From positions 1-64,000 of the forward strand of contig JAFTCJ010000009.1 in assembly GCA_017454765.1 (NCBI GenBank): 64,000 bases of DNA. Reading direction: 5' to 3'. The DNA comes from Erysipelotrichaceae bacterium (GTDB taxonomy: Bacteria > Bacillota_I > Bacilli_A > Erysipelotrichales > Erysipelotrichaceae). Shown one piece after another: positions 1-64,000 of the stretch. The translations under genes were made by a program, and so were the position numbers. The notes beneath the pieces were generated by a model. It was given only the letters and a program-made list of their open reading frames with translations, searched no databases and was not told where the DNA came from. The stretch's first letter is position 1; each line of letters begins with the position of its first letter.

Positions 1-3000
1 GTAGACCGTGTCTCCTGTTCCTTCATAGACGATTGAGACATCATTTTCCACATTCAGCTGCGTCTGTCCGATCGTGATCGTTGCCGGGATGCTTGGAGCA
101 GAACCTGTCGCATACAGTTCTCTGAACACGTCAGAGAGATCCAGAGTCACATTTTCCTTCAGGGGCTCTATATCGACCAAACCATCACTCTCTGCCAACG
201 CGAAGGTTGAGAACCTTCTTGTGACAATGTAGAGCTTGAATTCTTCGTTCTCTTCTTTCACATAGTAGCACTCTTCCTGAAGCTCCAGTGCATCTGTTTC
301 TGATACTTTCTTCATCTGAACCGGATCACTTTCTCCATGCTTGTGATAGACGATCAGTCTGTCCGGATCGATGAACTGATAAAGAATGTTATTGTCATTA
401 GGATCTCTGACATCATCCAGAGAGATCGAAATGATCTGGTAATCGGGAACTTCATCTACTCTGTTCTTTGAATCACCGATATTCTTGTTCATATGAATAT
501 CGTAGTATTCTTCTACGCCTTCAATGGCACTGAATGCACTGATGCTGGTTCCATCTGTTTCTTCTCTTACAGTCAGGACGACATCAATGTCACCTCTTGC
601 TTTTCTTTCAGCTTCGCTGATCGCACTGTCAAGCTGATCTTCATCAATACTGACATTTCTCTTTCTGCTGCCCATCGCAATGTTCTGGTATGTTGCATTG
701 CTTAATTTCTGTTCCAGAACGACTGCGAACGGATAAGGATGATCGGCATCAATCGGATCTACCTGCAGGCACTTATAGGCATATTTTGAAGAATCGGTTT
801 CCGGAAGGAAATCAGCAGGTATTTCTTTTGAATAGAAACCGCCGTAGACCAACGGGAATCTGACAGACTGTCCACTGCCGCTAATCGATATGATATTACC
901 GTTTTCTGCCTTGAAATAGCCGTTGTTGATCACGACTTCCGTATCTGGCTTGCAGACAATCGCATTGTTGCTTGCATCAATAGCAGCGCCTTCCCAGAGA
1001 AGTCTTGAATTCTCAGACAGATAGACACCATTCACAGCACGCAATACAGACGGATCATCAACTTCAATACCTGATGTGTGATCATTCTGATCAGGAATCG
1101 AATCAGCCATCTCGATCGCATAAGTACCGCCTTCGACGATACAGTTGCTGATCCATAATCTCATATGGTCTTCCACTTTGATCGCCGAAACATTGGATGT
1201 GTTATTGCTGACACCTGCATATGAACCTTCGCCTGAACCGCCAAGATACAGTAGCGAATCAATAACTGCATCGTTTGCTGTATGATAGATCCAGATCGCG
1301 CTGTCATTGTTTCCGGTCAGTGTCGAATCATGAATCGAAATACCGATATAGTGGTTTTCTGCATTTTCGCTGTCAACATCGACTTTGATCGCATTCTTTC
1401 CTGTAATGACGGAATCATGGATCCACAGCAATCCGTTTGTTGAACGGATCGCTTCTTCCGAAGCCGAAGTGATCTGTACATTGAGCAGTTCCAGTTTCGC
1501 ACCGTTGGAAATAACTGCAACACCATTGTTTTCCACTGTTCCGTTTTCAATACGGAAGACATTCACATTGCTGTTATCCGTAATCATATCAGTGACATTG
1601 GCAACCAGTCGGACACCGGATAAGGTGTTTCCGTTCAGATCAATATATTTGCCTTCATAGTATTCAAATGAAATTTCAGCATCATTACCGGTGATATCAG
1701 TATCATCAGCAAGAGTAATGAACTGAATATTCGGATTGCTGAGGGCATCTTCAAGTTCCGTCAGACTGCTGACTGTTATCCGGTCGTTCGGCTTTCTGAT
1801 GACATAGAAAGTCTTGTCATTATGGGTGGTCGGATAAACGATATAGTAATCCTTATTGCTTTCAAAGAATTGACTAAGATCCTGAGGATCAGTCAGTGAT
1901 GTTTCCTTGATGTCATCCATACTGCTGACCGGGATATAAGCCTTCATACTCTTGTTGGCATATGCTCCGGTATTGATTCTGAGTTTTCCGGACGGAATAC
2001 CGACCGCAATCTCATTACATCTGAAATCAATATAAGCATCCGCTGTTTCCTGGCCTGTAGAGGTGATCTCCATCCTCTTGATCTTTTCTGCCGTTACAGA
2101 AGAAGTCGCCGCAAAAATCGGTCCTGATGCTGACCATTCTGAGTTATTGGGCTGTGACCTGAAATCGACTTTCAGATTATTATTAGCTGAATCGGAATAC
2201 ACAAGGAACAAAGCTCCGTTCGTATCCTGTTTCGTGAATGACTGATTGGACGAATCATATTCTCCATTGGCTGTGAACCTGCTTGAAGACTCAAACAGAT
2301 ACCTGCCTCCGTTAATAACAAACGGACTTTCTGCTTCAATATCGACATAATTCATTCTCATATCGGTATAGCCGTTGACATAGACACCGACATGATCAGA
2401 TACGATTCTCGTCCACAGATGTTCAGGATTTTCCGTATCGTTCGGCCAGTTATCATTTCCAAGCGAAGTGTATGACAATTCTGAAGAAGACGGACGGTCC
2501 ACATAGATAGCATAATCTTCACCGATGATTGTTCCGGAAATGGTCATTCCATTATAGAAATACTCATCATAAACTCTTCCCGGATACTTTTCGGAAATCT
2601 TCAGACCGGTCTTGGCATCGATCGTCGCATAGAGACCAAGATAGAACTGATTGCATATTTCATAACAGTTGACACCGATTCCGTTCTCATTTTGAACTAG
2701 AACGCCGTCAAGCAGGAACAGATTGCCGTAAGCCCTGATCAGAGCCGGCTCGCTTCCGCTGCCGTATCCGCCGTCACTGCCGGTACCAATGATCTTTGAA
2801 GGCTTGCTTGTCGGATCACTCCTGTCGTAAGCTGAATCGATGAAATGGATGCTGGAACTCCTTGGAATCTCAATCGAATGATTGCCGGCGATAATATTAT
2901 GGCCGTTAAGGTCGATCAGAAGATCTGAATACTTATCTTTTCTGTCGTCGGTATGGTTATATCCTTCAAATCTGTGATATGAAAGGATGAGATCCTTATC

Positions 3001-6000
3001 CAGTTCGAGATCGGTCCTCAGTTTGATGACGCTCTTCGGATTTTCAATGACGCTGTAAACGAGGTCTTCAAACGTATCAACTGCACTCTCTCCTGATGGG
3101 CCCCAATATTCCACGGGTTGTGAAAGAATCTGATTCTCATTGTAGAAGCTGGAATAGTGCAATTCTTCAAACGCATTGATTGTGCCGTATCTGCTTGATT
3201 TGACGTTCAGAACGATGGCGGACATATTTGAATAGTCTGTTATGGAAAGATTATATGCCAGCTCAATTCCGCTGCAGCTGACCAGATCTTCATAAGTTTC
3301 CTTATAATCCGTCAGCGGATAATATGAACCACCAAGATCATATACAAAGAACATATCATTCTTGCAGTATTCAAGCGTTGATTCCGCATCTTCGTGATTG
3401 GCTCTGTAAATGATAATACTTCTGATGTAAGCATCTGTCGGGAAGCCGACCTGGGTCAGATTGTTCAGATGATTCAACTGTGACAGATAGATCCCGTTTG
3501 TAATTTCAAAACTGCTGGACGGATAGTATATCTCTATCGAATCTTCAATGAACTTCTGATATTCGATTCCTTTATCATACAGATCCCTTCTTTGAACCTC
3601 TGAACCACCGGAATAATTGAAACTTTCTGTATGACCGTATTCTACAACGAGAGTGTTCAGTTTATATTTCGTATACTCCAGGAATGTTTCCGCTGTAACA
3701 TTTCCTCCTGTCGAATTCAGATAGACATAATAAGTCTTGCCGTCCTTTTCCACACTATACAAATCAAAAACTTTTTCGTTGCCCTGCTGATCATAGAAAG
3801 TATATGAATTTTCATATAACGGTCCGTCCGAGGGACCTTCAAGAAGAACCCTGACTGTTTCCGTCTTTCCTTCACGGCTTAAAACATACGTAATGCACGC
3901 AAAAGATCCATATTCTTCAATCCATTGGCTGTATTTCTTTGATACGATCTCTGTGCCCTGTTTCAGCTCAAGAGAATAGAATTCACTTTCAGGTTCAGTG
4001 ACTCCGTCAAAATTCTGATCCGGATCCTGATCGGAGATCCAGTCATAGAAGTCTCCGATGTCTTCACTTGTCCATATTCTGAGCATCATATCCTTCACAT
4101 AGGAATGATCGCTCGAAAACTCAACATCACCGAGCGTGCAACTATACAGAATGCTTTCATTGCTCTCCAGGAATGTATAGTCATAGACATCTTCCATTCT
4201 GACATTTAAGTAGAAATAATGAGTCTGGCTCTGCGTCGGATCATCCGCCAATGATACAGTGAATTCATAATATTCATACTTTCTTAATGTCATAGACCAG
4301 GTTCCGTCTGTTTCGTTGTAGGAAAGATTCGGATCATAATCCACATTGTTCTGAACTAACACAACATCCGCTCCATTATTTCCAGATATAACAACATCCA
4401 GATAACAGGATTCATTCAGATAGTAATCTATCGGATCGACATAGAAATTCCAGCTAAACTCATTCCAGTATTCGCTATAGTAAACATCGAAATCGAAATC
4501 ATCATGATCGGCACTGGCAAAAGAATAATCTTCAGCGATTGCCTCTTCAAGTCCAGTGATGAAGATGATGTTATCGGAATCATACTCATAATAGTAACCC
4601 TTGTATCCGCATTTCGTGCCATATTGAATCTCAGCACGGTCGACCGGTGTCTGAGAATCGGAAAGGATCAGTGAGAATGCGGTATTCTCGTAATCGGCTT
4701 TCAAAGCATTATAGAAACTCTGGATTGCGGTCTGTGTTTCAAGATCCTCACGGATATACCAGATGACATGCTCTTCATTCTCATTCAGATCATATCTGAC
4801 AGGGAATGTCTGATTGTTATATACGATTCTGACATAATCCAGAGCCTGTTTTTTAACCAGCCAGTATCGGATATGATATCCTTCTTCTGCACCGGTCGGA
4901 ATCCAATAAGAATTATACTCACTATAGGATTCACTAAACATGTCCAAGATCGGATATTCATGTAACTCATTGCTGCCGGTATATTTGACAACGATCTTGC
5001 CGTCTGCACTGCCGTTCAAAATTGCCTCATACTTTTGGGCATCAATCTGAATATCATAACCGAATTCATCATATGTACTGGAATCTTCACTCCACTGATA
5101 GCTGAAGACCATTCTTGCAGCATTGCTGTCAAGGACATAACTGCTGCTGTCTGGTGCCCTATAATAGAAAGCAAAACTCTCCGGTTTCACATAACCGTTT
5201 CCGCCGGGAACGAGGTTGTATTCTATGTGATCCGAACTCAGATCCGGATTGACATCTTTGTAAACAATCGCAAACGGAGAAAGCGAGGAAGTCGTGAACG
5301 TCAGTGTTCTGCCCTCCAATGTCGCTTCCAGATACTCTGCATTACCGTCACTCTTGACATGAACAATCTTGAATACTCTGTCACATCCTTCAAGCTTTTC
5401 CATCAGTTCATCCGGAAGCTCGATGGAAAGTGTGATCGGACTGTTCGGCTGAGGTGTGGAAACATTCGGTTCACCGTCTTCCATTACAGTCTTTCTGATC
5501 TCCACATCAAGATAAACCGCCTGTTCCATGGCGTATTCGCTACCGGCCAGGCTGACGGCAGCCTGCTGAGCACTTGCCATATTCTGCTGGTTCAGATAAT
5601 CAACCTGCAGCTGTACACTCGTTAAGCTGTCAGGATCAACATTGACAACGCTGTACAGTTCTGTTTCCGTTGCCGCTGAAAAAACGTTAGTCGGCTGCGG
5701 AACTTCTCCTGTCTCTCCGGCAGGAATAATCACACTGCCTGTTGAAGTGTTGACGACCAGAACAGTTGAACCATTTTCATTGGATACATTGCTTCCGGAA
5801 GCTGTTTCATCGTATGTGACCAGCGCGGAAACACTTTCACTGCCGCTGCCGATATTGTCGTTTTTGCTCCAGAGAGCATAAAGAACGACATTGGATGCAG
5901 CAATATAATTGCCTGCAAAAGCATTGCCGCTGCTGTTTTTCCATCCATCCAGATGATAACTGCCGTTTGCAACATCTGACGAAACCGGGAGACTGATTTC

Positions 6001-8931
6001 GCTGTTTGCGTTTGCCGCGATATCTTTGATCTCTGATTCATCATCAATAAAATGACCGCCGTTGGCATCCAGAACCACATGTGCCTTGGAATAAGCAAAA
6101 TTCAAAGCGGAAGTCGCATTGCAGAAATACGTTGCATCCAGAACAATCTCATAACGGCCGGACTCAATTCCTTTTCTGACAAGCTGTGCCGCATCAATGA
6201 TGATGCAGTTTGAGTCTTCATCAAGTCTCATATCATCCGCCGTAAAGACAGCCTTAAGCGTTCCTGTTCCGGCGTTTCCGGTCGCAATGATCGATCCGTT
6301 CTGTGATGAACCTCCCTGACCTGACTCGTAGAATAAGACTTGTGCTTCCTTGTTCATCAGACCGAAATAAAGATATGTGAGATCAGAGGTACAGATCTTG
6401 ACTTCATCTGAACTACCCTGCTCCAGGTGCAGATCATACGGAATATTAGCCACATCACCGATGATCAATACTTCCTCCGGAATATATCTTGCATAGCCAT
6501 AGGAACCGACAATGATATAATACTCATCCTGAAGTACATATCCGGAAATCAGACTGTCAGGAATCAGTACCTGACCATTTTCATATACGGCTGATTCAAC
6601 GGAGAAAGAATAGTCATATCCGTAATCATATCTGGGTGCAGATCTCTTCAGCTTGATGAAAGAAGCTTTAGGATCCGTGCTGTTATTACAGATTCCTTCC
6701 AGCCAGTTCGAAATATCAGAACGATCAGAACGGATGATAATGCCGCTTCCTTCCTGATAATAAACCTGAATGTTTTTTGGCAGCGCCTGTACAGATGTGC
6801 TGATCAGCATGGTACATCTGTACGGGGCATATCCTTCAGCAACAATATTGATCTTATATGTATCGGACAATACAGCTCTTCTGATGAGAATATTCTCCGG
6901 AATCGTGATGGATTTCCCATCAGCTGACAATACCATCTCATCGGTATCACCCGATCCCTGCGGACCTCCGATATAAGTCGGATAGCCGTCGTTTTCACTG
7001 AACATGCTGATATATGAAGAGGTCGTTCTGTTGTTGTATAAAGCGGAAATCCATTCTGTATCATCAGAACTGATCACAATCTGATTGTTATTGTTGCTGA
7101 TTGTGATTTCAGGAACCTGATTCAGAAGCTGTGTAAAAGTCACGGTCGCAGAAACATCGCTTCTGTATCTTCTGGCATGGACCGTGACGGAACGTGTGCC
7201 GTTCGCAACGTTATATCTGATCAGATTGTCTTTCGAAATGACAGCATTAGTACCATCATAAGAAATAATTCCTGCATAATAGCCCTGATTCATGATAGAA
7301 ATCGGGTTCGGAAGCGGACTGTTGTCGATTGTGACCATCGAAGGAGACTGGTCTCTTCCTTCGTTGTATCTGGCCAAAGCCTGCAGGAAATCCTTGTTTT
7401 GCGATGAGATCACCAGATCGCCATCGGCATTCGTTGAGACAGCGACATCTGTCGGAGTGTCTTCCATTCCGTTTCTGATGGTAAAGACAAAACCGTCATG
7501 TTCCAAGGTATATTCAACTGTACCGTATTCAGCAGAATACAGTTTCATTGATGTAAATACCGTTCCGGTATTGATAGGATTATTACTGCCGTCAGCATCG
7601 ATAATATTGTTGAAAGGCAGGACGATTTCATCGTACTCATTATCATAGAGAATGCTGCCCGCATAAGTGTGAGCACCTCCGTCATACGATGCATTTTCAA
7701 TATGCATGCTTACGGTATTATCAAAGTTTCTCAATTCAACATAGCTTTGAATCGTTTCCGGCTGAGCGCCATATACATTCGGTAATTCCAGTGCTTCCAG
7801 AAAATCCAGACCACTTGAATTAACGGCATTGATGATCAGATCCCAGCTGCCGGCCTGCTGTATCCTGTATTCCATGTCATTGGAACGCAGACTATTTGAT
7901 AAAGGATCCAGTTCGAACTCTACATCTTCATAACCCGGGACTTCAAGTTTTACTGTTACCTGTTCATTATAGGAATTCGAGTAGTAATAATCTAAAAAAC
8001 CTCTTTTTGTTACCAGAACATGGTCGCCTTTCAGGACAAGGTATGTCGAATTATCATCCTGATTATATACAACAATTCCGTTATTTCCGGATACTCTGGC
8101 CAATCCACCTCTGACCGGATGATTTCCGGATGATAAATATTCATTGTAAGTAGGACTGCTGCTTGGAGAAATCAGAGCTTTCAGATATTCACTTCCCGCA
8201 TAGATCGCAATACCTCTCTCGGTGTCTGTATTGATTTCAACAATATTTGTGACACCCGGCTGCTGTCTTGTAACCGCATTTATTGCAACATTTCCCGAAT
8301 ATACTTCGTACGAATTATTGTTCTCATCGTAACATCCGATATCCGCATAATATGTTCCGTTTGGAAGATTTTCGTTGAACCACGAATCTGCAGGAATCGA
8401 GATGTACTGGCCGTCAGCACCGTTTTTCAGCTGGCAGTAGCTCCAATACATATAGTCGCTGATGCGGGTAAAGAAACCCCATATTTTGTCATCTGAATCA
8501 TAAAGAGCGACATCGGAAAAACGCGAATATACAGTTGGGTCATCTGCTGTGATGATGATCTCTCCTGTTTCCGGATTCTGAGTCATGGTTGCACCTATCT
8601 CATGTGCAGATCTCAGGTTGCTGCCTTCATCAGAACCGCCATCTTCCTCTGTTGCAGAATTACCCGTCTGAGCATTCTGTCCTTCGATCATCTGATCTTC
8701 ATCAGTGGCTTCAAAGGTGTTTTCGCTGTCACCCTCTCCGACCTCGATTATCGGGTCCTCCCGTTCTTCGGTTTCACTTTGATCAGACGTATTTTCCGTC
8801 TCTTCCTGCTGAACTTCAGCAACCGGTTCCTCCGGTTCTTCTGATTCGGCATTTACCATATACGGCGTATAAGAAAAAGCCGTCGTCAGCAACAACACGA
8901 TAGCGAGAATAAATGTCAATAATTTCTTCAT
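1..8931 (-). CDS. Giant secreted repeat/adhesin-like surface protein (C-terminus outside window)
   Basis: The frame is open from the ATG at 8931 to base 1 (2977 residues) and is cut by the window edge; I checked the phase at ~6.1, 3.0 and 0.5 kb. Residues 1-28 form a signal peptide (MKKLL, hydrophobic core, cleavage near VNA), followed by an acidic linker to ~110. Residues ~113-945 hold seven divergent ~105-125-residue repeats with the pattern I-x-I-S-S-x-D...LxAL, then IPxxxLI, then a strand ending VxAxGY; this resembles the DUF1533/Shr-type Hb-interacting fold (my recognition, not searched). Residues ~946-1018 look like a Listeria-Bacteroides (Flg_new/InlB B) repeat ending VVLYALW. Residues ~2000-2640 are rich in short strands around N/G turns, as in a parallel beta-helix. 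Two copies of a domain ending in 'ST/SP-FA-(I/L)-A/V' lie near 1130-1222 and 2778-2912. Probably exported and cell-wall attached through an anchor beyond the edge. Ligand unknown. Confidence 0.8.
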   Translation of the reverse strand, partial: MKKLLTFILAIVLLLTTAFSYTPYMVNAESEEPEEPVAEVQQEETENTSDQSETEEREDPIIEVGEGDSENTFEATDEDQMIEGQNAQTGNSATEEDGGSDEGSNLRSAHEIGATMTQNPETGEIIITADDPTVYSRFSDVALYDSDDKIWGFFTRISDYMYWSYCQLKNGADGQYISIPADSWFNENLPNGTYYADIGCYDENNNSYEVYSGNVAINAVTRQQPGVTNIVEINTDTERGIAIYAGSEYLKALISPSSSPTYNEYLSSGNHPVRGGLARVSGNNGIVVYNQDDNSTYLVLKGDHVLVTKRGFLDYYYSNSYNEQVTVKLEVPGYEDVEFELDPLSNSLRSNDMEYRIQQAGSWDLIINAVNSSGLDFLEALELPNVYGAQPETIQSYVELRNFDNTVSMHIENASYDGGAHTYAGSILYDNEYDEIVLPFNNIIDADGSNNPINTGTVFTSMKLYSAEYGTVEYTLEHDGFVFTIRNGMEDTPTDVAVSTNADGDLVISSQNKDFLQALARYNEGRDQSPSMVTIDNSPLPNPISIMNQGYYAGIISYDGTNAVISKDNLIRYNVANGTRSVTVHARRYRSDVSATVTFTQLLNQVPEITISNNNNQIVISSDDTEWISALYNNRTTSSYISMFSENDGYPTYIGGPQGSGDTDEMVLSADGKSITIPENILIRRAVLSDTYKINIVAEGYAPYRCTMLISTSVQALPKNIQVYYQEGSGIIIRSDRSDISNWLEGICNNSTDPKASFIKLKRSAPRYDYGYDYSFSVESAVYENGQVLIPDSLISGYVLQDEYYIIVGSYGYARYIPEEVLIIGDVANIPYDLHLEQGSSDEVKICTSDLTYLYFGLMNKEAQVLFYESGQGGSSQNGSIIATGNAGTGTLKAVFTADDMRLDEDSNCIIIDAAQLVRKGIESGRYEIVLDATYFCNATSALNFAYSKAHVVLDANGGHFIDDESEIKDIAANANSEISLPVSSDVANGSYHLDGWKNSSGNAFAGNYIAASNVVLYALWSKNDNIGSGSESVSALVTYDETASGSNVSNENGSTVLVVNTSTGSVIIPAGETGEVPQPTNVFSAATETELYSVVNVDPDSLTSVQLQVDYLNQQNMASAQQAAVSLAGSEYAMEQAVYLDVEIRKTVMEDGEPNVSTPQPNSPITLSIELPDELMEKLEGCDRVFKIVHVKSDGNAEYLEATLEGRTLTFTTSSLSPFAIVYKDVNPDLSSDHIEYNLVPGGNGYVKPESFAFYYRAPDSSSYVLDSNAARMVFSYQWSEDSSTYDEFGYDIQIDAQKYEAILNGSADGKIVVKYTGSNELHEYPILDMFSESYSEYNSYWIPTGAEEGYHIRYWLVKKQALDYVRIVYNNQTFPVRYDLNENEEHVIWYIREDLETQTAIQSFYNALKADYENTAFSLILSDSQTPVDRAEIQYGTKCGYKGYYYEYDSDNIIFITGLEEAIAEDYSFASADHDDFDFDVYYSEYWNEFSWNFYVDPIDYYLNESCYLDVVISGNNGADVVLVQNNVDYDPNLSYNETDGTWSMTLRKYEYYEFTVSLADDPTQSQTHYFYLNVRMEDVYDYTFLESNESILYSCTLGDVEFSSDHSYVKDMMLRIWTSEDIGDFYDWISDQDPDQNFDGVTEPESEFYSLELKQGTEIVSKKYSQWIEEYGSFACITYVLSREGKTETVRVLLEGPSDGPLYENSYTFYDQQGNEKVFDLYSVEKDGKTYYVYLNSTGGNVTAETFLEYTKYKLNTLVVEYGHTESFNYSGGSEVQRRDLYDKGIEYQKFIEDSIEIYYPSSSFEITNGIYLSQLNHLNNLTQVGFPTDAYIRSIIIYRANHEDAESTLEYCKNDMFFVYDLGGSYYPLTDYKETYEDLVSCSGIELAYNLSITDYSNMSAIVLNVKSSRYGTINAFEELHYSSFYNENQILSQPVEYWGPSGESAVDTFEDLVYSVIENPKSVIKLRTDLELDKDLILSYHRFEGYNHTDDRKDKYSDLLIDLNGHNIIAGNHSIEIPRSSSIHFIDSAYDRSDPTSKPSKIIGTGSDGGYGSGSEPALIRAYGNLFLLDGVLVQNENGIGVNCYEICNQFYLGLYATIDAKTGLKISEKYPGRVYDEYFYNGMTISGTIIGEDYAIYVDRPSSSELSYTSLGNDNWPNDTENPEHLWTRIVSDHVGVYVNGYTDMRMNYVDIEAESPFVINGGRYLFESSSRFTANGEYDSSNQSFTKQDTNGALFLVYSDSANNNLKVDFRSQPNNSEWSASGPIFAATSSVTAEKIKRMEITSTGQETADAYIDFRCNEIAVGIPSGKLRINTGAYANKSMKAYIPVSSMDDIKETSLTDPQDLSQFFESNKDYYIVYPTTHNDKTFYVIRKPNDRITVSSLTELEDALSNPNIQFITLADDTDITGNDAEISFEYYEGKYIDLNGNTLSGVRLVANVTDMITDNSNVNVFRIENGTVENNGVAVISNGAKLELLNVQITSASEEAIRSTNGLLWIHDSVITGKNAIKVDVDSENAENHYIGISIHDSTLTGNNDSAIWIYHTANDAVIDSLLYLGGSGEGSYAGVSNNTSNVSAIKVEDHMRLWISNCIVEGGTYAIEMADSIPDQNDHTSGIEVDDPSVLRAVNGVYLSENSRLLWEGAAIDASNNAIVCKPDTEVVINNGYFKAENGNIISISGSGQSVRFPLVYGGFYSKEIPADFLPETDSSKYAYKCLQVDPIDADHPYPFAVVLEQKLSNATYQNIAMGSRKRNVSIDEDQLDSAISEAERKARGDIDVVLTVREETDGTSISAFSAIEGVEEYYDIHMNKNIGDSKNRVDEVPDYQIISISLDDVRDPNDNNILYQFIDPDRLIVYHKHGESDPVQMKKVSETDALELQEECYYVKEENEEFKLYIVTRRFSTFALAESDGLVDIEPLKENVTLDLSDVFRELYATGSAPSIPATITIGQTQLNVENDVSIVYEGTGDTVY

Positions 8932-8956
8932 ATCCCAAGCCCTTTCAAAAGCACTA

Positions 8957-8970
8957 TAAAAGCGCTTTCA
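8957..8970 (-). promoter_or_regulatory. cre-like CcpA operator upstream of the surface gene
   Basis: On the minus strand the sequence TGAAAGCGCTTTTA, with the perfect palindrome AAAGCGCTTT, lies 26 bases before the ATG at 8931. It matches the catabolite-responsive element consensus TGWAANCGNTNWCA except at the penultimate base. A weak -35/-10 pair (TTGATA, TATGAA) may overlap it, so CcpA binding would repress the surface protein. Inference from motif only. Confidence 0.5.
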
Positions 8971-8996
8971 TACACGATTATTTTATCTTATCAAAA

Positions 8997-9021
8997 AGAC
9001 TGTTTTCAATGAAAACAGTCT
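8997..9021 (-). terminator. Rho-independent terminator after the O-antigen-ligase-like gene
   Basis: An 11-bp perfect stem (AGACTGTTTTC paired with GAAAACAGTCT, 3-base loop) starts 5 bases after the stop at 9027 and is followed on the minus strand by TTTTTGA. Confidence 0.85.
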
Positions 9022-9026
9022 AAAAA

Positions 9027-10493
9027 TCACTTTTTTCTGCCTGCCACAGAAATAACGAACAAAGCCAGGATACAAAGATTGGGAATCGTTGCCGAATTGA
9101 CAAAACTCTGTGCAAAATACGCAAACAGGCCGGCATAGAAACCCGTTATTTCCTTGTTAAAACAGGCTTTATCCCTGGCAAACATATAAAGCAGGCTGAT
9201 CCAGCAGAAACTCCAGGCAAGCAGACCGGACAAACCCATTGTCAGCAATACCTGGATCGATTCGCTGTGAGAAACAGTATAGACGATCCCATATTTGGAA
9301 TACATGCTTGCATAGACATTTCTCAGCAGTTCCGGTCCCAGTCCGAATAATTTGTGAAACAGATCGAAACGATCAAACTGTTTCAGAGAAATCCGCCATA
9401 ATTCAAAACGATAATTATCAAGACTGTCACCTCGGAAACTGATCATTTCTGAAAGAACAAAAACAGCACATATCAGCAATATGAGCATTACAGAGATGAC
9501 AATATATTTTTTTCTGTTCAGATATTTTTCTTTATCAGCAAACAAAGAAACAGAGAACAACATAACGGACAAAACAGCAGTGATGATCAGCACTCTGCTG
9601 TCAAACAGCAAGAGGCCGATGCTGTCATAGAAGGTAAAGAACGATGCAAAAAGAGCGCTGTGCCTGATGAAAAACATCACTAATGAAAAAACCAGAAACA
9701 GAAAAGAAGTTCTTTTCAGACTTTCAATACCGTCCAAAGTCTGCATAGCCAATATCAGTGCTGCAATTCCCATTGAAAGATAGATACCGTCTGCTCCGAT
9801 CAGGATCGATGAAATCAGGCCTGTCAGACTCGTCAGAAAGAAGAAAACAGTATCAGTCTTTTTTTCCGATGACAGATATCTGCTGAGAAACAGCGGAACA
9901 AAAAGACTCAGATAGCCGACATACCAGTTGCTGTTGCCGATTGTTCCGAAATACGCAAAATGCGACGTGATATCCAGGTTTTCTCTCATCGACAGAAGAT
10001 CCAGATCCATCGCATCGCTGATTGTCAGAAGAAACTCAAAAAGACAGACAAGATAGAGCGGATAGTTCACATATGAACAGAGAGGTCTGTCTTCATCCTT
10101 GAATGTCAATATCATCAGAGACAGACACAGAATCGTAAAATAGCCGACATACCAGCCCTGTCTGCCGCTGAAGGCATCGGCTTTCGAATAGGAAAAGAAA
10201 GCCGAAACAAAACTGCTGGTCAGCAGATACAGGATTGAACAAGCCAGGAAATCAATATGCCGTTTTTTTCTGCAGATCTTCAGGATAATGACCGCAATCA
10301 AAAACGGCAGCAGTATCTTCATCAAAATGAAAAACAATTCTGCCTTGACATCCATGATGTCATAATAAGCGTTCCTGTAATACAGAGGCAGAATTACGCC
10401 TGCTGCATACAGAAAAAACAGGAACGATGAAGCATGTATGATCTTATATATCTTGTCTGAGAGATTGTTCTCTTTCAGATTCTTTTTTGCCAA
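9027..10493 (-). CDS. Polytopic O-antigen ligase/polymerase-like membrane protein
   Basis: The 488-residue protein has about 12 hydrophobic membrane segments. Two stretches match the O-antigen ligase/Wzy_C superfamily: GNSNWYVGYLSLFVPL near residue 185, like the family's GN(P/S)N-x-x-(A/G)-G motif, and a C-terminal extracytoplasmic block with R-x-x-LW...FGLGPE...HSES-x-Q-x-L-x-x-x-G-x-x-G. Family members join or polymerise lipid-linked glycans outside the membrane, so it may build a surface polysaccharide or glycosylate a surface protein. The start is TTG, chosen because AGGAG sits 7 bases upstream. It lies 15 bases after the repeat protein upstream and probably shares its transcript. No glycosyltransferase is adjacent, so the substrate is unknown. 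Confidence 0.7.
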   Translation of the reverse strand: MAKKNLKENNLSDKIYKIIHASSFLFFLYAAGVILPLYYRNAYYDIMDVKAELFFILMKILLPFLIAVIILKICRKKRHIDFLACSILYLLTSSFVSAFFSYSKADAFSGRQGWYVGYFTILCLSLMILTFKDEDRPLCSYVNYPLYLVCLFEFLLTISDAMDLDLLSMRENLDITSHFAYFGTIGNSNWYVGYLSLFVPLFLSRYLSSEKKTDTVFFFLTSLTGLISSILIGADGIYLSMGIAALILAMQTLDGIESLKRTSFLFLVFSLVMFFIRHSALFASFFTFYDSIGLLLFDSRVLIITAVLSVMLFSVSLFADKEKYLNRKKYIVISVMLILLICAVFVLSEMISFRGDSLDNYRFELWRISLKQFDRFDLFHKLFGLGPELLRNVYASMYSKYGIVYTVSHSESIQVLLTMGLSGLLAWSFCWISLLYMFARDKACFNKEITGFYAGLFAYFAQSFVNSATIPNLCILALFVISVAGRKK

Positions 10494-10508
10494 AAGGTTC
10501 TCCTGAAA

Positions 10509-13500
10509 TCAGTCTTTTTTCAGCCATACGACCGGTCTGAGCGCATGTCTGATTTCCTGCATGGATGAAGCCACAGTCCCGTCTCTGTTCCAGACATACT
10601 CGATCATGTTGGCATCATTGCCGGCAGAACGCAGCCACCAACTGCAGTTTTCATCATCGTCTGTCAGTGCCCCTTTTTCCACGGCATACACTGTCGGCTT
10701 TGTCAGTCTTCCGGAATAATCCGGCATATAGAGATCCAGGTCGGCACTGTCAAACACGAACACTTTATCAGAAGTCTCATACTGCATGAGATCATCCCCT
10801 TCCTCGTATTCATATTCATAAGGGTAAGTATACAGTACCGTTGAAAGAATCTGGCTTTTTTCATTGAAATCTGCCAGGTTATTCAGGAAGATGGAATTCA
10901 GCCAGCCTCTTAATTCACTGTCTCTCCAGCTGGCATCTTTGGTCTCTGCATTATAAACCTGATTATCCAGACCGTATCTGCTGATCAGAAGCATCTTTCC
11001 TTCATCTATGGCCAGCACGGTCCATTCAACCAGTTCTTTTCCGTTGGACTCGTCATTGTCCTGCTCATACGCACCGAACAGGACACTGCTTCCGACTTCT
11101 GCTTCGGCCATCAGTTTATCTTTGATCTGTTTCAGTCTGACCTCACTGTCATCAAACTTTACCTGCGCAAAAATATTTGCCGCACCGATCAGATCGCCCT
11201 GTTTATACAGGCTGTCGGCTTTCATATAGATCGCATTCTTGACCTGATAAGCGGAATCCTTGTAATTGCCGAGCTGCTCGAAAGCAGTCGCTGCTTCATC
11301 ATAGTTTCCGGCTTCCGCCAGAGTCAACGCTTCTTTATACTGATTCATCGGTATCCACAGATACCTGTAGCAGACAACGGCGAATACCATCAGAGAAATC
11401 ACAGCCATCACGATACCGATATTCGGTTTGGGAGGGCCGATCTCTTTCTTCGCCTTTTCTCTTCTTTCCTGTTTCGCTATTTCTTTTTCAAGATTTCTCT
11501 GAGCCTGTTTCTCAAGTTCTTCCTTCTGAGCCGCAAGCCTTCTTTCTTCTTTCCTGGCTTCAGCCTGTTTCTTCTTTTCCTGTTCTCTTGAAAGATATTC
11601 GGCTCTTATTTGTTCCTCTTTGCGTTTTCTGTCCCTTTCAACTTCTTTCAGTTCTCTCTGGGCAGCTTCTCTCGCTTCCTTCTCTGCCCTTCTCTTTTCC
11701 TGGCTCTTTTCCTTGAGAAGCGAATTATAAAGCGAACGGACTTCTCTGTCTTTGTTTCTGATAAATGAGCGATATTCTTTGGCAATAAAATCTCTGTTTT
11801 CCTGATCTTCCTTCTGGGCATCCTGGATCCTGATATCATAGGTTCTTAACAAATCGGAAATATAATCCCTGACTCTGGCAGAACCGTTCTGTTTCAGCCA
11901 GTTCAGGGAAGGATTGAGATCCAGTTCATTGATGATCTGTTTCTTCTCATCGACCATGAAACTCAGATGAGAATCATAGGATCTGTTGAAACTGTATTTC
12001 TCTTTGATTTCGTCTGTTTCCAGGACATCGGGAATACGGCACTTCTCGGCAATCTCTTCGATGTGATTTCTGAATTCATCTTCGACTTCAAGCGTTTCAA
12101 AAGAATTCTCATGATAGAGATTTTTATAATAATTGAACAGCTGATCGATATCCGTGGTCTCTGTTTCCGCCATCAGCAGATTCAGATGCGCGTTCTCATT
12201 GTCCGGATCGATATCCAGATAGGAAATAAACTTCTCTTTTGCCTGATTGAAGAGCTTCTTTTCCAGGAACTCATCGCCCTGGGTATAAAGTTCTTCCAAT
12301 CTGTCTTTTTCTTTTTCGTAACGCAGAGACTTCAGTTTCTCTTTTGCCTTTTCCAGGTAATCTCTGTTATCCTTGTATTCCTTATCTGCTTCCAGTTTTC
12401 TGACCAGTACTTCCAGTTCTTCGATCTCGTTTGCGACAAAGAAATCAGAAACGTTTTCCTTGTACCTTACTTCGAGATCTTCGTTTCTCTCTTTCAGTTT
12501 CTCCTCATAGATCTTCTCGATCGTGCGGTCGGTCTCCTGCAGATAAATCCCGTAGATATGTTCAATGGATTTACATTGTTTCTCATCTGCCTCTTTTGAC
12601 TGTCTGATTCTTTCGTCATAGGCCCCGTAGATCTGATCGATCAGCTTTGTAACTTCGCTGTCCTTGTACTTATCAATCTTGGTCAGAAGCGGATTGAGGC
12701 TGAACTCTTCTTCCAGCTGCTTTTTCTGTTCTTTTCTTGAAGTAGTGAAAGACTCATAAGAACGGTCGAAATTGTAATATCTGCGGATCGTTTCTTTTTC
12801 AAAATAACCAGGCAGATAATACCTGTCGGCGGTCTTTTCAATATGATCGCGGTCGATCTGACAGCCTTCCAGTTGTTCGCCCAGATCCTCTGAGTAAAGA
12901 TTCTGATAATACCTGATCAGACTCTCATAATCCCTGGTACCGGTCTCGATCATCAGAATGCCCAGATAGGCATGCGGATTGTTTTCATCCAGACTTAATA
13001 CTTTATCAAAGCTCTTTGCCGCAAGATCTTTGTTTCCCGCAAGCAGATAAGAGCGTCCGGCGATCAGTGTTGTCTCGATCTCCTGTTGCAGCTGCAGACT
13101 GTTTTCTTTTTCCCTGATTTCATCGATCCGGTTCTGACACAAAGTAATATAGCGTTCGCTGTCCTTGTAGTCTTCCAGTACTTTCAGTCTGTCAATCAGA
13201 TCATTCAGATCCTCTTCGGAACTGACGGTGTTATAGGAACGGATGATATCCTTGTATTCTTCCTCTTTCTGATTGACTGCATCATTGTAAAGTTTCTTGA
13301 TCTGCGCATAGACCTTGAACAGATGGCGCTGGTACTCGCTCTTGATCTTTTCGGTGTTGAGCTCGTCTTCTTCCTCAGCCTTAAGTGTCCTCTGATGATA
13401 GGTATCATAAAGATCATTGATCCTGTTCTGGATATCTCTGGAACCATGTTCCTTCAGCCAGACAAAAATCGGATTGGCTTGTGTTTCCTCAACGATCTGA

Positions 13501-14666
13501 CTTTCCTGTCTGACACGGTTGTTCAGAGAAGACTGGTAAGTTCTTTCGAAAAGATACTTCTCCCGTATCGTCTCCTTCTCCAGAAACTCCGGCAGATAAT
13601 ACTTTTCGCACATTTCATCAATGTGCTTTAAGTCTTCTTCGATCGCTTCAAACGATTCTTTCTTATCCTCTGAGTACAGATTCTTGTAGTACTCAAAAAG
13701 CTCATCCAGATCCGTCGTCTTGGTCTGAGACATCAGGATGCCGGCATAGGCTTCTTCGCTGTTTGGATCCAATGATACAACTTTCGCAAAACCGTCATAA
13801 GCTTCGCCGTAATTTTTCTTCAGAAGGCAGTTGCGGGCAGAATCGATTGCTTCTTCGATACTCTTTCTCAATGAAGCATCCTCATCCTGCTTCTTGAGAT
13901 CTTCGATCTTTTTTTCACACAAGGAGATGTATCTCTTTGACTGCTTGTAATCATTGAACGATTCAAAACGGATGATCAGATCTTTGAGTTCCTGTTTATC
14001 ATCGCTTTCCTCATACTGACTGATTAAAGAACGATAATCACTGTCCTTTTGATTCCTGGCTTTTTTGGCCAGATCCTTGACCTTGGTATAAGCCTGATAC
14101 AGGAAACGCTGATACTCGTTTTTTGTTTTTTCTTCGTTATATCTTTCATCACTCTCTGCCTGATCGATCCTGTCATCATAAGCTCTGATGATCTCGCCGA
14201 TCTCACTGAAACCTCTTGTCTTCAGCCAGGAAAGATCCTCATCCTCATCGATCAGTTTCTGGATCTTCTCTTTCTGTTTCTGACGGCACGCTAAACAAGA
14301 CTGGTAAGTCAAGTCGAAATCATAAGCTTTTCTGATCTCGTCTTCTTCCAGATAACCGGGAATATATGATTTTTCGATCGCCTCTTCGACATGGGAATCT
14401 TCTGTTTCCGTTACCGGCTTGGCTTCGTACTCCGGTTTGGAATAAAGATCCTGATAATAAACGATCAGTTCATCCTCGCTTCTGATGCTGTTTTTAGCCA
14501 TCAGACTCGCGATATGATAATCCTTGTTGTCGGGTTCCTCTTCCAGAAGCTTCTTATAAAACTGCTGGGCCGCAAAAAAATAACCTGATTTGAGAAAATC
14601 AGCTGCCTGCTGTTTCAGCTGTTCCTGATCCTGATTGATGATCAGGATATCTTGTTTATCCCCCAT
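10509..14666 (-). CDS. Four-repeat helical membrane protein with DUF6273-like C-terminal domain
   Basis: I start it at the ATG at 14666 (GGGA just upstream) rather than a TTG 24 bases earlier, giving 1385 residues. There is no signal peptide. Numbered from the TTG frame, four ~258-residue units carry the anchor YY(K/Q)(N/D)LYS at ~78, 334, 594 and 854. Each has a TPR-like helix pair (AxxxFxKVLxLDPxNxxAYxGILM), the anchor, a Y-(L/I)-P-x-(F/Y)-(L/F)-E-x-(E/D)-x-I-R motif, then long charged helices. A Lys/Glu-rich coiled coil (~980-1085) leads into one membrane segment (~1091-1112), two more TPR-like helices and a C-terminal ~190-residue domain with W-x-x-L...LLIS(R/K)YGLD...W-R-x-S-x-L-R-x-WLN, typical of DUF6273. 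Topology: large cytoplasmic part, external DUF6273. Function unknown; co-directional with the ligase-like gene. Confidence 0.75.
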   Translation of the reverse strand: MGDKQDILIINQDQEQLKQQAADFLKSGYFFAAQQFYKKLLEEEPDNKDYHIASLMAKNSIRSEDELIVYYQDLYSKPEYEAKPVTETEDSHVEEAIEKSYIPGYLEEDEIRKAYDFDLTYQSCLACRQKQKEKIQKLIDEDEDLSWLKTRGFSEIGEIIRAYDDRIDQAESDERYNEEKTKNEYQRFLYQAYTKVKDLAKKARNQKDSDYRSLISQYEESDDKQELKDLIIRFESFNDYKQSKRYISLCEKKIEDLKKQDEDASLRKSIEEAIDSARNCLLKKNYGEAYDGFAKVVSLDPNSEEAYAGILMSQTKTTDLDELFEYYKNLYSEDKKESFEAIEEDLKHIDEMCEKYYLPEFLEKETIREKYLFERTYQSSLNNRVRQESQIVEETQANPIFVWLKEHGSRDIQNRINDLYDTYHQRTLKAEEEDELNTEKIKSEYQRHLFKVYAQIKKLYNDAVNQKEEEYKDIIRSYNTVSSEEDLNDLIDRLKVLEDYKDSERYITLCQNRIDEIREKENSLQLQQEIETTLIAGRSYLLAGNKDLAAKSFDKVLSLDENNPHAYLGILMIETGTRDYESLIRYYQNLYSEDLGEQLEGCQIDRDHIEKTADRYYLPGYFEKETIRRYYNFDRSYESFTTSRKEQKKQLEEEFSLNPLLTKIDKYKDSEVTKLIDQIYGAYDERIRQSKEADEKQCKSIEHIYGIYLQETDRTIEKIYEEKLKERNEDLEVRYKENVSDFFVANEIEELEVLVRKLEADKEYKDNRDYLEKAKEKLKSLRYEKEKDRLEELYTQGDEFLEKKLFNQAKEKFISYLDIDPDNENAHLNLLMAETETTDIDQLFNYYKNLYHENSFETLEVEDEFRNHIEEIAEKCRIPDVLETDEIKEKYSFNRSYDSHLSFMVDEKKQIINELDLNPSLNWLKQNGSARVRDYISDLLRTYDIRIQDAQKEDQENRDFIAKEYRSFIRNKDREVRSLYNSLLKEKSQEKRRAEKEAREAAQRELKEVERDRKRKEEQIRAEYLSREQEKKKQAEARKEERRLAAQKEELEKQAQRNLEKEIAKQERREKAKKEIGPPKPNIGIVMAVISLMVFAVVCYRYLWIPMNQYKEALTLAEAGNYDEAATAFEQLGNYKDSAYQVKNAIYMKADSLYKQGDLIGAANIFAQVKFDDSEVRLKQIKDKLMAEAEVGSSVLFGAYEQDNDESNGKELVEWTVLAIDEGKMLLISRYGLDNQVYNAETKDASWRDSELRGWLNSIFLNNLADFNEKSQILSTVLYTYPYEYEYEEGDDLMQYETSDKVFVFDSADLDLYMPDYSGRLTKPTVYAVEKGALTDDDENCSWWLRSAGNDANMIEYVWNRDGTVASSMQEIRHALRPVVWLKKD

Positions 14667-14784
14667 TGATTCCCGCTTAAAACACAACAAAAAATGTGTT
14701 GTTCTACATCTATAAGTATAAACTAAATTTTCTAAAGATAGCTATGATTGAATCAGAAACAATACCTGTCTTTGTCCTGTTTTC

Positions 14785-14810
14785 TGTTAGAATCAAGCTA
14801 TACAGGAGGA
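14785..14810 (+). promoter_or_regulatory. Extended -10 promoter and strong RBS of adenine deaminase
   Basis: TGTTAGAAT at 14785-14793 is an extended -10 (TGn plus TAGAAT). AGGAGG at 14804-14809 is an ideal ribosome binding site 6 bases before the ATG at 14816, which decides the start. Confidence 0.55.
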
Positions 14811-14815
14811 GTCAG

Positions 14816-16561
14816 ATGATGAAACAGGACCTCAGGCACGCAGATACAGTGATCAGAAACGTCAGCGTCTTCAACAGTTATTTCAGAAAATTCATCCATG
14901 CGGATGTATACATCAAAGACGGGAAGTTCCTCTACATCGATCAGAAAGGCTCTGATCAGATCTCGTATGACGAAGAGACCGACGGCAAAGGCCGCTACAT
15001 GATCCCGGGTCTCATCGACATCCACATGCATATCGAAAGCTCTCTGGTCACGCCTGAAGCCTTCTGCAGCTACACCGCCCGCAACGGTCTGACAACGATC
15101 GTTTCGGAACCCCATGAGATCGCCAATGTCTGCGGCAAAGAAGGGATCGAAGCCATGATCGCTTCCGGACAACGTTCTCCCTATGACTGCTTCTATGCCA
15201 TCCCCAGCAATGTCCCGATCATGAACAGGGACTATGAGACCAGCGGCGGAGCCATCAGCTGCGAAGACATGCTGGAACTGAAAGAAAAAGAAGGTATCAT
15301 CTGTCTGGGAGAAGTGATGAACTTCAGGGAGATCATTGAAGAAAACGACTCCGAAGTCGGAAAGTTCATCGGCCTGATCCATGACAGAGAACCGAACTAT
15401 CCTCTGGAAGGACACTGTCCGGCACTGAAAGACTTCGATCTGGCGAGGTTCCTTTATCTGGGGATACAGAGTGACCACTGCATCCATGATCTTGAAGAAC
15501 TCAAACAGCGCTTTGAAAACGGCATGTTCATGGAACTACAGGACTCCATGGTGACAAAAGAAGTGATCGATTTTGTTTGTCAAAACAATCTCTATGAGTA
15601 TTTCAGTTTTGTTACCGATGATACCTTCCCCGATATCCTTTGTCACAAGGGGCACGTCGATGCGATCATGCGCAAAGCGATCTCCCTGGGAATGAGGCCG
15701 GAAGACGCCATCTACTGCACCACCTATACGCCCGCCAGAAGGATGAACGTGACTGACCGCGGCGTCATCGCTCCGGGCAGACTGGCAGACTTCGTGCTGC
15801 TGGACGATCTTGATTCCCTTCATATCGTCGGTACCTACAAAAAAGGAAAGTGTATCTTTGATACCGATACACCATCTGAAGATAAATCAGAATATTCACT
15901 GGGAGGTCTCTTTGAAGATACGGTGCACGCTCATAAGATGACAGCGGAAGATTTCAGAGTTCCTGTCAAAGGAAAAGACAGGATCGTCAACGTACGTGTC
16001 ATGCAAGTCAATCCGACAGGCAGCAGGACAGATGAAGTCTTTGTCAGGATGGAGATCAAAGACGGTGAACTGCTCTGGAAGAACAGCGGATGCCAACTTG
16101 CTGCAGTCATCGAAAGACATGGCAGAGACAATCATGTCGCCTTCGGATTCACCTGCGGCTCTGCATTGAAACAGGGTGCCTGTGCCTCCAGCTATTCCCA
16201 TGATTCCCATGACCTGATCGTATTGGGAAATGATGAAGAAGACATGGCGCTGGCAGTCAACAGGATCATCGATCTGCAGGGAGGGATCATAGTCACACTG
16301 AACAAAGAAATCACAGCCGAGATCGCCCTTCCGATCGCCGGACTGCTCAGTAAGAAATCGGTCGAAGATACTGCGAAGGATTTTGAAAAAGTCCGTCAGG
16401 CATTCGGGAGTCAGGGCTATGATCATGACAACAACATCATGAACTTCTGTCTGCTCTCACTGACCTGTATTCCGGTTTTGAAATTGACTGACAGAGGCTA
16501 TCTGAATACAGAGACCTTTGTCAAGCTGCCTCTGTATGAGGAAATCGATTCAAAGCAATAA
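14816..16561 (+). CDS. ade: Adenine deaminase
   Basis: This amidohydrolase hydrolyses adenine to hypoxanthine and ammonia in purine salvage. The 581-residue product matches the family length (~577 in Bacillus subtilis). Visible motifs are the metal-binding IDIHMHIESS (HxH), SEPHEIANVCG, the histidines in EGHCPAL and SDHCIHD, TTYTPARRMN, and the C-terminal ade-specific domain with GGIIV and LPIAGL. The start is the ATG 6 bases after AGGAGG; an upstream in-frame extension of 40 residues is not needed. It is a single gene with its own promoter and terminator, divergent from the repeat protein to the left. Confidence 0.95.
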   Translation: MMKQDLRHADTVIRNVSVFNSYFRKFIHADVYIKDGKFLYIDQKGSDQISYDEETDGKGRYMIPGLIDIHMHIESSLVTPEAFCSYTARNGLTTIVSEPHEIANVCGKEGIEAMIASGQRSPYDCFYAIPSNVPIMNRDYETSGGAISCEDMLELKEKEGIICLGEVMNFREIIEENDSEVGKFIGLIHDREPNYPLEGHCPALKDFDLARFLYLGIQSDHCIHDLEELKQRFENGMFMELQDSMVTKEVIDFVCQNNLYEYFSFVTDDTFPDILCHKGHVDAIMRKAISLGMRPEDAIYCTTYTPARRMNVTDRGVIAPGRLADFVLLDDLDSLHIVGTYKKGKCIFDTDTPSEDKSEYSLGGLFEDTVHAHKMTAEDFRVPVKGKDRIVNVRVMQVNPTGSRTDEVFVRMEIKDGELLWKNSGCQLAAVIERHGRDNHVAFGFTCGSALKQGACASSYSHDSHDLIVLGNDEEDMALAVNRIIDLQGGIIVTLNKEITAEIALPIAGLLSKKSVEDTAKDFEKVRQAFGSQGYDHDNNIMNFCLLSLTCIPVLKLTDRGYLNTETFVKLPLYEEIDSKQ

Positions 16562-16591
16562 AAAGCATCCTTTCAAGGACGCGAACGGATC

Positions 16592-16620
16592 AACCATTTC
16601 AGAAAATGAAATGGTTTTTT
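16592..16620 (+). terminator. Terminator of ade
   Basis: A 9-bp stem AACCATTTC/GAAATGGTT with a 7-base loop is followed by a T run; the end of the T run overlaps the stop codon of the convergent EamA gene. Confidence 0.85.
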
Positions 16621-17458
16621 ACTGATCTCTGATGATCGGAAACAGAGAAAGGATGATCAGGATACAGCCGATGATGCTTCTGGGAAGCAGGTCATAATGA
16701 TAAAGGAATGTGCTGACTAACAGCGAAGTGATCGGCTCCAGTGTCGAGATAAAAGCCGCATCGGCACTTCCCAAGATCCTGATGCCGACCGTCAGTGTAA
16801 TGCTTCCTGAAATCAGGATGACTCCCGAGAGCAGCATCCAGAAGATCTGATCGGCTTTGAAATGGATCATCTGCAGATTTGAATAATCAAACGCCAGCGA
16901 GAAAAGGAAAGAAAAAAGAAAGATATAGAAATTCTTCAGGAATGTATCATGCTTTGAAATGACACCGCGGTCGATGACTGTCAGATTGACCGCATAGGCA
17001 AAAGCGGAGATCAGTGCATATACGACACCTTTGAGACTGTATGCCGCACCGGGATCGCTCAGGAAAAACAGACCGCCGGCAGAAAGGATGATCGCCACCT
17101 TCCTGCTGAAGTAAAGTTTTTCCTTGAAAAACAATACCGCACCCAGACAGATCAGTACCGGATAAATGAAGTGGATCATTGTCACCAGTCCCACCGGCAT
17201 CTTTGTATAAGCCAGATTCAGACAATAGTCCGTCACAAAGATACAGACTCCGGATAATAGATAAGTCAGCAACTCTTTTCCTGTAATCTTTAAACTGACG
17301 CGTCTCAACAGGCAAAAGAAAAAACTGCCCAGCAGGCAGACACTGTTGCATACCAGCAGTACGCTCAGCGGATCAGCACCATTCAGGATGGCCTTGTTCT
17401 GAACGGAAGGCAGTATGCCGAATAACAGTGATGAGATGATCACATAAAGAAAACCCAT
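16619..17458 (-). CDS. EamA/DMT-family permease
   Basis: The 279-residue protein has ten hydrophobic helices arranged as two five-helix EamA repeats (MGFLYVIISSLLFG...; SLKGVVYALISAFAYAVN...). Conserved drug/metabolite transporter features include EPITSLL near the end of helix 9 and the IHFIYP segment in repeat one. It probably exports or imports a small metabolite across the cytoplasmic membrane. There is no good ribosome binding site: a terminator hairpin ends 15 bases upstream of the ATG, so expression may rely on readthrough from the BtpA operon. Substrate unknown. Confidence 0.85.
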   Translation of the reverse strand: MGFLYVIISSLLFGILPSVQNKAILNGADPLSVLLVCNSVCLLGSFFFCLLRRVSLKITGKELLTYLLSGVCIFVTDYCLNLAYTKMPVGLVTMIHFIYPVLICLGAVLFFKEKLYFSRKVAIILSAGGLFFLSDPGAAYSLKGVVYALISAFAYAVNLTVIDRGVISKHDTFLKNFYIFLFSFLFSLAFDYSNLQMIHFKADQIFWMLLSGVILISGSITLTVGIRILGSADAAFISTLEPITSLLVSTFLYHYDLLPRSIIGCILIILSLFPIIRDQ

Positions 17459-17472
17459 AATAAAAAAGAGGA

Positions 17473-17503
17473 ACAGGAAAGATCATTTAACGATCTTTCC
17501 TGT
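17473..17503 (-). terminator. Terminator closing the BtpA/epimerase operon
   Basis: A 12-bp stem ACAGGAAAGATC/GATCTTTCCTGT with a 7-base loop is followed on the minus strand by TCCTCTTTTTT. It separates the Sgc-like operon from the EamA gene. Confidence 0.8.
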
Positions 17504-17527
17504 AATAAATCTAATAAATCGAATCAA

Positions 17528-18361
17528 TTATAAAGTCTTCCTGTACTCCTTGACAACATCCATGAATTCCTTGACTCTGTTGTAGTCAACGACATTCTCG
17601 AACTTGCCGTCAACCTTGAAAGTGGTAGCACAGACAGCACCGTCGGAAGCAGACAGCTGTCTGACGATATTGTCTTTGTTGCAGCCGGTATTGCAGAAGA
17701 TCGGCGTCTTTGTCGTAGCCTTCTTGACCTTGGTCAGAACCTGAGTATCGGTCTCTGAGCCTGCTGTCAGTCCGGATACACAGATGGCATCGGGCTTGCA
17801 GTTGAACTCTGTCGTCTTGGCGATCTGGGCGATATCCCTGTCTGCCAGATAGACGGCAGCTTCCGGTACGATGTTGTACAGCATCTTGATATGATCGGCA
17901 CCGATTCTGTGTCTGTGTCTGGCTGTCTCACCGGAGTTGGTATTCCAGATACCGAAGTCCGATGCGTAGACTCCGGAAATGATCTCTCTGATGAACTGTC
18001 CGCCTGTTGCCTTTGCGACATCCAGTGACGATACCGGATCCCACAGACAGTTGACACCGTAAGGAACACTCACTTCTTTACTGACTCTGCCGATGACATA
18101 CGCCATCGCTGCCAGAGTGATGGGCTCCATCTTGGTCAGATAAGGAAGTGAATATTCGTTGGAGAACATGATGCCGTCAACACCGCCGTCCTGTAAGGCT
18201 TTGACATCCTTCAAAGCTCTCTCCACGACGGCTTCCATGCCTTTTTCCTCATCATAGTAAGGATCACCAGGCAGCGGAAGAAGATGACACATCGCAATGA
18301 TCGGCTTCTTCACATGGAACATTTCTTCCAGCCAGTTACTTGTATCAGCAAAAAAATCCAT
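17528..18361 (-). CDS. BtpA/SgcQ-family TIM-barrel protein (paralog 1)
   Basis: The 277-residue protein belongs to the BtpA/SgcQ family: MCHLLPLPGDPYY near the N-terminus, ALQDGGVDGIMFSNEYSLPY, VPYGVNCLWDP, GQFIREIISGVYASDFG, CVSGLTAG and a terminal NxxCNKDNI block. The family has a TIM-barrel fold; in enteric Sgc operons the SgcQ member sits with galactitol-like PTS genes, and its exact reaction is not established to my knowledge. This copy is clearly diverged from paralogs 2 and 3: it has a longer N-terminus and NTGCN where they have SNGVK. It is the last gene of the operon, 12 bases after the 65-residue protein. Confidence 0.85.
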   Translation of the reverse strand: MDFFADTSNWLEEMFHVKKPIIAMCHLLPLPGDPYYDEEKGMEAVVERALKDVKALQDGGVDGIMFSNEYSLPYLTKMEPITLAAMAYVIGRVSKEVSVPYGVNCLWDPVSSLDVAKATGGQFIREIISGVYASDFGIWNTNSGETARHRHRIGADHIKMLYNIVPEAAVYLADRDIAQIAKTTEFNCKPDAICVSGLTAGSETDTQVLTKVKKATTKTPIFCNTGCNKDNIVRQLSASDGAVCATTFKVDGKFENVVDYNRVKEFMDVVKEYRKTL

Positions 18362-18373
18362 ATTCTATCCCTC

Positions 18374-18571
18374 CTACCAGACGCTCTTGACCATAAAACC
18401 ATTATCATCCACTTTCAGCATGATAACGGTCTGCTGGTTCCTGGCGTTGTAAATCCATAAAGCCTTGGCCTTCTCATTGTACTCCCAATGATCGACCTCA
18501 AAATCAGGATCATTCTTACAGGCATCCACGAGTTCTTCAATCGTTTTTGTTGTAAAACCTCTGTCTAACAT
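18374..18571 (-). CDS. Small conserved-looking cytoplasmic protein of the Sgc-like operon, unknown function
   Basis: The 65-residue ORF is supported by a good ribosome binding site (GAGGTG, 6 bases before ATG) and tight spacing: 14 bases after the epimerase and 12 before BtpA paralog 1. It has no membrane segment or Cys/His cluster. It predicts as a helix (TIEELVDACKN) followed by three or four strands (DHWEYNEKAKALWIYN, QTVIMLKVDDN, GFMVKSVW), a small alpha/beta fold. I do not recognise the family. Position suggests a partner or regulator of the epimerase/BtpA enzymes. Confidence 0.65.
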   Translation of the reverse strand: MLDRGFTTKTIEELVDACKNDPDFEVDHWEYNEKAKALWIYNARNQQTVIMLKVDDNGFMVKSVW

Positions 18572-18585
18572 CTTTCACCTCAATT

Positions 18586-19212
18586 CTACTGACAATACTG
18601 TCTGACTGCCAGTTCTTTATCATTGAATACTCCTCTGCCGATAACGGCACAGTAGATCTTTGAATCCTTCAGTCTCTGATAAGTCTCATAATTGACACAG
18701 CCGTCGATCCAGATCTTCTTGCTTTCATCTTCGGCCAGCTTCAGGGCAAATTCTTCCATTTCCGGCATATAGTTCTGCTCTATATCCCAATGCGCTGTCG
18801 TATTGACCAGTATGTAATCGGTGATACCGATCAGTTCATCCAGATCATCACGCATCAGATCCTCATCACAGAGATTGACACCGACTCTGACACCTACATT
18901 CCTGAACTTCTCTATAACATCTAAAGCATCAGACAGATGCGAGACCTGAACGAATGTGACATCGCAATTGCATGTCAGGACATCATCCAGATAATCCAGA
19001 GGATTGAGCACCTCCAGATGCATCGTCTTTTCTTTACTGGAAGAAATACGACAGATGCCCTTCGCCATCTTCATACCGAAGGAGATGCCGCCCACGACGA
19101 CACCGTCTTCGATATCGATGTGGATGTTGTCAAAATATGTATCAATGTACTTTACTTCATCTGCTACGTGCAAGACATCGGCTGAAGCAATGGACGGTGA
19201 TACCAGCATCAT
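18586..19212 (-). CDS. Ribulose-phosphate 3-epimerase family protein (SgcE/AlsE-like)
   Basis: The 208-residue product has the family's landmarks: SPSIASAD at the N-terminus, HIDIEDG (metal His and catalytic Asp), HLEV (second metal His), a conserved VNTT region, IDGCVN (catalytic Asp; usual GG is GC here) and GRGVFN. The family epimerises ketopentose or ketohexose phosphates at C3. In this PTS/BtpA context a role like SgcE or AlsE on a PTS-derived sugar phosphate is more likely than the pentose phosphate pathway. The start overlaps the BtpA2 stop by 4 bases, indicating translational coupling. Confidence 0.8.
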   Translation of the reverse strand: MMLVSPSIASADVLHVADEVKYIDTYFDNIHIDIEDGVVVGGISFGMKMAKGICRISSSKEKTMHLEVLNPLDYLDDVLTCNCDVTFVQVSHLSDALDVIEKFRNVGVRVGVNLCDEDLMRDDLDELIGITDYILVNTTAHWDIEQNYMPEMEEFALKLAEDESKKIWIDGCVNYETYQRLKDSKIYCAVIGRGVFNDKELAVRQYCQ

Positions 19213-20015
19213 AAGTCACCTCTGAACCGCTTGGCGATATCCATGAGTTCCTTCACTCTTTCCTGATCGACAGCATCATAGAAGGAACCATTATATTTCA
19301 ATGATGTTCCAACGACACAGCCATCGGCGATGCTTAAAGTCTTTTCGATCGTTGCTGCCTTGACACCGTTGGAAGCAAGTACCGGTTTATCCGTCACTTT
19401 CTTGCTGCGGGAGATCAGCGAATCATCGATCGGCCTGCCCGCCGTAAGTCCGAACACCAGCATTGCATCCGGATTCATCGCAAAGTCGACACTTCTTACG
19501 ACATCTTCGATCGGTCTTTCGGCGATCTGCTTCGCTCCTTCGGGAACGATCGTTGCCAGGAGCTTGAGATCGTCCAGATGCAGTTCCGCCTTATGGCGCA
19601 TCATCTCGCCCATCGGAACGGAAGAGATGCCGTCATCGGATGCATAGGCACCGAAGAAAGTGCCTCTGATGAACTGTGCATCCACTGCACAGGCCAGATC
19701 AAAAGCCTTGTAGGGATCGACAGCGATGTTGACACCGAACGGTACTCTGATCTCATTTTTCAGTTCACCGATGATCCTGGCCATGCAGGCAACGGTGACC
19801 GGTCTGACATTATCGGTATAGGGGATCGAAAACTCATTCGTGAAGAGTACCGCATCGATACCCCCGTCCTGCAAAGCATGCAGATCATGTCTTGCCCGGT
19901 CGATGACTTTATCCAATCCGCCCTCTTTATCATATTTCGGATCAGTAGGCATGGCCATCAGATGCATCATGCCGATGACCGGCTTGTCTGTGCCAAACAG
20001 ATCCTTCATCCACAT
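19209..20015 (-). CDS. BtpA/SgcQ-family protein (paralog 2)
   Basis: The 268-residue BtpA-family TIM barrel begins MWMKDLFGTDKPVIGMMHLMA and has the landmarks ALQDGGIDAVLFTNEFSIPY, RVPFGVN, FFGAYASDDG, MLVFGLTAG and LASNGVKA. It is closely similar to paralog 3 along its full length, so the pair looks like a tandem duplication; the 2-base gap between them fits one operon. Their sequences differ around the barrel face (SSVPMGEMMRHKAEL here versus TTYAQGEIERHRVDV in paralog 3), which may mean different substrates. Reaction not established for the family. Confidence 0.85.
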   Translation of the reverse strand: MWMKDLFGTDKPVIGMMHLMAMPTDPKYDKEGGLDKVIDRARHDLHALQDGGIDAVLFTNEFSIPYTDNVRPVTVACMARIIGELKNEIRVPFGVNIAVDPYKAFDLACAVDAQFIRGTFFGAYASDDGISSVPMGEMMRHKAELHLDDLKLLATIVPEGAKQIAERPIEDVVRSVDFAMNPDAMLVFGLTAGRPIDDSLISRSKKVTDKPVLASNGVKAATIEKTLSIADGCVVGTSLKYNGSFYDAVDQERVKELMDIAKRFRGDL

Positions 20016-20017
20016 TT

Positions 20018-20824
20018 TCAGATATCTCCTCTGAACGCCTTTGCTGCATCCATGAGCTGCTTCACTCTGTTGACGTCGGTCTTGTTATAGAACTTTCCAT
20101 CATATTTCATCCAGGTACCGACAACACAGCCATCAGAGATCTTCAGCATATCGGCAACTGTATCTGCCTTTACACCGTTGGAGGCAAAGACAGGCGTATC
20201 GGTCGCTGATTTTGCTCTGGTGATATTGGTCGTATCGATCTCAGCACCTGCGTTATTGCCAAAGACAAGAAGAGCGCCCGGAGCGATCGAGAAAGTGACA
20301 GACTTAGCGACATCCTCGATCGGTCTTTCGGCGACCTGTCTGGCTCCTTCCGGTACCAGTGTAGCCAGTGTATAAACATCTTTGCAGCCGACATCGACTC
20401 TGTGCCTTTCGATCTCGCCCTGGGCATAAGTGGTGATACCGTAATCTCCCGCATAGGCACCGAAGAAAGATTCTCTGACAAAATCAGCACCCACAGCAGC
20501 AGCCAGGTCAAATACTTTATAGGGGTCCATGGCAACATCGACACCGAACGGCACTGTGATCTCACTCTTTAATTCACCTATGATCCTGGCCATGCAGGCG
20601 ATGGTAACAACTCTGACATTCTCCACGTAAGGAATGGAGAACTCGTTGCAGAACAGCACACCGTCGATACCGCCGTCCTGCAAGGCATGCAGGTCTTCCC
20701 TTGCCCTGTCGATGACCGCCTGAATTCCACCTTTGGGGTCATACTTCGGGTCTGTCGGCAATGCCATTAAGTGCAGCATGCCGATGACCGGCTTGTCTGT
20801 TCCGAATACTTCTTTCATCCACAT
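20018..20824 (-). CDS. BtpA/SgcQ-family protein (paralog 3)
   Basis: The 268-residue BtpA-family TIM barrel (MWMKEVFGTDKPVIGMLHLMA, ALQDGGIDGVLFCNEFSIPY, VPFGVDVAMDP, FFGAYAGDYG, LLVFGNNAGAE, ASNGVKADT) is the tandem near-duplicate of paralog 2. A GAGGAAAGAT ribosome binding site precedes it, 23 bases after the HAD gene. It differs from paralog 2 in having NNAGAE where paralog 2 has LTAGRP, close to the expected phosphate-binding end of the barrel. Confidence 0.85.
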   Translation of the reverse strand: MWMKEVFGTDKPVIGMLHLMALPTDPKYDPKGGIQAVIDRAREDLHALQDGGIDGVLFCNEFSIPYVENVRVVTIACMARIIGELKSEITVPFGVDVAMDPYKVFDLAAAVGADFVRESFFGAYAGDYGITTYAQGEIERHRVDVGCKDVYTLATLVPEGARQVAERPIEDVAKSVTFSIAPGALLVFGNNAGAEIDTTNITRAKSATDTPVFASNGVKADTVADMLKISDGCVVGTWMKYDGKFYNKTDVNRVKQLMDAAKAFRGDI

Positions 20825-20847
20825 AATATCTTTCCTCCTCTTTTTTT

Positions 20848-21477
20848 CTATAATTCTATTTCGTTAAAGGAATCAACTTCCTTATCTGCCATTGATGTAT
20901 CCTGTATGACTCTCGATCCTTTGAATCCTACCGTATAGATGCCGCTGGCGATCCCGGCCCTGATCCCGTTGGGAGAATCTTCGATGATCATCAGGTCCTT
21001 TTTATCGATCCCCATTTTTTCCGCCGCCATATTGTAGATCAGGGGATCGGGTTTCCCCTTTGATAAACCATGTCCCGACAGGACCCATTCAAAGTAATCC
21101 CTGATCTTCAGGCTGTCCATGATCGTATAAAGATAGTTGTAATCCGATGAAGATGCCACACATATCCGGATCCCTTTTTCTTTGCACCTGTCCAGGAACT
21201 CATAGAGACCTTCCATCGGTTTGAATTTCCTGATGTCAGTGCTTTCTTCATAGATACTCATGGATCTTCTGTTAAACTCTTCCGGTGACATATTCAGATG
21301 ATAGGTATTGACCAACTCTGTTCCGATTGCCTGAAGGTTCTGTCCCACGACATGCTGAAGCTCTTCAAACGTCGCATCGATACCGATGCTTTGCATGAAG
21401 CTTACAAGTGCATCGATGTAAGGCGGTTCGCTGTCGGTGACCACACCGTCAAAATCAAATATGATCCCCTTTATCAT
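20848..21477 (-). CDS. HAD-family beta-phosphoglucomutase-like sugar phosphatase
   Basis: The 209-residue HAD subfamily IA protein has motif I DFDGVVTDSEP (nucleophile Asp and acid/base Asp), a helical cap, motif II ASSS, motif III Lys in KGKPDP and motif IV EDSPNG. This pattern is shared by beta-phosphoglucomutases and sugar-phosphate phosphatases. It overlaps the EIIA stop by 4 bases, so it is coupled to the PTS. A paralog with the same C-terminal signature (VGFKGS...QDTS-x-AD-x-EV) lies at 27033. The likely role is dephosphorylation or mutation of the imported sugar phosphate. Confidence 0.85.
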   Translation of the reverse strand: MIKGIIFDFDGVVTDSEPPYIDALVSFMQSIGIDATFEELQHVVGQNLQAIGTELVNTYHLNMSPEEFNRRSMSIYEESTDIRKFKPMEGLYEFLDRCKEKGIRICVASSSDYNYLYTIMDSLKIRDYFEWVLSGHGLSKGKPDPLIYNMAAEKMGIDKKDLMIIEDSPNGIRAGIASGIYTVGFKGSRVIQDTSMADKEVDSFNEIEL

Positions 21478-21938
21478 GCGTTATCGTCATCCAGTTTTTC
21501 CGTCAGGAAATACTCATCAAGAAGGACTTTAAGCTCTTCTTCATTGCAGTCATCCATCTTCTTCAGGAACTGCGGATCTTTTAAACTCCTGATCACTCTG
21601 GTGACGATCTTGATATGCTCACTGTCGTCTAACAGTGCCAGATTCAGGACATAACGCACTTCGATGTCCTGATCCCAGTCAGCCATTGATCTGAACATAA
21701 CCGGTTCATCCAGCCTCAGAGCACAGATCGCCTGTCTCAATACATATTCATTGCTGGCATGAGGGATCGCCACCGGGCAGAACTCCGTCAGACCGGTAGG
21801 ATACTCTGCTTCCCGTTCCGCACATTTTTCCCAGAACTCTTCCACGACGCAGCCTTCCTCATACAGCTTTGTGCCGGTCATCTTCAGAGCTTCTCTCCAG
21901 TTCTGGGCATGTCCCTCTATAACATAAATCTCACTCAT
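21474..21938 (-). CDS. PTS EIIA component, galactitol/fructose type (SgcA/GatA-like)
   Basis: The 154-residue cytoplasmic EIIA takes phosphate from HPr on His60 (PVAIPHASNE) and passes it to the EIIB at 23811. Length and the P-H-A motif fit the PTS_EIIA_2 domain. It overlaps the upstream membrane-protein gene and the downstream HAD gene by 4 bases each. A terminator and one extra gene separate it from EIIC, unlike the usual contiguous A-B-C order. Confidence 0.85.
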   Translation of the reverse strand: MSEIYVIEGHAQNWREALKMTGTKLYEEGCVVEEFWEKCAEREAEYPTGLTEFCPVAIPHASNEYVLRQAICALRLDEPVMFRSMADWDQDIEVRYVLNLALLDDSEHIKIVTRVIRSLKDPQFLKKMDDCNEEELKVLLDEYFLTEKLDDDNA

Positions 21939-22438
21939 TTTTTCTCCTCCTTTTTCCGGATCGGTCTGCTTCTTTCGATCCGTCTGGAAGTGTCGATCGC
22001 TTTCTCTCTGCCGATGAAATCGATCTCAATTCTCTTTCTCTTTTTCTTGACCGTATCCAGGATCTCTTTTGTGTCCTCCGGCGTAAACACATTGGGGATC
22101 GAGAATTCCGTTTTACGGTCGTCTCTCATATAAAACCTGATTCTGATTACAGGATTGTATTCAATCTTTAAAATATCATCATATCTGATGTGTCTGACAT
22201 CCACCAGACCGTCCCAGAAGAAGATCTCATTGTCCTTGAACTGAAGTCTCAACAGGAATCCCCTGAGACAGTAAAACACACCCAACAAAGTTCCTGAAGT
22301 CAGAAATGCGATGTTGTAGATCAGCTTGGAATAATAGAATCTTTTTCTGATGATCAGATACGCCACACAGCCTAACATCAGCAGGCCGAAGAGGAAATAT
22401 CTGACTCTCAGATCTTTTCTGCATCTGTAAATTTTCAT
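21935..22438 (-). CDS. Small membrane protein with PH-like cytoplasmic domain, unknown function
   Basis: From the ATG at 22438 the product is 167 residues. It has two membrane helices (VRYFLFGLLMLGCVAYLII and LIYNIAFLTSGTLLGVFYCL), then a ~100-residue beta-rich domain (LQFKDNEIFFWDGLVDVRHI...ILKIEYNP...RFYMRDDRKTEFSIP) resembling the bPH/YcxB-type domains of membrane proteins, and a very basic tail (KKKRKR...RRIERSRPIRKKEEKK). A longer frame opening at a TTG inside the EIIC terminator (22486) is unlikely. There is no clear ribosome binding site. It overlaps the EIIA start by 4 bases, so it belongs to the PTS operon. I do not recognise the family. Confidence 0.6.
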   Translation of the reverse strand: MKIYRCRKDLRVRYFLFGLLMLGCVAYLIIRKRFYYSKLIYNIAFLTSGTLLGVFYCLRGFLLRLQFKDNEIFFWDGLVDVRHIRYDDILKIEYNPVIRIRFYMRDDRKTEFSIPNVFTPEDTKEILDTVKKKRKRIEIDFIGREKAIDTSRRIERSRPIRKKEEKK

Positions 22439-22458
22439 ATACAAACAAAATAAAAGAA

Positions 22459-22486
22459 TTGTCCGGGTGTTGAAGCACCCGGACAA
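22459..22486 (-). terminator. Terminator or attenuator after galactitol-type EIIC
   Basis: An 11-bp stem TTGTCCGGGTG/CACCCGGACAA with a 6-base loop begins 15 bases after the EIIC stop and is followed by TTCTTTTATTTTG on the minus strand. Because EIIA and sugar enzymes continue downstream without an obvious promoter, it may act as a partial terminator setting B/C against A stoichiometry. Confidence 0.75.
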
Positions 22487-22500
22487 TAATCAGCAACAGT

Positions 22501-23784
22501 TTACCAGGCGCCTAACAGTTTGGCGATAACACCCAGGATGACACACTGCATCTCTTCGATACCTGAACCAGTGACCTGACCCATGGAAGCTGTGATGTAG
22601 CCTGTCTCCAGAGCCAGCTTGGTAGCTAACGGAGCCATGAAGCTGTACATCAGGAAGCAGTAAGCCATACATACCGCTGAAGCAACGATGGTCTTGAAGA
22701 CATCACCCTTCGCAAACAGCGAACATGCACAGGTCGTGTAGCACAGTGAGCCAATGGAAGCGATCGGGAAGACCGTTACACCAGGCAGGAATGCCAGAGC
22801 CAGAGCAATCGGGATCATGATGACAGAGCACTGAATACCGGTCTCATCACCGAGATACAGGGCCTCATCCATACCGATGTAGATATCGTAGTCATCACCC
22901 AGGTGAGATTTGAAGAACTTACGGGCAGCATTGGAAACAGGTACCAGACCTTCCATCAGCAGACCGACCATCTTCGGAACCAGGATGATACATGCAGCGA
23001 TCGTAACTGACATCGTGATCGCCGTAGCCAGATCCAGTCTGGTAATGATGGAGATCAGCACGCCGGCAAAGAATGCCAGAACGGATGTCTCACCGAAAGA
23101 ACCGAGCTTGTCGTTGATCCACTTGCCGTTGATGTTGATGTTGGCAAGGCCAGGAATCAGGTCGATGAGCTTGCAGACGACCCAGTCGATGCCCCACATG
23201 TAGTAAGCATCTGAGTTACAGCAGGTCGTACCGGGCAGTCCGTAATACTCCTGCCAGTAAGGTGCGATCTTGTCGCCCAGTTTCAGGACGATGACGAAAG
23301 TCAGCAGACCGACCAGGATACCGATGATAGCTGCAGCAGCAGGGCTCAAACCGATCATCATCAGTACGTAGTAGCTGATGGCTGCGCCAAGGATAAAGTG
23401 CCAGTAGTTCCATACGTCGACGTCCATCGTCTTCGTGAATTTCAGACGAATCAGAACGTAGTTCAGGATCATGCCCAGCGGAACGATCGCGATAGCGAAC
23501 GGTGTAGACCAGGCAATCGCACCGATTCCTTCCCAGCCGATATCAGTGACAGTGAAACCTGCACCGAGGTCGGCATAGTGCTCAACAGCCGGTGCCAGCG
23601 CATCACACAATACGCCGATGACCAGGTTGATACCGGTGAATCCGGCACCGATCTTCAAGCCGTTCTTGAAAGAATCAAACAGATTCATCTTGAAGAACAG
23701 GCCGAGGATGGTGATGACAAACGGTAAGAAAATACCGCCGCCGAGATTCAGCACAAAGTTGACAACATTCGATAAAATCTCCAT
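22501..23784 (-). CDS. PTS galactitol-type EIIC permease (SgcC/GatC-like)
   Basis: The 427-residue integral membrane protein has about 11-12 hydrophobic segments and family landmarks FKNGLKIGAGFTGINL near residue 40, NYVLIRLKFTKTMDVDVWNYWHF near 115, LMEGLVPVSNAARKFFK near 280 and DEALYLGDETG near 310. It would translocate and phosphorylate a polyol or related sugar with EIIB and EIIA of this cluster. It lies 26 bases after EIIB and is followed by a strong hairpin. Substrate cannot be read from sequence; the BtpA, epimerase and M42 neighbours argue for an Sgc-type rather than a plain galactitol system. Confidence 0.9.
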   Translation of the reverse strand: MEILSNVVNFVLNLGGGIFLPFVITILGLFFKMNLFDSFKNGLKIGAGFTGINLVIGVLCDALAPAVEHYADLGAGFTVTDIGWEGIGAIAWSTPFAIAIVPLGMILNYVLIRLKFTKTMDVDVWNYWHFILGAAISYYVLMMIGLSPAAAAIIGILVGLLTFVIVLKLGDKIAPYWQEYYGLPGTTCCNSDAYYMWGIDWVVCKLIDLIPGLANININGKWINDKLGSFGETSVLAFFAGVLISIITRLDLATAITMSVTIAACIILVPKMVGLLMEGLVPVSNAARKFFKSHLGDDYDIYIGMDEALYLGDETGIQCSVIMIPIALALAFLPGVTVFPIASIGSLCYTTCACSLFAKGDVFKTIVASAVCMAYCFLMYSFMAPLATKLALETGYITASMGQVTGSGIEEMQCVILGVIAKLLGAW

Positions 23785-23810
23785 AAATTTCCCCTTTCTT
23801 CAATCAATAC

Positions 23811-24116
23811 TTAATCTGCGTTATACTTAGCAGCAGCTTCCAGAAGAGCAGCTTTCACATCTTCGATCACCGCATCTTCATTGATACCGCTGATTAAGCC
23901 ATCCACACGCACGAGTTTCGTGCCGACATCCTGTTTGAAATTGGAAGTCACAAAACAGATGTCGAAATCTGCGGCATTGGCCATGACGTTCTGGATACGC
24001 TCCTTGTGAACATCGATGTCAACACCGATACCCTTGGCGATCTTCTGGATCTCCTCGGCAGCATAAGCACTCGTAGCAATACCTGATCCGCAGGCAATCA
24101 TAACTTTAACAGCCAT
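23811..24116 (-). CDS. PTS galactitol-type EIIB (SgcB/GatB-like)
   Basis: The 101-residue cytoplasmic EIIB has its phosphocysteine at Cys9 in MIACGSGIATS, the PTS_IIB loop. I start it at the ATG at 24116, 8 bases after AAAGGAG, rather than at an upstream in-frame codon that would add 22 residues. First gene of the Sgc-like operon; a leader of about 110 bases separates it from the promoter at 24234-24263. Confidence 0.9.
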   Translation of the reverse strand: MAVKVMIACGSGIATSAYAAEEIQKIAKGIGVDIDVHKERIQNVMANAADFDICFVTSNFKQDVGTKLVRVDGLISGINEDAVIEDVKAALLEAAAKYNAD

Positions 24117-24233
24117 AGAACATCTCCTTTTCATTAATAACCCTCGATAAAAACCAAATAACGAAAACCATTTCAAACACAAAAGATGATCGTGTCAGAT
24201 GATGAATTTGATTTTTATCTTGCTGTTAATTTC

Positions 24234-24263
24234 ATTATATATCTTGCTGCTCAGATGTGTAAA
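24234..24263 (-). promoter_or_regulatory. Promoter of the Sgc-like PTS operon
   Basis: On the minus strand TTTACA (24263-24258) and TATAAT (24239-24234) are separated by 18 bases. A poor cre-like sequence (TGAAATGGTTTTCG, 24175-24162) lies downstream in the leader. The gap 24117-24416 otherwise holds only this promoter and the EIID terminator; I see no gene in it. Confidence 0.55.
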
Positions 24264-24365
24264 ATAAAGCACTTTTAATTCAGACACTGTGCCGGCTGAT
24301 ACAGCAAAACCATGAAAAGATGCCGACAGACCTGCAGATCCTCTGTATATCATGTTTTCTGAAGA

Positions 24366-24395
24366 AATACGGCAAGCCATCCGGCCTGCCGTATT
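24366..24395 (-). terminator. Terminator of the mannose-type EIIC/EIID genes
   Basis: A 13-bp stem with one G-U pair (AATACGGCAGGCC/GGCTTGCCGTATT, 4-base loop) begins 22 bases after the EIID stop and is followed by TCTTC. Confidence 0.7.
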
Positions 24396-24416
24396 CCCGC
24401 AATTATTCTGAATCTC

Positions 24417-25214
24417 TTAGAGAATACCCAAGAAATAGCAGGCAAAGCCGATGACAAACAACGCAATGATGATCTTGCTGACAGGTGTTCCCTTCCTTAA
24501 GAAATAGAAGATGCCCAAGGTCGTCACGACACCGAGCAGATTCGGCGCGATATCATTGAGGATATCCTGGATCGCAACATCCTGTACGACAAACGGTGTT
24601 TCGATACCGACATTTGTGATGATCATTGCTCCGGCAATCGTCATACCGATTAGACCGAGACAGTCGGTGATCTTGTGAATGATCTCCGAGTCGGTGATCT
24701 TATCCAATACGTTTTTGCCTACATGATAGCCTTCATAGAATGTGAAGACACCGATCGCAGTGATGTATGCGCCGTAGAACAGGAAGAACAGTACCGGTGC
24801 GATCGTATAGCCGTCCAGAGCCATGTTGACGAAGATCGCCAGAAGAACGACCTTGACAAGGCCCTGCGTGATCGTATCACCCAGACCGGCTAAAGGACCC
24901 ATCAGACCGATCTTGACATTGTTGATCAGATCATCGGTGATCGGAGCGCCGTTGGCTCTGTCTTCTTCCATCGAAGCGACAAGGCCCGGAATGAATGCAC
25001 CCCAGTTGTTTTCGGTGTTAAAGAAGACCAGGTGACGTTTCATAGCTTCCGCTCTTTCCTCTTTCGTCTCATACAGACGGTTGATGACAGGAGCCATGGA
25101 GATACAGAAGCCTAATGACATCAGTCTTTCATAGGACAGACATACTTCAGTCTGCGTTTCCCACAGTAAGAAGGTCTTGATCAGATCGCCTCTTGTTAAT
25201 TTCTTTTCAGCCAT
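24417..25214 (-). CDS. PTS mannose-family EIID
   Basis: The 265-residue protein is full length for EIID (ManZ-like). It has LTRGDLIKTFLLWETQ at the N-terminus, AMKRHLVFFNTENNWGAFIPG near 60-80, IGLMGPLAGLGDTITQG near 128-145, then C-terminal membrane helices ending IALFVIGFACYFLGIL. EIID forms the membrane complex with EIIC. Its start overlaps the EIIC stop by one base. The partner EIIC is truncated and no mannose EIIB is in the window, so this system is probably non-functional as it stands. Confidence 0.9.
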   Translation of the reverse strand: MAEKKLTRGDLIKTFLLWETQTEVCLSYERLMSLGFCISMAPVINRLYETKEERAEAMKRHLVFFNTENNWGAFIPGLVASMEEDRANGAPITDDLINNVKIGLMGPLAGLGDTITQGLVKVVLLAIFVNMALDGYTIAPVLFFLFYGAYITAIGVFTFYEGYHVGKNVLDKITDSEIIHKITDCLGLIGMTIAGAMIITNVGIETPFVVQDVAIQDILNDIAPNLLGVVTTLGIFYFLRKGTPVSKIIIALFVIGFACYFLGIL

Positions 25215-25624
25215 TATGCATTACCTTCTTTCTTTGAGAATACATTCCAGTAGATCAGGACGCAGGCCAGAGCGAACAGTGCAATACCGATCGTCGGCAG
25301 ACCCACGTAACCTGCCAGGATATAGCCCAGCAGAGCAAACGCAACATACTTCTTGTTGTAGACCGCCTTGAACATCATGCCGATACCAAGCGCCGGCAGT
25401 AATGTACCGACAGCAACCAGACCGCCGTTGACCCATTCAGGCAGAGAGTTCATCAGAGTCTCAAGATACTCGGCTCCGAAGTATACAGCCAGGAACGTCG
25501 GGATACCGTAAAGAACGACATTGGTTAATAACAGCAGCAGCCAGTTATAGATCCACAGTCCTTTCGTCTCGCCCTTTTCGGCATACTTGTCTGCCATATG
25601 CACCCAGGCAGCATTGATAGACAT
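25214..25624 (-). pseudogene. C-terminal half of a mannose-family PTS EIIC (5'-truncated)
   Basis: The frame encodes only the second half of a ManY/AgaC-type EIIC: SINAAWVHMADKYAEKG, an IYFGAE-like AVYFGAEYLETLMNSLPEW stretch, the GGLVAVGTLLPALGIGMMFK signature and three final helices. About 130 N-terminal residues with the first membrane helices are missing. Reading upstream, the frame meets a stop at 25660 within 12 codons and shows no ribosome binding site for the ATG at 25624. At exactly this point a head-to-head LevR-type gene is also cut, so both lost their 5' ends in one event or an assembly join. Confidence 0.75.
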
Positions 25625-26987
25625 GTACAGATTGGAACTGACACAGAGCGATCTGGATCATGACGCAAAGACGTATTCTGGATCGATCATGAAAATGATC
25701 GAGACCGATTATGTCCTTTTTGACGAAGAAGGCCATTCCGATGACTTCGACAAGTTCGTCGAGTTCCCGCTCCAGTCAAGGGCACATCTGCTTTCCCAGT
25801 TTGTGAACGGATTTGATATCGACATCAGTTCCCTCAACAGCATGGAAGACTATGTCTATGAAAACATCAACTGCCTGAAAAACTGCAGCGAGACATATCT
25901 CAAGGCATTAAGAAACAATATCGATCCCTATGTTTTCTCTGTTACCACATCGATTCTGTTCAGCCATCCGGATTATTCTTCCCTCGCCGCTCATCAGCAG
26001 CTGCTCTACGGGATCCTGTTACACATCACCAACAGCATCAGACGGATCAAGAGCGGCAACTATCATCATGACGACTCCGAAAGCCTTTCGGATAAGATAT
26101 ACAGCGAAGAATTCCGTGTTGCCAAGGAGATTTACAGTCACTTTGAAAAGAAATATGATTTCAATGTCAGCAACCGGGAGATCGACTTCCTTGCCAGCTA
26201 TCTGGCCATAACCGGCAAATACGTCAGTCAGACCTCACCGGCCATACTGGTCATCGCCCACGGTGAGAAGACCGCCAGCGACATGGTGTCTTATATCAGA
26301 AAAACAATTGCCGGAGACTACCATCTTGATGCCATCGATTACAGTGAGAACATGCAGCTCAATGACCTGCTGGAACTGGCCTGCATCAAATCATCCGAAC
26401 TGAATCAAGGATCCGGTGTCCTTTTTTTCGTCGACATGGAGCCTCTGACGACGATCAGCGAACATGTCATCCGCACGACCGGAATACCTACCAAGACCAT
26501 CTTCCCCCTGACGATGAATGGTCTGATCCAGATCATCACCAAAAGCATGTCAGCCGAAAATGATATGGAATCGCTTGTCCTGGCCAATCCGGCCGCTCAG
26601 AATTATCATTTCCGCGAAGATGACAGGGACGACTTTATCCGCGCAGTCACCGAAAGGATCATCGCCAAATCAGTGATCTTCATAGATGCACAGAAGATCG
26701 TTGACATCCTGAAGGTCTGTCTGGATGATGCGCTTCAGATGCTGAGGATCCCTTACAGCAACGATATTGCGGTCAAATACCTCTGCCACTGTTCCATCAT
26801 GATCGAACGGGTCATCAGAAAAGAAGCATGGGACAATAGAAGACTGAAACAGTACCTCAGCCAGAATCACAGACTGCTGGACACTGTGGAACAGGGCTTT
26901 GAATATGCCGCCGGCAGTCTGGACATCAAAATACCTCAGACAGAACTGGTATACGTGGCAGAAATGTTCGAACCGTATCTTCAGTAA
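25623..26987 (+). pseudogene. C-terminal half of a LevR/ManR-type PTS regulator (AAA+ and HTH lost)
   Basis: About 454 residues remain: PRD1 (~residues 60-205, ending SNREIDFLASYLAIT), a mannose-type EIIA domain with phosphorylatable His in ILVIAHGEKTASDM, an EIIB-like linker, and PRD2 near the end (IDAQKIVDILKV...HCSIMIERVIRK). LevR/ManR proteins are ~930 residues and start with HTH and sigma-54 AAA+ domains that activate mannose PTS operons; these are absent. The frame reads into sequence antisense to EIIC, so the true start is undefined (ATG at 25623 or 25689). If translated it could not activate sigma-54 promoters, though it could still sense PTS phosphorylation. Confidence 0.75.
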
Positions 26988-27002
26988 TCATAAAACTATA
27001 CT

Positions 27003-27025
27003 GAAAGCCCTCTTTCAACTAAAAT
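27003..27025 (+). promoter_or_regulatory. Short inverted repeat and -10 directly upstream of the HAD gene
   Basis: TGAAAGCCCTCTTTCA (27003-27018 region) is a 6-bp inverted repeat around CCCT, and TAAAAT at 27020-27025 ends 7 bases before the ATG at 27033. If TAAAAT is the -10, the transcript would start at the start codon. No convincing -35 is visible. Confidence 0.35.
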
Positions 27026-27032
27026 AAAAGTG

Positions 27033-27680
27033 ATGATAAAAGGAATCATATTCGACTGCGACGGGGTGCTCTTGGACTCCGAACCAATTTTCGCAAAAGC
27101 TGCAGAAGTCATGATGGAAGCCTACGGTCTCGATCTTGACTTAAAGAAGCTTCCGGATGCCAACGGAACGACAGTAAGACATTACTGCGAAGTTTTTCTC
27201 GAGCACTTTCCGGAAGTCGATATTCCTCTGGAAAAACTTGTTGAAGACTATTATTATTACTCCGATAAGCTGCTGATGGCCGATGATCTCAAGCCCATGG
27301 AAGGTATCCGGGAATTCTGCAGACACCAGTATGAAAGAGGTCTTCAGCTTTCCATAGCGAGCTCCTCTCCCGCCTATTATGTCGAGCACAAACTGAGGCT
27401 TTTCGGCATCGAGCCTTATTTCGATCATATCGTCTCAGCCGACGATATCAACCATTCCAAACCCCATCCAGAGATCTATCTGAAAGCCATCGAGAGAAGC
27501 GGTCTGGAAAAACAAAATCTGATCGCGATCGAAGATGCACCTAACGGCATTGCATCCGCAAAAGCCGCCGGACTTTATGTTGTCGGTTTCAAAGGTTCTG
27601 AACTTCCGCAGGATACTTCTCAAGCAGATGAGGAAGTATACCGTTTCGAAGATATTCAAATACTGAAAGAAGGAATATAA
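27033..27680 (+). CDS. HAD-family beta-phosphoglucomutase-like sugar phosphatase (second copy)
   Basis: The 215-residue HAD-IA protein has DCDGVLLDSEP (motif I), a helical cap, ASSSP (motif II), HSKPHPEIY (motif III Lys) and IEDAPNGIASA (motif IV). It shares the C-terminal signature VGFKGSELPQDTSQADEEVYRFEDI with the HAD at 20848, so the two probably act on related phosphosugars. It has no Shine-Dalgarno sequence; a GTG lies one codon upstream of the ATG chosen. The M42 gene follows one base after its stop, so the two are one transcript. Confidence 0.85.
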   Translation: MIKGIIFDCDGVLLDSEPIFAKAAEVMMEAYGLDLDLKKLPDANGTTVRHYCEVFLEHFPEVDIPLEKLVEDYYYYSDKLLMADDLKPMEGIREFCRHQYERGLQLSIASSSPAYYVEHKLRLFGIEPYFDHIVSADDINHSKPHPEIYLKAIERSGLEKQNLIAIEDAPNGIASAKAAGLYVVGFKGSELPQDTSQADEEVYRFEDIQILKEGI

Positions 27681-27681
27681 C

Positions 27682-28770
27682 ATGAAAGAATCAATCGCAA
27701 AACATCTGGAAGATCTCTGTCTTCTGCCGAGCCTGTCCGGACATGAACAGCTGGTCAGTGATTACCTCAAGAAACAGTTTGAATCACTGGGACTGGAAGT
27801 GACAAGAGATGTGCTGGGAAACACCTTTGCCTGTGTCAAAGGAAAACACCATGACAGAAAAGTCATGCTGACGGGACACATGGATTCACCGGGCCTGATG
27901 GTCAAGACAATCACCGACGAGGGATTCATCCGCTTCGAAAGAGTCGGCGGCATTCCCGAAAAAACACTGGTCGCCTTAAGAGTCGCCGTACAGGCAAAAG
28001 ACGGATATGTCCCCGGCGTCATCGGTGTCAAGTCACACCACCTGACTTCTGCAGACGAGAAATACAAAGTCGACAAATATCAGGAGCTCTACATCGATAT
28101 CGGCTGTTACAGCAAGAAAGAAGTCCTGGACAGAGGAATCAGGATCGGCAACGCCATCACCTACTATCCGACCTTTGTTCATCTGCAGAATGATGTCGTA
28201 TCCGGAACATCATTCGATAACCGTATCGCCTGCACCTGTCTGATCGAACTGGCGAAGATCTTTGCCGAAAATCAGCCCGACTGCGATGTCTATCTGGTGG
28301 GTACAGTCCAGGAAGAATATACGATCAGAGGTGCGATCACCGCTGCCAGGATCATAAACCCGGATGCGATCATATGTCTCGATACCGAGATGGCGAATGA
28401 TACACCCGACCTGACCGGAACAGGTGAAGTAAAACTCGGAGACGGACCGGTCATGTCTTTATACAACTTCCATGGCAGAGGCACGCTCAACGGCACCATG
28501 CCGCACCCAAGCCTGGTCAGGCTCTATGAAGAAAGTGCTGAAGAGACAGGCATCAACCTGCAGAGAGTTGCAGGCATCGGCGGACTCACCGAACTGGCCT
28601 ATATGCAGCTTGAAGGAAACGGCATCGCCGGTATCGACATTGAAGTACCGTTCCGTTATTCCCACTCCTGCATCGAGACATCCGATCTCAACGATATCGT
28701 CAAGACGATACAGCTGACAGAACACGTTATCCGCAAGATCAACAAAGACACCGATCTGATCAGCAGATAA
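27682..28770 (+). CDS. M42-family metallopeptidase (SgcX/FrvX-like)
   Basis: The 362-residue protein has the M42 co-catalytic metal ligands: TGHMDSPG (His), SFDNRIA (bridging Asp), VQEEYTIRGA (catalytic and metal Glu), a CLDTE segment (Asp) and YSHSCIE (His). M42 enzymes are large self-compartmentalised aminopeptidases; the SgcX and FrvX members occur in PTS operons. The pairing with Sgc-like genes here matches the enteric sgc operon, where the role is unknown. The start ATG has AAGAAGGAATATAAC upstream. It is terminated by a strong hairpin. Confidence 0.9.
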   Translation: MKESIAKHLEDLCLLPSLSGHEQLVSDYLKKQFESLGLEVTRDVLGNTFACVKGKHHDRKVMLTGHMDSPGLMVKTITDEGFIRFERVGGIPEKTLVALRVAVQAKDGYVPGVIGVKSHHLTSADEKYKVDKYQELYIDIGCYSKKEVLDRGIRIGNAITYYPTFVHLQNDVVSGTSFDNRIACTCLIELAKIFAENQPDCDVYLVGTVQEEYTIRGAITAARIINPDAIICLDTEMANDTPDLTGTGEVKLGDGPVMSLYNFHGRGTLNGTMPHPSLVRLYEESAEETGINLQRVAGIGGLTELAYMQLEGNGIAGIDIEVPFRYSHSCIETSDLNDIVKTIQLTEHVIRKINKDTDLISR

Positions 28771-28782
28771 ACAATGATTCCA

Positions 28783-28815
28783 AACAGAAGACATGTTTCC
28801 ATGTCTTCTGTTTTC
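28783..28815 (+). terminator. Terminator after the M42 gene
   Basis: A 13-bp stem AACAGAAGACATG/CATGTCTTCTGTT with a 4-base loop is followed by TTTTC. Confidence 0.85.
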
Positions 28816-28840
28816 GAAAATAGGGTTTTTCTTCTTCAAC

Positions 28841-28849
28841 TGGTATAAT
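28841..28849 (+). promoter_or_regulatory. Extended -10 promoter of the LoaP-like gene (leaderless)
   Basis: TGGTATAAT is a perfect extended -10 (TGn TATAAT). The hexamer ends 8 bases before the ATG at 28858 and there is no room for a ribosome binding site, so transcription should begin at or next to the start codon. Confidence 0.6.
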
Positions 28850-28857
28850 ACTTAAGT

Positions 28858-29418
28858 ATGGATCTTGAACAGAAACAGAACTTACGGAAAGACTTTCTGG
28901 ACAACGGATATGATTCCTATGTCTTTTTCACCCTTTCCGGAAAAGAAGAAGATCTGGCCGAGGAACTCAACGGCAAGTATGAAAATGTCTACTGCCTGGT
29001 CTTAAGAAAGATGATCCATCGCTCGGATCACGGCCGGAAGTGGGATGAGGAATCGATCCTGATCAAAGGCTATGTCTTTATTTATGTCCCATCAGGTTAC
29101 GACATCCGCTATGTCCGCTCCGACAACAATCCCTACAAGATTCTGAAATGGCAGCTGGATCTGGGCAAACTCTTCGGTGACGACCTTGCCTATTCCGACT
29201 GGGTTTTAAAACAGGACGGTCTGATCGGCGTCTCCAAAGCAGTCAAAGTCGACAAAAAAGTCAAGATCGTCGAAGGTCCCCTTTCTGAAATGGAAGGCTA
29301 CATCATCAAATACGATCCGAGAAACCGCAACTGTCTTGTAGAACTACATTTCATGAACCGTACGGTCCAGACCTGGCTGCCTTTTGAATATACAGACCAG
29401 AATTACATCATGGATTAA
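28858..29418 (+). CDS. NusG-paralog transcription antiterminator, LoaP-like
   Basis: The 186-residue protein aligns by eye with specialised NusG paralogs: an N-terminal NGN-like domain (YDSYVFFTLSGKEEDLAEEL, ILIKGYVFIYV, a central IRYVRSDNNPYKILKW) and a C-terminal KOW domain (VKIVEGPLSEMEGYIIKYDP, then CLVEL...TVQTWLPFEY). The linker LKQDGLIGVSKAV is typical of LoaP-like proteins, which bind elongating RNA polymerase and carry it through terminators of long, often polysaccharide or natural-product, operons. The target is not obvious here; only a short ECF gene follows. The mRNA looks leaderless. Residues 1-20 before the NGN core are Lys/Asp-rich. Confidence 0.8.
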   Translation: MDLEQKQNLRKDFLDNGYDSYVFFTLSGKEEDLAEELNGKYENVYCLVLRKMIHRSDHGRKWDEESILIKGYVFIYVPSGYDIRYVRSDNNPYKILKWQLDLGKLFGDDLAYSDWVLKQDGLIGVSKAVKVDKKVKIVEGPLSEMEGYIIKYDPRNRNCLVELHFMNRTVQTWLPFEYTDQNYIMD

Positions 29419-29431
29419 GAAAGAAGGAATC

Positions 29432-29914
29432 ATGAACAAAAACCGCAAAATCGCCTATCTTTCCATAGGCATCGCCTTATATGTCGTATTATCTGCCTTT
29501 GTGATTATTCCGATCATCAACCGGATCAAACTGGATCTGGGATATATCGTATTCGGACTGTATCTCAACACCTTCGGCATACCGGCAACGATTGTCGGTG
29601 TATTGGGTTGTATCATCGGCAATCTGCTCAAAGGCGGATCCTTCCCCATTGCCTGGGCTATCGGTCAGGCATTCATCGGACTGTCTTTAGGCTGTCTGCT
29701 TCCGAAAACGAAACAGCTCTGGCTCAAGATCCTATACGGTATCGTTGCCGTGTTTATCGGTATTGCGCTGATCAAAACAGTCATTGAAGTGGCGATGTAT
29801 CACTTCCCGATCGTCTTAAAATTCTCCAGTAATTTTGTGGCCTTCATCGCCGACAGCATCCCTCTGATCATCGGTATCGTACTGAATCAGAAGATCAAGA
29901 TCATCAGAAAATAA
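29432..29914 (+). CDS. ECF transporter substrate-binding (S) component
   Basis: The 160-residue protein has five or six hydrophobic helices. A short basic N-terminus (MNKNRKIAYLSIGIALYVVLS) and the LDLGYIVFGLYLNTFGIPATIVG segment are typical of ECF S components, small membrane proteins that capture vitamins or similar micronutrients and work with a shared EcfAAT energy module encoded elsewhere. The ATG at 29432 follows AAGAAGGAATC, 13 bases after the LoaP-like stop, so the genes are probably cotranscribed. The vitamin specificity is not readable. Confidence 0.75.
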   Translation: MNKNRKIAYLSIGIALYVVLSAFVIIPIINRIKLDLGYIVFGLYLNTFGIPATIVGVLGCIIGNLLKGGSFPIAWAIGQAFIGLSLGCLLPKTKQLWLKILYGIVAVFIGIALIKTVIEVAMYHFPIVLKFSSNFVAFIADSIPLIIGIVLNQKIKIIRK

Positions 29915-29996
29915 AAGGAAACCCCGGGGGATTTTCGAACCGGGGCTTCATATTCGATTGTCAGCTATATGGACTCACCAAGACCCATATTTAGCT
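29910..29996 (-). ncRNA. Candidate small noncoding RNA with own promoter and terminator
   Basis: On the minus strand TATAAT (30008-30003) is followed about 7 bases later by a hairpin, AGCTAAATATGG paired with CCATATAGCT (29996-29963, two-base bulge). After a short single-stranded stretch comes a 9-bp GC-rich terminator stem (AAGCCCCGG/CCGGGGTTT, 29948-29919) and TTTCCTTTTATTTT. No ORF of any size fits. A TTGAAC box lies 20 bases before the -10, which is longer than ideal. It could instead be the 3' end of the prepilin peptidase transcript. I do not recognise an RNA family. Confidence 0.35.
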
Positions 29997-30079
29997 ACTT
30001 ATATTATACAATATTCTCATTTATTTTTGTTCAATATATGATGATAAAAATCATCTTTTTTCTGAATAATTGAATACCA

Positions 30080-30826
30080 CTACAACATTATCAGTATGAT
30101 GAATGCGGCAGCGGAAATACAGGGGCCGAAAGGGATGACCTTTTTCTTCGTAAACAATACAGAAATCAGACCAAACAGACAGGCGATCACCAGGACCCAT
30201 AATCCCAAATAAACACCGCTGTACAGACCGATCATGAACAATAATTTGATGTCTCCTTTCCCCATGCTTTCTTTCTGCAGAATGTGATCCATTATGATCA
30301 TCAGCAGCCATACAAAACCCGCAAGCATCACTCCGCCGAGGATCCCGTTCAGGAAGTAGTGATATCTGTCAAAAACAAAGAAAAGGGAAACAAGCCAGTT
30401 GATGATACCAGCTTCAATAAAACCGTTTGGGATCAGGAAACAATCCAGATCCACAAGAGACAGGCCAAGCAGGATACATACCAGGATCAGATCCCTGATC
30501 AGAATATGATCAGGGTATGGATGATGCAGATAAACAATGACAAACAATACTCCTGTAAGCAATTCAGTTAAAGGATAACGAATTGATATCTTCTGATGAC
30601 AATAGCGGCATCTTCCTTTGTTCCGGAGAAAAGACAGGACCGGTATCAGATCGATCATATTCAGCTGATGTTTACAGAAATCGCAGCGGCTGCGGGAATA
30701 GATCCAGTCCTCATTCAAAAGGATCCTCTGTGAGATACAGTTGACAAAACTCCCGATAAAAATACCGCACCCGAACAATAACGGAATGTGGCAATTCAAA
30801 ACATTGGTATGAATAAACCAGACCAT
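30080..30826 (-). CDS. Type 4 prepilin peptidase (A24 family)
   Basis: The protein (248 residues from ATG 30826) is a polytopic aspartic protease that cleaves and N-methylates type IV prepilin-like leaders. It shows IGSFVNCISQR near the N-terminus, a four-Cys zinc-type loop (CDFCKHQ...CRYCHQK), then catalytic Asp motifs DLDCFLIPN and GKGDIKLL. The start is uncertain: a TTG at 30871 would add 15 residues, but an extended -10 (TGTTATGAT, ~30881-30873) lies right before it, favouring the ATG at 30826 with GGAAG upstream. No pilin, com or T2SS gene is in the window. Confidence 0.85.
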   Translation of the reverse strand: MVWFIHTNVLNCHIPLLFGCGIFIGSFVNCISQRILLNEDWIYSRSRCDFCKHQLNMIDLIPVLSFLRNKGRCRYCHQKISIRYPLTELLTGVLFVIVYLHHPYPDHILIRDLILVCILLGLSLVDLDCFLIPNGFIEAGIINWLVSLFFVFDRYHYFLNGILGGVMLAGFVWLLMIIMDHILQKESMGKGDIKLLFMIGLYSGVYLGLWVLVIACLFGLISVLFTKKKVIPFGPCISAAAFIILIML

Positions 30827-30929
30827 GCAGCTTCCGAATCTATTTATGAGCTCCCCCAGCTCCTGAATCAATCATAACATCTTTTCCAGACACTGACTTA
30901 AGAATCCGTCATACAGGTTCAAAACCATA

Positions 30930-30959
30930 AGAAAAGGCAGTTTTTTCACTGCCTTTTCT
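30930..30959 (-). terminator. Terminator between the GlsB-like and prepilin peptidase genes
   Basis: A 12-bp stem AGAAAAGGCAGT/ACTGCCTTTTCT with a 6-base loop lies 16 bases after the stop of the 78-residue gene at 30976. Confidence 0.8.
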
Positions 30960-30975
30960 GTTACTTTCTTATGAC

Positions 30976-31212
30976 TTATTTCTTCAAAGTCCTGTAGAGC
31001 AGTACAACTACACAGGCGCCGATGACCGAAACGATTGCTTCAGAGATGATCGAATTGCTGGAGAAACCGAGCAGACCGAACAGCAGATTGCCGACCAGAC
31101 CGCCTGCCAGACCCAGTAATAAGTAAAGATACCAGGGTCCGCGAAGATTCATAAGCATAGAGGCAACATAGCCGAATACGGCGCTGAGTGCCAGAGATAT
31201 GATCAATGCCAT
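30976..31212 (-). CDS. GlsB/YeaQ/YmgE-family small membrane protein
   Basis: The 78-residue protein has three hydrophobic helices with glycine-rich GLAGGLVGNLLFGLLG in the middle, the hallmark of the transglycosylase-associated (GlsB/YeaQ) family, found with envelope stress genes. The ribosome binding site AAAGGAGG sits 8 bases before ATG. It is monocistronic: 47 bases separate it from the membrane protein upstream and a terminator follows. Precise role unknown. Confidence 0.85.
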   Translation of the reverse strand: MALIISLALSAVFGYVASMLMNLRGPWYLYLLLGLAGGLVGNLLFGLLGFSSNSIISEAIVSVIGACVVVLLYRTLKK

Positions 31213-31259
31213 TTCAATAACCTCCTTTACAAGTAAACATTATACACTTTTTCGCAAAA

Positions 31260-32105
31260 CTATAAACTCCACTGCATGACCGTTGCCAGCACCGTGATGC
31301 CGGCAGTGACCGCGTTGGCGATCAGCGTATAGAAGAACGTCTTGAGTTTCTTCTTTCTTCTTCTGAAAGCGATCAGATAGATGACCAGTTCGATCAGGAA
31401 GACCGCTGCCTCGCCGATCGGGAACATGAACATCCACAGCAGTCCGCCTGCATAATAATCAAAGAACATCAGCATGGCATTTAAGATCACCTGGGTGATG
31501 ATGTTGACGATGATGATCGTCCTTCTTTCGAGCTTTGATCGGAAGCCCATGATATGACCGATGATGAATTCGATGATGACCGTCAGGACCACTCTGAGAA
31601 GGAAATAAAGGAACTGTAGGAGGAATTGTGAATCCTCTGCGATATTCAGGTCATCCGCACTGTAATCAACGGTAAAATAGCTGTTAAATGCTTCCCGCTC
31701 AATGCTTTTACTCAGCCTGAACGTACCGTCGTCCGGACAGTAGATCGCAACCTTGAATTCCTCCGGCGGATAGTAAGTCCATTTGTACTCATTGTTTCCC
31801 TGCATGTCCCCCGACATGTTGCCAAGGAAATTGTATCCGTCTTCATCTTTGTAAGTCGCAAAGAACGTATAGGCTTCAATCTCCTTTTCATCCTTGCCTG
31901 ACAGATCAAGATTGTCCGGGTCGATCTTCATCCAGGGACCGTATCTTTCCTCCTTCGACAGTAAAGCCAGATAATATGACTTGTCCGGGGCATTTTCAAC
32001 AGTGATCGTGACCGATGGTTTGGGACCGACATCCGCATTCAAAGGCCTGCTTGATAAAAGCAGGAAGCCGATCACCAGCAGTAAGAGAAGACTTTTCTTG
32101 TTCAT
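31260..32105 (-). CDS. Exported membrane protein with four C-terminal helices, unknown function
   Basis: The 281-residue protein has a cleavable-looking signal (MNKKSLLLLLVIGFLLLSS, then NADVGPKPS), a ~150-residue extracytoplasmic beta-rich domain (VTITVENAPDKSYYLALLS...), then four membrane helices (~165-280) and a basic loop (RRRKKKLK). The N-terminal ADVGPKPSVTI pattern is common in Bacillota proteins of this architecture, which I cannot name. It lies 2 bases after the DUF1146 gene and so is part of the TsaC/pyrophosphatase operon. Confidence 0.65.
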   Translation of the reverse strand: MNKKSLLLLLVIGFLLLSSRPLNADVGPKPSVTITVENAPDKSYYLALLSKEERYGPWMKIDPDNLDLSGKDEKEIEAYTFFATYKDEDGYNFLGNMSGDMQGNNEYKWTYYPPEEFKVAIYCPDDGTFRLSKSIEREAFNSYFTVDYSADDLNIAEDSQFLLQFLYFLLRVVLTVIIEFIIGHIMGFRSKLERRTIIIVNIITQVILNAMLMFFDYYAGGLLWMFMFPIGEAAVFLIELVIYLIAFRRRKKKLKTFFYTLIANAVTAGITVLATVMQWSL

Positions 32106-32107
32106 AT

Positions 32108-32314
32108 TTAACCCCTGTAGAAATAATAAATCAACGACATCAGGAAATTTCCCATAAGATAAGCCAGGGCACAGCTGACGATGAAATACAGTATCTGCGC
32201 CTGAGCGATCTTTCCCTGGCGGATGAAACGGTTGAAATCAAGGGCGCTCATGCCAAACAGAACGATCAGGAAACAGAAGAAATAAATACCCGCCCGCAGA
32301 TAAAAATCAAACAT
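32108..32314 (-). CDS. DUF1146-family small membrane protein
   Basis: The 68-residue protein has two membrane helices connected by LDFNRFIRQGKIAQAQILYFIVS, the DUF1146 (YwzB-like) signature. In other Bacillota this small protein is a conserved membrane component of unknown role. It overlaps the end of the NagA-like gene by 8 bases. Confidence 0.8.
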   Translation of the reverse strand: MFDFYLRAGIYFFCFLIVLFGMSALDFNRFIRQGKIAQAQILYFIVSCALAYLMGNFLMSLIYYFYRG

Positions 32315-33449
32315 AGACGAATCTTCCTTTCACATAGACATTCTTCACATTGAGATCATCATCCATGATGACGATATCCGCATACTTGCCTTTTTCCAGT
32401 GTTCCGTATCGGTCGGACAGGCCGTAGAAACGGAAGGCATTGAGACTGGAATACAATAAGAGATCGCAATACTTGGCACCCAGTTCCTTCAACACCTTCA
32501 TCTCGTCATTGATCGAGACGACACTGCCGGCATAATGACCGTCAAAGGAGATGAACTTCGTCCCCTTCTTCGTACATTTCTTGGAGATAAATTCATATTC
32601 GCCGTTCGGCAGGTTCCTGGCGATCGAGGAATCGGAGATCAGGATGATCTTGTCCCTGTCGATATTGTTCAGAACGAGCTTCAGAACATTTCTATCGACA
32701 TGATTGCCGTCGGCGATCAGTTCGCAATACCAGCGGTTCATGAAGGCGCAGTTGACCAGTGTGATGTCCCTATGATGCAGGCTCCGCATCGCATTGAACA
32801 GATGTGTGAAACCGTCGACATTTTCATCCAGATCCTCATAGACGGCATCCGAATGACCGCACATCACTTTCACACCGTGCTGTTTCAGTAAAGCTCCTAT
32901 TTCCCTGACGCCGTCCAGTTCATAAGCCACTGTCATCTGTCTGATCTTGTCAGATGCAGCCAGGAAACGCTTCACCGTTTCGATATCGGGCTTCAGAAAC
33001 TTCTTTGGATCGCCCATGCCCAGATGCTTGGGATTGAGGTAGGGACCCTCAAGATGAATGCCCTGATAGCGGACCGCGCCGCCTTTATAAGAATCCAGCA
33101 GCCTGATCTGCTTCTCACATTCTTCCGGTGACAGATCATAGGTCAATGAAGCCAGGAAACTTGTCGTTCCGTCTCTTGAGAATTCTTCAGAGATCTGATC
33201 CATATCTTCCAGTGAGCAGCTGTCAAAAGCCATCCGGTCGATGCCGTGGGTATGTGTGTCGAAGAAACCGGGCATGATCAAAGATCCTTCCAGATCGATC
33301 TGTTTCCAGTCCTCTGATATCTCTTTTATCCTGTCACTCTGGGGATAGACTTCCCTGATGACATCATCTTCGATCAGCAGTGCACCATCCAGAAACTCAC
33401 GGTTGCCGTCGATGACCAGATGGGCATGTTTCAGCAGAAGGAACATCAC
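32307..33449 (-). CDS. nagA: N-acetylglucosamine-6-phosphate deacetylase (paralog 2)
   Basis: The 380-residue amidohydrolase has PGFFDTHTHGIDRMAFD (HxH), HLEGPYLNPKHLGMG (metal Glu and substrate binding), CGHSDA (His), THLFNAMRSLHHRD (His and substrate loop), LIADGNHVD, ISDSSIA (catalytic Asp) and YSSLNAFRFYGL. It would convert GlcNAc-6-P to GlcN-6-P. It overlaps its neighbours at both ends by 4 and 8 bases, in an operon otherwise made of housekeeping genes. A more standard NagA is at 44012, so this copy may have a different acetamido-sugar substrate. Confidence 0.85.
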   Translation of the reverse strand: MMFLLLKHAHLVIDGNREFLDGALLIEDDVIREVYPQSDRIKEISEDWKQIDLEGSLIMPGFFDTHTHGIDRMAFDSCSLEDMDQISEEFSRDGTTSFLASLTYDLSPEECEKQIRLLDSYKGGAVRYQGIHLEGPYLNPKHLGMGDPKKFLKPDIETVKRFLAASDKIRQMTVAYELDGVREIGALLKQHGVKVMCGHSDAVYEDLDENVDGFTHLFNAMRSLHHRDITLVNCAFMNRWYCELIADGNHVDRNVLKLVLNNIDRDKIILISDSSIARNLPNGEYEFISKKCTKKGTKFISFDGHYAGSVVSINDEMKVLKELGAKYCDLLLYSSLNAFRFYGLSDRYGTLEKGKYADIVIMDDDLNVKNVYVKGRFVYV

Positions 33450-35062
33450 TTGGCTCCCAATGCATTGATCAGTCCGGGCAGCAGCTGTTTCTTTCTGGAT
33501 ACCAGACCGTCGACGAATCCGTCCTTGTCCGGTGTAAAGGTCTCCCTGACTACCCTTCTTCTGGCACCGGCAGAAAGTACATAGGAACCGGAACCGTTGG
33601 GGTTGGTCAGCATGATGGCCATCAGGTCGTATCCGCCGGACTTGCAGGAATCTTCCAGATATCTGCTCAAATCGCCCTTCAGGGCATCATACTCATCCTT
33701 GGATTTGCAGACAGCCTGTGACAGTCCGACCTTATTGCCTTCGATATTGAACTCCTTGAAATCGTTGTAAACAATCTCAATATGCCTCTTGTTGAGCAAT
33801 GATTCACTATGCTCGATCAGGCCTCTGGAAAGATTTTCCGCCTTCTCGCCGGAGATCTCCTCCAGCCTCTTGGCTGTCCTGGTATCGATTGGGGTCGTCG
33901 TCGGTGATTTGAAATTCATCGTATCGGAAACGATGGCGCCCAGCAAGAGTCCTGCCAGATTGGAACTGAGTTCCAGCTTTTCATCAAAGAATTTGTTGGC
34001 GATGATCGTCGCCGTGGCACCTACCGGCATGGTCGTGATGGAGATCGGATTCTCCGACTCAAAACCGCCGAAACGGTGATGATCCACGATCTCGGTCACA
34101 AGACCTTCATCGACGTCATCGATGGCCTGTTTCTTTTCGTTGTGATCCACCAGGATCAGCTGCTTCTTCTGATAGTTGAACAGATGGTAACGGGAAACGG
34201 CACCGACGACTTTGCCTTCATTATCCAGTACCGGGTAAGAACGGTGACGGGACTTGGCGATCTTCTTGGAAGCCTCATCGATCGTGTCGTTGATGTTGAA
34301 ATAGTCGATCCTCTCTTTCGGGATCATGATATGTTCGATTGTTGGTGTCTGGTAGATCAGACGCGTGATTGATAACGGTGTCAGTTCTGTCGTTACAATT
34401 GTTGCCTCGGCATCCCTTGCCATGGAGATGATATGTCTGGCGATCGGTGAAGAAGTACATACCACCAGCATCGTCGCACCGAGCTCCAGGCAATACTGCA
34501 TCTTGTCATCTTCGTTTCTCAGCAATACGATCGAGTCATCCTCGACATTGGACTTCAGTGACGGGAACATATGCATCTTGCCGGAAAGCTGATGATTGCC
34601 TCTTAAGACCAGGGTTCCCTTCAAGATCTTGACGATATCATCTATCTCGATCGTGCGGATGATGGAAGCCAGCTGGGCATCGGTCTTGGTCCACATGTAG
34701 GTGAGATCGTCAAGAGTGACGATGCCCTCCAGGTGTTTCTTCTTGTCGACAACGATCAGACCTCTGTTTTTCAGTTTCAGGACCTTGTCCAGAGCCTCCT
34801 TCATCGTCATTTCCTTGTTGGCCAGGGAAGCCTTATCCATCTCAATCTCCTTCAGAGTGGATTTGGCCGTATATAAACGCTGCGGATCTTCATAGCCGAA
34901 CTTTTCCAGCAGATACTCTGTTTCCGAACTCACGGAACCGACTCTGCCGGCGACGGCGTTGATGCCCTGTTCTCTCTTGAACTGGGCATAGGCGATCGCC
35001 GAAACGATCGCATCCGTATCCGGATTCTTATGACCTACGACATAGATGGGGTTTTTCTTCAC
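33446..35062 (-). CDS. Manganese-dependent inorganic pyrophosphatase with CBS-DRTGG insert
   Basis: The 538-residue family II pyrophosphatase has GHKNPDTDAIVSAIAYA (first DHH metal motif), two CBS repeats (~70-125 and 245-300) separated by a DRTGG domain, LVDHNEKKQA and EIVDHHRFGGFES (DHH signature), SDTMNFKSPTTTPID and a C-terminal DHHA2 domain ending SRKKQLLPGL. It hydrolyses pyrophosphate; in characterised CBS-PPases the CBS pair binds adenine nucleotides for regulation. The gene overlaps TsaC upstream and NagA downstream by 4 bases each. Confidence 0.9.
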   Translation of the reverse strand: MKKNPIYVVGHKNPDTDAIVSAIAYAQFKREQGINAVAGRVGSVSSETEYLLEKFGYEDPQRLYTAKSTLKEIEMDKASLANKEMTMKEALDKVLKLKNRGLIVVDKKKHLEGIVTLDDLTYMWTKTDAQLASIIRTIEIDDIVKILKGTLVLRGNHQLSGKMHMFPSLKSNVEDDSIVLLRNEDDKMQYCLELGATMLVVCTSSPIARHIISMARDAEATIVTTELTPLSITRLIYQTPTIEHIMIPKERIDYFNINDTIDEASKKIAKSRHRSYPVLDNEGKVVGAVSRYHLFNYQKKQLILVDHNEKKQAIDDVDEGLVTEIVDHHRFGGFESENPISITTMPVGATATIIANKFFDEKLELSSNLAGLLLGAIVSDTMNFKSPTTTPIDTRTAKRLEEISGEKAENLSRGLIEHSESLLNKRHIEIVYNDFKEFNIEGNKVGLSQAVCKSKDEYDALKGDLSRYLEDSCKSGGYDLMAIMLTNPNGSGSYVLSAGARRRVVRETFTPDKDGFVDGLVSRKKQLLPGLINALGAK

Positions 35063-35664
35063 TTTAAAGCCTCCTTGATCTCACTCAGGCTGAGAGGTCC
35101 TTCCCTCAGCATCTTTATACATCTTCCGCTGACATCGATGATACTGGAAGCAACGCTTCCTTTCGCATCCTCACAGACGATACCGTCAATCTTTCCCTTC
35201 ATGGAAGAAAGCACATCCTCCCACTTCAGGAGAGAACCGTTTCCCGATATATTGGCACTGGTCACCATCAGCGGCTGTTTCATTTCCCTGATCAGGTTCA
35301 GGACGAACGCATCATCCGGTATCCTGATCGCAATGGTATCCTTTCCCTTGGTGATCAGATCACTGACTGTTTTCTTTTTCTTCAGCACGATCGTCAAGGG
35401 TCCCGGCGTGAACCGTCTGATGATCTTCTCTGCCCGCTTGCCGACAACGGCATACTTTTTCACCATCTCCAGAGAATCACACATCATCGGCAGAGCCTTG
35501 TCAAAACTCCTGCCCTTGGCCTCATAAACCGAATCGACCGCTGTTTCATCTGCGATGCATCCCAGACCGAATACGGTATCCGTAGGAAAAGCGAGGATCT
35601 TTCCTTCCTTCAGAAGGCTGATCAGTTCCTCTTTGTCTGATATTGCATACAGGATCGTCTTCAC
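35059..35664 (-). CDS. L-threonylcarbamoyladenylate synthase (TsaC/Sua5 family)
   Basis: The 201-residue protein makes threonylcarbamoyl-AMP for the t6A37 tRNA modification. It has KEGKILAFPTDTVFGLG, AKGRSFDKALPMM, RFTPGPLTIVL, DTIAIRIPDDAF, LMVTSANISG and SSIIDVSG, all typical of the YrdC domain, and lacks the Sua5 C-terminal extension. The start codon is GTG. A -10 TATAAT ends 6 bases before it, so although GGAG is present the mRNA would begin at or near the codon. First gene of the five-gene operon ending at 31260. Confidence 0.9.
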   Translation of the reverse strand: MKTILYAISDKEELISLLKEGKILAFPTDTVFGLGCIADETAVDSVYEAKGRSFDKALPMMCDSLEMVKKYAVVGKRAEKIIRRFTPGPLTIVLKKKKTVSDLITKGKDTIAIRIPDDAFVLNLIREMKQPLMVTSANISGNGSLLKWEDVLSSMKGKIDGIVCEDAKGSVASSIIDVSGRCIKMLREGPLSLSEIKEALK

Positions 35665-35670
35665 AACTCC

Positions 35671-35714
35671 ATTATACTTGCTTCAGGGAACAAAAATCAT
35701 CTCTGCTATATAAT
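35671..35714. promoter_or_regulatory. Divergent promoter region between TsaC operon and DUF7916 operon
   Basis: On the minus strand TATAAT at 35676-35671 ends 6 bases before the TsaC GTG. On the plus strand TATAAT at 35709-35714 precedes AAAGGAAAC and the ATG at 35738. No strong -35 is visible for either. Confidence 0.5.
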
Positions 35715-35737
35715 AAAAGTGAAAAGGAAACAACAAT

Positions 35738-36655
35738 ATGAGTAAAAGACTCTTAAGCATGACCCATTCACAGATCGAAAGCCTCTCTTCCAAAGAACTG
35801 CTCAAGGCGATCGCCCTGAGCGAAGGAAGGATCATGGCCGGAGAATGTGTGTGTTCCACTGCACCCTTACTAAATGACATCACCAATGCCGAAGTCGTCG
35901 CTTCGATGTCTGCCGACATCCTGATACTCAATATCTTCGATGTCGACAATCCTCTGATCCAGGGGCTTCCCGAATGCAGGGAAAAAGACACGATCCGCAA
36001 ACTGAAGGAACTCACCGGCAGGATCATCGGCATCAACCTGGAACCCACGGAAAACAAGCCGGGTGATGAAGCACTCTGGAGGATGACCAAAGGCAGGATG
36101 GCAAGCGCCGAGAACGCCCGCAAAGCCAAAGAGATGGGCGTCGACATATTAGTCATCACCGGCAACCCCGGCAACAGCGTCTCCAACACAGCCATCGTTT
36201 CAGCGATCAGAGAGATCAGAAATGAACTCAGGGATGAGATCATCCTGATCACCGGCAAGATGCATGCCTCCGGGATCCTGGAGGAATCCGGAGAGAAGAT
36301 TGTAACGAAGGAAGATGTCGAAGAGTTCATCGATGCCGGTGCCGACATCATTCTGCTTCCGGCTCCCGGTACTGTACCGGGCATCAGTGAAAGCAATATT
36401 CATGAACTGATCTCCTATATCCATGAAAAAGGAAAACTTGCCATGACTTCAATCGGTACTTCGCAGGAAGGAGCCGATACCGATACGATCAGAAGGATCG
36501 CTCTCATGGCAAAGGCAGCAGGAGCCGACATCCACCACATCGGTGATTCCGGATATGTCGGCATGGCCCTTCCGGAAAACATCATGGCCTACTCCATCGC
36601 CATCCGCGGTGTCAGACATACCTATCATCAGATGGGACAGTCCATCAACCGCTGA
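35738..36655 (+). CDS. DUF7916-like TIM-barrel protein, unknown function
   Basis: The 305-residue protein has features of a phosphate-binding TIM barrel: GRIMAGECVCSTAPLLNDITNAEVVASMSADI, LILNIFDVDNPLIQGLP, ILVITGNPG, ADIILLPAPGTVPG, a TSIGTSQEG loop and HHIGDSGYVGMALPENI. I recall this family (DUF7916) from PTS-linked clusters in Bacillota; no reaction is established to my knowledge. Ribosome binding site AAAGGAAAC precedes the ATG. The HAD gene starts one base after its stop, so the two are coupled. The DSGYVG ending is an unusually conserved-looking glycine loop. Identification is from memory. Confidence 0.65.
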   Translation: MSKRLLSMTHSQIESLSSKELLKAIALSEGRIMAGECVCSTAPLLNDITNAEVVASMSADILILNIFDVDNPLIQGLPECREKDTIRKLKELTGRIIGINLEPTENKPGDEALWRMTKGRMASAENARKAKEMGVDILVITGNPGNSVSNTAIVSAIREIRNELRDEIILITGKMHASGILEESGEKIVTKEDVEEFIDAGADIILLPAPGTVPGISESNIHELISYIHEKGKLAMTSIGTSQEGADTDTIRRIALMAKAAGADIHHIGDSGYVGMALPENIMAYSIAIRGVRHTYHQMGQSINR

Positions 36656-36656
36656 T

Positions 36657-37259
36657 ATGCTGAAGAATCTGATATTTGATCTGGGCAATGTCCTGATCTG
36701 GTTCATTCCGGAAGAACTGGTCAGCAGATACACCGATGATAAAGAAGATCAGAAACTGCTGCTCGAGAAGCTTCTGTTTACGGAAAACTGGAAGAATCAC
36801 GATATCGGTCTGATCGATGAACAGGAACTCTATGAAGAGACGACCAAAGTGCTCCCCGAACATCTTCACAGAATAGCAGAAGAGATCATCTGGCACTGGC
36901 ACGACAGGCTCGATCCGATCGAAGGAAGTGCCGATCTCGTGAAAGAGATGAAAGAAAAAGGCTTTCATCTGTATCTGCTCTCCAACGCCTGGAAAGATGC
37001 GGCCGCCTACTGGCACAGAGTTCCGGGAAGCGAATACTTCGACGGCATCGTCATTTCCGCCTTTGAGAAATGCATCAAACCCGATCCGAAGATCTTCGAG
37101 ATCCTCTTGGACAGATACGGACTGAAGGCGGAAGAATGTCTCTTCATCGATGATGTCCCCGCCAATGTGGAAGGCGCAAAGAAAGTGAATATGGACGCCT
37201 TCCTGTTTCACAACAATCACGACGAATTAAGAAGATACATCGCAGAAAGGATGAGGTGA
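36657..37259 (+). CDS. HAD-family phosphatase, YihX-like
   Basis: The 200-residue HAD-IA protein begins IFDLGNVLIWF (motif I, with Asn in place of the second Asp position's usual neighbours as in YihX-type proteins), then a cap with TENWKNHDIGLID, LLSNAWKDA (motif II), KCIKPDPKIFE (motif III) and FIDDVPANVEGA (motif IV). YihX-like enzymes dephosphorylate sugar phosphates such as glucose-1-phosphate. I start it at the ATG one base past the DUF7916 stop; earlier in-frame codons would overlap that gene. Confidence 0.8.
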   Translation: MLKNLIFDLGNVLIWFIPEELVSRYTDDKEDQKLLLEKLLFTENWKNHDIGLIDEQELYEETTKVLPEHLHRIAEEIIWHWHDRLDPIEGSADLVKEMKEKGFHLYLLSNAWKDAAAYWHRVPGSEYFDGIVISAFEKCIKPDPKIFEILLDRYGLKAEECLFIDDVPANVEGAKKVNMDAFLFHNNHDELRRYIAERMR

Positions 37260-37263
37260 TATT

Positions 37264-38199
37264 ATGCAGATCAAACTGGATGAAGTGATCGAAGCGATCG
37301 ACAAGACCACGATTGACACACAGTTCTACTACTACATACCCGAAGAAAGGATCATTGAGAAAGACGAGGATGATTCCATCAAAGAAAAGCAGCTGATCCC
37401 TCTGCCCAGTCACAAACAGATCGACGACTACGGCACGATGAAGAATTTCATCGAAGATCTGGATGACGAGGAAGCCCAGGGCTGGCTCTCTGAAGCCATC
37501 AAAGGTGCAAGTGCTTTCAGAAGATTCCGCTCCACGCTGGAACGCTTCGCCATGAGTGACAAATGGCTGGATTATCTGGAAAATGCCCATGAAAACATTG
37601 CCGTCGACTGGTGTGAATACTACGGCATCGAGTATCTGGAAAATGCACCGTTTGTTTCGGATAACACGGTGAAAGAAACGGCCTTGCCCAAAGCCGACAG
37701 CAAACACAATTACCGCTTCATCACCATCGACAAGGACAATGCCTATTCCCTGGCCTATCTGGTCGTTGACTTCCGCAAGACGCTGCACAAATTCCGTTCC
37801 AGCAACATCCTGGTGGATGTCGATGATGCGGTCGAAGAGATACAGTACTACCTCTCAAAGAATTATCCCGTCTATGCGGTATCCGACAACGGCCGCTACA
37901 TCGGCTATTGTGTCTGCCGCGTCGAAGACGATGTCGTCTGGCTCGAATCGATCTATGTGAAACCCGAATACAGAAGAAAAGGTGTCGGCAGAATGTTATT
38001 GGACAAGGCGGAATCCGTCGCAAAAGAATACGGGAATGACACCCTGTATCAGTATGTCCATCCCAACAACGATACGATGCTGAATTTCTTAAAGACGAAT
38101 GGCTATGATGTGCTCAATCTCATCGAGATCAGAAAAGCCTACAAAGACGAAGAGACCGATCAGACCTACACCATAGGCGATCATCAATACAGATATTAG
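37264..38199 (+). CDS. UPF0158-GNAT fusion protein
   Basis: Residues 1-~125 look like UPF0158 (LDEVIEAID...IDDYGTMKNFIEDL, FRRFRSTLERFAMSDKWLDYLENA, AVDWCEYYGIEYL). Residues ~145-295 carry a GNAT acetyltransferase: a VYAVSDNGRYIGYCVCRVEDDVVWLESIYV strand pair, the acetyl-CoA loop PEYRRKGVGRMLLDKAE and YQYVHPNNDTMLNFLKTNGYDVLNLIEI. The acetyl acceptor is unknown; both halves look complete. It starts 4 bases after the HAD gene with GAGGTGATATT upstream. Confidence 0.75.
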   Translation: MQIKLDEVIEAIDKTTIDTQFYYYIPEERIIEKDEDDSIKEKQLIPLPSHKQIDDYGTMKNFIEDLDDEEAQGWLSEAIKGASAFRRFRSTLERFAMSDKWLDYLENAHENIAVDWCEYYGIEYLENAPFVSDNTVKETALPKADSKHNYRFITIDKDNAYSLAYLVVDFRKTLHKFRSSNILVDVDDAVEEIQYYLSKNYPVYAVSDNGRYIGYCVCRVEDDVVWLESIYVKPEYRRKGVGRMLLDKAESVAKEYGNDTLYQYVHPNNDTMLNFLKTNGYDVLNLIEIRKAYKDEETDQTYTIGDHQYRY

Positions 38200-38210
38200 A
38201 GGAGAAAAAG

Positions 38211-39062
38211 ATGTTAATCAGCGAAGTCATACAGAATATCAAAGATTACTGCCAGGGTTCCTGGATGGGAATGAAGATCGATGATGCGACGACCAGGGAC
38301 AAGGTCCTTTACGGTGAGACCGACAGGGAATGTACCGGCATCGTCACCACGATCTATGCCTCTGTCAAGGTCATTGAAAAAGCCCATGAACTGGGAGCCA
38401 ATCTGATCATTGCCCATGAAGCGCTCTTATGGAACCACGGCGATCACCGTGAATGGCTGGAAGAGTCTCAGAACAAGACTTATCTTGCCAAAAAGAAACT
38501 GATGGATGACTACGGCATCACCGTGTGGCGCTTCCATGACTACATCCATTCCGGCATTCCCTACAAAGACGGCTACATCGACGGCATTTTCTACGGCCTG
38601 GCGAAAGAGACCGGCTGGGATGATGCGATCATCAACAACGCTGACATCTCCGGGGCCGTTTATCTGGAATGTGAACCCACTACACCGAGACAGGTCGCAA
38701 AGCTCATCAGGGAGAAATGGAATCTCACCGGTCTCAAATGCATCGGCAACATGGATGCGCAGGTCACCAAGATCATGGTCTGCGGACACGTCATGGAAGG
38801 CGGGGATTCCAATTCCCTGATCAGGAAAGTCGACAAGGAAGACATCAACCTCCTTCTGCCGCTGGAACTGATCGACTTCACTCTGACCGAATACGTCAAA
38901 GACTCGGCAGAACTCGGTTACAACAAAGCCATCCTGGCACCGGGCCATTTCAATCTGGAAGAACCAGGCATGAAATACATGGAAAAATGGATCCATGATG
39001 CTATCAAAGCAGATATTCCGGCCAGCTTCGTACAGGCCGGAGATATGTACACATTCCTGTAA
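38211..39062 (+). CDS. NIF3-like dinuclear-metal protein
   Basis: The 283-residue protein matches the NIF3/YbgI family: GIVTTIYASVKVIEKAHELGANLIIAHEALLW (metal His near 70), HDYIHSG (second His site), KIMVCGHVMEGG, and a late H/E site in ILAPGHFNLEEPG. NIF3 proteins are widespread toroidal hexamers with two metals per subunit and unsettled function, perhaps as hydrolases. Ribosome binding site AGAGGAGAAAAAG. Last gene of the DUF7916 operon, 11 bases after the GNAT fusion. Confidence 0.8.
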   Translation: MLISEVIQNIKDYCQGSWMGMKIDDATTRDKVLYGETDRECTGIVTTIYASVKVIEKAHELGANLIIAHEALLWNHGDHREWLEESQNKTYLAKKKLMDDYGITVWRFHDYIHSGIPYKDGYIDGIFYGLAKETGWDDAIINNADISGAVYLECEPTTPRQVAKLIREKWNLTGLKCIGNMDAQVTKIMVCGHVMEGGDSNSLIRKVDKEDINLLLPLELIDFTLTEYVKDSAELGYNKAILAPGHFNLEEPGMKYMEKWIHDAIKADIPASFVQAGDMYTFL

Positions 39063-39108
39063 AATAATACCTATCCGGGATCATTTGTATTATAATGATT
39101 CTGGAGAT

Positions 39109-39184
39109 GGGGTTTTAGCTCAGCTGGCAGAGCGCATGGTTCGCAATCATGAGGTCACCGGTTCGATCCCGGCAAGCTCCACCA
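39109..39184 (+). tRNA. tRNA-Ala (anticodon CGC)
   Basis: A 76-base cloverleaf with encoded CCA: acceptor GGGGTTT/AAGCTCC containing the G3-U70 pair that marks alanine tRNAs, D stem GCTC, anticodon stem CATGG/TCATG with loop TTCGCAA (anticodon CGC), T stem CCGG/CCGG with TTCGATC loop. A TATAAT lies at 39091-39096. A reading frame that crosses it (38995-39216) is spurious. Confidence 0.95.
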
Positions 39185-39195
39185 TTGTATATAAG

Positions 39196-39239
39196 AATGC
39201 TCAGAAATACGATTAAATAAGGTTTTCTGAGCATTTTTA
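39196..39239 (+). terminator. Terminator of tRNA-Ala
   Basis: A 12-bp stem AATGCTCAGAAA/TTTCTGAGCATT with a 16-base loop is followed by TTTAT, 11 bases after the tRNA. Confidence 0.8.
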
Positions 39240-39283
39240 TTATGTTAGGGATAGCAATTTTATCCCCAACTTTATATCATAAA

Positions 39284-39307
39284 TGTGGTTAAAAAGTGTG
39301 GTTAAAA
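39284..39307 (+). repeat. Tandem 11-bp direct repeat downstream of tRNA-Ala
   Basis: TGTGGTTAAAA occurs twice with a 13-base period between the tRNA terminator and the hydrolase gene. It could be an operator with two half-sites, or a scar of a past tRNA-linked integration; no integrase is nearby. Confidence 0.4.
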
Positions 39308-39348
39308 CAGAATAATATAACTTATACATAAAGATGGGAGGCCTGTTT

Positions 39349-40194
39349 ATGCCGTTAATGGAAGTGGAAAAGGGAATTGAGATTTATTATGAGGAATATG
39401 GAAGCGGAGACAGATATCTGATCTGTTCCCAGCAAAGCCATGCACAGCACTCTCTGGAGAAAGAACTGGTCAGGTACGGTTTTCATGTCTTCCTGCTGAC
39501 AAACAGAGGATTCGGCAGAAGCACCCATCTCAAGGAAGATTACGGCGATTACTGGTATGACCGTTTTGCGGATGATGTGGTGCATTTCGCAGACAAAATG
39601 GGAATTGACAGATTCGTCTACTCCGGCGCTTCCCACGGTGCCGGCTGCGGCTGGAGCGTCGTCAAAAACTATCCTGAAAGAGTGATCTGTTTCTTTGCTG
39701 TCGTACCGGGACCTCACAGTCTGGATGAAGGAAAGATGTCCTTCAAGGAAATGGTCGAAAAAGGACTGATCGTTTTGAAAGAAAGCGGCTCGCAGACAGA
39801 TGATCCTTCCCTGTTGGAAAGACGGAAATTGGCCAAAGAAGAAATGGAAAGAGTGTTTCAATCTGATGAATACAAGAAATACTATGAAACAGATGAAGTC
39901 AGAAACATCCATTACGGACGTCCTCTTGCCTATCTGGAAAATGAAGAGAATCTGAAAGCAGTACTCAGAACGATCCAAACACCCGTACTGATCCTGGGCG
40001 GAGGAGATGATCCCATCAGCCGGAACGATCTGATGGTCAGAACGATGGAAAACCTCCCCAACTGCAAGCTCGTGATCTACGGCGGCTTCCCTCACGGGAT
40101 CGACATCTACGAAGAACTGGCATTTGAAGCCAACCGCTTTTACAACAATATCGCAAAGACAGGTTATTACTGGGAACCTGTCATCAATGACTGA
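39349..40194 (+). CDS. Alpha/beta hydrolase
   Basis: From the ATG at 39349 (after GGGAGG, 7-8 bases) the product is 281 residues. It has NRGFGRST, the nucleophile elbow YSGASHGAG (Ser in G-A-S-H-G), GGGDDPIS (catalytic Asp) and GGFPHGID (catalytic His), with a helical cap at ~130-200. The fold covers esterases, lyases and C-C hydrolases; substrate unknown. It is a single gene, convergent with the ATP-grasp operon. An earlier in-frame ATG at 39334 overlaps the ribosome binding site. Confidence 0.85.
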   Translation: MPLMEVEKGIEIYYEEYGSGDRYLICSQQSHAQHSLEKELVRYGFHVFLLTNRGFGRSTHLKEDYGDYWYDRFADDVVHFADKMGIDRFVYSGASHGAGCGWSVVKNYPERVICFFAVVPGPHSLDEGKMSFKEMVEKGLIVLKESGSQTDDPSLLERRKLAKEEMERVFQSDEYKKYYETDEVRNIHYGRPLAYLENEENLKAVLRTIQTPVLILGGGDDPISRNDLMVRTMENLPNCKLVIYGGFPHGIDIYEELAFEANRFYNNIAKTGYYWEPVIND

Positions 40195-40244
40195 GATCTT
40201 CTGACATCTATTCAAGCAGCATCCTGCCGCTTTTTTATTGTTCA

Positions 40245-40269
40245 TAAAGAAAAGATCCCGCAGGATCTT
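40245..40269 (-). terminator. Terminator of the esterase/ATP-grasp operon
   Basis: A 7-bp stem AAGATCC/GGATCTT with a TGCG loop begins 6 bases after the stop at 40275 and is followed on the minus strand by TTCTTTATG. Confidence 0.7.
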
Positions 40270-40274
40270 GATTC

Positions 40275-41456
40275 TTATTTCAGTACGTCTTTCGCAAAAT
40301 CTCTTGCTTCCTGTTCCGTATCAAACAGACCCAGGAACATGTAGTTTGCCATGGCTCCGGAAAGCGCCTCTTCGACTCTTCCCTCTTCCTTGAGATGATC
40401 GCCGTACTTCTCTCTGATCTGTTCCGGCGTCAGCTCGAAGACCAGACCGTCTCTTCTGGAAGCGAAGCAGCAGACACCGTCTCTTGATCTTCCTCTGTCT
40501 GTCTGATCATAGGCGATCATATCCGCCCAGATCTCATAGGCATCCGTACCGTTGCAGTAATTCATCATCGTCGGAGCGATGCCTCCGGGAGGACGCATGT
40601 TGACTTCCAGGGCTACGATGTCGCCCTTCTTGCCGATGTGCTGATCACGGTCCAGACGGAAGAATTCCATATGGACGAATCTGCTCCTGACTCCGAAGGC
40701 CTTGACGGTCCTTCTTCCCGCATCCAGCAGGTCCTCAGGCAGTCTGCTTCTTTCATAGAAACAGGAGTTCTTATTCTCGGAAACCGTCTCCATCAGGTTG
40801 GCGACCGTGACGTTGCCGTTTTCAAAGATCGGTTCACCTTTGGAATTGATGACTGAGTCATAAGTCTCGACTTCACCGAAGATGTATTCTTCCATGATGT
40901 ACTGCACATCCAGTTTGGTCTCAAAGAACTTCTTGAGATCGTCCTCATTCTTGATCTTGTGTGTATCGTTGGCGCCGACACCGTTGTCCGGTTTCGCGAC
41001 CAGCGGATAACCGACTTCTTCGATAAACTTCAGACAGCCCTCATAGTCATCCACCATGTGATATCTGGCAACAGGGACACCGGCCTTGATGTAGTTCTCC
41101 TTCATCCTGGATTTGAACTTGACGATGTCCATATCTTCGCTGTGGAAACCGGTATTGACGTTAAAGTCCGTTCTGAGTCTCGCATCCCTTTCCAGCCAGT
41201 ATTCATTGTTGGTCTCGATATAATCGACCTTGCCGTATTTGAAGCAGAAGAAAGCCACTGCCCTGTAGACCTCATCATAATTCTCTAAAGAAGAGACCTT
41301 GTAATACTCGTTGAGCGAGCCCTTGAGTTCATCGGTCAGATTGTCATATGGACAGTCTCCGATGCCTAAGACGTTGATCCCGTTTTCCTTCAGCTTGTTG
41401 CAGAAGTTCCAGTGATTTGCCGGAAAGTTCGGTGATAGGTAAATAAAGTTCGTCAT
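40275..41456 (-). CDS. ATP-grasp domain carboxylate-amine ligase-like protein
   Basis: The 393-residue protein has an N-terminal Rossmann-like pre-ATP-grasp part (IYLSPNFPANHWNFC, VDYIETNNEYWLERDARLRTDF), then the ATP-grasp fold: FKSRMKENYIKAGVPVARY, GYPLVAKPDNGVGANDTHKI (nucleotide lysine and glycine loop), QYIMEEYIFGEVETYDSV and the metal-binding VALEVNMRPPGG. ATP-grasp enzymes form an acyl-phosphate from a carboxylate and join it to an amine or thiol. It is the last gene of a three-gene operon with two esterases; its start is 2 bases past the esterase stop. Substrate unknown. Confidence 0.85.
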   Translation of the reverse strand: MTNFIYLSPNFPANHWNFCNKLKENGINVLGIGDCPYDNLTDELKGSLNEYYKVSSLENYDEVYRAVAFFCFKYGKVDYIETNNEYWLERDARLRTDFNVNTGFHSEDMDIVKFKSRMKENYIKAGVPVARYHMVDDYEGCLKFIEEVGYPLVAKPDNGVGANDTHKIKNEDDLKKFFETKLDVQYIMEEYIFGEVETYDSVINSKGEPIFENGNVTVANLMETVSENKNSCFYERSRLPEDLLDAGRRTVKAFGVRSRFVHMEFFRLDRDQHIGKKGDIVALEVNMRPPGGIAPTMMNYCNGTDAYEIWADMIAYDQTDRGRSRDGVCCFASRRDGLVFELTPEQIREKYGDHLKEEGRVEEALSGAMANYMFLGLFDTEQEARDFAKDVLK

Positions 41457-41458
41457 AG

Positions 41459-42214
41459 TTAATCTCCTAACAGATAAGGCAGGAAATAAGGAACCTGCTT
41501 ATACCACCACGGCCAGTCGTGATTCACATCGCTGCCCCAGTAATCGACCCAGATATTGATGCCCAGTTCATGGAAACGCTGATCCAGGTATTGCGTGCTC
41601 CAGGGCTCTTCCCAGGCACCCATGCCTACACAGACGACAGCCTTGTTGTTGTTGTAACGCTCGATGAACGGATGATCATTCGGCATGCCTCTCATATAAT
41701 CGGTGATGGAATTCTGATAGACCACATCATCCATGTAGTCGCCCAGGAAATAGGAGGCATGATAGATGCCGCTCAATGCCAGACACCTGTCAAACAGATC
41801 CGGGAAACGCAGATAGAGATTCAGCGCATGAGTCGCGCCCATCGAACAGCCGAAGGTCATGATGCCCGGATAGCCGTCCCAGCCGTTGCGGTCATTGACG
41901 AAACCCCTGATGAACGGGACCACTTCCCTGGTGATGTAGTTGACCCATTCCTCATGATGTCTGATCCTGTGATAAGGATCGCCGTTGCGGTCGCTCCAGG
42001 TCTCGATATCGATCGTATCGATCGAGAAGACGATGCACTCGCCGTTCTCAATCCACGGTGCAAAAACATCGCTCATGTGGAAATTCTCAAAGTCGAAGAA
42101 CCTTCCGTCCTGGCAGGGAATGAATAAGATCGGCTTGCCGAAAGAACCATAGACCTTGATCGGCATGGTCCGGTTCAGATTGCTGCTGTAAAATTCAAAA
42201 TAATTGGTTTCCAT
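41459..42214 (-). CDS. Esterase-family alpha/beta hydrolase
   Basis: The 251-residue esterase D/putative-esterase-type protein has MPIKVYGSFGKPILFIPCQDGR, a WVNYITREVVPFI helix, nucleophile FGCSMGATHAL, FDRCLALSGIYHASYFLG, VVCVGMGAWEE and a late His in VNHDWPWWYKQVPYFLPYLL. The ending matches esterases that release acyl groups from sugars or peptides. Ribosome binding site AAGGGGAT. It sits between a second esterase (13 bases upstream) and the ATP-grasp enzyme. No signal peptide, so it acts in the cytoplasm. Confidence 0.85.
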   Translation of the reverse strand: METNYFEFYSSNLNRTMPIKVYGSFGKPILFIPCQDGRFFDFENFHMSDVFAPWIENGECIVFSIDTIDIETWSDRNGDPYHRIRHHEEWVNYITREVVPFIRGFVNDRNGWDGYPGIMTFGCSMGATHALNLYLRFPDLFDRCLALSGIYHASYFLGDYMDDVVYQNSITDYMRGMPNDHPFIERYNNNKAVVCVGMGAWEEPWSTQYLDQRFHELGINIWVDYWGSDVNHDWPWWYKQVPYFLPYLLGD

Positions 42215-42227
42215 ATATCATATCCCC

Positions 42228-42986
42228 TTACAAGTTGTAGAACAACGCATCCATGAAGAACGGTATCTGTCTCTCCCAGCTGGCCTCATTGTGTTCGCCG
42301 TCCGGGATGATCCTGCTTTCCAGCATGACCTTCTTGTGTATCAGAGCGGCAGTCACATCCGCATAGATCTTCCTGGTATTGAGATAGCCGATCTCCCTTT
42401 CTCCGTAATCCATGTACAGTACTGTTCCCCTTCTGAATCTGGTCTTTTCGATCATCGTTATGACCTTGTCCGGCGCGAAACCGACTGACGGAGACAAGGC
42501 GGCACCTCTTGAAAAATACTTGCCGTAGCAGCATATCGCATATAACGTCATCAGCCCACCCATGGAACTGCCGGCGATGAAGGTATACTGTCTTTGCGGC
42601 AAAGTCGGATAATTGTCATCGATGTAAGGCTTGAGCTCTTTCACGATCCAGTTCATCGTCTTTCTGCCCCGGCCCTTGATATAGCCGAAATCCGGATCGC
42701 CGAAATCAAACGGTGAATACTCGGACAGCCTGCCGCCGCATCTTTCCTTCTCGTCGTGATGGTTACATTCAACACCCACGACGATCAGCGGTGTCTCGCT
42801 TTCTTCCAGATACCTCAGCAGACCCCAGCTCTTTCCGAAACTTGCTTCCTCATCGTCAAAGAGATTCTGGCCGTCGAACATATACAGAACAGGGAATTCT
42901 CCCTCGTAATCCGGCACATAGACATAAACGTTTCTTTTTTCATCCCCTGTCAGACGGGGGATCTCAGTTTCAAATATATCCAGCAT
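42228..42986 (-). CDS. Esterase-family alpha/beta hydrolase (Fes/IroE-like)
   Basis: From the ATG at 42986 (AAGGGAAG upstream) it has 252 residues: NVYVYVPDYEGEFPVLYMFDGQN, WGLLRYLEESETPLIVVGVEC, a W-I-V-K-E-L-K-P-Y-I-D helix, nucleophile IAGSSMGGLMTLY, RGAALSPSVGF, YMDYGEREIGYLN and the catalytic His in IPDGEHNEASWERQIPFF. This is the esterase D-like family that includes ferric-enterobactin and acyl-sugar esterases. An in-frame extension to 43073 lacks a ribosome binding site. First gene of the operon, with a perfect TATAAT at 43031-43026. Confidence 0.85.
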   Translation of the reverse strand: MLDIFETEIPRLTGDEKRNVYVYVPDYEGEFPVLYMFDGQNLFDDEEASFGKSWGLLRYLEESETPLIVVGVECNHHDEKERCGGRLSEYSPFDFGDPDFGYIKGRGRKTMNWIVKELKPYIDDNYPTLPQRQYTFIAGSSMGGLMTLYAICCYGKYFSRGAALSPSVGFAPDKVITMIEKTRFRRGTVLYMDYGEREIGYLNTRKIYADVTAALIHKKVMLESRIIPDGEHNEASWERQIPFFMDALFYNL

Positions 42987-43025
42987 AATATCTTCCCTTG
43001 CAAATCGATTGAATAATATGTTTCT

Positions 43026-43031
43026 ATTATA
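43026..43031 (-). promoter_or_regulatory. -10 element of the esterase/ATP-grasp operon
   Basis: A perfect TATAAT on the minus strand lies 40 bases before the ATG at 42986; the -35 (TTTCAA, 16 bases upstream) is poor. Confidence 0.5.
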
Positions 43032-43087
43032 ACCTATATCAAAACAATTGAAATCCGTTCGTGACACTTGCACAACATTTATATCAG

Positions 43088-43112
43088 AAAAGGAACTTTC
43101 GTTCCCTTTTTT
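43088..43112. terminator. Terminator after murQ
   Basis: A stem AAAAGGAAC/GTTCC(C)TTTT with a 4-base loop lies 12 bases after the murQ stop. It has A and T runs on both sides and could work in either direction; its expected use is the minus strand. Confidence 0.65.
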
Positions 43113-43123
43113 GTGTAATGATA

Positions 43124-44011
43124 CTATTTCAGAGCTTCTCTGATATTTCCGTCGGCTGCCTCCAGTTTTTCCTGTGCCTCCTCTTTGGAAAGGTTCATCA
43201 GGATCATGATGATCGCAAGCGTGCAGTCATTGTCTGTTTCCTTCAGCACTTCATCAGCCCTGTCATGGTCACAGCCCGTGATTTCCATGACGACCCGGCG
43301 GCATCTTTCCTCCAGCTTCTTATTAGTCGCTCTGACATCGACCATGAGATTCCCATAGACCTTGCCGACACCGACCATCGTCGCCGTCGAGATCATGTTC
43401 AGGACCAGTTTCTGGCAGGTCCCGGATTTAAGTCTTGTGGATCCGGTGATGATTTCCGGACCGGCACTCAGTTCGATCGGATAATCACAGTGCTGGGCGA
43501 TCTCGGTGTTGAAGTTGCAGCACAGACAGCCTGTCTTGGCCCCGAGCGATCTTGCGTAATCCAGACCGCCGATGACATAAGGCGTCCTGCCCGAGGCAGC
43601 GATACCGATGACCAGATCATGTTCGTTGAGACCGATCTTCTTCAGGTCTTCCACCGCCAGCTCCTTGGAATCCTCGGCACCTTCCGCAGCTCTGACATAG
43701 GCTTCGCTTCCGCCGGCGATGATGCCTACAAAACGGTCGCTGTTGAATGTCGGAACGACTTCCACCGCATCCATCAGACCCAGTCTCCCGGATGTCCCGG
43801 CACCAAGATAAACGATCCTGCCGTCGTCCTTATACGTTCTGATGCATTCACTCACCAGTATCTCGATCTCATCGAGCGAATCCTTCACGGCTTCGATGAC
43901 TTTCTTATCCTCGCTGTTCATGATCTCAAGGATCTGTCTTGTACTGAGAAGATCAAGATCCTTTGTCAGTTCGTTCCTGCTTTCTGTTGCCAGATTATCT
44001 AACATTACCAT
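43124..44011 (-). CDS. murQ: N-acetylmuramic acid 6-phosphate etherase
   Basis: The 295-residue SIS-fold enzyme cleaves the lactyl ether of MurNAc-6-P to GlcNAc-6-P and lactate in peptidoglycan recycling. It shows TESRN at the N-terminus, YLGAGTSGRLGLMDAVEVVPTF, IAGGSEAYVRAAEGAEDS, GIAASGRTPYVIGGL, the signature STRLKSGTCQKLVLNM and a C-terminal helical domain. It begins where nagA ends, with GAGGTG upstream. The product is the substrate of the adjacent NagA. Confidence 0.95.
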   Translation of the reverse strand: MVMLDNLATESRNELTKDLDLLSTRQILEIMNSEDKKVIEAVKDSLDEIEILVSECIRTYKDDGRIVYLGAGTSGRLGLMDAVEVVPTFNSDRFVGIIAGGSEAYVRAAEGAEDSKELAVEDLKKIGLNEHDLVIGIAASGRTPYVIGGLDYARSLGAKTGCLCCNFNTEIAQHCDYPIELSAGPEIITGSTRLKSGTCQKLVLNMISTATMVGVGKVYGNLMVDVRATNKKLEERCRRVVMEITGCDHDRADEVLKETDNDCTLAIIMILMNLSKEEAQEKLEAADGNIREALK

Positions 44012-45166
44012 CTACTTCACCTCATAAAGCTTTCCGTCGATATAAGTTGCCTTGTTGTTGAAACTGTCATCAAAGACAGCGATATCCGCTTTGTATCCTT
44101 CCCTGATCAGACCTCTGTCATTGATCCCCAGCATACGCATCGGATTGATCGTAGCTGCATTCATCGCTGTTACAAAATCGATGCCTGCATCATGGATCGC
44201 AAAATCCAGGATATGATTCAGTTTATGGCAGGATCCCGCAAGCGTATTGGTACCGGTAATATAGGCGACACCGTCTTCCGTCACGGTCGTTGTCCTTCCT
44301 TTTTCCTCGATCTCATAGACACCCGGCTTGAGTCCCTTGATGTTGACGGCATCGGTGATCAGGATGAGCCTGTCCTTGCCCTTGGTCCTGGCCAGGATGT
44401 TTGCGGCATGCTTGTTGACATGGATGCCGTCACAGATCAGTTCCGTATAGCACTGATCAAAATACATCGCTGCCCCGACGACGCCCGGTTCGCGGTGATG
44501 CAGACCCTTCATACCGTTGTAGGTATGCGTAAAGGAGACGGCTCCGTGCTCAATCGCTTCCCTGCATACCTCAAACGAAGCACCGGTATGACCCAGAGCG
44601 ACCTTCATTCCCTTCTTCACACAGTAATCGATCACGCTGTAATCGCCCTGTAACATCTCCGGAGCGACCATCACATAGATCAGATGGCCGTTACAGGCAT
44701 CATTGAACTCGTCGACAACCTTTTTACTGGGAATGATCTGATAATCCAGATTCTGGGCACCTCTTTCCTTTCCCGAACAGATGAAAGGACCTTCCTCATA
44801 GACACCCAGGATATGTGTTCCCTTCTTATTGTCATGATCGATGAATTCACCGATATTCTTCAGGGATTTCAATAATAAGTTCTTCGGATAACAGGAGATC
44901 GAAGCCAGCGTGGATGTGACACCTTCACAAGGCAGATACTCCGTCCACTTCTTCAGCCACTTCTTTGTGGCGTTGCTCGATTCACCTCCGCCGTAGCCGT
45001 GGTTGTGCACATCGCACAGACCCGGCATCACGATCAGATCATCATAATCCACATCGGCCTTGAACATCCCATAGGGATAGACACCGGTGATCGTATCCCT
45101 CTGGATCTCGATCTGCTTTGGCTGCAGTTTCTCCTCATAATAAACACACTTGCTTTGAATGATCAT
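44012..45166 (-). CDS. nagA: N-acetylglucosamine-6-phosphate deacetylase
   Basis: The 384-residue amidohydrolase deacetylates GlcNAc-6-P. Motifs: PGLCDVHNHGYGGGE (HxH), GVYEEGPFI (metal Glu), ALGHTGAS, THTYNGMKGLHHREPG, ICDGIHVN, LITDAVNIKG (catalytic Asp) and AATINPMRMLGI. It directly precedes murQ, forming a coherent muropeptide sugar pathway. Ribosome binding site AAGAAGGATT. A second, more diverged copy is at 32307. Confidence 0.95.
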   Translation of the reverse strand: MIIQSKCVYYEEKLQPKQIEIQRDTITGVYPYGMFKADVDYDDLIVMPGLCDVHNHGYGGGESSNATKKWLKKWTEYLPCEGVTSTLASISCYPKNLLLKSLKNIGEFIDHDNKKGTHILGVYEEGPFICSGKERGAQNLDYQIIPSKKVVDEFNDACNGHLIYVMVAPEMLQGDYSVIDYCVKKGMKVALGHTGASFEVCREAIEHGAVSFTHTYNGMKGLHHREPGVVGAAMYFDQCYTELICDGIHVNKHAANILARTKGKDRLILITDAVNIKGLKPGVYEIEEKGRTTTVTEDGVAYITGTNTLAGSCHKLNHILDFAIHDAGIDFVTAMNAATINPMRMLGINDRGLIREGYKADIAVFDDSFNNKATYIDGKLYEVK

Positions 45167-45192
45167 AATTAATCCTTCTTTCCAATTCTATT

Positions 45193-46113
45193 TTATCTCT
45201 GCTGTGTGATCTTTAATATCCGATCGCTCGCTTCCTTGTTCATGACATCAGATTCTTTCTTTCCCTGATCCGTCAGATCCGCGAAATGCTTCAGTTCATA
45301 ATAGAAATCCGAAATGAGTTCCTCATGGATCTCATGACGGACTCCGTCCAGCTCATAGTATGCATCACCGCTCTTCCAGTAATTGTCGGCACGGATAAAT
45401 CCTCTTTCTCCGGTAACGATCAAAGTCGTATCTCCGTCCAGTCTGTTGGATACGGAAGCCTTTCCGATGATGCCGTCATAGTTAACCGTCACATAAGCGG
45501 TCGAATCCGCTTTTTCTTCTGTGCGGTCGCTTTCGCAGGAGACAAGTACCGGTTCAATCCCGGTCAGAAAATTCATCGTGCCAATGCAATAAGAACCCAG
45601 ATCGCTCAGGGCACCGCCGCACTTGGGATCATTGATCCAGTGATCTTCCCCATGGGAACCGTTACGCATGAATGCCGTATAGATCTCCTTTGTCTCTCCC
45701 AGTACCTTATTTTCCATCATTTCCTTAATTCTGATATTCAAAGGCAGGAAGACCGATTTCAGAGCCTCCATCAGCAGAACATCATTCACTTTTGCAAGGG
45801 CAAACATCTCCTCGTTCTCTTTCAGAGAAAACAACATCGGCTTTTCACAGATGACGTTCTTTTTATGTTCCAGACATTTTCTGATCAGATCATAATGGCC
45901 GGGATTGTAGACCGCAATATAAACCGCATCGATGCCGCTGTTCAGGAAATGATCATAATCACCGTATTCCCGGCAGCCGTATTTCTCACAGTATTCTTTT
46001 GCCTTGTCAATGTCTTTGGAACCGAAACCGACAAGGTCGATCTCCTTTACCAGCAGACACGATTTTGCGATCCGGTTTGCGATCCTTCCGCAGCCGAAAA
46101 TTGCCAGTTTCAT
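45193..46113 (-). CDS. Gfo/Idh/MocA-family oxidoreductase
   Basis: The 306-residue NAD(P)-dependent dehydrogenase has an N-terminal Rossmann domain (IFGCGRIANRIA, GIDAVYIAVYNPGHYDLIRKCLEHKKNVICEKP with the conserved EKP lysine), LMEALKSVFLP, a GGALSDLGSYCIG segment with the family's D-x-G pattern, and a C-terminal sheet domain. Substrates are sugars or polyols; the neighbouring murQ/nagA genes suggest a sugar acid or amino sugar. It overlaps mutY by 4 bases. Confidence 0.85.
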   Translation of the reverse strand: MKLAIFGCGRIANRIAKSCLLVKEIDLVGFGSKDIDKAKEYCEKYGCREYGDYDHFLNSGIDAVYIAVYNPGHYDLIRKCLEHKKNVICEKPMLFSLKENEEMFALAKVNDVLLMEALKSVFLPLNIRIKEMMENKVLGETKEIYTAFMRNGSHGEDHWINDPKCGGALSDLGSYCIGTMNFLTGIEPVLVSCESDRTEEKADSTAYVTVNYDGIIGKASVSNRLDGDTTLIVTGERGFIRADNYWKSGDAYYELDGVRHEIHEELISDFYYELKHFADLTDQGKKESDVMNKEASDRILKITQQR

Positions 46114-47204
46114 TCTTCCTTCCTTTCCCGCAGCGCATAGCGGTCGATATATGTCCTGAATGCCGAAGGGATGGCGATATTCTCCAGTTCCTCCCTGTTT
46201 GCGAGGATACAGTCTTCAGGCAGCGTTTCCTGCCACTCAGAGATTATCATCTCATAGGCACGCATGTGCCATTCCAGATGGGTGAAGATGTGCCTGCTGT
46301 CCTCTATCCTTGTAATACGAAGAACATCCAGACCCAGCTTCTTTGCGTAAGAAACGGCTTCATCCCGATCCAGCCATTCATCGAAAGACAGGAATTCATA
46401 CATCCCTGCCAGCAGGCCTTTTGAATCTCTTTTATGTAAGAGGAAGCGGTCATGATCCCTCAGGATCAGCAGCGTCTTCTTTACGATCTTTCTTTCCCTC
46501 AAACTGCTCCGGTATGGGATCGTCTCATAAGAACCGTCCCGATGACAGATACAGTTTTCCTTCCAGGGACATGCCTCGCAATCCGGAGCACCGTTGGGCA
46601 CACAGACGATCGCTCCCAGTTCCATAAAAGCCTGACTCAGATCTCTGACAGATTCAGAATCGCTGAGCGGATGATCCCGATAGAAATCATTGATCAGAGT
46701 GACGATCTTATCTTTAACATCCTGACTGCGGATGTCTTCGCTGATCCCGAAATATCTGGCCATGACTCTCATGACGTTGCCGTCCACGGCCGCATGGGGG
46801 ATGCCGTATCCGATCGACAGGATGGCTCCCGCCGTATAGGGACCGATGCCGGGCAGTTTCATCAACTCTTTCTCATCCTTGGGAAATGCTCCACCATATT
46901 CTTCGACCAGCTTGACAGCACATTTCCTGAGATTCCTGGCCCGGGAATAATAACCCAGTCCTTCCCATAAACGTAACAGTGCATCGTCATCTGTTTCAGA
47001 TAAAGATCTGATATCCGGAACTTCTTTCTTGAAGCGCTTGAAATACGCTTTTACTGCTTCGACCCTGGTCTGCTGCAGCATGATCTCCGAAAGCCAGACA
47101 TCATAAATATCCCCGGTATCCCGCCAGGGAAGATCCCTTTTATTATTACGATACCAGCCTAAAAGCCGTTCGATGTCCGCTTTCTTCAGAGAATCCATAA
47201 ACAA
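46110..47204 (-). CDS. mutY: A/G-specific adenine DNA glycosylase
   Basis: The 364-residue protein removes adenine opposite 8-oxoguanine. It has WYRNNKRDLPWR, LSEIMLQQTRVEAV (catalytic Glu), WEGLGYYSRARNL, the HhH motif LPGIGPYTAGAILS, VDGNVMRVMARY (catalytic Asp), the iron-sulfur cysteines (C-x7-C-x2-C-x5-C in CVPNGAPDCEACPWKENC) and a C-terminal Nudix-like 8-oxoG recognition domain. The start is TTG with AGGA 5 bases upstream; an ATG two codons later is an alternative. Confidence 0.95.
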   Translation of the reverse strand: MFMDSLKKADIERLLGWYRNNKRDLPWRDTGDIYDVWLSEIMLQQTRVEAVKAYFKRFKKEVPDIRSLSETDDDALLRLWEGLGYYSRARNLRKCAVKLVEEYGGAFPKDEKELMKLPGIGPYTAGAILSIGYGIPHAAVDGNVMRVMARYFGISEDIRSQDVKDKIVTLINDFYRDHPLSDSESVRDLSQAFMELGAIVCVPNGAPDCEACPWKENCICHRDGSYETIPYRSSLRERKIVKKTLLILRDHDRFLLHKRDSKGLLAGMYEFLSFDEWLDRDEAVSYAKKLGLDVLRITRIEDSRHIFTHLEWHMRAYEMIISEWQETLPEDCILANREELENIAIPSAFRTYIDRYALRERKEE

Positions 47205-47211
47205 GGAGATC

Positions 47212-47766
47212 CTATTTATTCTTGATCGTCAGTCCGGCAGAAAAAGCAGCTCCGGCCTTTTCTCCGATCACACGGTAGGAATTGCTGGTGGGATCGAAAC
47301 TGATCAGACCGGCTTTATCCAGATCGATCTGCCCCTCTTCATTCAAAACACTCTCATCTGCTACGGTGCCGATCACATCGGCGATGATGCCGTAATCGTT
47401 TTCCTCGACCAGACGGCATTCCAGAGTCACAGGATATTCATCAAATACCGGTGCGTCGATCTTTTCGCTCTTCCTGGCATGGAAGCCGGCCTTTTCAATC
47501 TTATTGACTTTCTTTCCGCTTTCGATTCCGAAATAATCGGAAGCAGTCAGCGTATCCTTCGTCGCAAAAGCGACGGTAAACTCCTTCTTCAGACGGATAT
47601 TGTCCGTCGTCTTGTGTTCCGCCAGCGCAATAAAGATCATGTCATAATCATACTGCCCTCCCCAGGCAGCATTCATCAGATTCGGGATGCCGTTTTCATC
47701 ATAAGTGCCGATCATCAATACCGGCTGCGGCATAAACTTCAGATGTCCCCTGACTTCTTTTTTCAT
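47212..47766 (-). CDS. Flavin reductase-like FMN-binding split-barrel protein
   Basis: The 184-residue protein has the flavin reductase domain: FMPQPVLMIGTYDENGIPNLMNAAWGGQ, FIALAEHKTTDNI, FTVAFATKDTLTASDYFGIESGKKVNKIEKAGF and LECRLVEENDYGIIADVIG. Members bind FMN and act as reductases or electron carriers. It overlaps the MFS gene by 4 bases and is 8 bases from mutY. Confidence 0.85.
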   Translation of the reverse strand: MKKEVRGHLKFMPQPVLMIGTYDENGIPNLMNAAWGGQYDYDMIFIALAEHKTTDNIRLKKEFTVAFATKDTLTASDYFGIESGKKVNKIEKAGFHARKSEKIDAPVFDEYPVTLECRLVEENDYGIIADVIGTVADESVLNEEGQIDLDKAGLISFDPTSNSYRVIGEKAGAAFSAGLTIKNK

Positions 47767-48968
47767 TGTTTCTTCCTCCCTATTATTTCCGAAATGACAA
47801 ACATCAGCAGCAGTTCCAGAAGCATCGCATATAAAGCCGGTGCATAGGATGATGTCAGGTCATAAATGACACCGACCATGGTCGCACCTATCGCATAAGC
47901 GACTGTCGTCGCCATCGTTGCCGAAGGATAGACCTTTGTATAATTGTCCATACCGACAGCCTCTTTGACCATCATGGCCACGCCGACTGTCGTGATCGAA
48001 TAAGACATGCCGATCATCAGTGAAGCGATGATCATCAGAATCGGAACATGACTGAACAGGATCAGCAGGATCCCGGCCACAACGACACAGGAGATCAGTG
48101 TCACCGACGGCCTGATGCCGATCCTGTCGATCAGTCTGCCGGCAACGATCTTGCCTGCCGTATTTGTCAGCATCGCCATCGACAGCATCGTTGCTCCCAG
48201 AGACGCAGAGAAACCGCGGGTCTGTGCCAATGAAGGAAGATGCTGAACGATCGCAAGGATGAGACCCCCTAATCCCGCGTAGACGACCGGCAGAACGGAG
48301 TTGACGAAATCAAGTTCGATCCATTGCCTTTCCTGAATCCCGGCCTCTTCCTGAACCCCTGCTCCATAAGCTTCCATATTCAAAGTCTCCGGCCTTAATG
48401 CCGCCGGACATAGCAGCATGATCCCATATAAAACGGCCAATACAGCCGCCGACACCATCATCGAAAAACGCCAGCTGTGGGTCTCGATCAGTGCAGACAA
48501 TAACGGCGATGTCAGAGCACCGGCGACTCCGCTGCAGCCCATGACGATGCTCACGATCAGAGCGGAATCTTTGAAAAACCAGCGGTTGATGATCAGCGTC
48601 ACATAGACTGTTCCCAACAGACCCGTAAAGAAACCTTTGACCGCCTGAAACAGATAAAGCTGCCATAGATGGGCCGATAAAGAGATCAGGACCGTTGAAG
48701 AGACCACAGCGATCAGCGAGATGAGAATGATCTTCTTGAGATTGTTTTCTTTAAGTACTTTTACTGTAAAAAGACCGCCGATCGCATACATGACATTGGT
48801 CAAAGAGACGGTTGAAGATACCGTCGCTCTGTTGGCACCGAGCTCTTCTGCCATAGGCGTCAGGAAAACACCGGCAGTATTGCTGGCGACGCCGATGCCG
48901 GCAGCGATCGCACAGCACAGGCCTGCTACCAGCAGGATATATGTGTTTCTCTTATTCTCTTTTTTCAT
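47763..48968 (-). CDS. MFS transporter (OFA-like)
   Basis: The 401-residue carrier has 12 helices, an N-terminal GVASNTAGVFLTPMAEELGANRATVS segment, and a cytoplasmic-loop signature AGRLIDRIGIRPSV after helix 8 resembling oxalate/formate-type antiporters. Direction and substrate are unknown. The start has no ribosome binding site: TATAAG ends 6 bases before the ATG, so the mRNA may be leaderless. Its stop overlaps the flavin reductase-like gene. Confidence 0.8.
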   Translation of the reverse strand: MKKENKRNTYILLVAGLCCAIAAGIGVASNTAGVFLTPMAEELGANRATVSSTVSLTNVMYAIGGLFTVKVLKENNLKKIILISLIAVVSSTVLISLSAHLWQLYLFQAVKGFFTGLLGTVYVTLIINRWFFKDSALIVSIVMGCSGVAGALTSPLLSALIETHSWRFSMMVSAAVLAVLYGIMLLCPAALRPETLNMEAYGAGVQEEAGIQERQWIELDFVNSVLPVVYAGLGGLILAIVQHLPSLAQTRGFSASLGATMLSMAMLTNTAGKIVAGRLIDRIGIRPSVTLISCVVVAGILLILFSHVPILMIIASLMIGMSYSITTVGVAMMVKEAVGMDNYTKVYPSATMATTVAYAIGATMVGVIYDLTSSYAPALYAMLLELLLMFVISEIIGRKKQ

Positions 48969-49026
48969 GTTCTACTTATACTCTACCACAAGCGGTGCCC
49001 TCCTCTTCAAAAGACGACTCATAAAA

Positions 49027-49048
49027 AGAAACGGATCGCTCCGTTTCT
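49027..49048 (-). terminator. Terminator of the SIS-domain operon
   Basis: A 9-bp stem AGAAACGGA/TCCGTTTCT with a 4-base loop is followed by TTTTAT on the minus strand, 15 bases after the stop at 49063. Confidence 0.85.
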
Positions 49049-49062
49049 GTCTGTACCGTATT

Positions 49063-49782
49063 TTAGAAATGTTTGATCCTTCCCTTGAAATGTTCGTAGA
49101 TCGCATTGTTGTCAAAACCGTCCACATTCTGGGACTGGAAGACATAAGGCCTCTTGCCGTGACTTGTGACGATGCGGATCGCTTCCGATACCACCGTATT
49201 GATCAGAAACATCGAGATGATCGAAGAAGCCGGACCGGTCTCGATCCCGTCGATATTCAGAGAAGCATCTCCCGAAGGAACACAGGTATCGATGATGCAG
49301 TCAGCGCATTCAAAGAGTCTCTTCCCGGAAGGATGTCTGGAAGTCGTGTTCTTTGACTGCTCGACATTGGTCAAAGCTACAACGTATACACCTTCCTTCT
49401 GGCAGCGCATCGCCATCTCGATCGGCATCGCGTTCCTGCCGGAATTGGAAGTGATGATCATCATGTCGCCCTTCTCAATGTTGTAGGAATCATAGATGAC
49501 ATCGGATACGCCGCAGACCTTTTCCATGGCACCCGATCTCTGGGCACCGAAAGAAGTCAGCACATCCGGATCCAGCATCGCATCGACATTGCCCAATCCG
49601 CCGGCTCTGGCAAACAGTTCGATCCCCAGCATGTGGGAATGGCCGGTACCGAAGGTATGGATCAGTCTGTCGTTTTCGATGTTTTCGGCCATCTTTTCCG
49701 CCAGTTCCCTGATGACATCTTTATTCTTTTCTTCAGCAGTTTTCAGCAGTTCGCTGATCTTGTTTCCGTATTCATAAATCAT
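49063..49782 (-). CDS. SIS-domain phosphosugar-binding protein, UPF0309-like (paralog A)
   Basis: The 239-residue protein (ATG 49782, 9 bases after GGGGAG) has a SIS fold: LIHTFGTGHSHMLGIELFARAGGLGN (phosphosugar Ser loop), MMIITSNSGRNAMPIEMAM (second Ser loop), RHPSGKRLFECAD and DASLNIDGI. UPF0309/SIS proteins bind or isomerise phosphosugars; no reaction is set for these members. It is the last of three tandem SIS genes and overlaps paralog B by a few bases. Confidence 0.8.
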   Translation of the reverse strand: MIYEYGNKISELLKTAEEKNKDVIRELAEKMAENIENDRLIHTFGTGHSHMLGIELFARAGGLGNVDAMLDPDVLTSFGAQRSGAMEKVCGVSDVIYDSYNIEKGDMMIITSNSGRNAMPIEMAMRCQKEGVYVVALTNVEQSKNTTSRHPSGKRLFECADCIIDTCVPSGDASLNIDGIETGPASSIISMFLINTVVSEAIRIVTSHGKRPYVFQSQNVDGFDNNAIYEHFKGRIKHF

Positions 49783-49784
49783 AA

Positions 49785-50513
49785 TCAAGCTCTCCCCTCA
49801 TATTTCTTCTTTAATGCATCATCATGCGCCTTGTCACCGTTCAATACCGGAAGCTCGAATCTGTCTTCCTTGAGCAGTTCCACCGTCCTGGCTGCCATGG
49901 ACTGGGCAACACAGTTGTTGCAGATGGAGGAAACGGAACTGACCTTCTCTACGCCGTCTGTCTGAATCAAGGCGTCACCGTGCGGTCCGCAGTTGTCGAT
50001 GACGATGTCACCGAATTCATAAAGCTTCTTTCCGGAAGGATGTCTGGGCTCTTCCGCCAGTGTATGCTTCATCGAAGTGATGATGATGACCTTATGGCCA
50101 TTTTTCTTTGCCAGATCGGCGATATCGATGACGATGCCGTTGATGCCGGAATTGGAAATGACGATGAAGATATCCTGCGGCCTGATGTCATAAAGATCAT
50201 AAAGCTGTTTGGCGACACCCGGCTTGCGTTCGAAGATATTCTTGCGGTCCATGAATTCCTCAACGGAGATATTGCCTCTGGTCACGAAATCAGACATCTC
50301 CATGATGTGGATCGGCACCAGGGCTCCGACTCTGTTCTTGATGTCGATACCAAGACCTACGGAGTGTCCCGAACCGAAGACATGGACGACACCGTCTTTT
50401 TCAATGCACTCCTTAAAAGCCTGGGCTGCCGCTTCGATATTTTCTTTCTGCGAATCGTATAACTGATCCAGCAGGACAAAGAGTTCTTCCTTGAAACGTA
50501 ATGCGTCTATCAT
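49785..50513 (-). CDS. SIS-domain phosphosugar-binding protein, UPF0309-like (paralog B)
   Basis: The 242-residue protein has VVHVFGSGHSVGLGIDI, LVPIHIMEMSDFVTRG, IFIVISNSGINGIVIDIADLAKK, RHPSGKKLYEFGDIVIDNCGPHGDAL and a C-terminal helical segment. The two phosphosugar serine loops are intact. Its start touches the stop of paralog C and its stop overlaps paralog A, indicating coupled translation. Divergence from A and C argues for distinct substrates or a hetero-oligomer. Confidence 0.8.
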   Translation of the reverse strand: MIDALRFKEELFVLLDQLYDSQKENIEAAAQAFKECIEKDGVVHVFGSGHSVGLGIDIKNRVGALVPIHIMEMSDFVTRGNISVEEFMDRKNIFERKPGVAKQLYDLYDIRPQDIFIVISNSGINGIVIDIADLAKKNGHKVIIITSMKHTLAEEPRHPSGKKLYEFGDIVIDNCGPHGDALIQTDGVEKVSSVSSICNNCVAQSMAARTVELLKEDRFELPVLNGDKAHDDALKKKYEGRA

Positions 50514-51292
50514 CAGCGGATCCTCCTTCCATAGGGATCGGTCAGGGAATCGTTATGCACATCCGCTCCCTTGATGTTTGCCGATAAGAGTACCGGCGCT
50601 CTTTTTCCCTGTTTTTCAAACCAGGCATAGATCTCCGATGTCAGCATCTGGGCGATGCAGTTGGAGACCGTTGAAGACAGCTGTCCGACCTTCACCCCTT
50701 CCAGACACAGCGCAGTATCCGGTTCTTCCGCACACATATCCAGCCATTCATCGCAATACTGTAACAGTCTTCCGTCATGTGCATCATAAGACTTTTTATT
50801 GACGACACCGACCAGTTTCTGGCCTCTTTCCTTAACTCTTTTTGCGATCTCCAGCAAGAGAGGCTCATTGCCGTAGAAACTGACCAGACAGTACATGTCC
50901 CTGTCGTCCAGTTCATAGATCTCTTCAAATCTGTCGGCAACGCTCACATCCTCATAGATCTTACCGGAATCGATATCTTCCTGTCTGATCATCTCCTTGA
51001 GGATCAGTTCCTTCAGTTTCAGACCGTGGAACGGTGCGATACCGCCGGCCCGGTAATTGAGTTCATTGACGAATTCCTCGCCGTGATTCACACCGAAAAG
51101 CTGAACGACGCCTCCGTTTTCCATGCACCGTCCAAACATTTCCGCTATCCTTTCGATCTTATCCTTCTGCAAGTCATAAGCCTCATCGACTTTCATCTTC
51201 ACAAGATCGAAATACTGCTTCATGATGTCCATATGATATTTCTCACTTTCTACAGCTTCATTATAAACCTTTATGATCTCGCCCATACACAT
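50513..51292 (-). CDS. SIS-domain protein (paralog C)
   Basis: The 259-residue SIS protein has VVQLFGVNHGEEFVNELNYRAGGIAPFHG, YCLVSFYGNEPLLLEIAKRVKERGQKLVGVV and EEPDTALCLEGVKVGQLSSTVSN. The usual Ser-rich G-T-G-x-S loops are altered here (FGVNHG, SFYGNE), so phosphosugar binding may be changed or lost. First gene of the SIS operon; the start is ATG 51292 or an ATG two codons on, with weak GACGGA upstream. Divergent from the EIIA gene. Confidence 0.75.
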   Translation of the reverse strand: MCMGEIIKVYNEAVESEKYHMDIMKQYFDLVKMKVDEAYDLQKDKIERIAEMFGRCMENGGVVQLFGVNHGEEFVNELNYRAGGIAPFHGLKLKELILKEMIRQEDIDSGKIYEDVSVADRFEEIYELDDRDMYCLVSFYGNEPLLLEIAKRVKERGQKLVGVVNKKSYDAHDGRLLQYCDEWLDMCAEEPDTALCLEGVKVGQLSSTVSNCIAQMLTSEIYAWFEKQGKRAPVLLSANIKGADVHNDSLTDPYGRRIR

Positions 51293-51307
51293 TCCGTCTC
51301 ATTTTGC

Positions 51308-51335
51308 GGTATACTGGAAGCAGATATGGGGGAAA
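51308..51335. promoter_or_regulatory. Compact divergent promoter between SIS operon and EIIA
   Basis: CGGTATACTGG holds TATACT on the plus strand (for EIIA, GGGGGAAA ribosome binding site) and TATACC on the minus strand. Only 47 bases separate the two start codons, so the genes are probably co-regulated. Confidence 0.45.
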
Positions 51336-51339
51336 TATC

Positions 51340-51750
51340 ATGAAAGGTATCGTAATCACCAGCCACGGACCTATGGCCCAGGGCATTCTTGAAACATCAA
51401 AACTCTTTTTCGGCGAACAGCCGCAGATCAAAGCCTGCTGCCTGTCAGCTGAAGACAATCCCGATGAATTCGTCGATGTACTGAAAGCCGCCATTGCCGA
51501 AGTTGACACCGGCGACGGTGTCGTTGTATTCTGCGATATGCTGTTTGGATCACCATGCAACTGCATGGCCCGCATCGCAGCGGAAGACATGGAAAGCGAC
51601 AAGCTGCAGGTCATCACCGGCGTCAATCTGGCAATGATCTTACAGATCCTGGCCACCAGAGAAGCGGGTGATCCCGAAATGGAAGATCTGCTCAAGTCAG
51701 GACATGACGGCATTGCCGATCTCAAGGCGATCCTCAAAGCAAACTTATAA
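51340..51750 (+). CDS. Lone PTS EIIA, mannose type
   Basis: The 136-residue cytoplasmic EIIA has phospho-His9 in VITSHGPMAQGI and the family's DNPDEFVDVLKAAI, VVVFCDMLFGSPCNCMARI and VITGVNLAMILQIL blocks. I start it at the ATG after GGGGGAAA. No EIIB, EIIC or EIID is next to it; the mannose-type EIID at 24417 lacks an EIIA in its own cluster. It may serve that system, an amino-sugar PTS elsewhere, or a regulatory role with the SIS proteins. Confidence 0.85.
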   Translation: MKGIVITSHGPMAQGILETSKLFFGEQPQIKACCLSAEDNPDEFVDVLKAAIAEVDTGDGVVVFCDMLFGSPCNCMARIAAEDMESDKLQVITGVNLAMILQILATREAGDPEMEDLLKSGHDGIADLKAILKANL

Positions 51751-51754
51751 AAGA

Positions 51755-51777
51755 ATCCCGGGTCTAAGACCCGGGAT
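51755..51777. terminator. Bidirectional terminator between EIIA and MATE genes
   Basis: A 10-bp perfect stem ATCCCGGGTC/GACCCGGGAT with a 3-base loop is followed by CTTTTC (plus) or TCTTTTAT (minus). Confidence 0.9.
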
Positions 51778-51781
51778 CTTT

Positions 51782-53128
51782 TCATCTTAAGCCGTTCTGC
51801 CTGCTCCACTTGGAACAATAAAAATACAAAGTCGCCATGGTCCCGGCCATCAGATAGCCGAAGGCCGTGGCCAGATACAGGATGTGCACATCATAGAAGA
51901 TCTGCAATCCCAACGAAACAAAGAGATACTTGCAGATGACCTGGCCGGTGATCGCGATGATCATCGGTATTTTGACGTTGCCCGCACCTCGGCAGGCGCC
52001 GTTGTAGATATGGGACAGGTTGATGAAAAACATCGCACCGACTGCCCATCTTATCATGGAAGTGCCGTAATGCAGGACCTCCGGATCACTGTTGAAACGC
52101 GATACCAGGAAAGGGGCAGCGGTATAGATGATCACGATCATGATGATCGTGCCGATACCGGAAATGAGTGCCGATTCCCGGATCGCTTCCTTGGCCCTGT
52201 CATTCCTGCCGGCGCCCATGTTCTGGGCGACCAGTGACATCGTCGCCGAAGAGACCGCGACTGAAACAAGCTGACACCAGCTGACGGTCTTTTCACCGAC
52301 ACCGATCCCGGCAATGACCTCATTGGGGAAGCGGTTGACATAGGACTGCACCAGCATTGAGGAAAATGCGATCAGCATGTTCTGGATGCCGGCCGGTATG
52401 CCCAGTTCGCAGATCTCGCCGATCACCCGGAATGAAAAATCCAAGTGACGGATATCGAAATCCACGCCCTCATAATTCAGCATCAGTCTCAGTGCCAGCA
52501 CATCCATGACGACCTGGGAGATCAGTGTCGCCAAAGCCGTACCGATGACGTTGAGGTTCAGCACTCTGACAAAAAGCATGCCCAGCAGAATATTGACGAT
52601 TGATGAAATGATCGAATAATACAGCTGATGTTTCGTATCGCCGAAACTGCGCAAAATAAAGAAACACATCTGGGATGTCAGCACTGCCACCGAACCCAGG
52701 ATATAGACTCTCATATACGCAAAGGCATCCGCATAGATATCCGGACCGATGTTGATGACCTTCAGCAGGAAAGGCAGAGCCAGCTCGGCGATCACTGTCA
52801 GGATACTGCCGCCGACAACGGAAAAGACCAGTGAAGAATCCAGTGATTTCTTGAGATTGTCATGGTCCTTTGCGCCGTAATAACCCGCGACCAGGATACC
52901 GGCTCCCATGCCCAGACCGTAGAACGAATAATTGAAGACGTTGCAGATCCAGGTACAGGCACTGACCGCACTCAAGGCCGTCAGGGAAACATAGTTGCCG
53001 ACGATCATCGAATTGGTGACATTGTAAAGTTCCGAAAAGATCATCGATACGAATACCGGCCAGGAGAAAGAAAAGATCAGTTTGCGGATATTGCCTTCCG
53101 TTAAGGAGACTGCCTTGTTTTTTGCCAT
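51782..53128 (-). CDS. MATE-family efflux transporter
   Basis: The 448-residue protein has 12 helices in two MatE repeats: LIFSFSWPVFVSMIFSELYNVTNSMIVGNYV, SFYGLGMGAGILVAGYYGAKDHD, and in repeat two IPAGIQNMLIAFSSMLVQSYVN, WCQLVSVAVSSATMSLVAQNMGAGRNDRAKEA and ACRGAGNVKIPM. MATE carriers export drugs or metabolites against H+ or Na+. It follows SIS paralog D by one base, so it is an odd partner for a sugar enzyme. Confidence 0.9.
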   Translation of the reverse strand: MAKNKAVSLTEGNIRKLIFSFSWPVFVSMIFSELYNVTNSMIVGNYVSLTALSAVSACTWICNVFNYSFYGLGMGAGILVAGYYGAKDHDNLKKSLDSSLVFSVVGGSILTVIAELALPFLLKVINIGPDIYADAFAYMRVYILGSVAVLTSQMCFFILRSFGDTKHQLYYSIISSIVNILLGMLFVRVLNLNVIGTALATLISQVVMDVLALRLMLNYEGVDFDIRHLDFSFRVIGEICELGIPAGIQNMLIAFSSMLVQSYVNRFPNEVIAGIGVGEKTVSWCQLVSVAVSSATMSLVAQNMGAGRNDRAKEAIRESALISGIGTIIMIVIIYTAAPFLVSRFNSDPEVLHYGTSMIRWAVGAMFFINLSHIYNGACRGAGNVKIPMIIAITGQVICKYLFVSLGLQIFYDVHILYLATAFGYLMAGTMATLYFYCSKWSRQNGLR

Positions 53129-53877
53129 CAGAGGTTCCTTATCCTGTAGAAATATTTATCAACGAGCCTGTCATTATGGTCGGCACAGTTTTCATCCATG
53201 AAAGCCAGATGGCCGTTATAGTAGACGTCCGGTTTGAATCCTCTTTCCACCAATATCTCGACCATCTGCGTCAGGATCGCATTCTGCAGGTATACATTGG
53301 GGATCGTCGAAGTCGAACCCACCTTCATCTCAAAACCTTCGATATCGACAGCCGCATCACCGATCAGGGAACAGTTGTCCAGCACGACATCGGCGACATC
53401 CTTGAGCTTGACGCCGTCTTTGTGTTTCGTTTTGAGATAATCCGAATATTCCACCGCCGTGATCGCAATGACGGGGATGCCCTTTTCTTTCGCTCTTAAA
53501 GCCGCATCCACCGGAGCGATATTGTTGCCGGAATTGGAGATGATGATCATGCAGTCGTTGGGCGTGATGCGATGATAATCGACGATCATCTTTCCGATCC
53601 CGTAGGTATTTTCAACATAGTAAGACTTGGTGATCTCCTGATTGCCCGAAGCCGAAGGCTCCAGCAGGGCACAGTAGTTGGCCGGCGTTGCCGCCCGCCA
53701 GAAGGCATCATCACAGACCAGATGGGAATGACCGGTACCGAAACCGTAAATGATGCCGCCCTTTTCAGTCGTATCCGCCAGGATCTCAGCCGCCTTCATG
53801 ATATTGCCGGCCTGCGTTGTCCTGACTTTTTCAATGATATGATCGATCTGCTCAAAATAGCTTTCCCAGGCTTTCAT
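53128..53877 (-). CDS. SIS-domain phosphosugar-binding protein, UPF0309-like (paralog D)
   Basis: The 249-residue protein has GIIYGFGTGHSHLVCDDAFWRAATPANYCALLEPS (first Ser loop), CMIIISNSGNNIAPVDAALRAKE (second Ser loop), KHKDGVKLKDVADVVLDNCSLIGDAAVDIEG and a C-terminal NGHLAFMDENCADHNDRLVDKYF. Both phosphosugar loops are intact. GTGAGGAGTATATATC precedes the ATG and TATAAT is at 53905-53900. It starts the two-gene operon with MATE. Confidence 0.85.
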   Translation of the reverse strand: MKAWESYFEQIDHIIEKVRTTQAGNIMKAAEILADTTEKGGIIYGFGTGHSHLVCDDAFWRAATPANYCALLEPSASGNQEITKSYYVENTYGIGKMIVDYHRITPNDCMIIISNSGNNIAPVDAALRAKEKGIPVIAITAVEYSDYLKTKHKDGVKLKDVADVVLDNCSLIGDAAVDIEGFEMKVGSTSTIPNVYLQNAILTQMVEILVERGFKPDVYYNGHLAFMDENCADHNDRLVDKYFYRIRNL

Positions 53878-53957
53878 GATATATACTCCTCACGCCCTTA
53901 TTATAACCTGTTTTCCTTTTCAATTTCGGTAGGAAACCCTGACAGAAAACAACGTTA

Positions 53958-53963
53958 TATAAT
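53958..53963 (+). promoter_or_regulatory. -10 element of the GTPase-NYN gene
   Basis: TATATAAT at 53956-53963 is followed by a ~40-base leader and GAAGAGGTATC before the ATG at 54008. Confidence 0.45.
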
Positions 53964-54007
53964 AGACATATGAAACAGTCCGTGATGAATGAAGAGGTAT
54001 CTGACAT

Positions 54008-56443
54008 ATGAGCCGCATCGTGATCGGTGTCTATGCCCATGTGGATGGGGGAAAGACGACTCTATCGGAAGCCATCCTGCACAAATGCGGTGTCATCAAG
54101 GAAACAGGAAGGGTCGATCATGAGGATTCCTTCCTTGATTTTCATCACTATGAAAGAGAAAAAGGCATCACCGTCTACTCCAAGGAAGCCCGCTTTTCCT
54201 ATGGAAACAAGGATTTCATCTATGTCGATACGCCCGGTCATCTGGATTTCATCGGCGAAGTCAACCGCACCTACCAGATCCTGGATCTGGCGATCCTGAT
54301 CATCGATGCCTCATCGAATATCCCCTCTGACACGATCAGACGTTTTTCCCACCTCAGGAGTCTGCATATCCCGGTCTGTATCTTTTTAAACAAGATGGAC
54401 ATCGCTCATCAGAGTAAAGATGAACTGCTTGCCGCAGTCAGAAAGCAGCTGGATCCTTCAATCGTACCCTATACGGAAACAGCGGAAGCAGTCGCTTTAA
54501 ATCATGAAGAACTCTTAGAAAAATACCTGTCTCACAATGAAGTGGATGAATCGTATATCATCTCTGACCTGAAAGAAGCAAGCATCTATCCCCTGTTTTT
54601 CGGATCGGCTTTACACGAAGAAGGCGTTGATGAACTGTTAGACTACATCTGCCGCTACGTTGAAGTTCCGGAACCTTCTTCCCGCTTCAAAGCCTATCTT
54701 TATAAAAACGATGAATATGCCCATCTGAAGATCTTTTCCGGAACACTCAGAAACAAAGACGTCATCGCCGATCACAAGATCAACGAGATCGTCCTGTTCA
54801 ACGGAAACAGAAGCGAAGCAGTCAGGGAAGTCAAAGGAAACGACCTCTGTGCCGTCAAAGGCCTGCAGGATCTCAAGCCCGGTACCTGGCTTCCTTCCCT
54901 GTTTGTGCAGGATAACGGCGAGCTCAACACCCTGAGCTACCGCATCCTTTCCGATCTCAATGCAAACGAACTCTACAGAAAGATCTCTGCTTTGAATCAG
55001 GAATTCCCGGAACTCAATCTTACATTGAGCGATCACGTCTCTGCCGATCTGACCGGTGAACTGCAGAAAGATTTCATCCGCAAGCTGATCAAAGAGCGTT
55101 TTGATCTGGATATCGTTTTTTCAAAACGGCTGATCTCCTACCGCGAAAGCATCGAAGATGAAGTCTGGGGCATCGGCCACTATGAACCCTTACGCCACTA
55201 TGGCGAAGTGCTTGTTTCCCTCAGACCGTCAGACAGCTACAAAGTCAAAGGAAAAAAGGAATTCTCTGTCCTTCTGGATTATCTCAAGACCTACCGTCCC
55301 TGCGGACTTCTCACCGATTCACCTCTCGATCAGATCGAGATCGAGATCGTCGATGTCCGTACCCATCTCAAACATACCGAAGGCGGAGACCTCATCCAGT
55401 CCTTGAACAGAGCGATCCGTCAGGCTTTATCCAAAGCACATTCCATCCTGCTGGAACCCTACTATGTGGTCAGTTTCAGCGGCGATCAGAAAACACTCAA
55501 CGGCATCATTTCAGAGCTTTCATCCCTGCAGTATGTCTTTGATTTGGAAGAAGAGATGATCATGGCCAAGATCGCCAAACACAGTTTCAACGACCTCATC
55601 ATCTCCCTCAGAAACCGCTTCAAGGATGATTTCTCTCATTCAATCGAAGGAGAGGTCTACGACCGCTGCCGCAATGAGGAAGAAGTGATTGGGCGCATCG
55701 GCTATGATTATCGAAGCGACGCTGCCAAACCGGCTGGATCGGTCTTCACCAGAAACGGCGCCGGCGTCTATATCCCGCCTGAGGAAGTCGAAGAGAATAT
55801 GCATCTTAATTTCAGGGATTACTTCCCCGACTACAAACCGCCGGAGAAACAGCCTTCCCGCAGGATCGGCGAAGCGGAGCTCAAGCGCGTCTGGAATTCC
55901 TTATACAAAGAAAAACCGCGTTTCATCGAAAGACAGAGCGAGAAAGAAAAAGAGACCAGGAAAGAATCCGTTCCTGCCAAGGAACTCTTATATCTGGTCG
56001 ACGGCTACAATGTCATGCATGAGATGGACAACATCCCGCTGGATGATCTGCTGACAGCCAGAGAAAAGGTCATCAACCTGGTCTGCGACTTTGCCGGCTA
56101 TGTTTCGGCGTACTGCGTCCTGATCTTCGACGCTTATCTGCAGGATGCCTCTCAGGCAACGGTATCCCAGAGAGACAATATCTCCCTGGTCTACACGAAA
56201 AAAGGACAGACCGCCGATATGTATATCGAAGCCAAGGCGAAAGAACTGAAAGACCGGTATCGCATCATCGTCGTCACCTCCGATGCCCTGGAACAGCTTT
56301 CTATCTTCTCCAGCGATGCCTTCCGTCTTTCCAGCCGGGAATTCCTGGCCCGCTATCACAACATGCAGAAGAACATGATCCACATTGAAAAGGTATCCAA
56401 CCGTCCTCTTGAAAAACTCAGAGAACTGCTGGATGAATCCTGA
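54008..56443 (+). CDS. TetM-like translational GTPase fused to a Rae1/YacP-type NYN nuclease domain
   Basis: The 811-residue protein has an EF-G-like GTPase of the ribosomal-protection type: AHVDGGKTTLSEA (G1), EKGITVYS (G2 Thr), YVDTPGHLDFI (G3), FLNKMDI (G4), GSAL (G5), then domain II, domain III-like, domain IV with REVKG and domain V-like sheets to ~600. A charged linker (~600-655) leads to a C-terminal NYN domain (~658-790): LLYLVDGYNVMH, AREKVINLVCDFAGY, VLIFDAYL, VYTKKGQTADMYIE, VTSDALEQLSIF, RLSSREF, matching Rae1 (YacP), which cuts mRNA in the ribosomal A site. Inferred role: delivers a nuclease to ribosomes, or a ribosome rescue or protection factor. Acidic and glycine residues typical of both active sites are intact. 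Confidence 0.9.
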   Translation: MSRIVIGVYAHVDGGKTTLSEAILHKCGVIKETGRVDHEDSFLDFHHYEREKGITVYSKEARFSYGNKDFIYVDTPGHLDFIGEVNRTYQILDLAILIIDASSNIPSDTIRRFSHLRSLHIPVCIFLNKMDIAHQSKDELLAAVRKQLDPSIVPYTETAEAVALNHEELLEKYLSHNEVDESYIISDLKEASIYPLFFGSALHEEGVDELLDYICRYVEVPEPSSRFKAYLYKNDEYAHLKIFSGTLRNKDVIADHKINEIVLFNGNRSEAVREVKGNDLCAVKGLQDLKPGTWLPSLFVQDNGELNTLSYRILSDLNANELYRKISALNQEFPELNLTLSDHVSADLTGELQKDFIRKLIKERFDLDIVFSKRLISYRESIEDEVWGIGHYEPLRHYGEVLVSLRPSDSYKVKGKKEFSVLLDYLKTYRPCGLLTDSPLDQIEIEIVDVRTHLKHTEGGDLIQSLNRAIRQALSKAHSILLEPYYVVSFSGDQKTLNGIISELSSLQYVFDLEEEMIMAKIAKHSFNDLIISLRNRFKDDFSHSIEGEVYDRCRNEEEVIGRIGYDYRSDAAKPAGSVFTRNGAGVYIPPEEVEENMHLNFRDYFPDYKPPEKQPSRRIGEAELKRVWNSLYKEKPRFIERQSEKEKETRKESVPAKELLYLVDGYNVMHEMDNIPLDDLLTAREKVINLVCDFAGYVSAYCVLIFDAYLQDASQATVSQRDNISLVYTKKGQTADMYIEAKAKELKDRYRIIVVTSDALEQLSIFSSDAFRLSSREFLARYHNMQKNMIHIEKVSNRPLEKLRELLDES

Positions 56444-56454
56444 TTGGAATAAAT

Positions 56455-57633
56455 ATGATACTGAAAATCCTCCTGATCATGATCAATCTCTTCCTGCTGA
56501 TCTACGCCTTAGGTTCAGCCCTTTTGGCATGCATCAGATTGCCGGAAGATGAGAAAAAAGAAAAGACAGAGAAACAGCATCATTTTGCTGTGCTGATCTG
56601 CGCCAGGAACGAAGCCAATGTGATCGGCTTTCTTCTGGATTCCCTTGAACAGCAGAACTATCCGAAAGAACTGATCGATGTCTATGTCCTGATCAACAAC
56701 TGCAGCGACGATACCGAAAAGATCGCTTCTGATCACGGTGCACAAATCCTGAACTGTCCCGCATCTGTCAACAGCAAGGGCAAGGCACTGGAATATGCGT
56801 TTGAAACACTCTTCGATCAGGATCAGATCGATGTTTACGCCGTCTTTGATGCCGACAACATCGCTGATCGGGATTTCTTCTCAGAAATGAACAAAGCCCT
56901 CTGCAACGGCGAACAGATCATTCAGGGCAAACGGAGCGGGCTTCAGAAAGATCATTCCTTCATCTCCTCCTCCTATCAGATCTACTACGCGATGCAGAAC
57001 GCTTTCTTCAACAGACCGCACAGCGAAAGAGGACTTTCCGCTTCCATCAACGGTTCCGGCTGGTGTATCCTGAAGCCATTCATTGACGATGTATCCTTTG
57101 AATGCCGCACGATCGTCGAAGACTATGAATATTCCATACTCTGTGCTTTGAAAAACAAAAAGATCGCATATTGTGAAACTGCGATCTCTTATGACGATTT
57201 TACCGATGACCTGAAGACCTCGCTGATCCAGAGGACCCGCTGGTCGTACGGCATCCTGCAATGTCTGAAACGGTATGAAGGAACGCTGATCAGACAGGCT
57301 TTCAAAGGATCCGTGAGCTGTCTTCTCTTTGCCTATACAGGTATGATGACTTTTGCTGTTCTGTGTCTGGTCATAGCCGCTTTCGGCAATCATATCTTCC
57401 TTTCAGATCTGATTTCCTATCCGCTCTATCTGAGCTTTTCCCTTTTTCTTTTCTGGATGACCGGCGTCGTACTTTCTGTCATTGCCCTGATCATGAATCA
57501 TGATTCCATTGTTCAGAATATCAGGGGCATCCTTTTCTATGCTTTCTTCATGCTGAGCTGGGCACCGGTCCTCGTCTCCTGCTTCTTCCGCAGGAACTAT
57601 GAGTGGCAACCCATTGAACACTATCACAGCTGA
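56455..57633 (+). CDS. Processive family 2 glycosyltransferase
   Basis: The 392-residue membrane protein has an N-terminal helix, a GT-A domain with VLICARNEANVI, INNCSDDTE, VFDADN (metal DxD), IVEDYEYSI (catalytic-base ED) and QRTRWSYG (the Q/RxxRW acceptor motif), then three or four C-terminal helices. These are features of BcsA/NodC-like processive synthases that extrude polysaccharides or modify lipids. It starts 11 bases after the GTPase-NYN stop and may be cotranscribed. The product is unknown. Confidence 0.85.
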   Translation: MILKILLIMINLFLLIYALGSALLACIRLPEDEKKEKTEKQHHFAVLICARNEANVIGFLLDSLEQQNYPKELIDVYVLINNCSDDTEKIASDHGAQILNCPASVNSKGKALEYAFETLFDQDQIDVYAVFDADNIADRDFFSEMNKALCNGEQIIQGKRSGLQKDHSFISSSYQIYYAMQNAFFNRPHSERGLSASINGSGWCILKPFIDDVSFECRTIVEDYEYSILCALKNKKIAYCETAISYDDFTDDLKTSLIQRTRWSYGILQCLKRYEGTLIRQAFKGSVSCLLFAYTGMMTFAVLCLVIAAFGNHIFLSDLISYPLYLSFSLFLFWMTGVVLSVIALIMNHDSIVQNIRGILFYAFFMLSWAPVLVSCFFRRNYEWQPIEHYHS

Positions 57634-60600
57634 TCAGATATCCGTCAGTTTCAGATGCTTTACCTTGCGCAAAGCCTGGGCAGAGATCAGCGCCGAGAAC
57701 AGACCGGTGATTGCAGCGGCGAACAGCCAGCCGAGGAAATAGACACGGCGGTCGAAGCAGTTGATCATCTCCAGCAGCAGGATGATGCGGTAGGCGATAT
57801 ATGATCCGGCCAGCAGGCCGATGATGATACCGATCAGTGTCGTCATGACCATCTCTCTGCCGACATAATTCTTGACCTCTCTGACCGTAAAGCCGTTGAT
57901 ACGCATGATCGTCAGTTCCCTCTTCTTCTGGTTGACGAAGAGATTCACCAGATTGAGCAGGATGAAATATGCCATGATAAAAGCCATCACCGTCAGCAGG
58001 ATGACGCTCAGACGGGAAGTGGCAACGAAGCTGTCAAGCATATATTTGCGGTCAAATGAGTGATAATATTTGTCGACTCCTTCCAGACTCTCCATCTGTG
58101 ATCTGATCTCTTCCGCTTTTTTCTCATCGATCCTGATCTGATATACGTTATAGTTGGGAGCATCATCGAAGACCTCTCTGTAGGCTTCATCGGACATGAT
58201 CAGGAAGCGTGCCGTATACAGCATGAAAATGTCATTGACCTTCACATCGAAGGGTTCCGTGTTGCCGCTGAAGATCGTGATATAACCGTCTTTGGAATAT
58301 CCAGCGATCTCATCCATCTTCAAAGGCACATAAACACCCGGAGCATGGCTGTCCATCTTCATCTCTTCTTTCGTTTCCGGATCATTGCACAGTGTGAATT
58401 CCTGAATCTGTTCCAGATCTCCGCACAGGATATCGACTGTATCGAGCTGATCATTACTCATGAACATCTTCTTGTTCATGGCGACCCTGATATATTCCGC
58501 ATCGTTTCGATCGAGCAGTTCCTCGATCTGTTTTTCTATTTCACTGTTTTCTTCGATATCGTAATCCACCAGATAGTTGTAACGGTAAACTTCATCAAAC
58601 TGGATATCGATTCCTGACGACATGGAGTGCGAGATCGTCAGGCCGATCAGGATCAGAGCGCAGGATCCGGCGACCGAAACGATCGTCACAAGGACTCTCT
58701 TGGAGTCACTCAGCATGTTTCTGATGATCAGACGCGAATATAAGGAAAGACTGCTGCTGCCGTTTCCGCTCTTCTTTCTTCCTTCCGGTGCAGCATCCTG
58801 CATCAGGACCCTTGCCGGAGATTTGATCATGCGGTTGCAGGCCAGGAAGACGGCTGCCGAAGACAGAAGCAGCGCCAGTACAAGAACGATGAGCGTCGGA
58901 ACGATCTCAAACAGCGGCTTGCCTCCGCCGATGACGTAATAAGACATCTCCTGCCTCAGCATGGCCGTTTCGACCGCGAAATAAGCAATCGCAACGCCTA
59001 AAAGACAGCCGGCCATCGTAGCCGAACAGCCGAACGTCAGATACTTGTGGAAGATCTCGCTGTTGAAGAAACCGAGAGCCTTGGTCGTACCCACGAGTTT
59101 GCGTTGTTCGTCGATCGACTTGCCGACAGTCGCATAAATGACCAGAGCTCCTACAAAGACAAAGAGCAGCGAGAATGTCGAAGAAATACTCGCAAAGTTG
59201 CCCGAGAGATTCTTGGTGAAAATATAGGAAACACTGCCGTTGACATTGAGTGTCAGCCAGCGGTTATCAGCCAGTTCATCGATCTTCTTTTCGGCATCCT
59301 CGAGCTCTTTCTTTGCATCTTCATACTCTTGTACGCCATCGAGGTATTCCTGATACTTTTCTTCATATTCCTTTTTGGCATCGTTCAGTTTTGCCTTGCT
59401 GTTGTTATATTTATTTTTTGCGTTTTGAAGTTCAACCTTACCGTTTTCGTACTCTTCCAAGCCAAGCAAATATTGGGAATAGGCACTATGATATTCCGCC
59501 CATCCCATGGAGAGCTGCTGTTTTCCAGCCAGGTACTTTTTATGGCCTTCTTCCCATTCCCTGGCCATTGCGACCACATCATCTCCGGTAATAAAACTGG
59601 ATGCAGGGATCTTCGCTGCTGTCTCATCCGAAGTCATATCTACATAATAATTTTCAGCAAGTTCAAAATGTGTCAAAGTCAGATTCGAATCATCGATATC
59701 GTAATCGGTGTTTTGTGACGGCGTTCTTGATAAGGGATCGTCCACCAGATACATGAATAAATAGGCACGACTTGCCAACAACAGCTCATACTCATCTGCC
59801 AGCTCCTGTTTAGCGGTCCTCAACTGTTTATCACCATAATTGAGTTCTTCTTCAGCCTTACCGAGCTTGTATATTGCCCCATCCAGAGCCTCCTTGGCTT
59901 CATCAAGCTGAGCCTGTCCGTCAGAGATCTCCTTCCAGGAAGAAGCCAGCTTCTTTTCATTGGATCTGATCTCTTCATCGGCTTCGTCCAAGTCTTTCTT
60001 TGCCTGATCAAGATCCTTCTTGCCGTCTTCCAGTTTTTCGCGGTTGCTGTCGATCTCTTTCTGATACTCATCCCTGATCTGCTCATAGCGGACCTTCGCT
60101 CTTCCTTCACCGAAGTCATCAAGTTCATCCTGTGCCGAAGTGTACAGTTTCTTGTAATCTTTTCCGTAACGGTAAACATCGTCATCCTTCTTCAGCGTGA
60201 GGATCGCCGAACTGTAACAGTCGTTATAGGCCTCATCTGAAAAAGCATCCATCAGCACCATGACATACCTGGTCTCCGGAGCGGAGTCATAGTTGGAAAC
60301 ATGGTCCGGATGAGTGGCGATACCGCTGATGATGAATTCCTGCTGATCAAGATAATCTGTTTCCGAAAAATTGATGCGGTCTCCGACTTTCAGTCCCAGC
60401 TCATCGGCAGTTTCCGATTCCAGCATGCATTCACCGACGTTCTTCGGATAGCTTCCTTCCAGTAAGAGCGGCCTGTTGATATGATCATTCAGGGAAATGA
60501 CGATGACGTCCCTGGAGATCTTGTTATGTTTCAGGCTGGTGTTGTATTTGCGGACACCTGCCACATCTTCGACGATCTCGCGTTCCTGAAGCGCCTTGAT

Positions 60601-60816
60601 GTCATCTTCACTTAAAAGCAGCGAAGCCAGGATCTCGATATCGCGGAAGTTTGTTTCTTTATAAGAGTCGTTTACATTGTGTCTTAAAGAATCCGCTGAA
60701 AAACGGATACCCAAAAAAGCCGTGACCGCAAGACAGGCAATGACGATGATCGAAAGCCAGGAAACAAACTGCTTGGAGATGTTCCTGACGGTGTCCTTGA
60801 TCTGAGTCGCTTTCAT
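57634..60816 (-). CDS. FtsX-type ABC transporter permease with extracytoplasmic coiled coil
   Basis: The 1060-residue permease has an N-terminal helix (FVSWLSIIVIACLAVTAFLGI), an extracytoplasmic MacB-PCD-like domain, a long Glu/Lys/Asp heptad-rich coiled coil (~235-350 and ~415-520), four helices near 550-720 with FtsX features (VGALVIYATVGKSIDEQRKLVGTTKALGF), a second extracytoplasmic domain (~770-940) and final FtsX helices ending LSAQALRKVKHLKLTDI. The partner ATPase begins 5 bases upstream. Such systems export peptides or lipids, or transmit mechanical signals to the cell wall. Confidence 0.9.
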   Translation of the reverse strand: MKATQIKDTVRNISKQFVSWLSIIVIACLAVTAFLGIRFSADSLRHNVNDSYKETNFRDIEILASLLLSEDDIKALQEREIVEDVAGVRKYNTSLKHNKISRDVIVISLNDHINRPLLLEGSYPKNVGECMLESETADELGLKVGDRINFSETDYLDQQEFIISGIATHPDHVSNYDSAPETRYVMVLMDAFSDEAYNDCYSSAILTLKKDDDVYRYGKDYKKLYTSAQDELDDFGEGRAKVRYEQIRDEYQKEIDSNREKLEDGKKDLDQAKKDLDEADEEIRSNEKKLASSWKEISDGQAQLDEAKEALDGAIYKLGKAEEELNYGDKQLRTAKQELADEYELLLASRAYLFMYLVDDPLSRTPSQNTDYDIDDSNLTLTHFELAENYYVDMTSDETAAKIPASSFITGDDVVAMAREWEEGHKKYLAGKQQLSMGWAEYHSAYSQYLLGLEEYENGKVELQNAKNKYNNSKAKLNDAKKEYEEKYQEYLDGVQEYEDAKKELEDAEKKIDELADNRWLTLNVNGSVSYIFTKNLSGNFASISSTFSLLFVFVGALVIYATVGKSIDEQRKLVGTTKALGFFNSEIFHKYLTFGCSATMAGCLLGVAIAYFAVETAMLRQEMSYYVIGGGKPLFEIVPTLIVLVLALLLSSAAVFLACNRMIKSPARVLMQDAAPEGRKKSGNGSSSLSLYSRLIIRNMLSDSKRVLVTIVSVAGSCALILIGLTISHSMSSGIDIQFDEVYRYNYLVDYDIEENSEIEKQIEELLDRNDAEYIRVAMNKKMFMSNDQLDTVDILCGDLEQIQEFTLCNDPETKEEMKMDSHAPGVYVPLKMDEIAGYSKDGYITIFSGNTEPFDVKVNDIFMLYTARFLIMSDEAYREVFDDAPNYNVYQIRIDEKKAEEIRSQMESLEGVDKYYHSFDRKYMLDSFVATSRLSVILLTVMAFIMAYFILLNLVNLFVNQKKRELTIMRINGFTVREVKNYVGREMVMTTLIGIIIGLLAGSYIAYRIILLLEMINCFDRRVYFLGWLFAAAITGLFSALISAQALRKVKHLKLTDI

Positions 60817-60820
60817 ATGA

Positions 60821-62041
60821 TTACCAGGAGAGTTCCTCCGGAGCCAGCGGATGCAGATTGCGCTTGATGCTGGCGATACGTCCGTTCTGGACTCTGACGA
60901 TGCGGTCCGCCAGTTTGCCTATCTCGGCATTGTGCGTGACCATCATGACAGTCGTGTTGTTGTTTCTGACGATGTCCCTGATGACAGAAAGGACTTCGAT
61001 ACTGGTATTGAGATCCAGAGCCGCCGTAGGCTCATCAGCCAGGATCAGTCTGGGATTCTTGACGATGGCTCTGGCGATGGAAACACGCTGCTGCTGTCCG
61101 CCGGAAAGCTGAGCCGGATAGTTGTTTTCTCTGTCGCTGAGTCCGACTTTGGCGATGGCCTGTTTCGCTTCGATGGGATCGTTGACGATCTCAGCAATAA
61201 ACTGGACGTTTTCCAGAGCCGTCAGATTGGGCATCAGGTTATAGGACTGGAAAATGAAACCGAGGTATTCCCTGCGGAAACGCGTCAGTTCTTCATCGTC
61301 GGGTTTGGAGAAATCCCGGCCTTCGATCAGCAGTTTTCCGTCAGTCAGGTAATCCATGCCGCCGATGATGTTCATCATCGTCGATTTGCCGCAGCCCGAT
61401 TCACCCAGAACCACGACAAACTCGCCCTCATAGACTTTCAGATTGATGCCCTTCAGGACTCTTAAGACACCGTCACCGGACGGATAATCCTTGACGACAT
61501 CGATCAGCTCGCAGAGAACATCCTTCTCCTCGCCGAAATCGACGATCAGTCCTTTTTCTTCTATCGTAATGGCAGCCAGTGCCGCCATATGTTCGCATAG
61601 TTCAAGCTCCTCTTCATCGTAGAGGCTGCCGTTTTTCTTGTTGATGATCTGCACACAGCCGATCGTGTCATGCCCGTTATTCAGCGGAACGCAGATCATG
61701 CTGGTGGTCTTGAGACCCTGGCCGTCAAAGACGGTCGGTTCAAAACGCGGATCGTTCGCCGGATCCGTGATCATGATCGACTTTCCGGTCTTGGTCACGA
61801 CACCTTCGATACCGATGCCGTTTTCAATGCTGTAATTGGATATATCAGCCGGACCGATATGAAATACTGAATGAAGACGGTCGCTCTTTTCATCCAGATA
61901 CCAGATCGCACCCGCTTCCGAATCCAGTGTCTTTACGATCCTCTGCAGGCTTCCCGATAAGGCATCATCGAGATCATCGACATTGAGCAGCTGCTCCATG
62001 ATCTCGTAAGTCGCTTTTACAAATCTCTCATTACGTTCCAT
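60821..62041 (-). CDS. GAF-domain/ABC ATPase fusion (MacB/LolD-type ATPase)
   Basis: The 406-residue protein has an N-terminal GAF domain (~1-165: AGAIWYLDEKSDRLHSVFHIG, GIGIEGVVTKTGKSIMITDP, MICVPLNNGHDTIGCVQIINKK) joined to an ABC ATPase (~175-395) with GESGCGKSTMM (Walker A), FIFQSYNLMPNLTALENV (Q-loop), LSGGQQQRVSIARA (signature), LILADEPTAALD (Walker B) and VTH (H-loop). It powers the permease at 57634. The GAF part suggests regulation by a small ligand or signal, unusual for this ATPase family. CGAGGTT ribosome binding site. Confidence 0.9.
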   Translation of the reverse strand: MERNERFVKATYEIMEQLLNVDDLDDALSGSLQRIVKTLDSEAGAIWYLDEKSDRLHSVFHIGPADISNYSIENGIGIEGVVTKTGKSIMITDPANDPRFEPTVFDGQGLKTTSMICVPLNNGHDTIGCVQIINKKNGSLYDEEELELCEHMAALAAITIEEKGLIVDFGEEKDVLCELIDVVKDYPSGDGVLRVLKGINLKVYEGEFVVVLGESGCGKSTMMNIIGGMDYLTDGKLLIEGRDFSKPDDEELTRFRREYLGFIFQSYNLMPNLTALENVQFIAEIVNDPIEAKQAIAKVGLSDRENNYPAQLSGGQQQRVSIARAIVKNPRLILADEPTAALDLNTSIEVLSVIRDIVRNNNTTVMMVTHNAEIGKLADRIVRVQNGRIASIKRNLHPLAPEELSW

Positions 62042-62099
62042 AGCTGAACCTCGTTATTCTGTTTTCAATTATAAATGTTTCTGCACTCAGATACTATAA

Positions 62100-62639
62100 T
62101 TATCTGGCTGCTGTACTGTCTTTCCCGGTATGGGCACCTTCATGATCCTTCAGATAAAACAGCAGTTCGATCAGTGCTTTATGATAGGGAATAAAGACTC
62201 CTTCTTCCAGCATTTTAAGTATCTCATCTTTGTCTGCCCATTTCACAGCCTGGACTTCTTCTTCCTGCAGCTTCAGATCATTCAGATCGATGTCCTTTGT
62301 ATAAACATACATATCGTCAAAACCGTCGTGGAAAGATACTGTCAGTGCCGGTCTCAGATCCGAAAAATCAAGCTCCAGACCAAGTTCCTCTTTAGTTTCC
62401 CGCTCCACGGCTTTCCAGGAGCTGTCTCCGGATACGGCACTGCCCCCGACGGTGATGTCCCACATATTAGGCCAGCCTTCCTTGAACGGCTGACGCTGTT
62501 GTATCAGCATCTCTCCCTTTGAATTGAACAGACACAGATGGACAACGACATGATAAAGACCTTCCGGCAATTTCGTACCCCGGATTATCGTCTGATTGGT
62601 CCTGTCCCTGTCCTTGGTATAAAGATCCCAAAGCTCCAT
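62100..62639 (-). CDS. Nudix hydrolase
   Basis: The 179-residue protein has the Nudix box GGSAVSGDSSWKAVERETKEELGLEL, with Asp in place of the usual Glu in GX5E but REx2EE intact, placed like the isopentenyl-diphosphate isomerase-like subgroup (WDLYTKDR start, VHLCLFNSKGEMLIQQR, WPNMWDITVGG). It would hydrolyse a nucleoside diphosphate-linked or related substrate. It begins one base upstream of the MDR stop codon, so the two are coupled. No terminator is obvious after it. Confidence 0.85.
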   Translation of the reverse strand: MELWDLYTKDRDRTNQTIIRGTKLPEGLYHVVVHLCLFNSKGEMLIQQRQPFKEGWPNMWDITVGGSAVSGDSSWKAVERETKEELGLELDFSDLRPALTVSFHDGFDDMYVYTKDIDLNDLKLQEEEVQAVKWADKDEILKMLEEGVFIPYHKALIELLFYLKDHEGAHTGKDSTAAR

Positions 62640-63647
62640 TTAGTAGTTCCTCCAGTCGAAGACGATGCAGTTGTTGTCTTCCTTGTAGTACATCAGATCA
62701 TAGTAAGCCTGTTCACAATCCTTTGGATCGATCACTTTTGTGATGAGCTTGGAGATATTGATATCTTTATTTATGATCAGATCACAGGAAATATTGAAAT
62801 TTCTTTCCAGACAGTCATAGGATCCGTCCGTTTCATAGACCGGTATCGTCTGATTGAAGCCGCCCAGTACTCTCAGGTTCTTCATGTGGATCTTTGAGAA
62901 CACCGGCATCAGGTCACTTTCATAAGACTGTCTGGGTGATCCCAGTAAAATCACCTGACCGTATCTTCTGGTGTAGCTGATACAGTCAGCGATCACCTGC
63001 GAAAGACCGGTGACATCGACAGCGATATCCAGATCCTTTCCTTCACTGACTTCCCTGATCATTTCTTCATAATTCTCGCTGCAGGTGTATTTCAGACCCA
63101 TGGACTTCGCCAGCTCACATCTTCCTTTGACCACATCGAAACCGATGACCCTGCAGCCAAGTTTCTGATACATCAAAGCCGTCAGGATACCTATATTGCC
63201 CAGTCCGAAGACACCGACCGTATAGCCAAGTTTCACATCGCTGAGATTGACGCCCTGCATCGCTACCAGCATCAGATTGATCGCGCTGGCTTCAACAGGA
63301 TCGATCCCTTCTTTCAGTTTGAAGATCTGTCTGCTCTGGACTTTGTCTGATGTGTTCCATCTGACCAGAGAGGCATGCGGAGCATTGAAAAAGACCAGAT
63401 CGCCGATATCGGCTCTGATCGCTTCCCCTTTTTCAAGGATCCTGCCGACCATGCAGTAGCCGGGTCTCACCGGATAGGAAAAACCCTTTTTCAGCGCGAA
63501 CGCTCTGGAGAGTTCCGTTCCGGCAGAGATCATCGAATACTCCGTCTTGATGATCGCCTCATTTTCCTTCAGATCACTGCAGTCGATCTCTTCTTTAGAG
63601 ACTCTTGATTTGCCGACATCCGTCAGCTCGATAAAATAGCTTTCCAT
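62640..63647 (-). CDS. Zinc-type medium-chain dehydrogenase (MDR family)
   Basis: The 335-residue protein (ATG 63647, after AAAGGG) has the MDR layout: GroES-like domain (YSMISAGTELSRAF, YPVRPGYCMVGRILEKGEAI, VGDLVF-like IGDLVFFNAPHAS), then a Rossmann domain with VGVFGLGNIGILTALMYQ and VIGFDVV, RYGQVILLGSPRQ. The catalytic zinc Cys/His set of classical alcohol dehydrogenases is not evident (AGTE replaces CGSD). It resembles sugar or polyol dehydrogenase-like proteins of envelope clusters. It overlaps the HAD gene upstream by 4 bases if the earlier ATG (63653) is used. Confidence 0.8.
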   Translation of the reverse strand: MESYFIELTDVGKSRVSKEEIDCSDLKENEAIIKTEYSMISAGTELSRAFALKKGFSYPVRPGYCMVGRILEKGEAIRADIGDLVFFNAPHASLVRWNTSDKVQSRQIFKLKEGIDPVEASAINLMLVAMQGVNLSDVKLGYTVGVFGLGNIGILTALMYQKLGCRVIGFDVVKGRCELAKSMGLKYTCSENYEEMIREVSEGKDLDIAVDVTGLSQVIADCISYTRRYGQVILLGSPRQSYESDLMPVFSKIHMKNLRVLGGFNQTIPVYETDGSYDCLERNFNISCDLIINKDINISKLITKVIDPKDCEQAYYDLMYYKEDNNCIVFDWRNY

Positions 63648-63649
63648 AA

Positions 63650-64000
63650 TCATCCCTTTATGAAACCGAAATGTTTCAATGCGTTATATACACCCTCATC
63701 GCAGATATCATCCGTCACATAATCTGCGGCCAGACGGCATTCATTGCTGCCGTTGCCCATGGCGATCGAAAGACCTGCTTTCTCCATCATGTCGATATCA
63801 TTGCCGCCGTCGCCGAAAGCACAGATCCGATCTGCAGATACGCCTAGTCTTTCTGCCGTTTCCAGCATCGCCTTGCCCTTGCTCTTGCCGGAAGGAGATA
63901 TTTCCCCGGCAAACCAGAGACGGGTATTCTCTTTATCAGAAGCCAGTTCAATGACCTCTTCCCGCAGATCGCCGACCGCATAATACAGAAACTGCAGGAC
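63650..64000 (-). CDS. Cof-type HAD phosphatase (N-terminus outside window)
   Basis: The last ~116 residues of a HAD IIB (Cof-like) phosphatase: EISPSGKSKGKAMLETAERLGV (motif III Lys) and ICAFGDGGNDIDMMEKAGLSIAMGNGSNECRLAADYVT (motif IV, GDGGND). The frame is open to base 64000, so the start lies beyond the right edge. Family members dephosphorylate phosphosugars or pyridoxal phosphate. It leads an operon with the MDR dehydrogenase and the Nudix gene. Confidence 0.9.
   Translation of the reverse strand, partial: VLQFLYYAVGDLREEVIELASDKENTRLWFAGEISPSGKSKGKAMLETAERLGVSADRICAFGDGGNDIDMMEKAGLSIAMGNGSNECRLAADYVTDDICDEGVYNALKHFGFIKG

Follow-up and report, generated by a model that had tools for sequence, protein, structure and literature searches.

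The window, a 64,000-nucleotide stretch of DNA from an Erysipelotrichaceae genome, contains a gene in which a Tet/EF-G-type translational GTPase is joined to a C-terminal NYN nuclease domain of the YacP/Rae1 type, in a gut-bacterial lineage where no free rae1 gene was detected at its usual place in the 11 genomes checked. On balance we favour the reading that this gene is the lineage's Rae1-type mRNA endonuclease, fused to a GTPase from a sister clade of the Tet proteins, which would recruit or time it, and cutting mRNA on ribosomes whose A site is vacant or slow. Within this group of bacteria it appears to be the sole enzyme of the Rae1 type, so its role is probably one of routine mRNA quality control and not of antibiotic resistance, and the notion of a ribosome-directed nuclease, put forward in an earlier note on this DNA, is the one that fits best. 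The author of that note knew of no functional description of such fusions. Indeed, no functional or biochemical study of any GTPase–NYN fusion was found in the literature searched, but the fusion itself is already in print: the addition of NYN to Tet proteins was reported for ten Clostridiales, together with a guess, offered with no experiment, that an RNase assists tetracycline resistance (Atkinson 2015, PMC4342817). What is new here is the empty rae1 operon site of the lineage, the stepwise reduction of the fusion and a domain IV tip that has lost its drug-displacing residue.

The fusion gene and its domains

The features of the gene are collected in Table 1.

Table 1. Features of the fusion gene, in window coordinates
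Feature	Position	Strand	Evidence and remarks
Complete fusion gene, Tet/EF-G-type translational GTPase plus YacP/Rae1-type NYN	54008..56443	+	ATG start, 811 aa; same-length homologues in related genomes
GTP-binding (G) domain, residues 4–219, five G motifs intact	54017..54664	+	Pfam GTP_EFTU, E 1.1e-44; motif residues conserved in 56 homologues
Domains IV–V region, residues 372–600	55121..55807	+	Alignments; natural deletion, missing in two congeners (L061, L062)
Conserved domain IV motif GH[FY]EPLRHYAEV, residues 390–401	55175..55210	+	Unlike TetM VPPNPFWASIG; present in non-fused relatives too
Domain IV tip loop III, THLKHTEGGDL, residues 452–462	55361..55393	+	K455 aligned with TetM Pro509
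Conserved pre-NYN helix motif E-E-L-K-R-V-[WF]..-Y-K/G, residues 620–640	55865..55927	+	Kept in NYN-only genes; helix in structure model
YacP/Rae1-type NYN nuclease domain, residues 663–804	55994..56419	+	Pfam NYN_YacP, E 6e-31; Rae1 5mq9 by sequence and fold; D665, D708, D737, E741, D759

A Pfam search of the 811-aa ORF returned nothing of weight beyond GTP_EFTU and NYN_YacP, the latter (PF05991) scoring 108 bits against a cut-off of 24.6. When the PDB was searched by sequence, TetM was the first match to the GTPase part (E 2e-33) and Rae1/YacP of Bacillus subtilis the only match to the NYN part (E 2.6e-13). The EF-G-like domain order and the five G motifs, namely AHVDGGKTT (residues 10–18), T55, DTPGH (74–78), NKMD (128–131) and GSAL (199–202), fit the ORF to the translational GTPases of the EF2 family, as judged from Pfam and alignments. 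Within the nuclease domain lie VDGYN (D665), FDAY (D708), QTAD (D737), E741, TSD (D759) and SSREF; across 56 homologues the four aspartates are invariant, while conservation of E741 is at least 90%. Modelling of the C-terminal 197 residues gave a mean pLDDT of 72.4, and the top three fold matches of the NYN part are to Rae1 (5mq8/5mq9; E 2.5e-8 to 1.6e-7, TM 0.60–0.67 by target length), these being the only fold matches with E < 0.001. The earlier note had described this ORF as a GTPase with all five G motifs intact and a Rae1-like domain bearing DGYN, FDA, TAD, TSD and SSREF, a description that the Pfam, PDB and fold searches confirm and in which every named motif was located.

The GTPase part is separated from the NYN domain by a linker of about 60 residues. 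Full-length AlphaFold2 modelling with five close homologues reached a mean pLDDT of 46, too low for the placement of domains. Since the same architecture recurs in many genomes, the fusion is neither a product of chance nor an artefact of assembly. Upstream of the gene there is no Rfam element and no convincing leader.

Elsewhere in the window, several SIS-like sugar isomerase ORFs on the minus strand (49063–51292 and 53128–53877) flank a PTS EIIA-type gene (51304–51750, plus strand), and these genes near the fusion likely form an aminosugar catabolic cluster. Inspection of translations by eye also finds a 1060-aa permease-like ORF with a coiled-coil insert (57634–60816), beside a 406-aa ORF which reads as an N-terminal GAF-like sensor combined with an ABC-transporter ATPase (60821–62041).

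Distribution, the empty rae1 site and natural reduction

The source genome (1.7 Mb, 72% complete) has its nearest named relatives among Erysipelotrichaceae metagenome-assembled genomes from ruminants, at 69–73% protein identity, and at this completeness the fusion is the sole YacP domain found in it. YacP matches are present in 115 of the 196 genomes examined from the family, such that the gene is wholly absent from ~40% of the sample and is accordingly dispensable. In a phylum-wide sample of 392 genomes there are 39 YacP matches above the cut-off, of which 37 sit in ORFs of 812–1109 aa; the two shorter ones, when inspected, were found to be a form with domains IV–V deleted and a split form (G002 and G076). 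Inspection of the shorter YacP ORFs of the 196-genome set covered those of G002, G093, G170, G149, G076 and G150; some of the others lie near contig ends. The confident YacP domains found in this Erysipelotrichaceae lineage belong to the fusion or to its reduced forms. Beyond the lineage, two Clostridia records, from Monoglobus and Agathobacter, carry the same architecture. They are also the only plasmid records on which fusions were found, and both are non-mobilizable; with no close copy found on plasmids, an origin of the fusion in a mobile element was rejected.

In B. subtilis, Listeria, S. aureus, Aerococcus and C. difficile a free NYN gene, rae1, lies between rlmB and sigH and downstream of cysS and the mini-RNase III gene, the order of the operon being cysS-mrnC-rlmB-[rae1]-sigH-rpmG-secE-nusG. 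Three Rae1 queries in tblastn detected no rae1 within this operon in any of 11 genomes of the lineage, the source genome included. The operon is otherwise present in all 11, with mrnC and rlmB and, after them, sigH and/or rpmG-secE-nusG wherever the stretch reaches that far. This empty site, taken together with the finding of YacP only in the fusion or its reduced forms, argues that the fusion substitutes for free Rae1 in the lineage.

Four genomes of the window's own genus contain reduced forms. In two of these (loci L061 and L062, genomes G002 and G093) the proteins are 594 and 603 aa long and have lost the domains IV–V region, retaining residues 1–369 (domains G, II and III) and 620–810 (the pre-NYN helix and NYN). 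Between the two proteins the retained GTPase part is 64% conserved and the NYN part 61%; because these values are similar, the GTPase remnant does not look to be decaying. In the other two (L063 and L064, genomes G170 and G149) only the NYN part is left, as genes of 201 and 205 aa which start at the pre-NYN helix, stand directly after ung and adjoin folC as well. A full fusion occupies the same place after ung, with folC divergent upstream, in genome G187 (L071), an arrangement which suggests that the NYN-only genomes lost the GTPase in situ. In the NYN tree, both reduced types are nested in the fused clade (an 18-row clade that includes G018, support 100/100), with support of 100/99 for the NYN-only pair and 100/98 for the pair lacking domain IV. 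A domain IV–V profile detected no separate GTPase of this type in the NYN-only genomes, in which it met EF-G-like and LepA-like matches only, at ~96 bits or less, as against 257–294 bits in true fusions. The nuclease domain is therefore kept without an intact GTPase part. In other words, the nuclease is the conserved core of the protein, the part that is kept when pieces of the GTPase go.

The pre-NYN helix, which is kept in both the fused and the NYN-only forms, may be an anchor; in the split gene, however, the NYN ORF is not preceded by it. A split fusion is seen at L065 (2527–5018), where a GTPase ORF and a NYN ORF share the sequence GTGA as their overlap, close to an A-rich run. As it occurs in a single genome, this may be a sequencing error, a true split or a programmed frameshift.

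The GTPase clade and the Tet proteins

The fusions group in a single clade of the GTPase tree (100/100), which is sister to, and not inside, the TetM/O/Q group (100/98) and stands apart from EF-G. They diverge at the tip of domain IV, where TetM/O/Q have Y-Y-[S/N]-P-V-S-T and most rows of the aligned fusions have x-H-x-K-H-T-E-G-G-D. The proline of the TetM motif, Pro509, is placed in the tetracycline site in a review (PMC8161019). The Pro509 motif is absent from the fusions aligned, its position being taken by lysine (K455), and across 56 sequences H456 is invariant, with K455 and T457 each at least 90% conserved. The first loop of domain IV differs likewise, since the fusions carry GHFEPLRHYAEV in place of VPPNPFWASIG of TetM. 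As the tip with Pro509 is replaced by Lys-His-Thr, tetracycline protection by the route of TetM appears, from these alignments, unlikely. The earlier note's designation of the GTPase as ‘TetM type’ should accordingly be read more narrowly, as a sister clade of TetM/O/Q whose tip is without the tetracycline-displacing proline.

GTPases of this type are also found on their own. A profile scan of IMG/VR and plasmid records recovered proteins of 644–726 aa which share the domain IV motifs and the end of domain V but have no NYN, from two IMG/VR types, Paenibacillus, Ligilactobacillus salivarius and Subdoligranulum. The proposition that this GTPase type never occurs without NYN, which is true of the NYN-less lineage genomes searched, was dropped as a general statement once these proteins were found. 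The Paenibacillus record has a separate Rae1-type NYN region as well. Two activities that some bacteria keep on separate proteins and others fuse, as here with GTPase and NYN, usually signal a shared pathway. Equally, the occurrence of the GTPase without NYN means that it has a role of its own, one which a surveillance-nuclease model does not explain.

Several further records were noted in passing. On L. salivarius plasmid NZ_CP117984.1 (L250, 2980–4914) a GTPase with these domain IV motifs and no fusion partner adjoins a copy of rpsN (S14); the copies of several strains are annotated as tetracycline resistance, yet the tip lacks the Tet proline. Two records from human faeces labelled ‘Bacteriophage sp.’, MT835514.1 and MT835563.1 (L252 and L124), carry a KHTEGGD-type GTPase with DGYN downstream, in L252 within a single ORF of 890 aa; these may be bacterial contigs filed as phage.

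Proposed function and comparison with known systems

When an EF-G-like factor is bound to the ribosome, a long distance separates the mRNA from the C-terminus of domain V, and the A site is occupied by domain IV. Any cleavage in the A site would hence require a large movement of the NYN domain, the reach of which is permitted by the linker. On the mechanism that we favour, a ribosome whose A site is vacant or slow would be bound at its factor-binding site by the GTP-bound GTPase part, and the NYN domain on its linker would cut the mRNA of that same ribosome in or near the A-site codon, after which the truncated complex would be handed over for rescue by tmRNA and for decay. Since the A site would be contested between domain IV and a docked Rae1, the nuclease would probably act after domain IV has withdrawn, or at a neighbouring position. 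Ribosome binding, mRNA as the substrate, position at the A site and control by GTP are all predictions for the fusion. They draw on the description of Rae1 as a ribosomal A-site endonuclease, access of which may increase at stalled ribosomes (PMC6613710, citing Leroy 2017), and on a report that A-site cleavage makes tmRNA rescue possible (PMC12320835). A tmRNA scores above the Rfam cut-off in six of eight genomes checked; none was found above it in the source genome, which is incomplete at 72%. A more elaborate proposal, to be held tentatively and with some reserve, is that of a GTP-controlled surveillance nuclease, in which the GTPase would probe for vacant A sites and license cleavage of the mRNA by the Rae1 nuclease in cis, the fusion having replaced free Rae1 in one lineage and the GTPase having later been shed in stages by some species.

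The published suggestion of Atkinson 2015, that such a protein is a ribosomal protection protein against tetracycline or another A-site drug with the nuclease aiding resistance, is commensurate with TetM being the best PDB match of the GTPase, with the sister relation to TetM/O/Q and with the naming of relatives as tetracycline resistance proteins in database annotation. It is nevertheless very unlikely to hold, given that in the fusions aligned a KHT motif puts lysine in place of Pro509 and the VPPNP loop has disappeared, that the score with the NCBIfam model tet_protect is 220 bits, below its equivalog cut-off of 775, and that the gene is spread widely through a chromosomal family, no close copy having turned up on plasmids. 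Moreover, congeners discard domains IV–V or the GTPase and yet keep the NYN.

Two other explanations retain the nuclease and change its target or its place of action. The enzyme could be a factor in stable-RNA processing or ribosome assembly, its GTPase docking on ribosomal particles while the NYN trims rRNA or tRNA instead of mRNA; the original prediction for NYN domains was a role in rRNA and tRNA maturation (as cited in PMC4342817), and in other Firmicutes rae1 adjoins mrnC and rlmB, two ribosomal RNA genes. This we regard as a minority possibility, for Rae1, the nearest relative to have been characterised, is described as a ribosome-associated mRNA endonuclease (PMC6613710), the gene is missing from many genomes, and the fusion has no conserved operon partner, the largest cluster of shared neighbours comprising four loci. 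Alternatively, the nuclease might be ribosome-bound and cut mRNA outside the A site, at the side of the entry channel or between collided ribosomes, while the GTPase removes or remodels the stalled ribosome. Such an arrangement would suit a NYN that comes after domain V, away from the decoding site, and a domain IV that would block the A site, and the pre-NYN helix, conserved in fused and NYN-only proteins alike, could serve as an anchor of its own. It is, however, unlikely, since the isolated NYN is most like Rae1, which is reported to act in the A site (PMC6613710), and NYN-only versions persist without the GTPase.

The favoured reading, that of a Rae1-type endonuclease acting on A-site-vacant or slow ribosomes, suggests an ordinary role in mRNA quality control, in place of tetracycline resistance, for many genes that are filed under the latter. 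The fusion ties an uncharacterised clade of translational GTPases to Rae1-type cleavage, and the occurrence of the full fusion, the fusion without domains IV–V and the NYN alone at the same locus provides ready-made constructs with which to address what the GTPase contributes.

With Rae1/YacP of B. subtilis (PDB 5mq8, 5mq9) the window protein has in common the NYN fold and the DGYN, FDA, TAD and TSD residues. The B. subtilis protein is, however, a single domain encoded between rlmB and sigH, whereas the window domain stands behind a GTPase at a different locus. An EF-G-like architecture is shared with Tet(M), Tet(O) and Tet(Q), the sister clade in the GTPase tree, from which the fusion differs in lacking the Y[SN]PVST loop III and the VPPNP loop, in possessing a C-terminal NYN, and in being chromosomal, with no mobile form found here. 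The non-fused KHT-type GTPases, named ‘translation factor GTPase family protein’, share with it GHFEPLRHYAEV, [K/x]HT.GGDF and the end of domain V, at which they terminate, having neither pre-NYN helix nor NYN. An identical domain order is found in the clostridial Tet–NYN fusions of Atkinson 2015, for example those of Monoglobus (862 aa) and Agathobacter (933 aa), which cluster with the present fusions in the GTPase tree (100/99 with the f19 loci). Those fusions were reported in Clostridiales, whereas the fusion described here belongs to an Erysipelotrichaceae line in which rae1 has gone from its operon and reduced forms occur.
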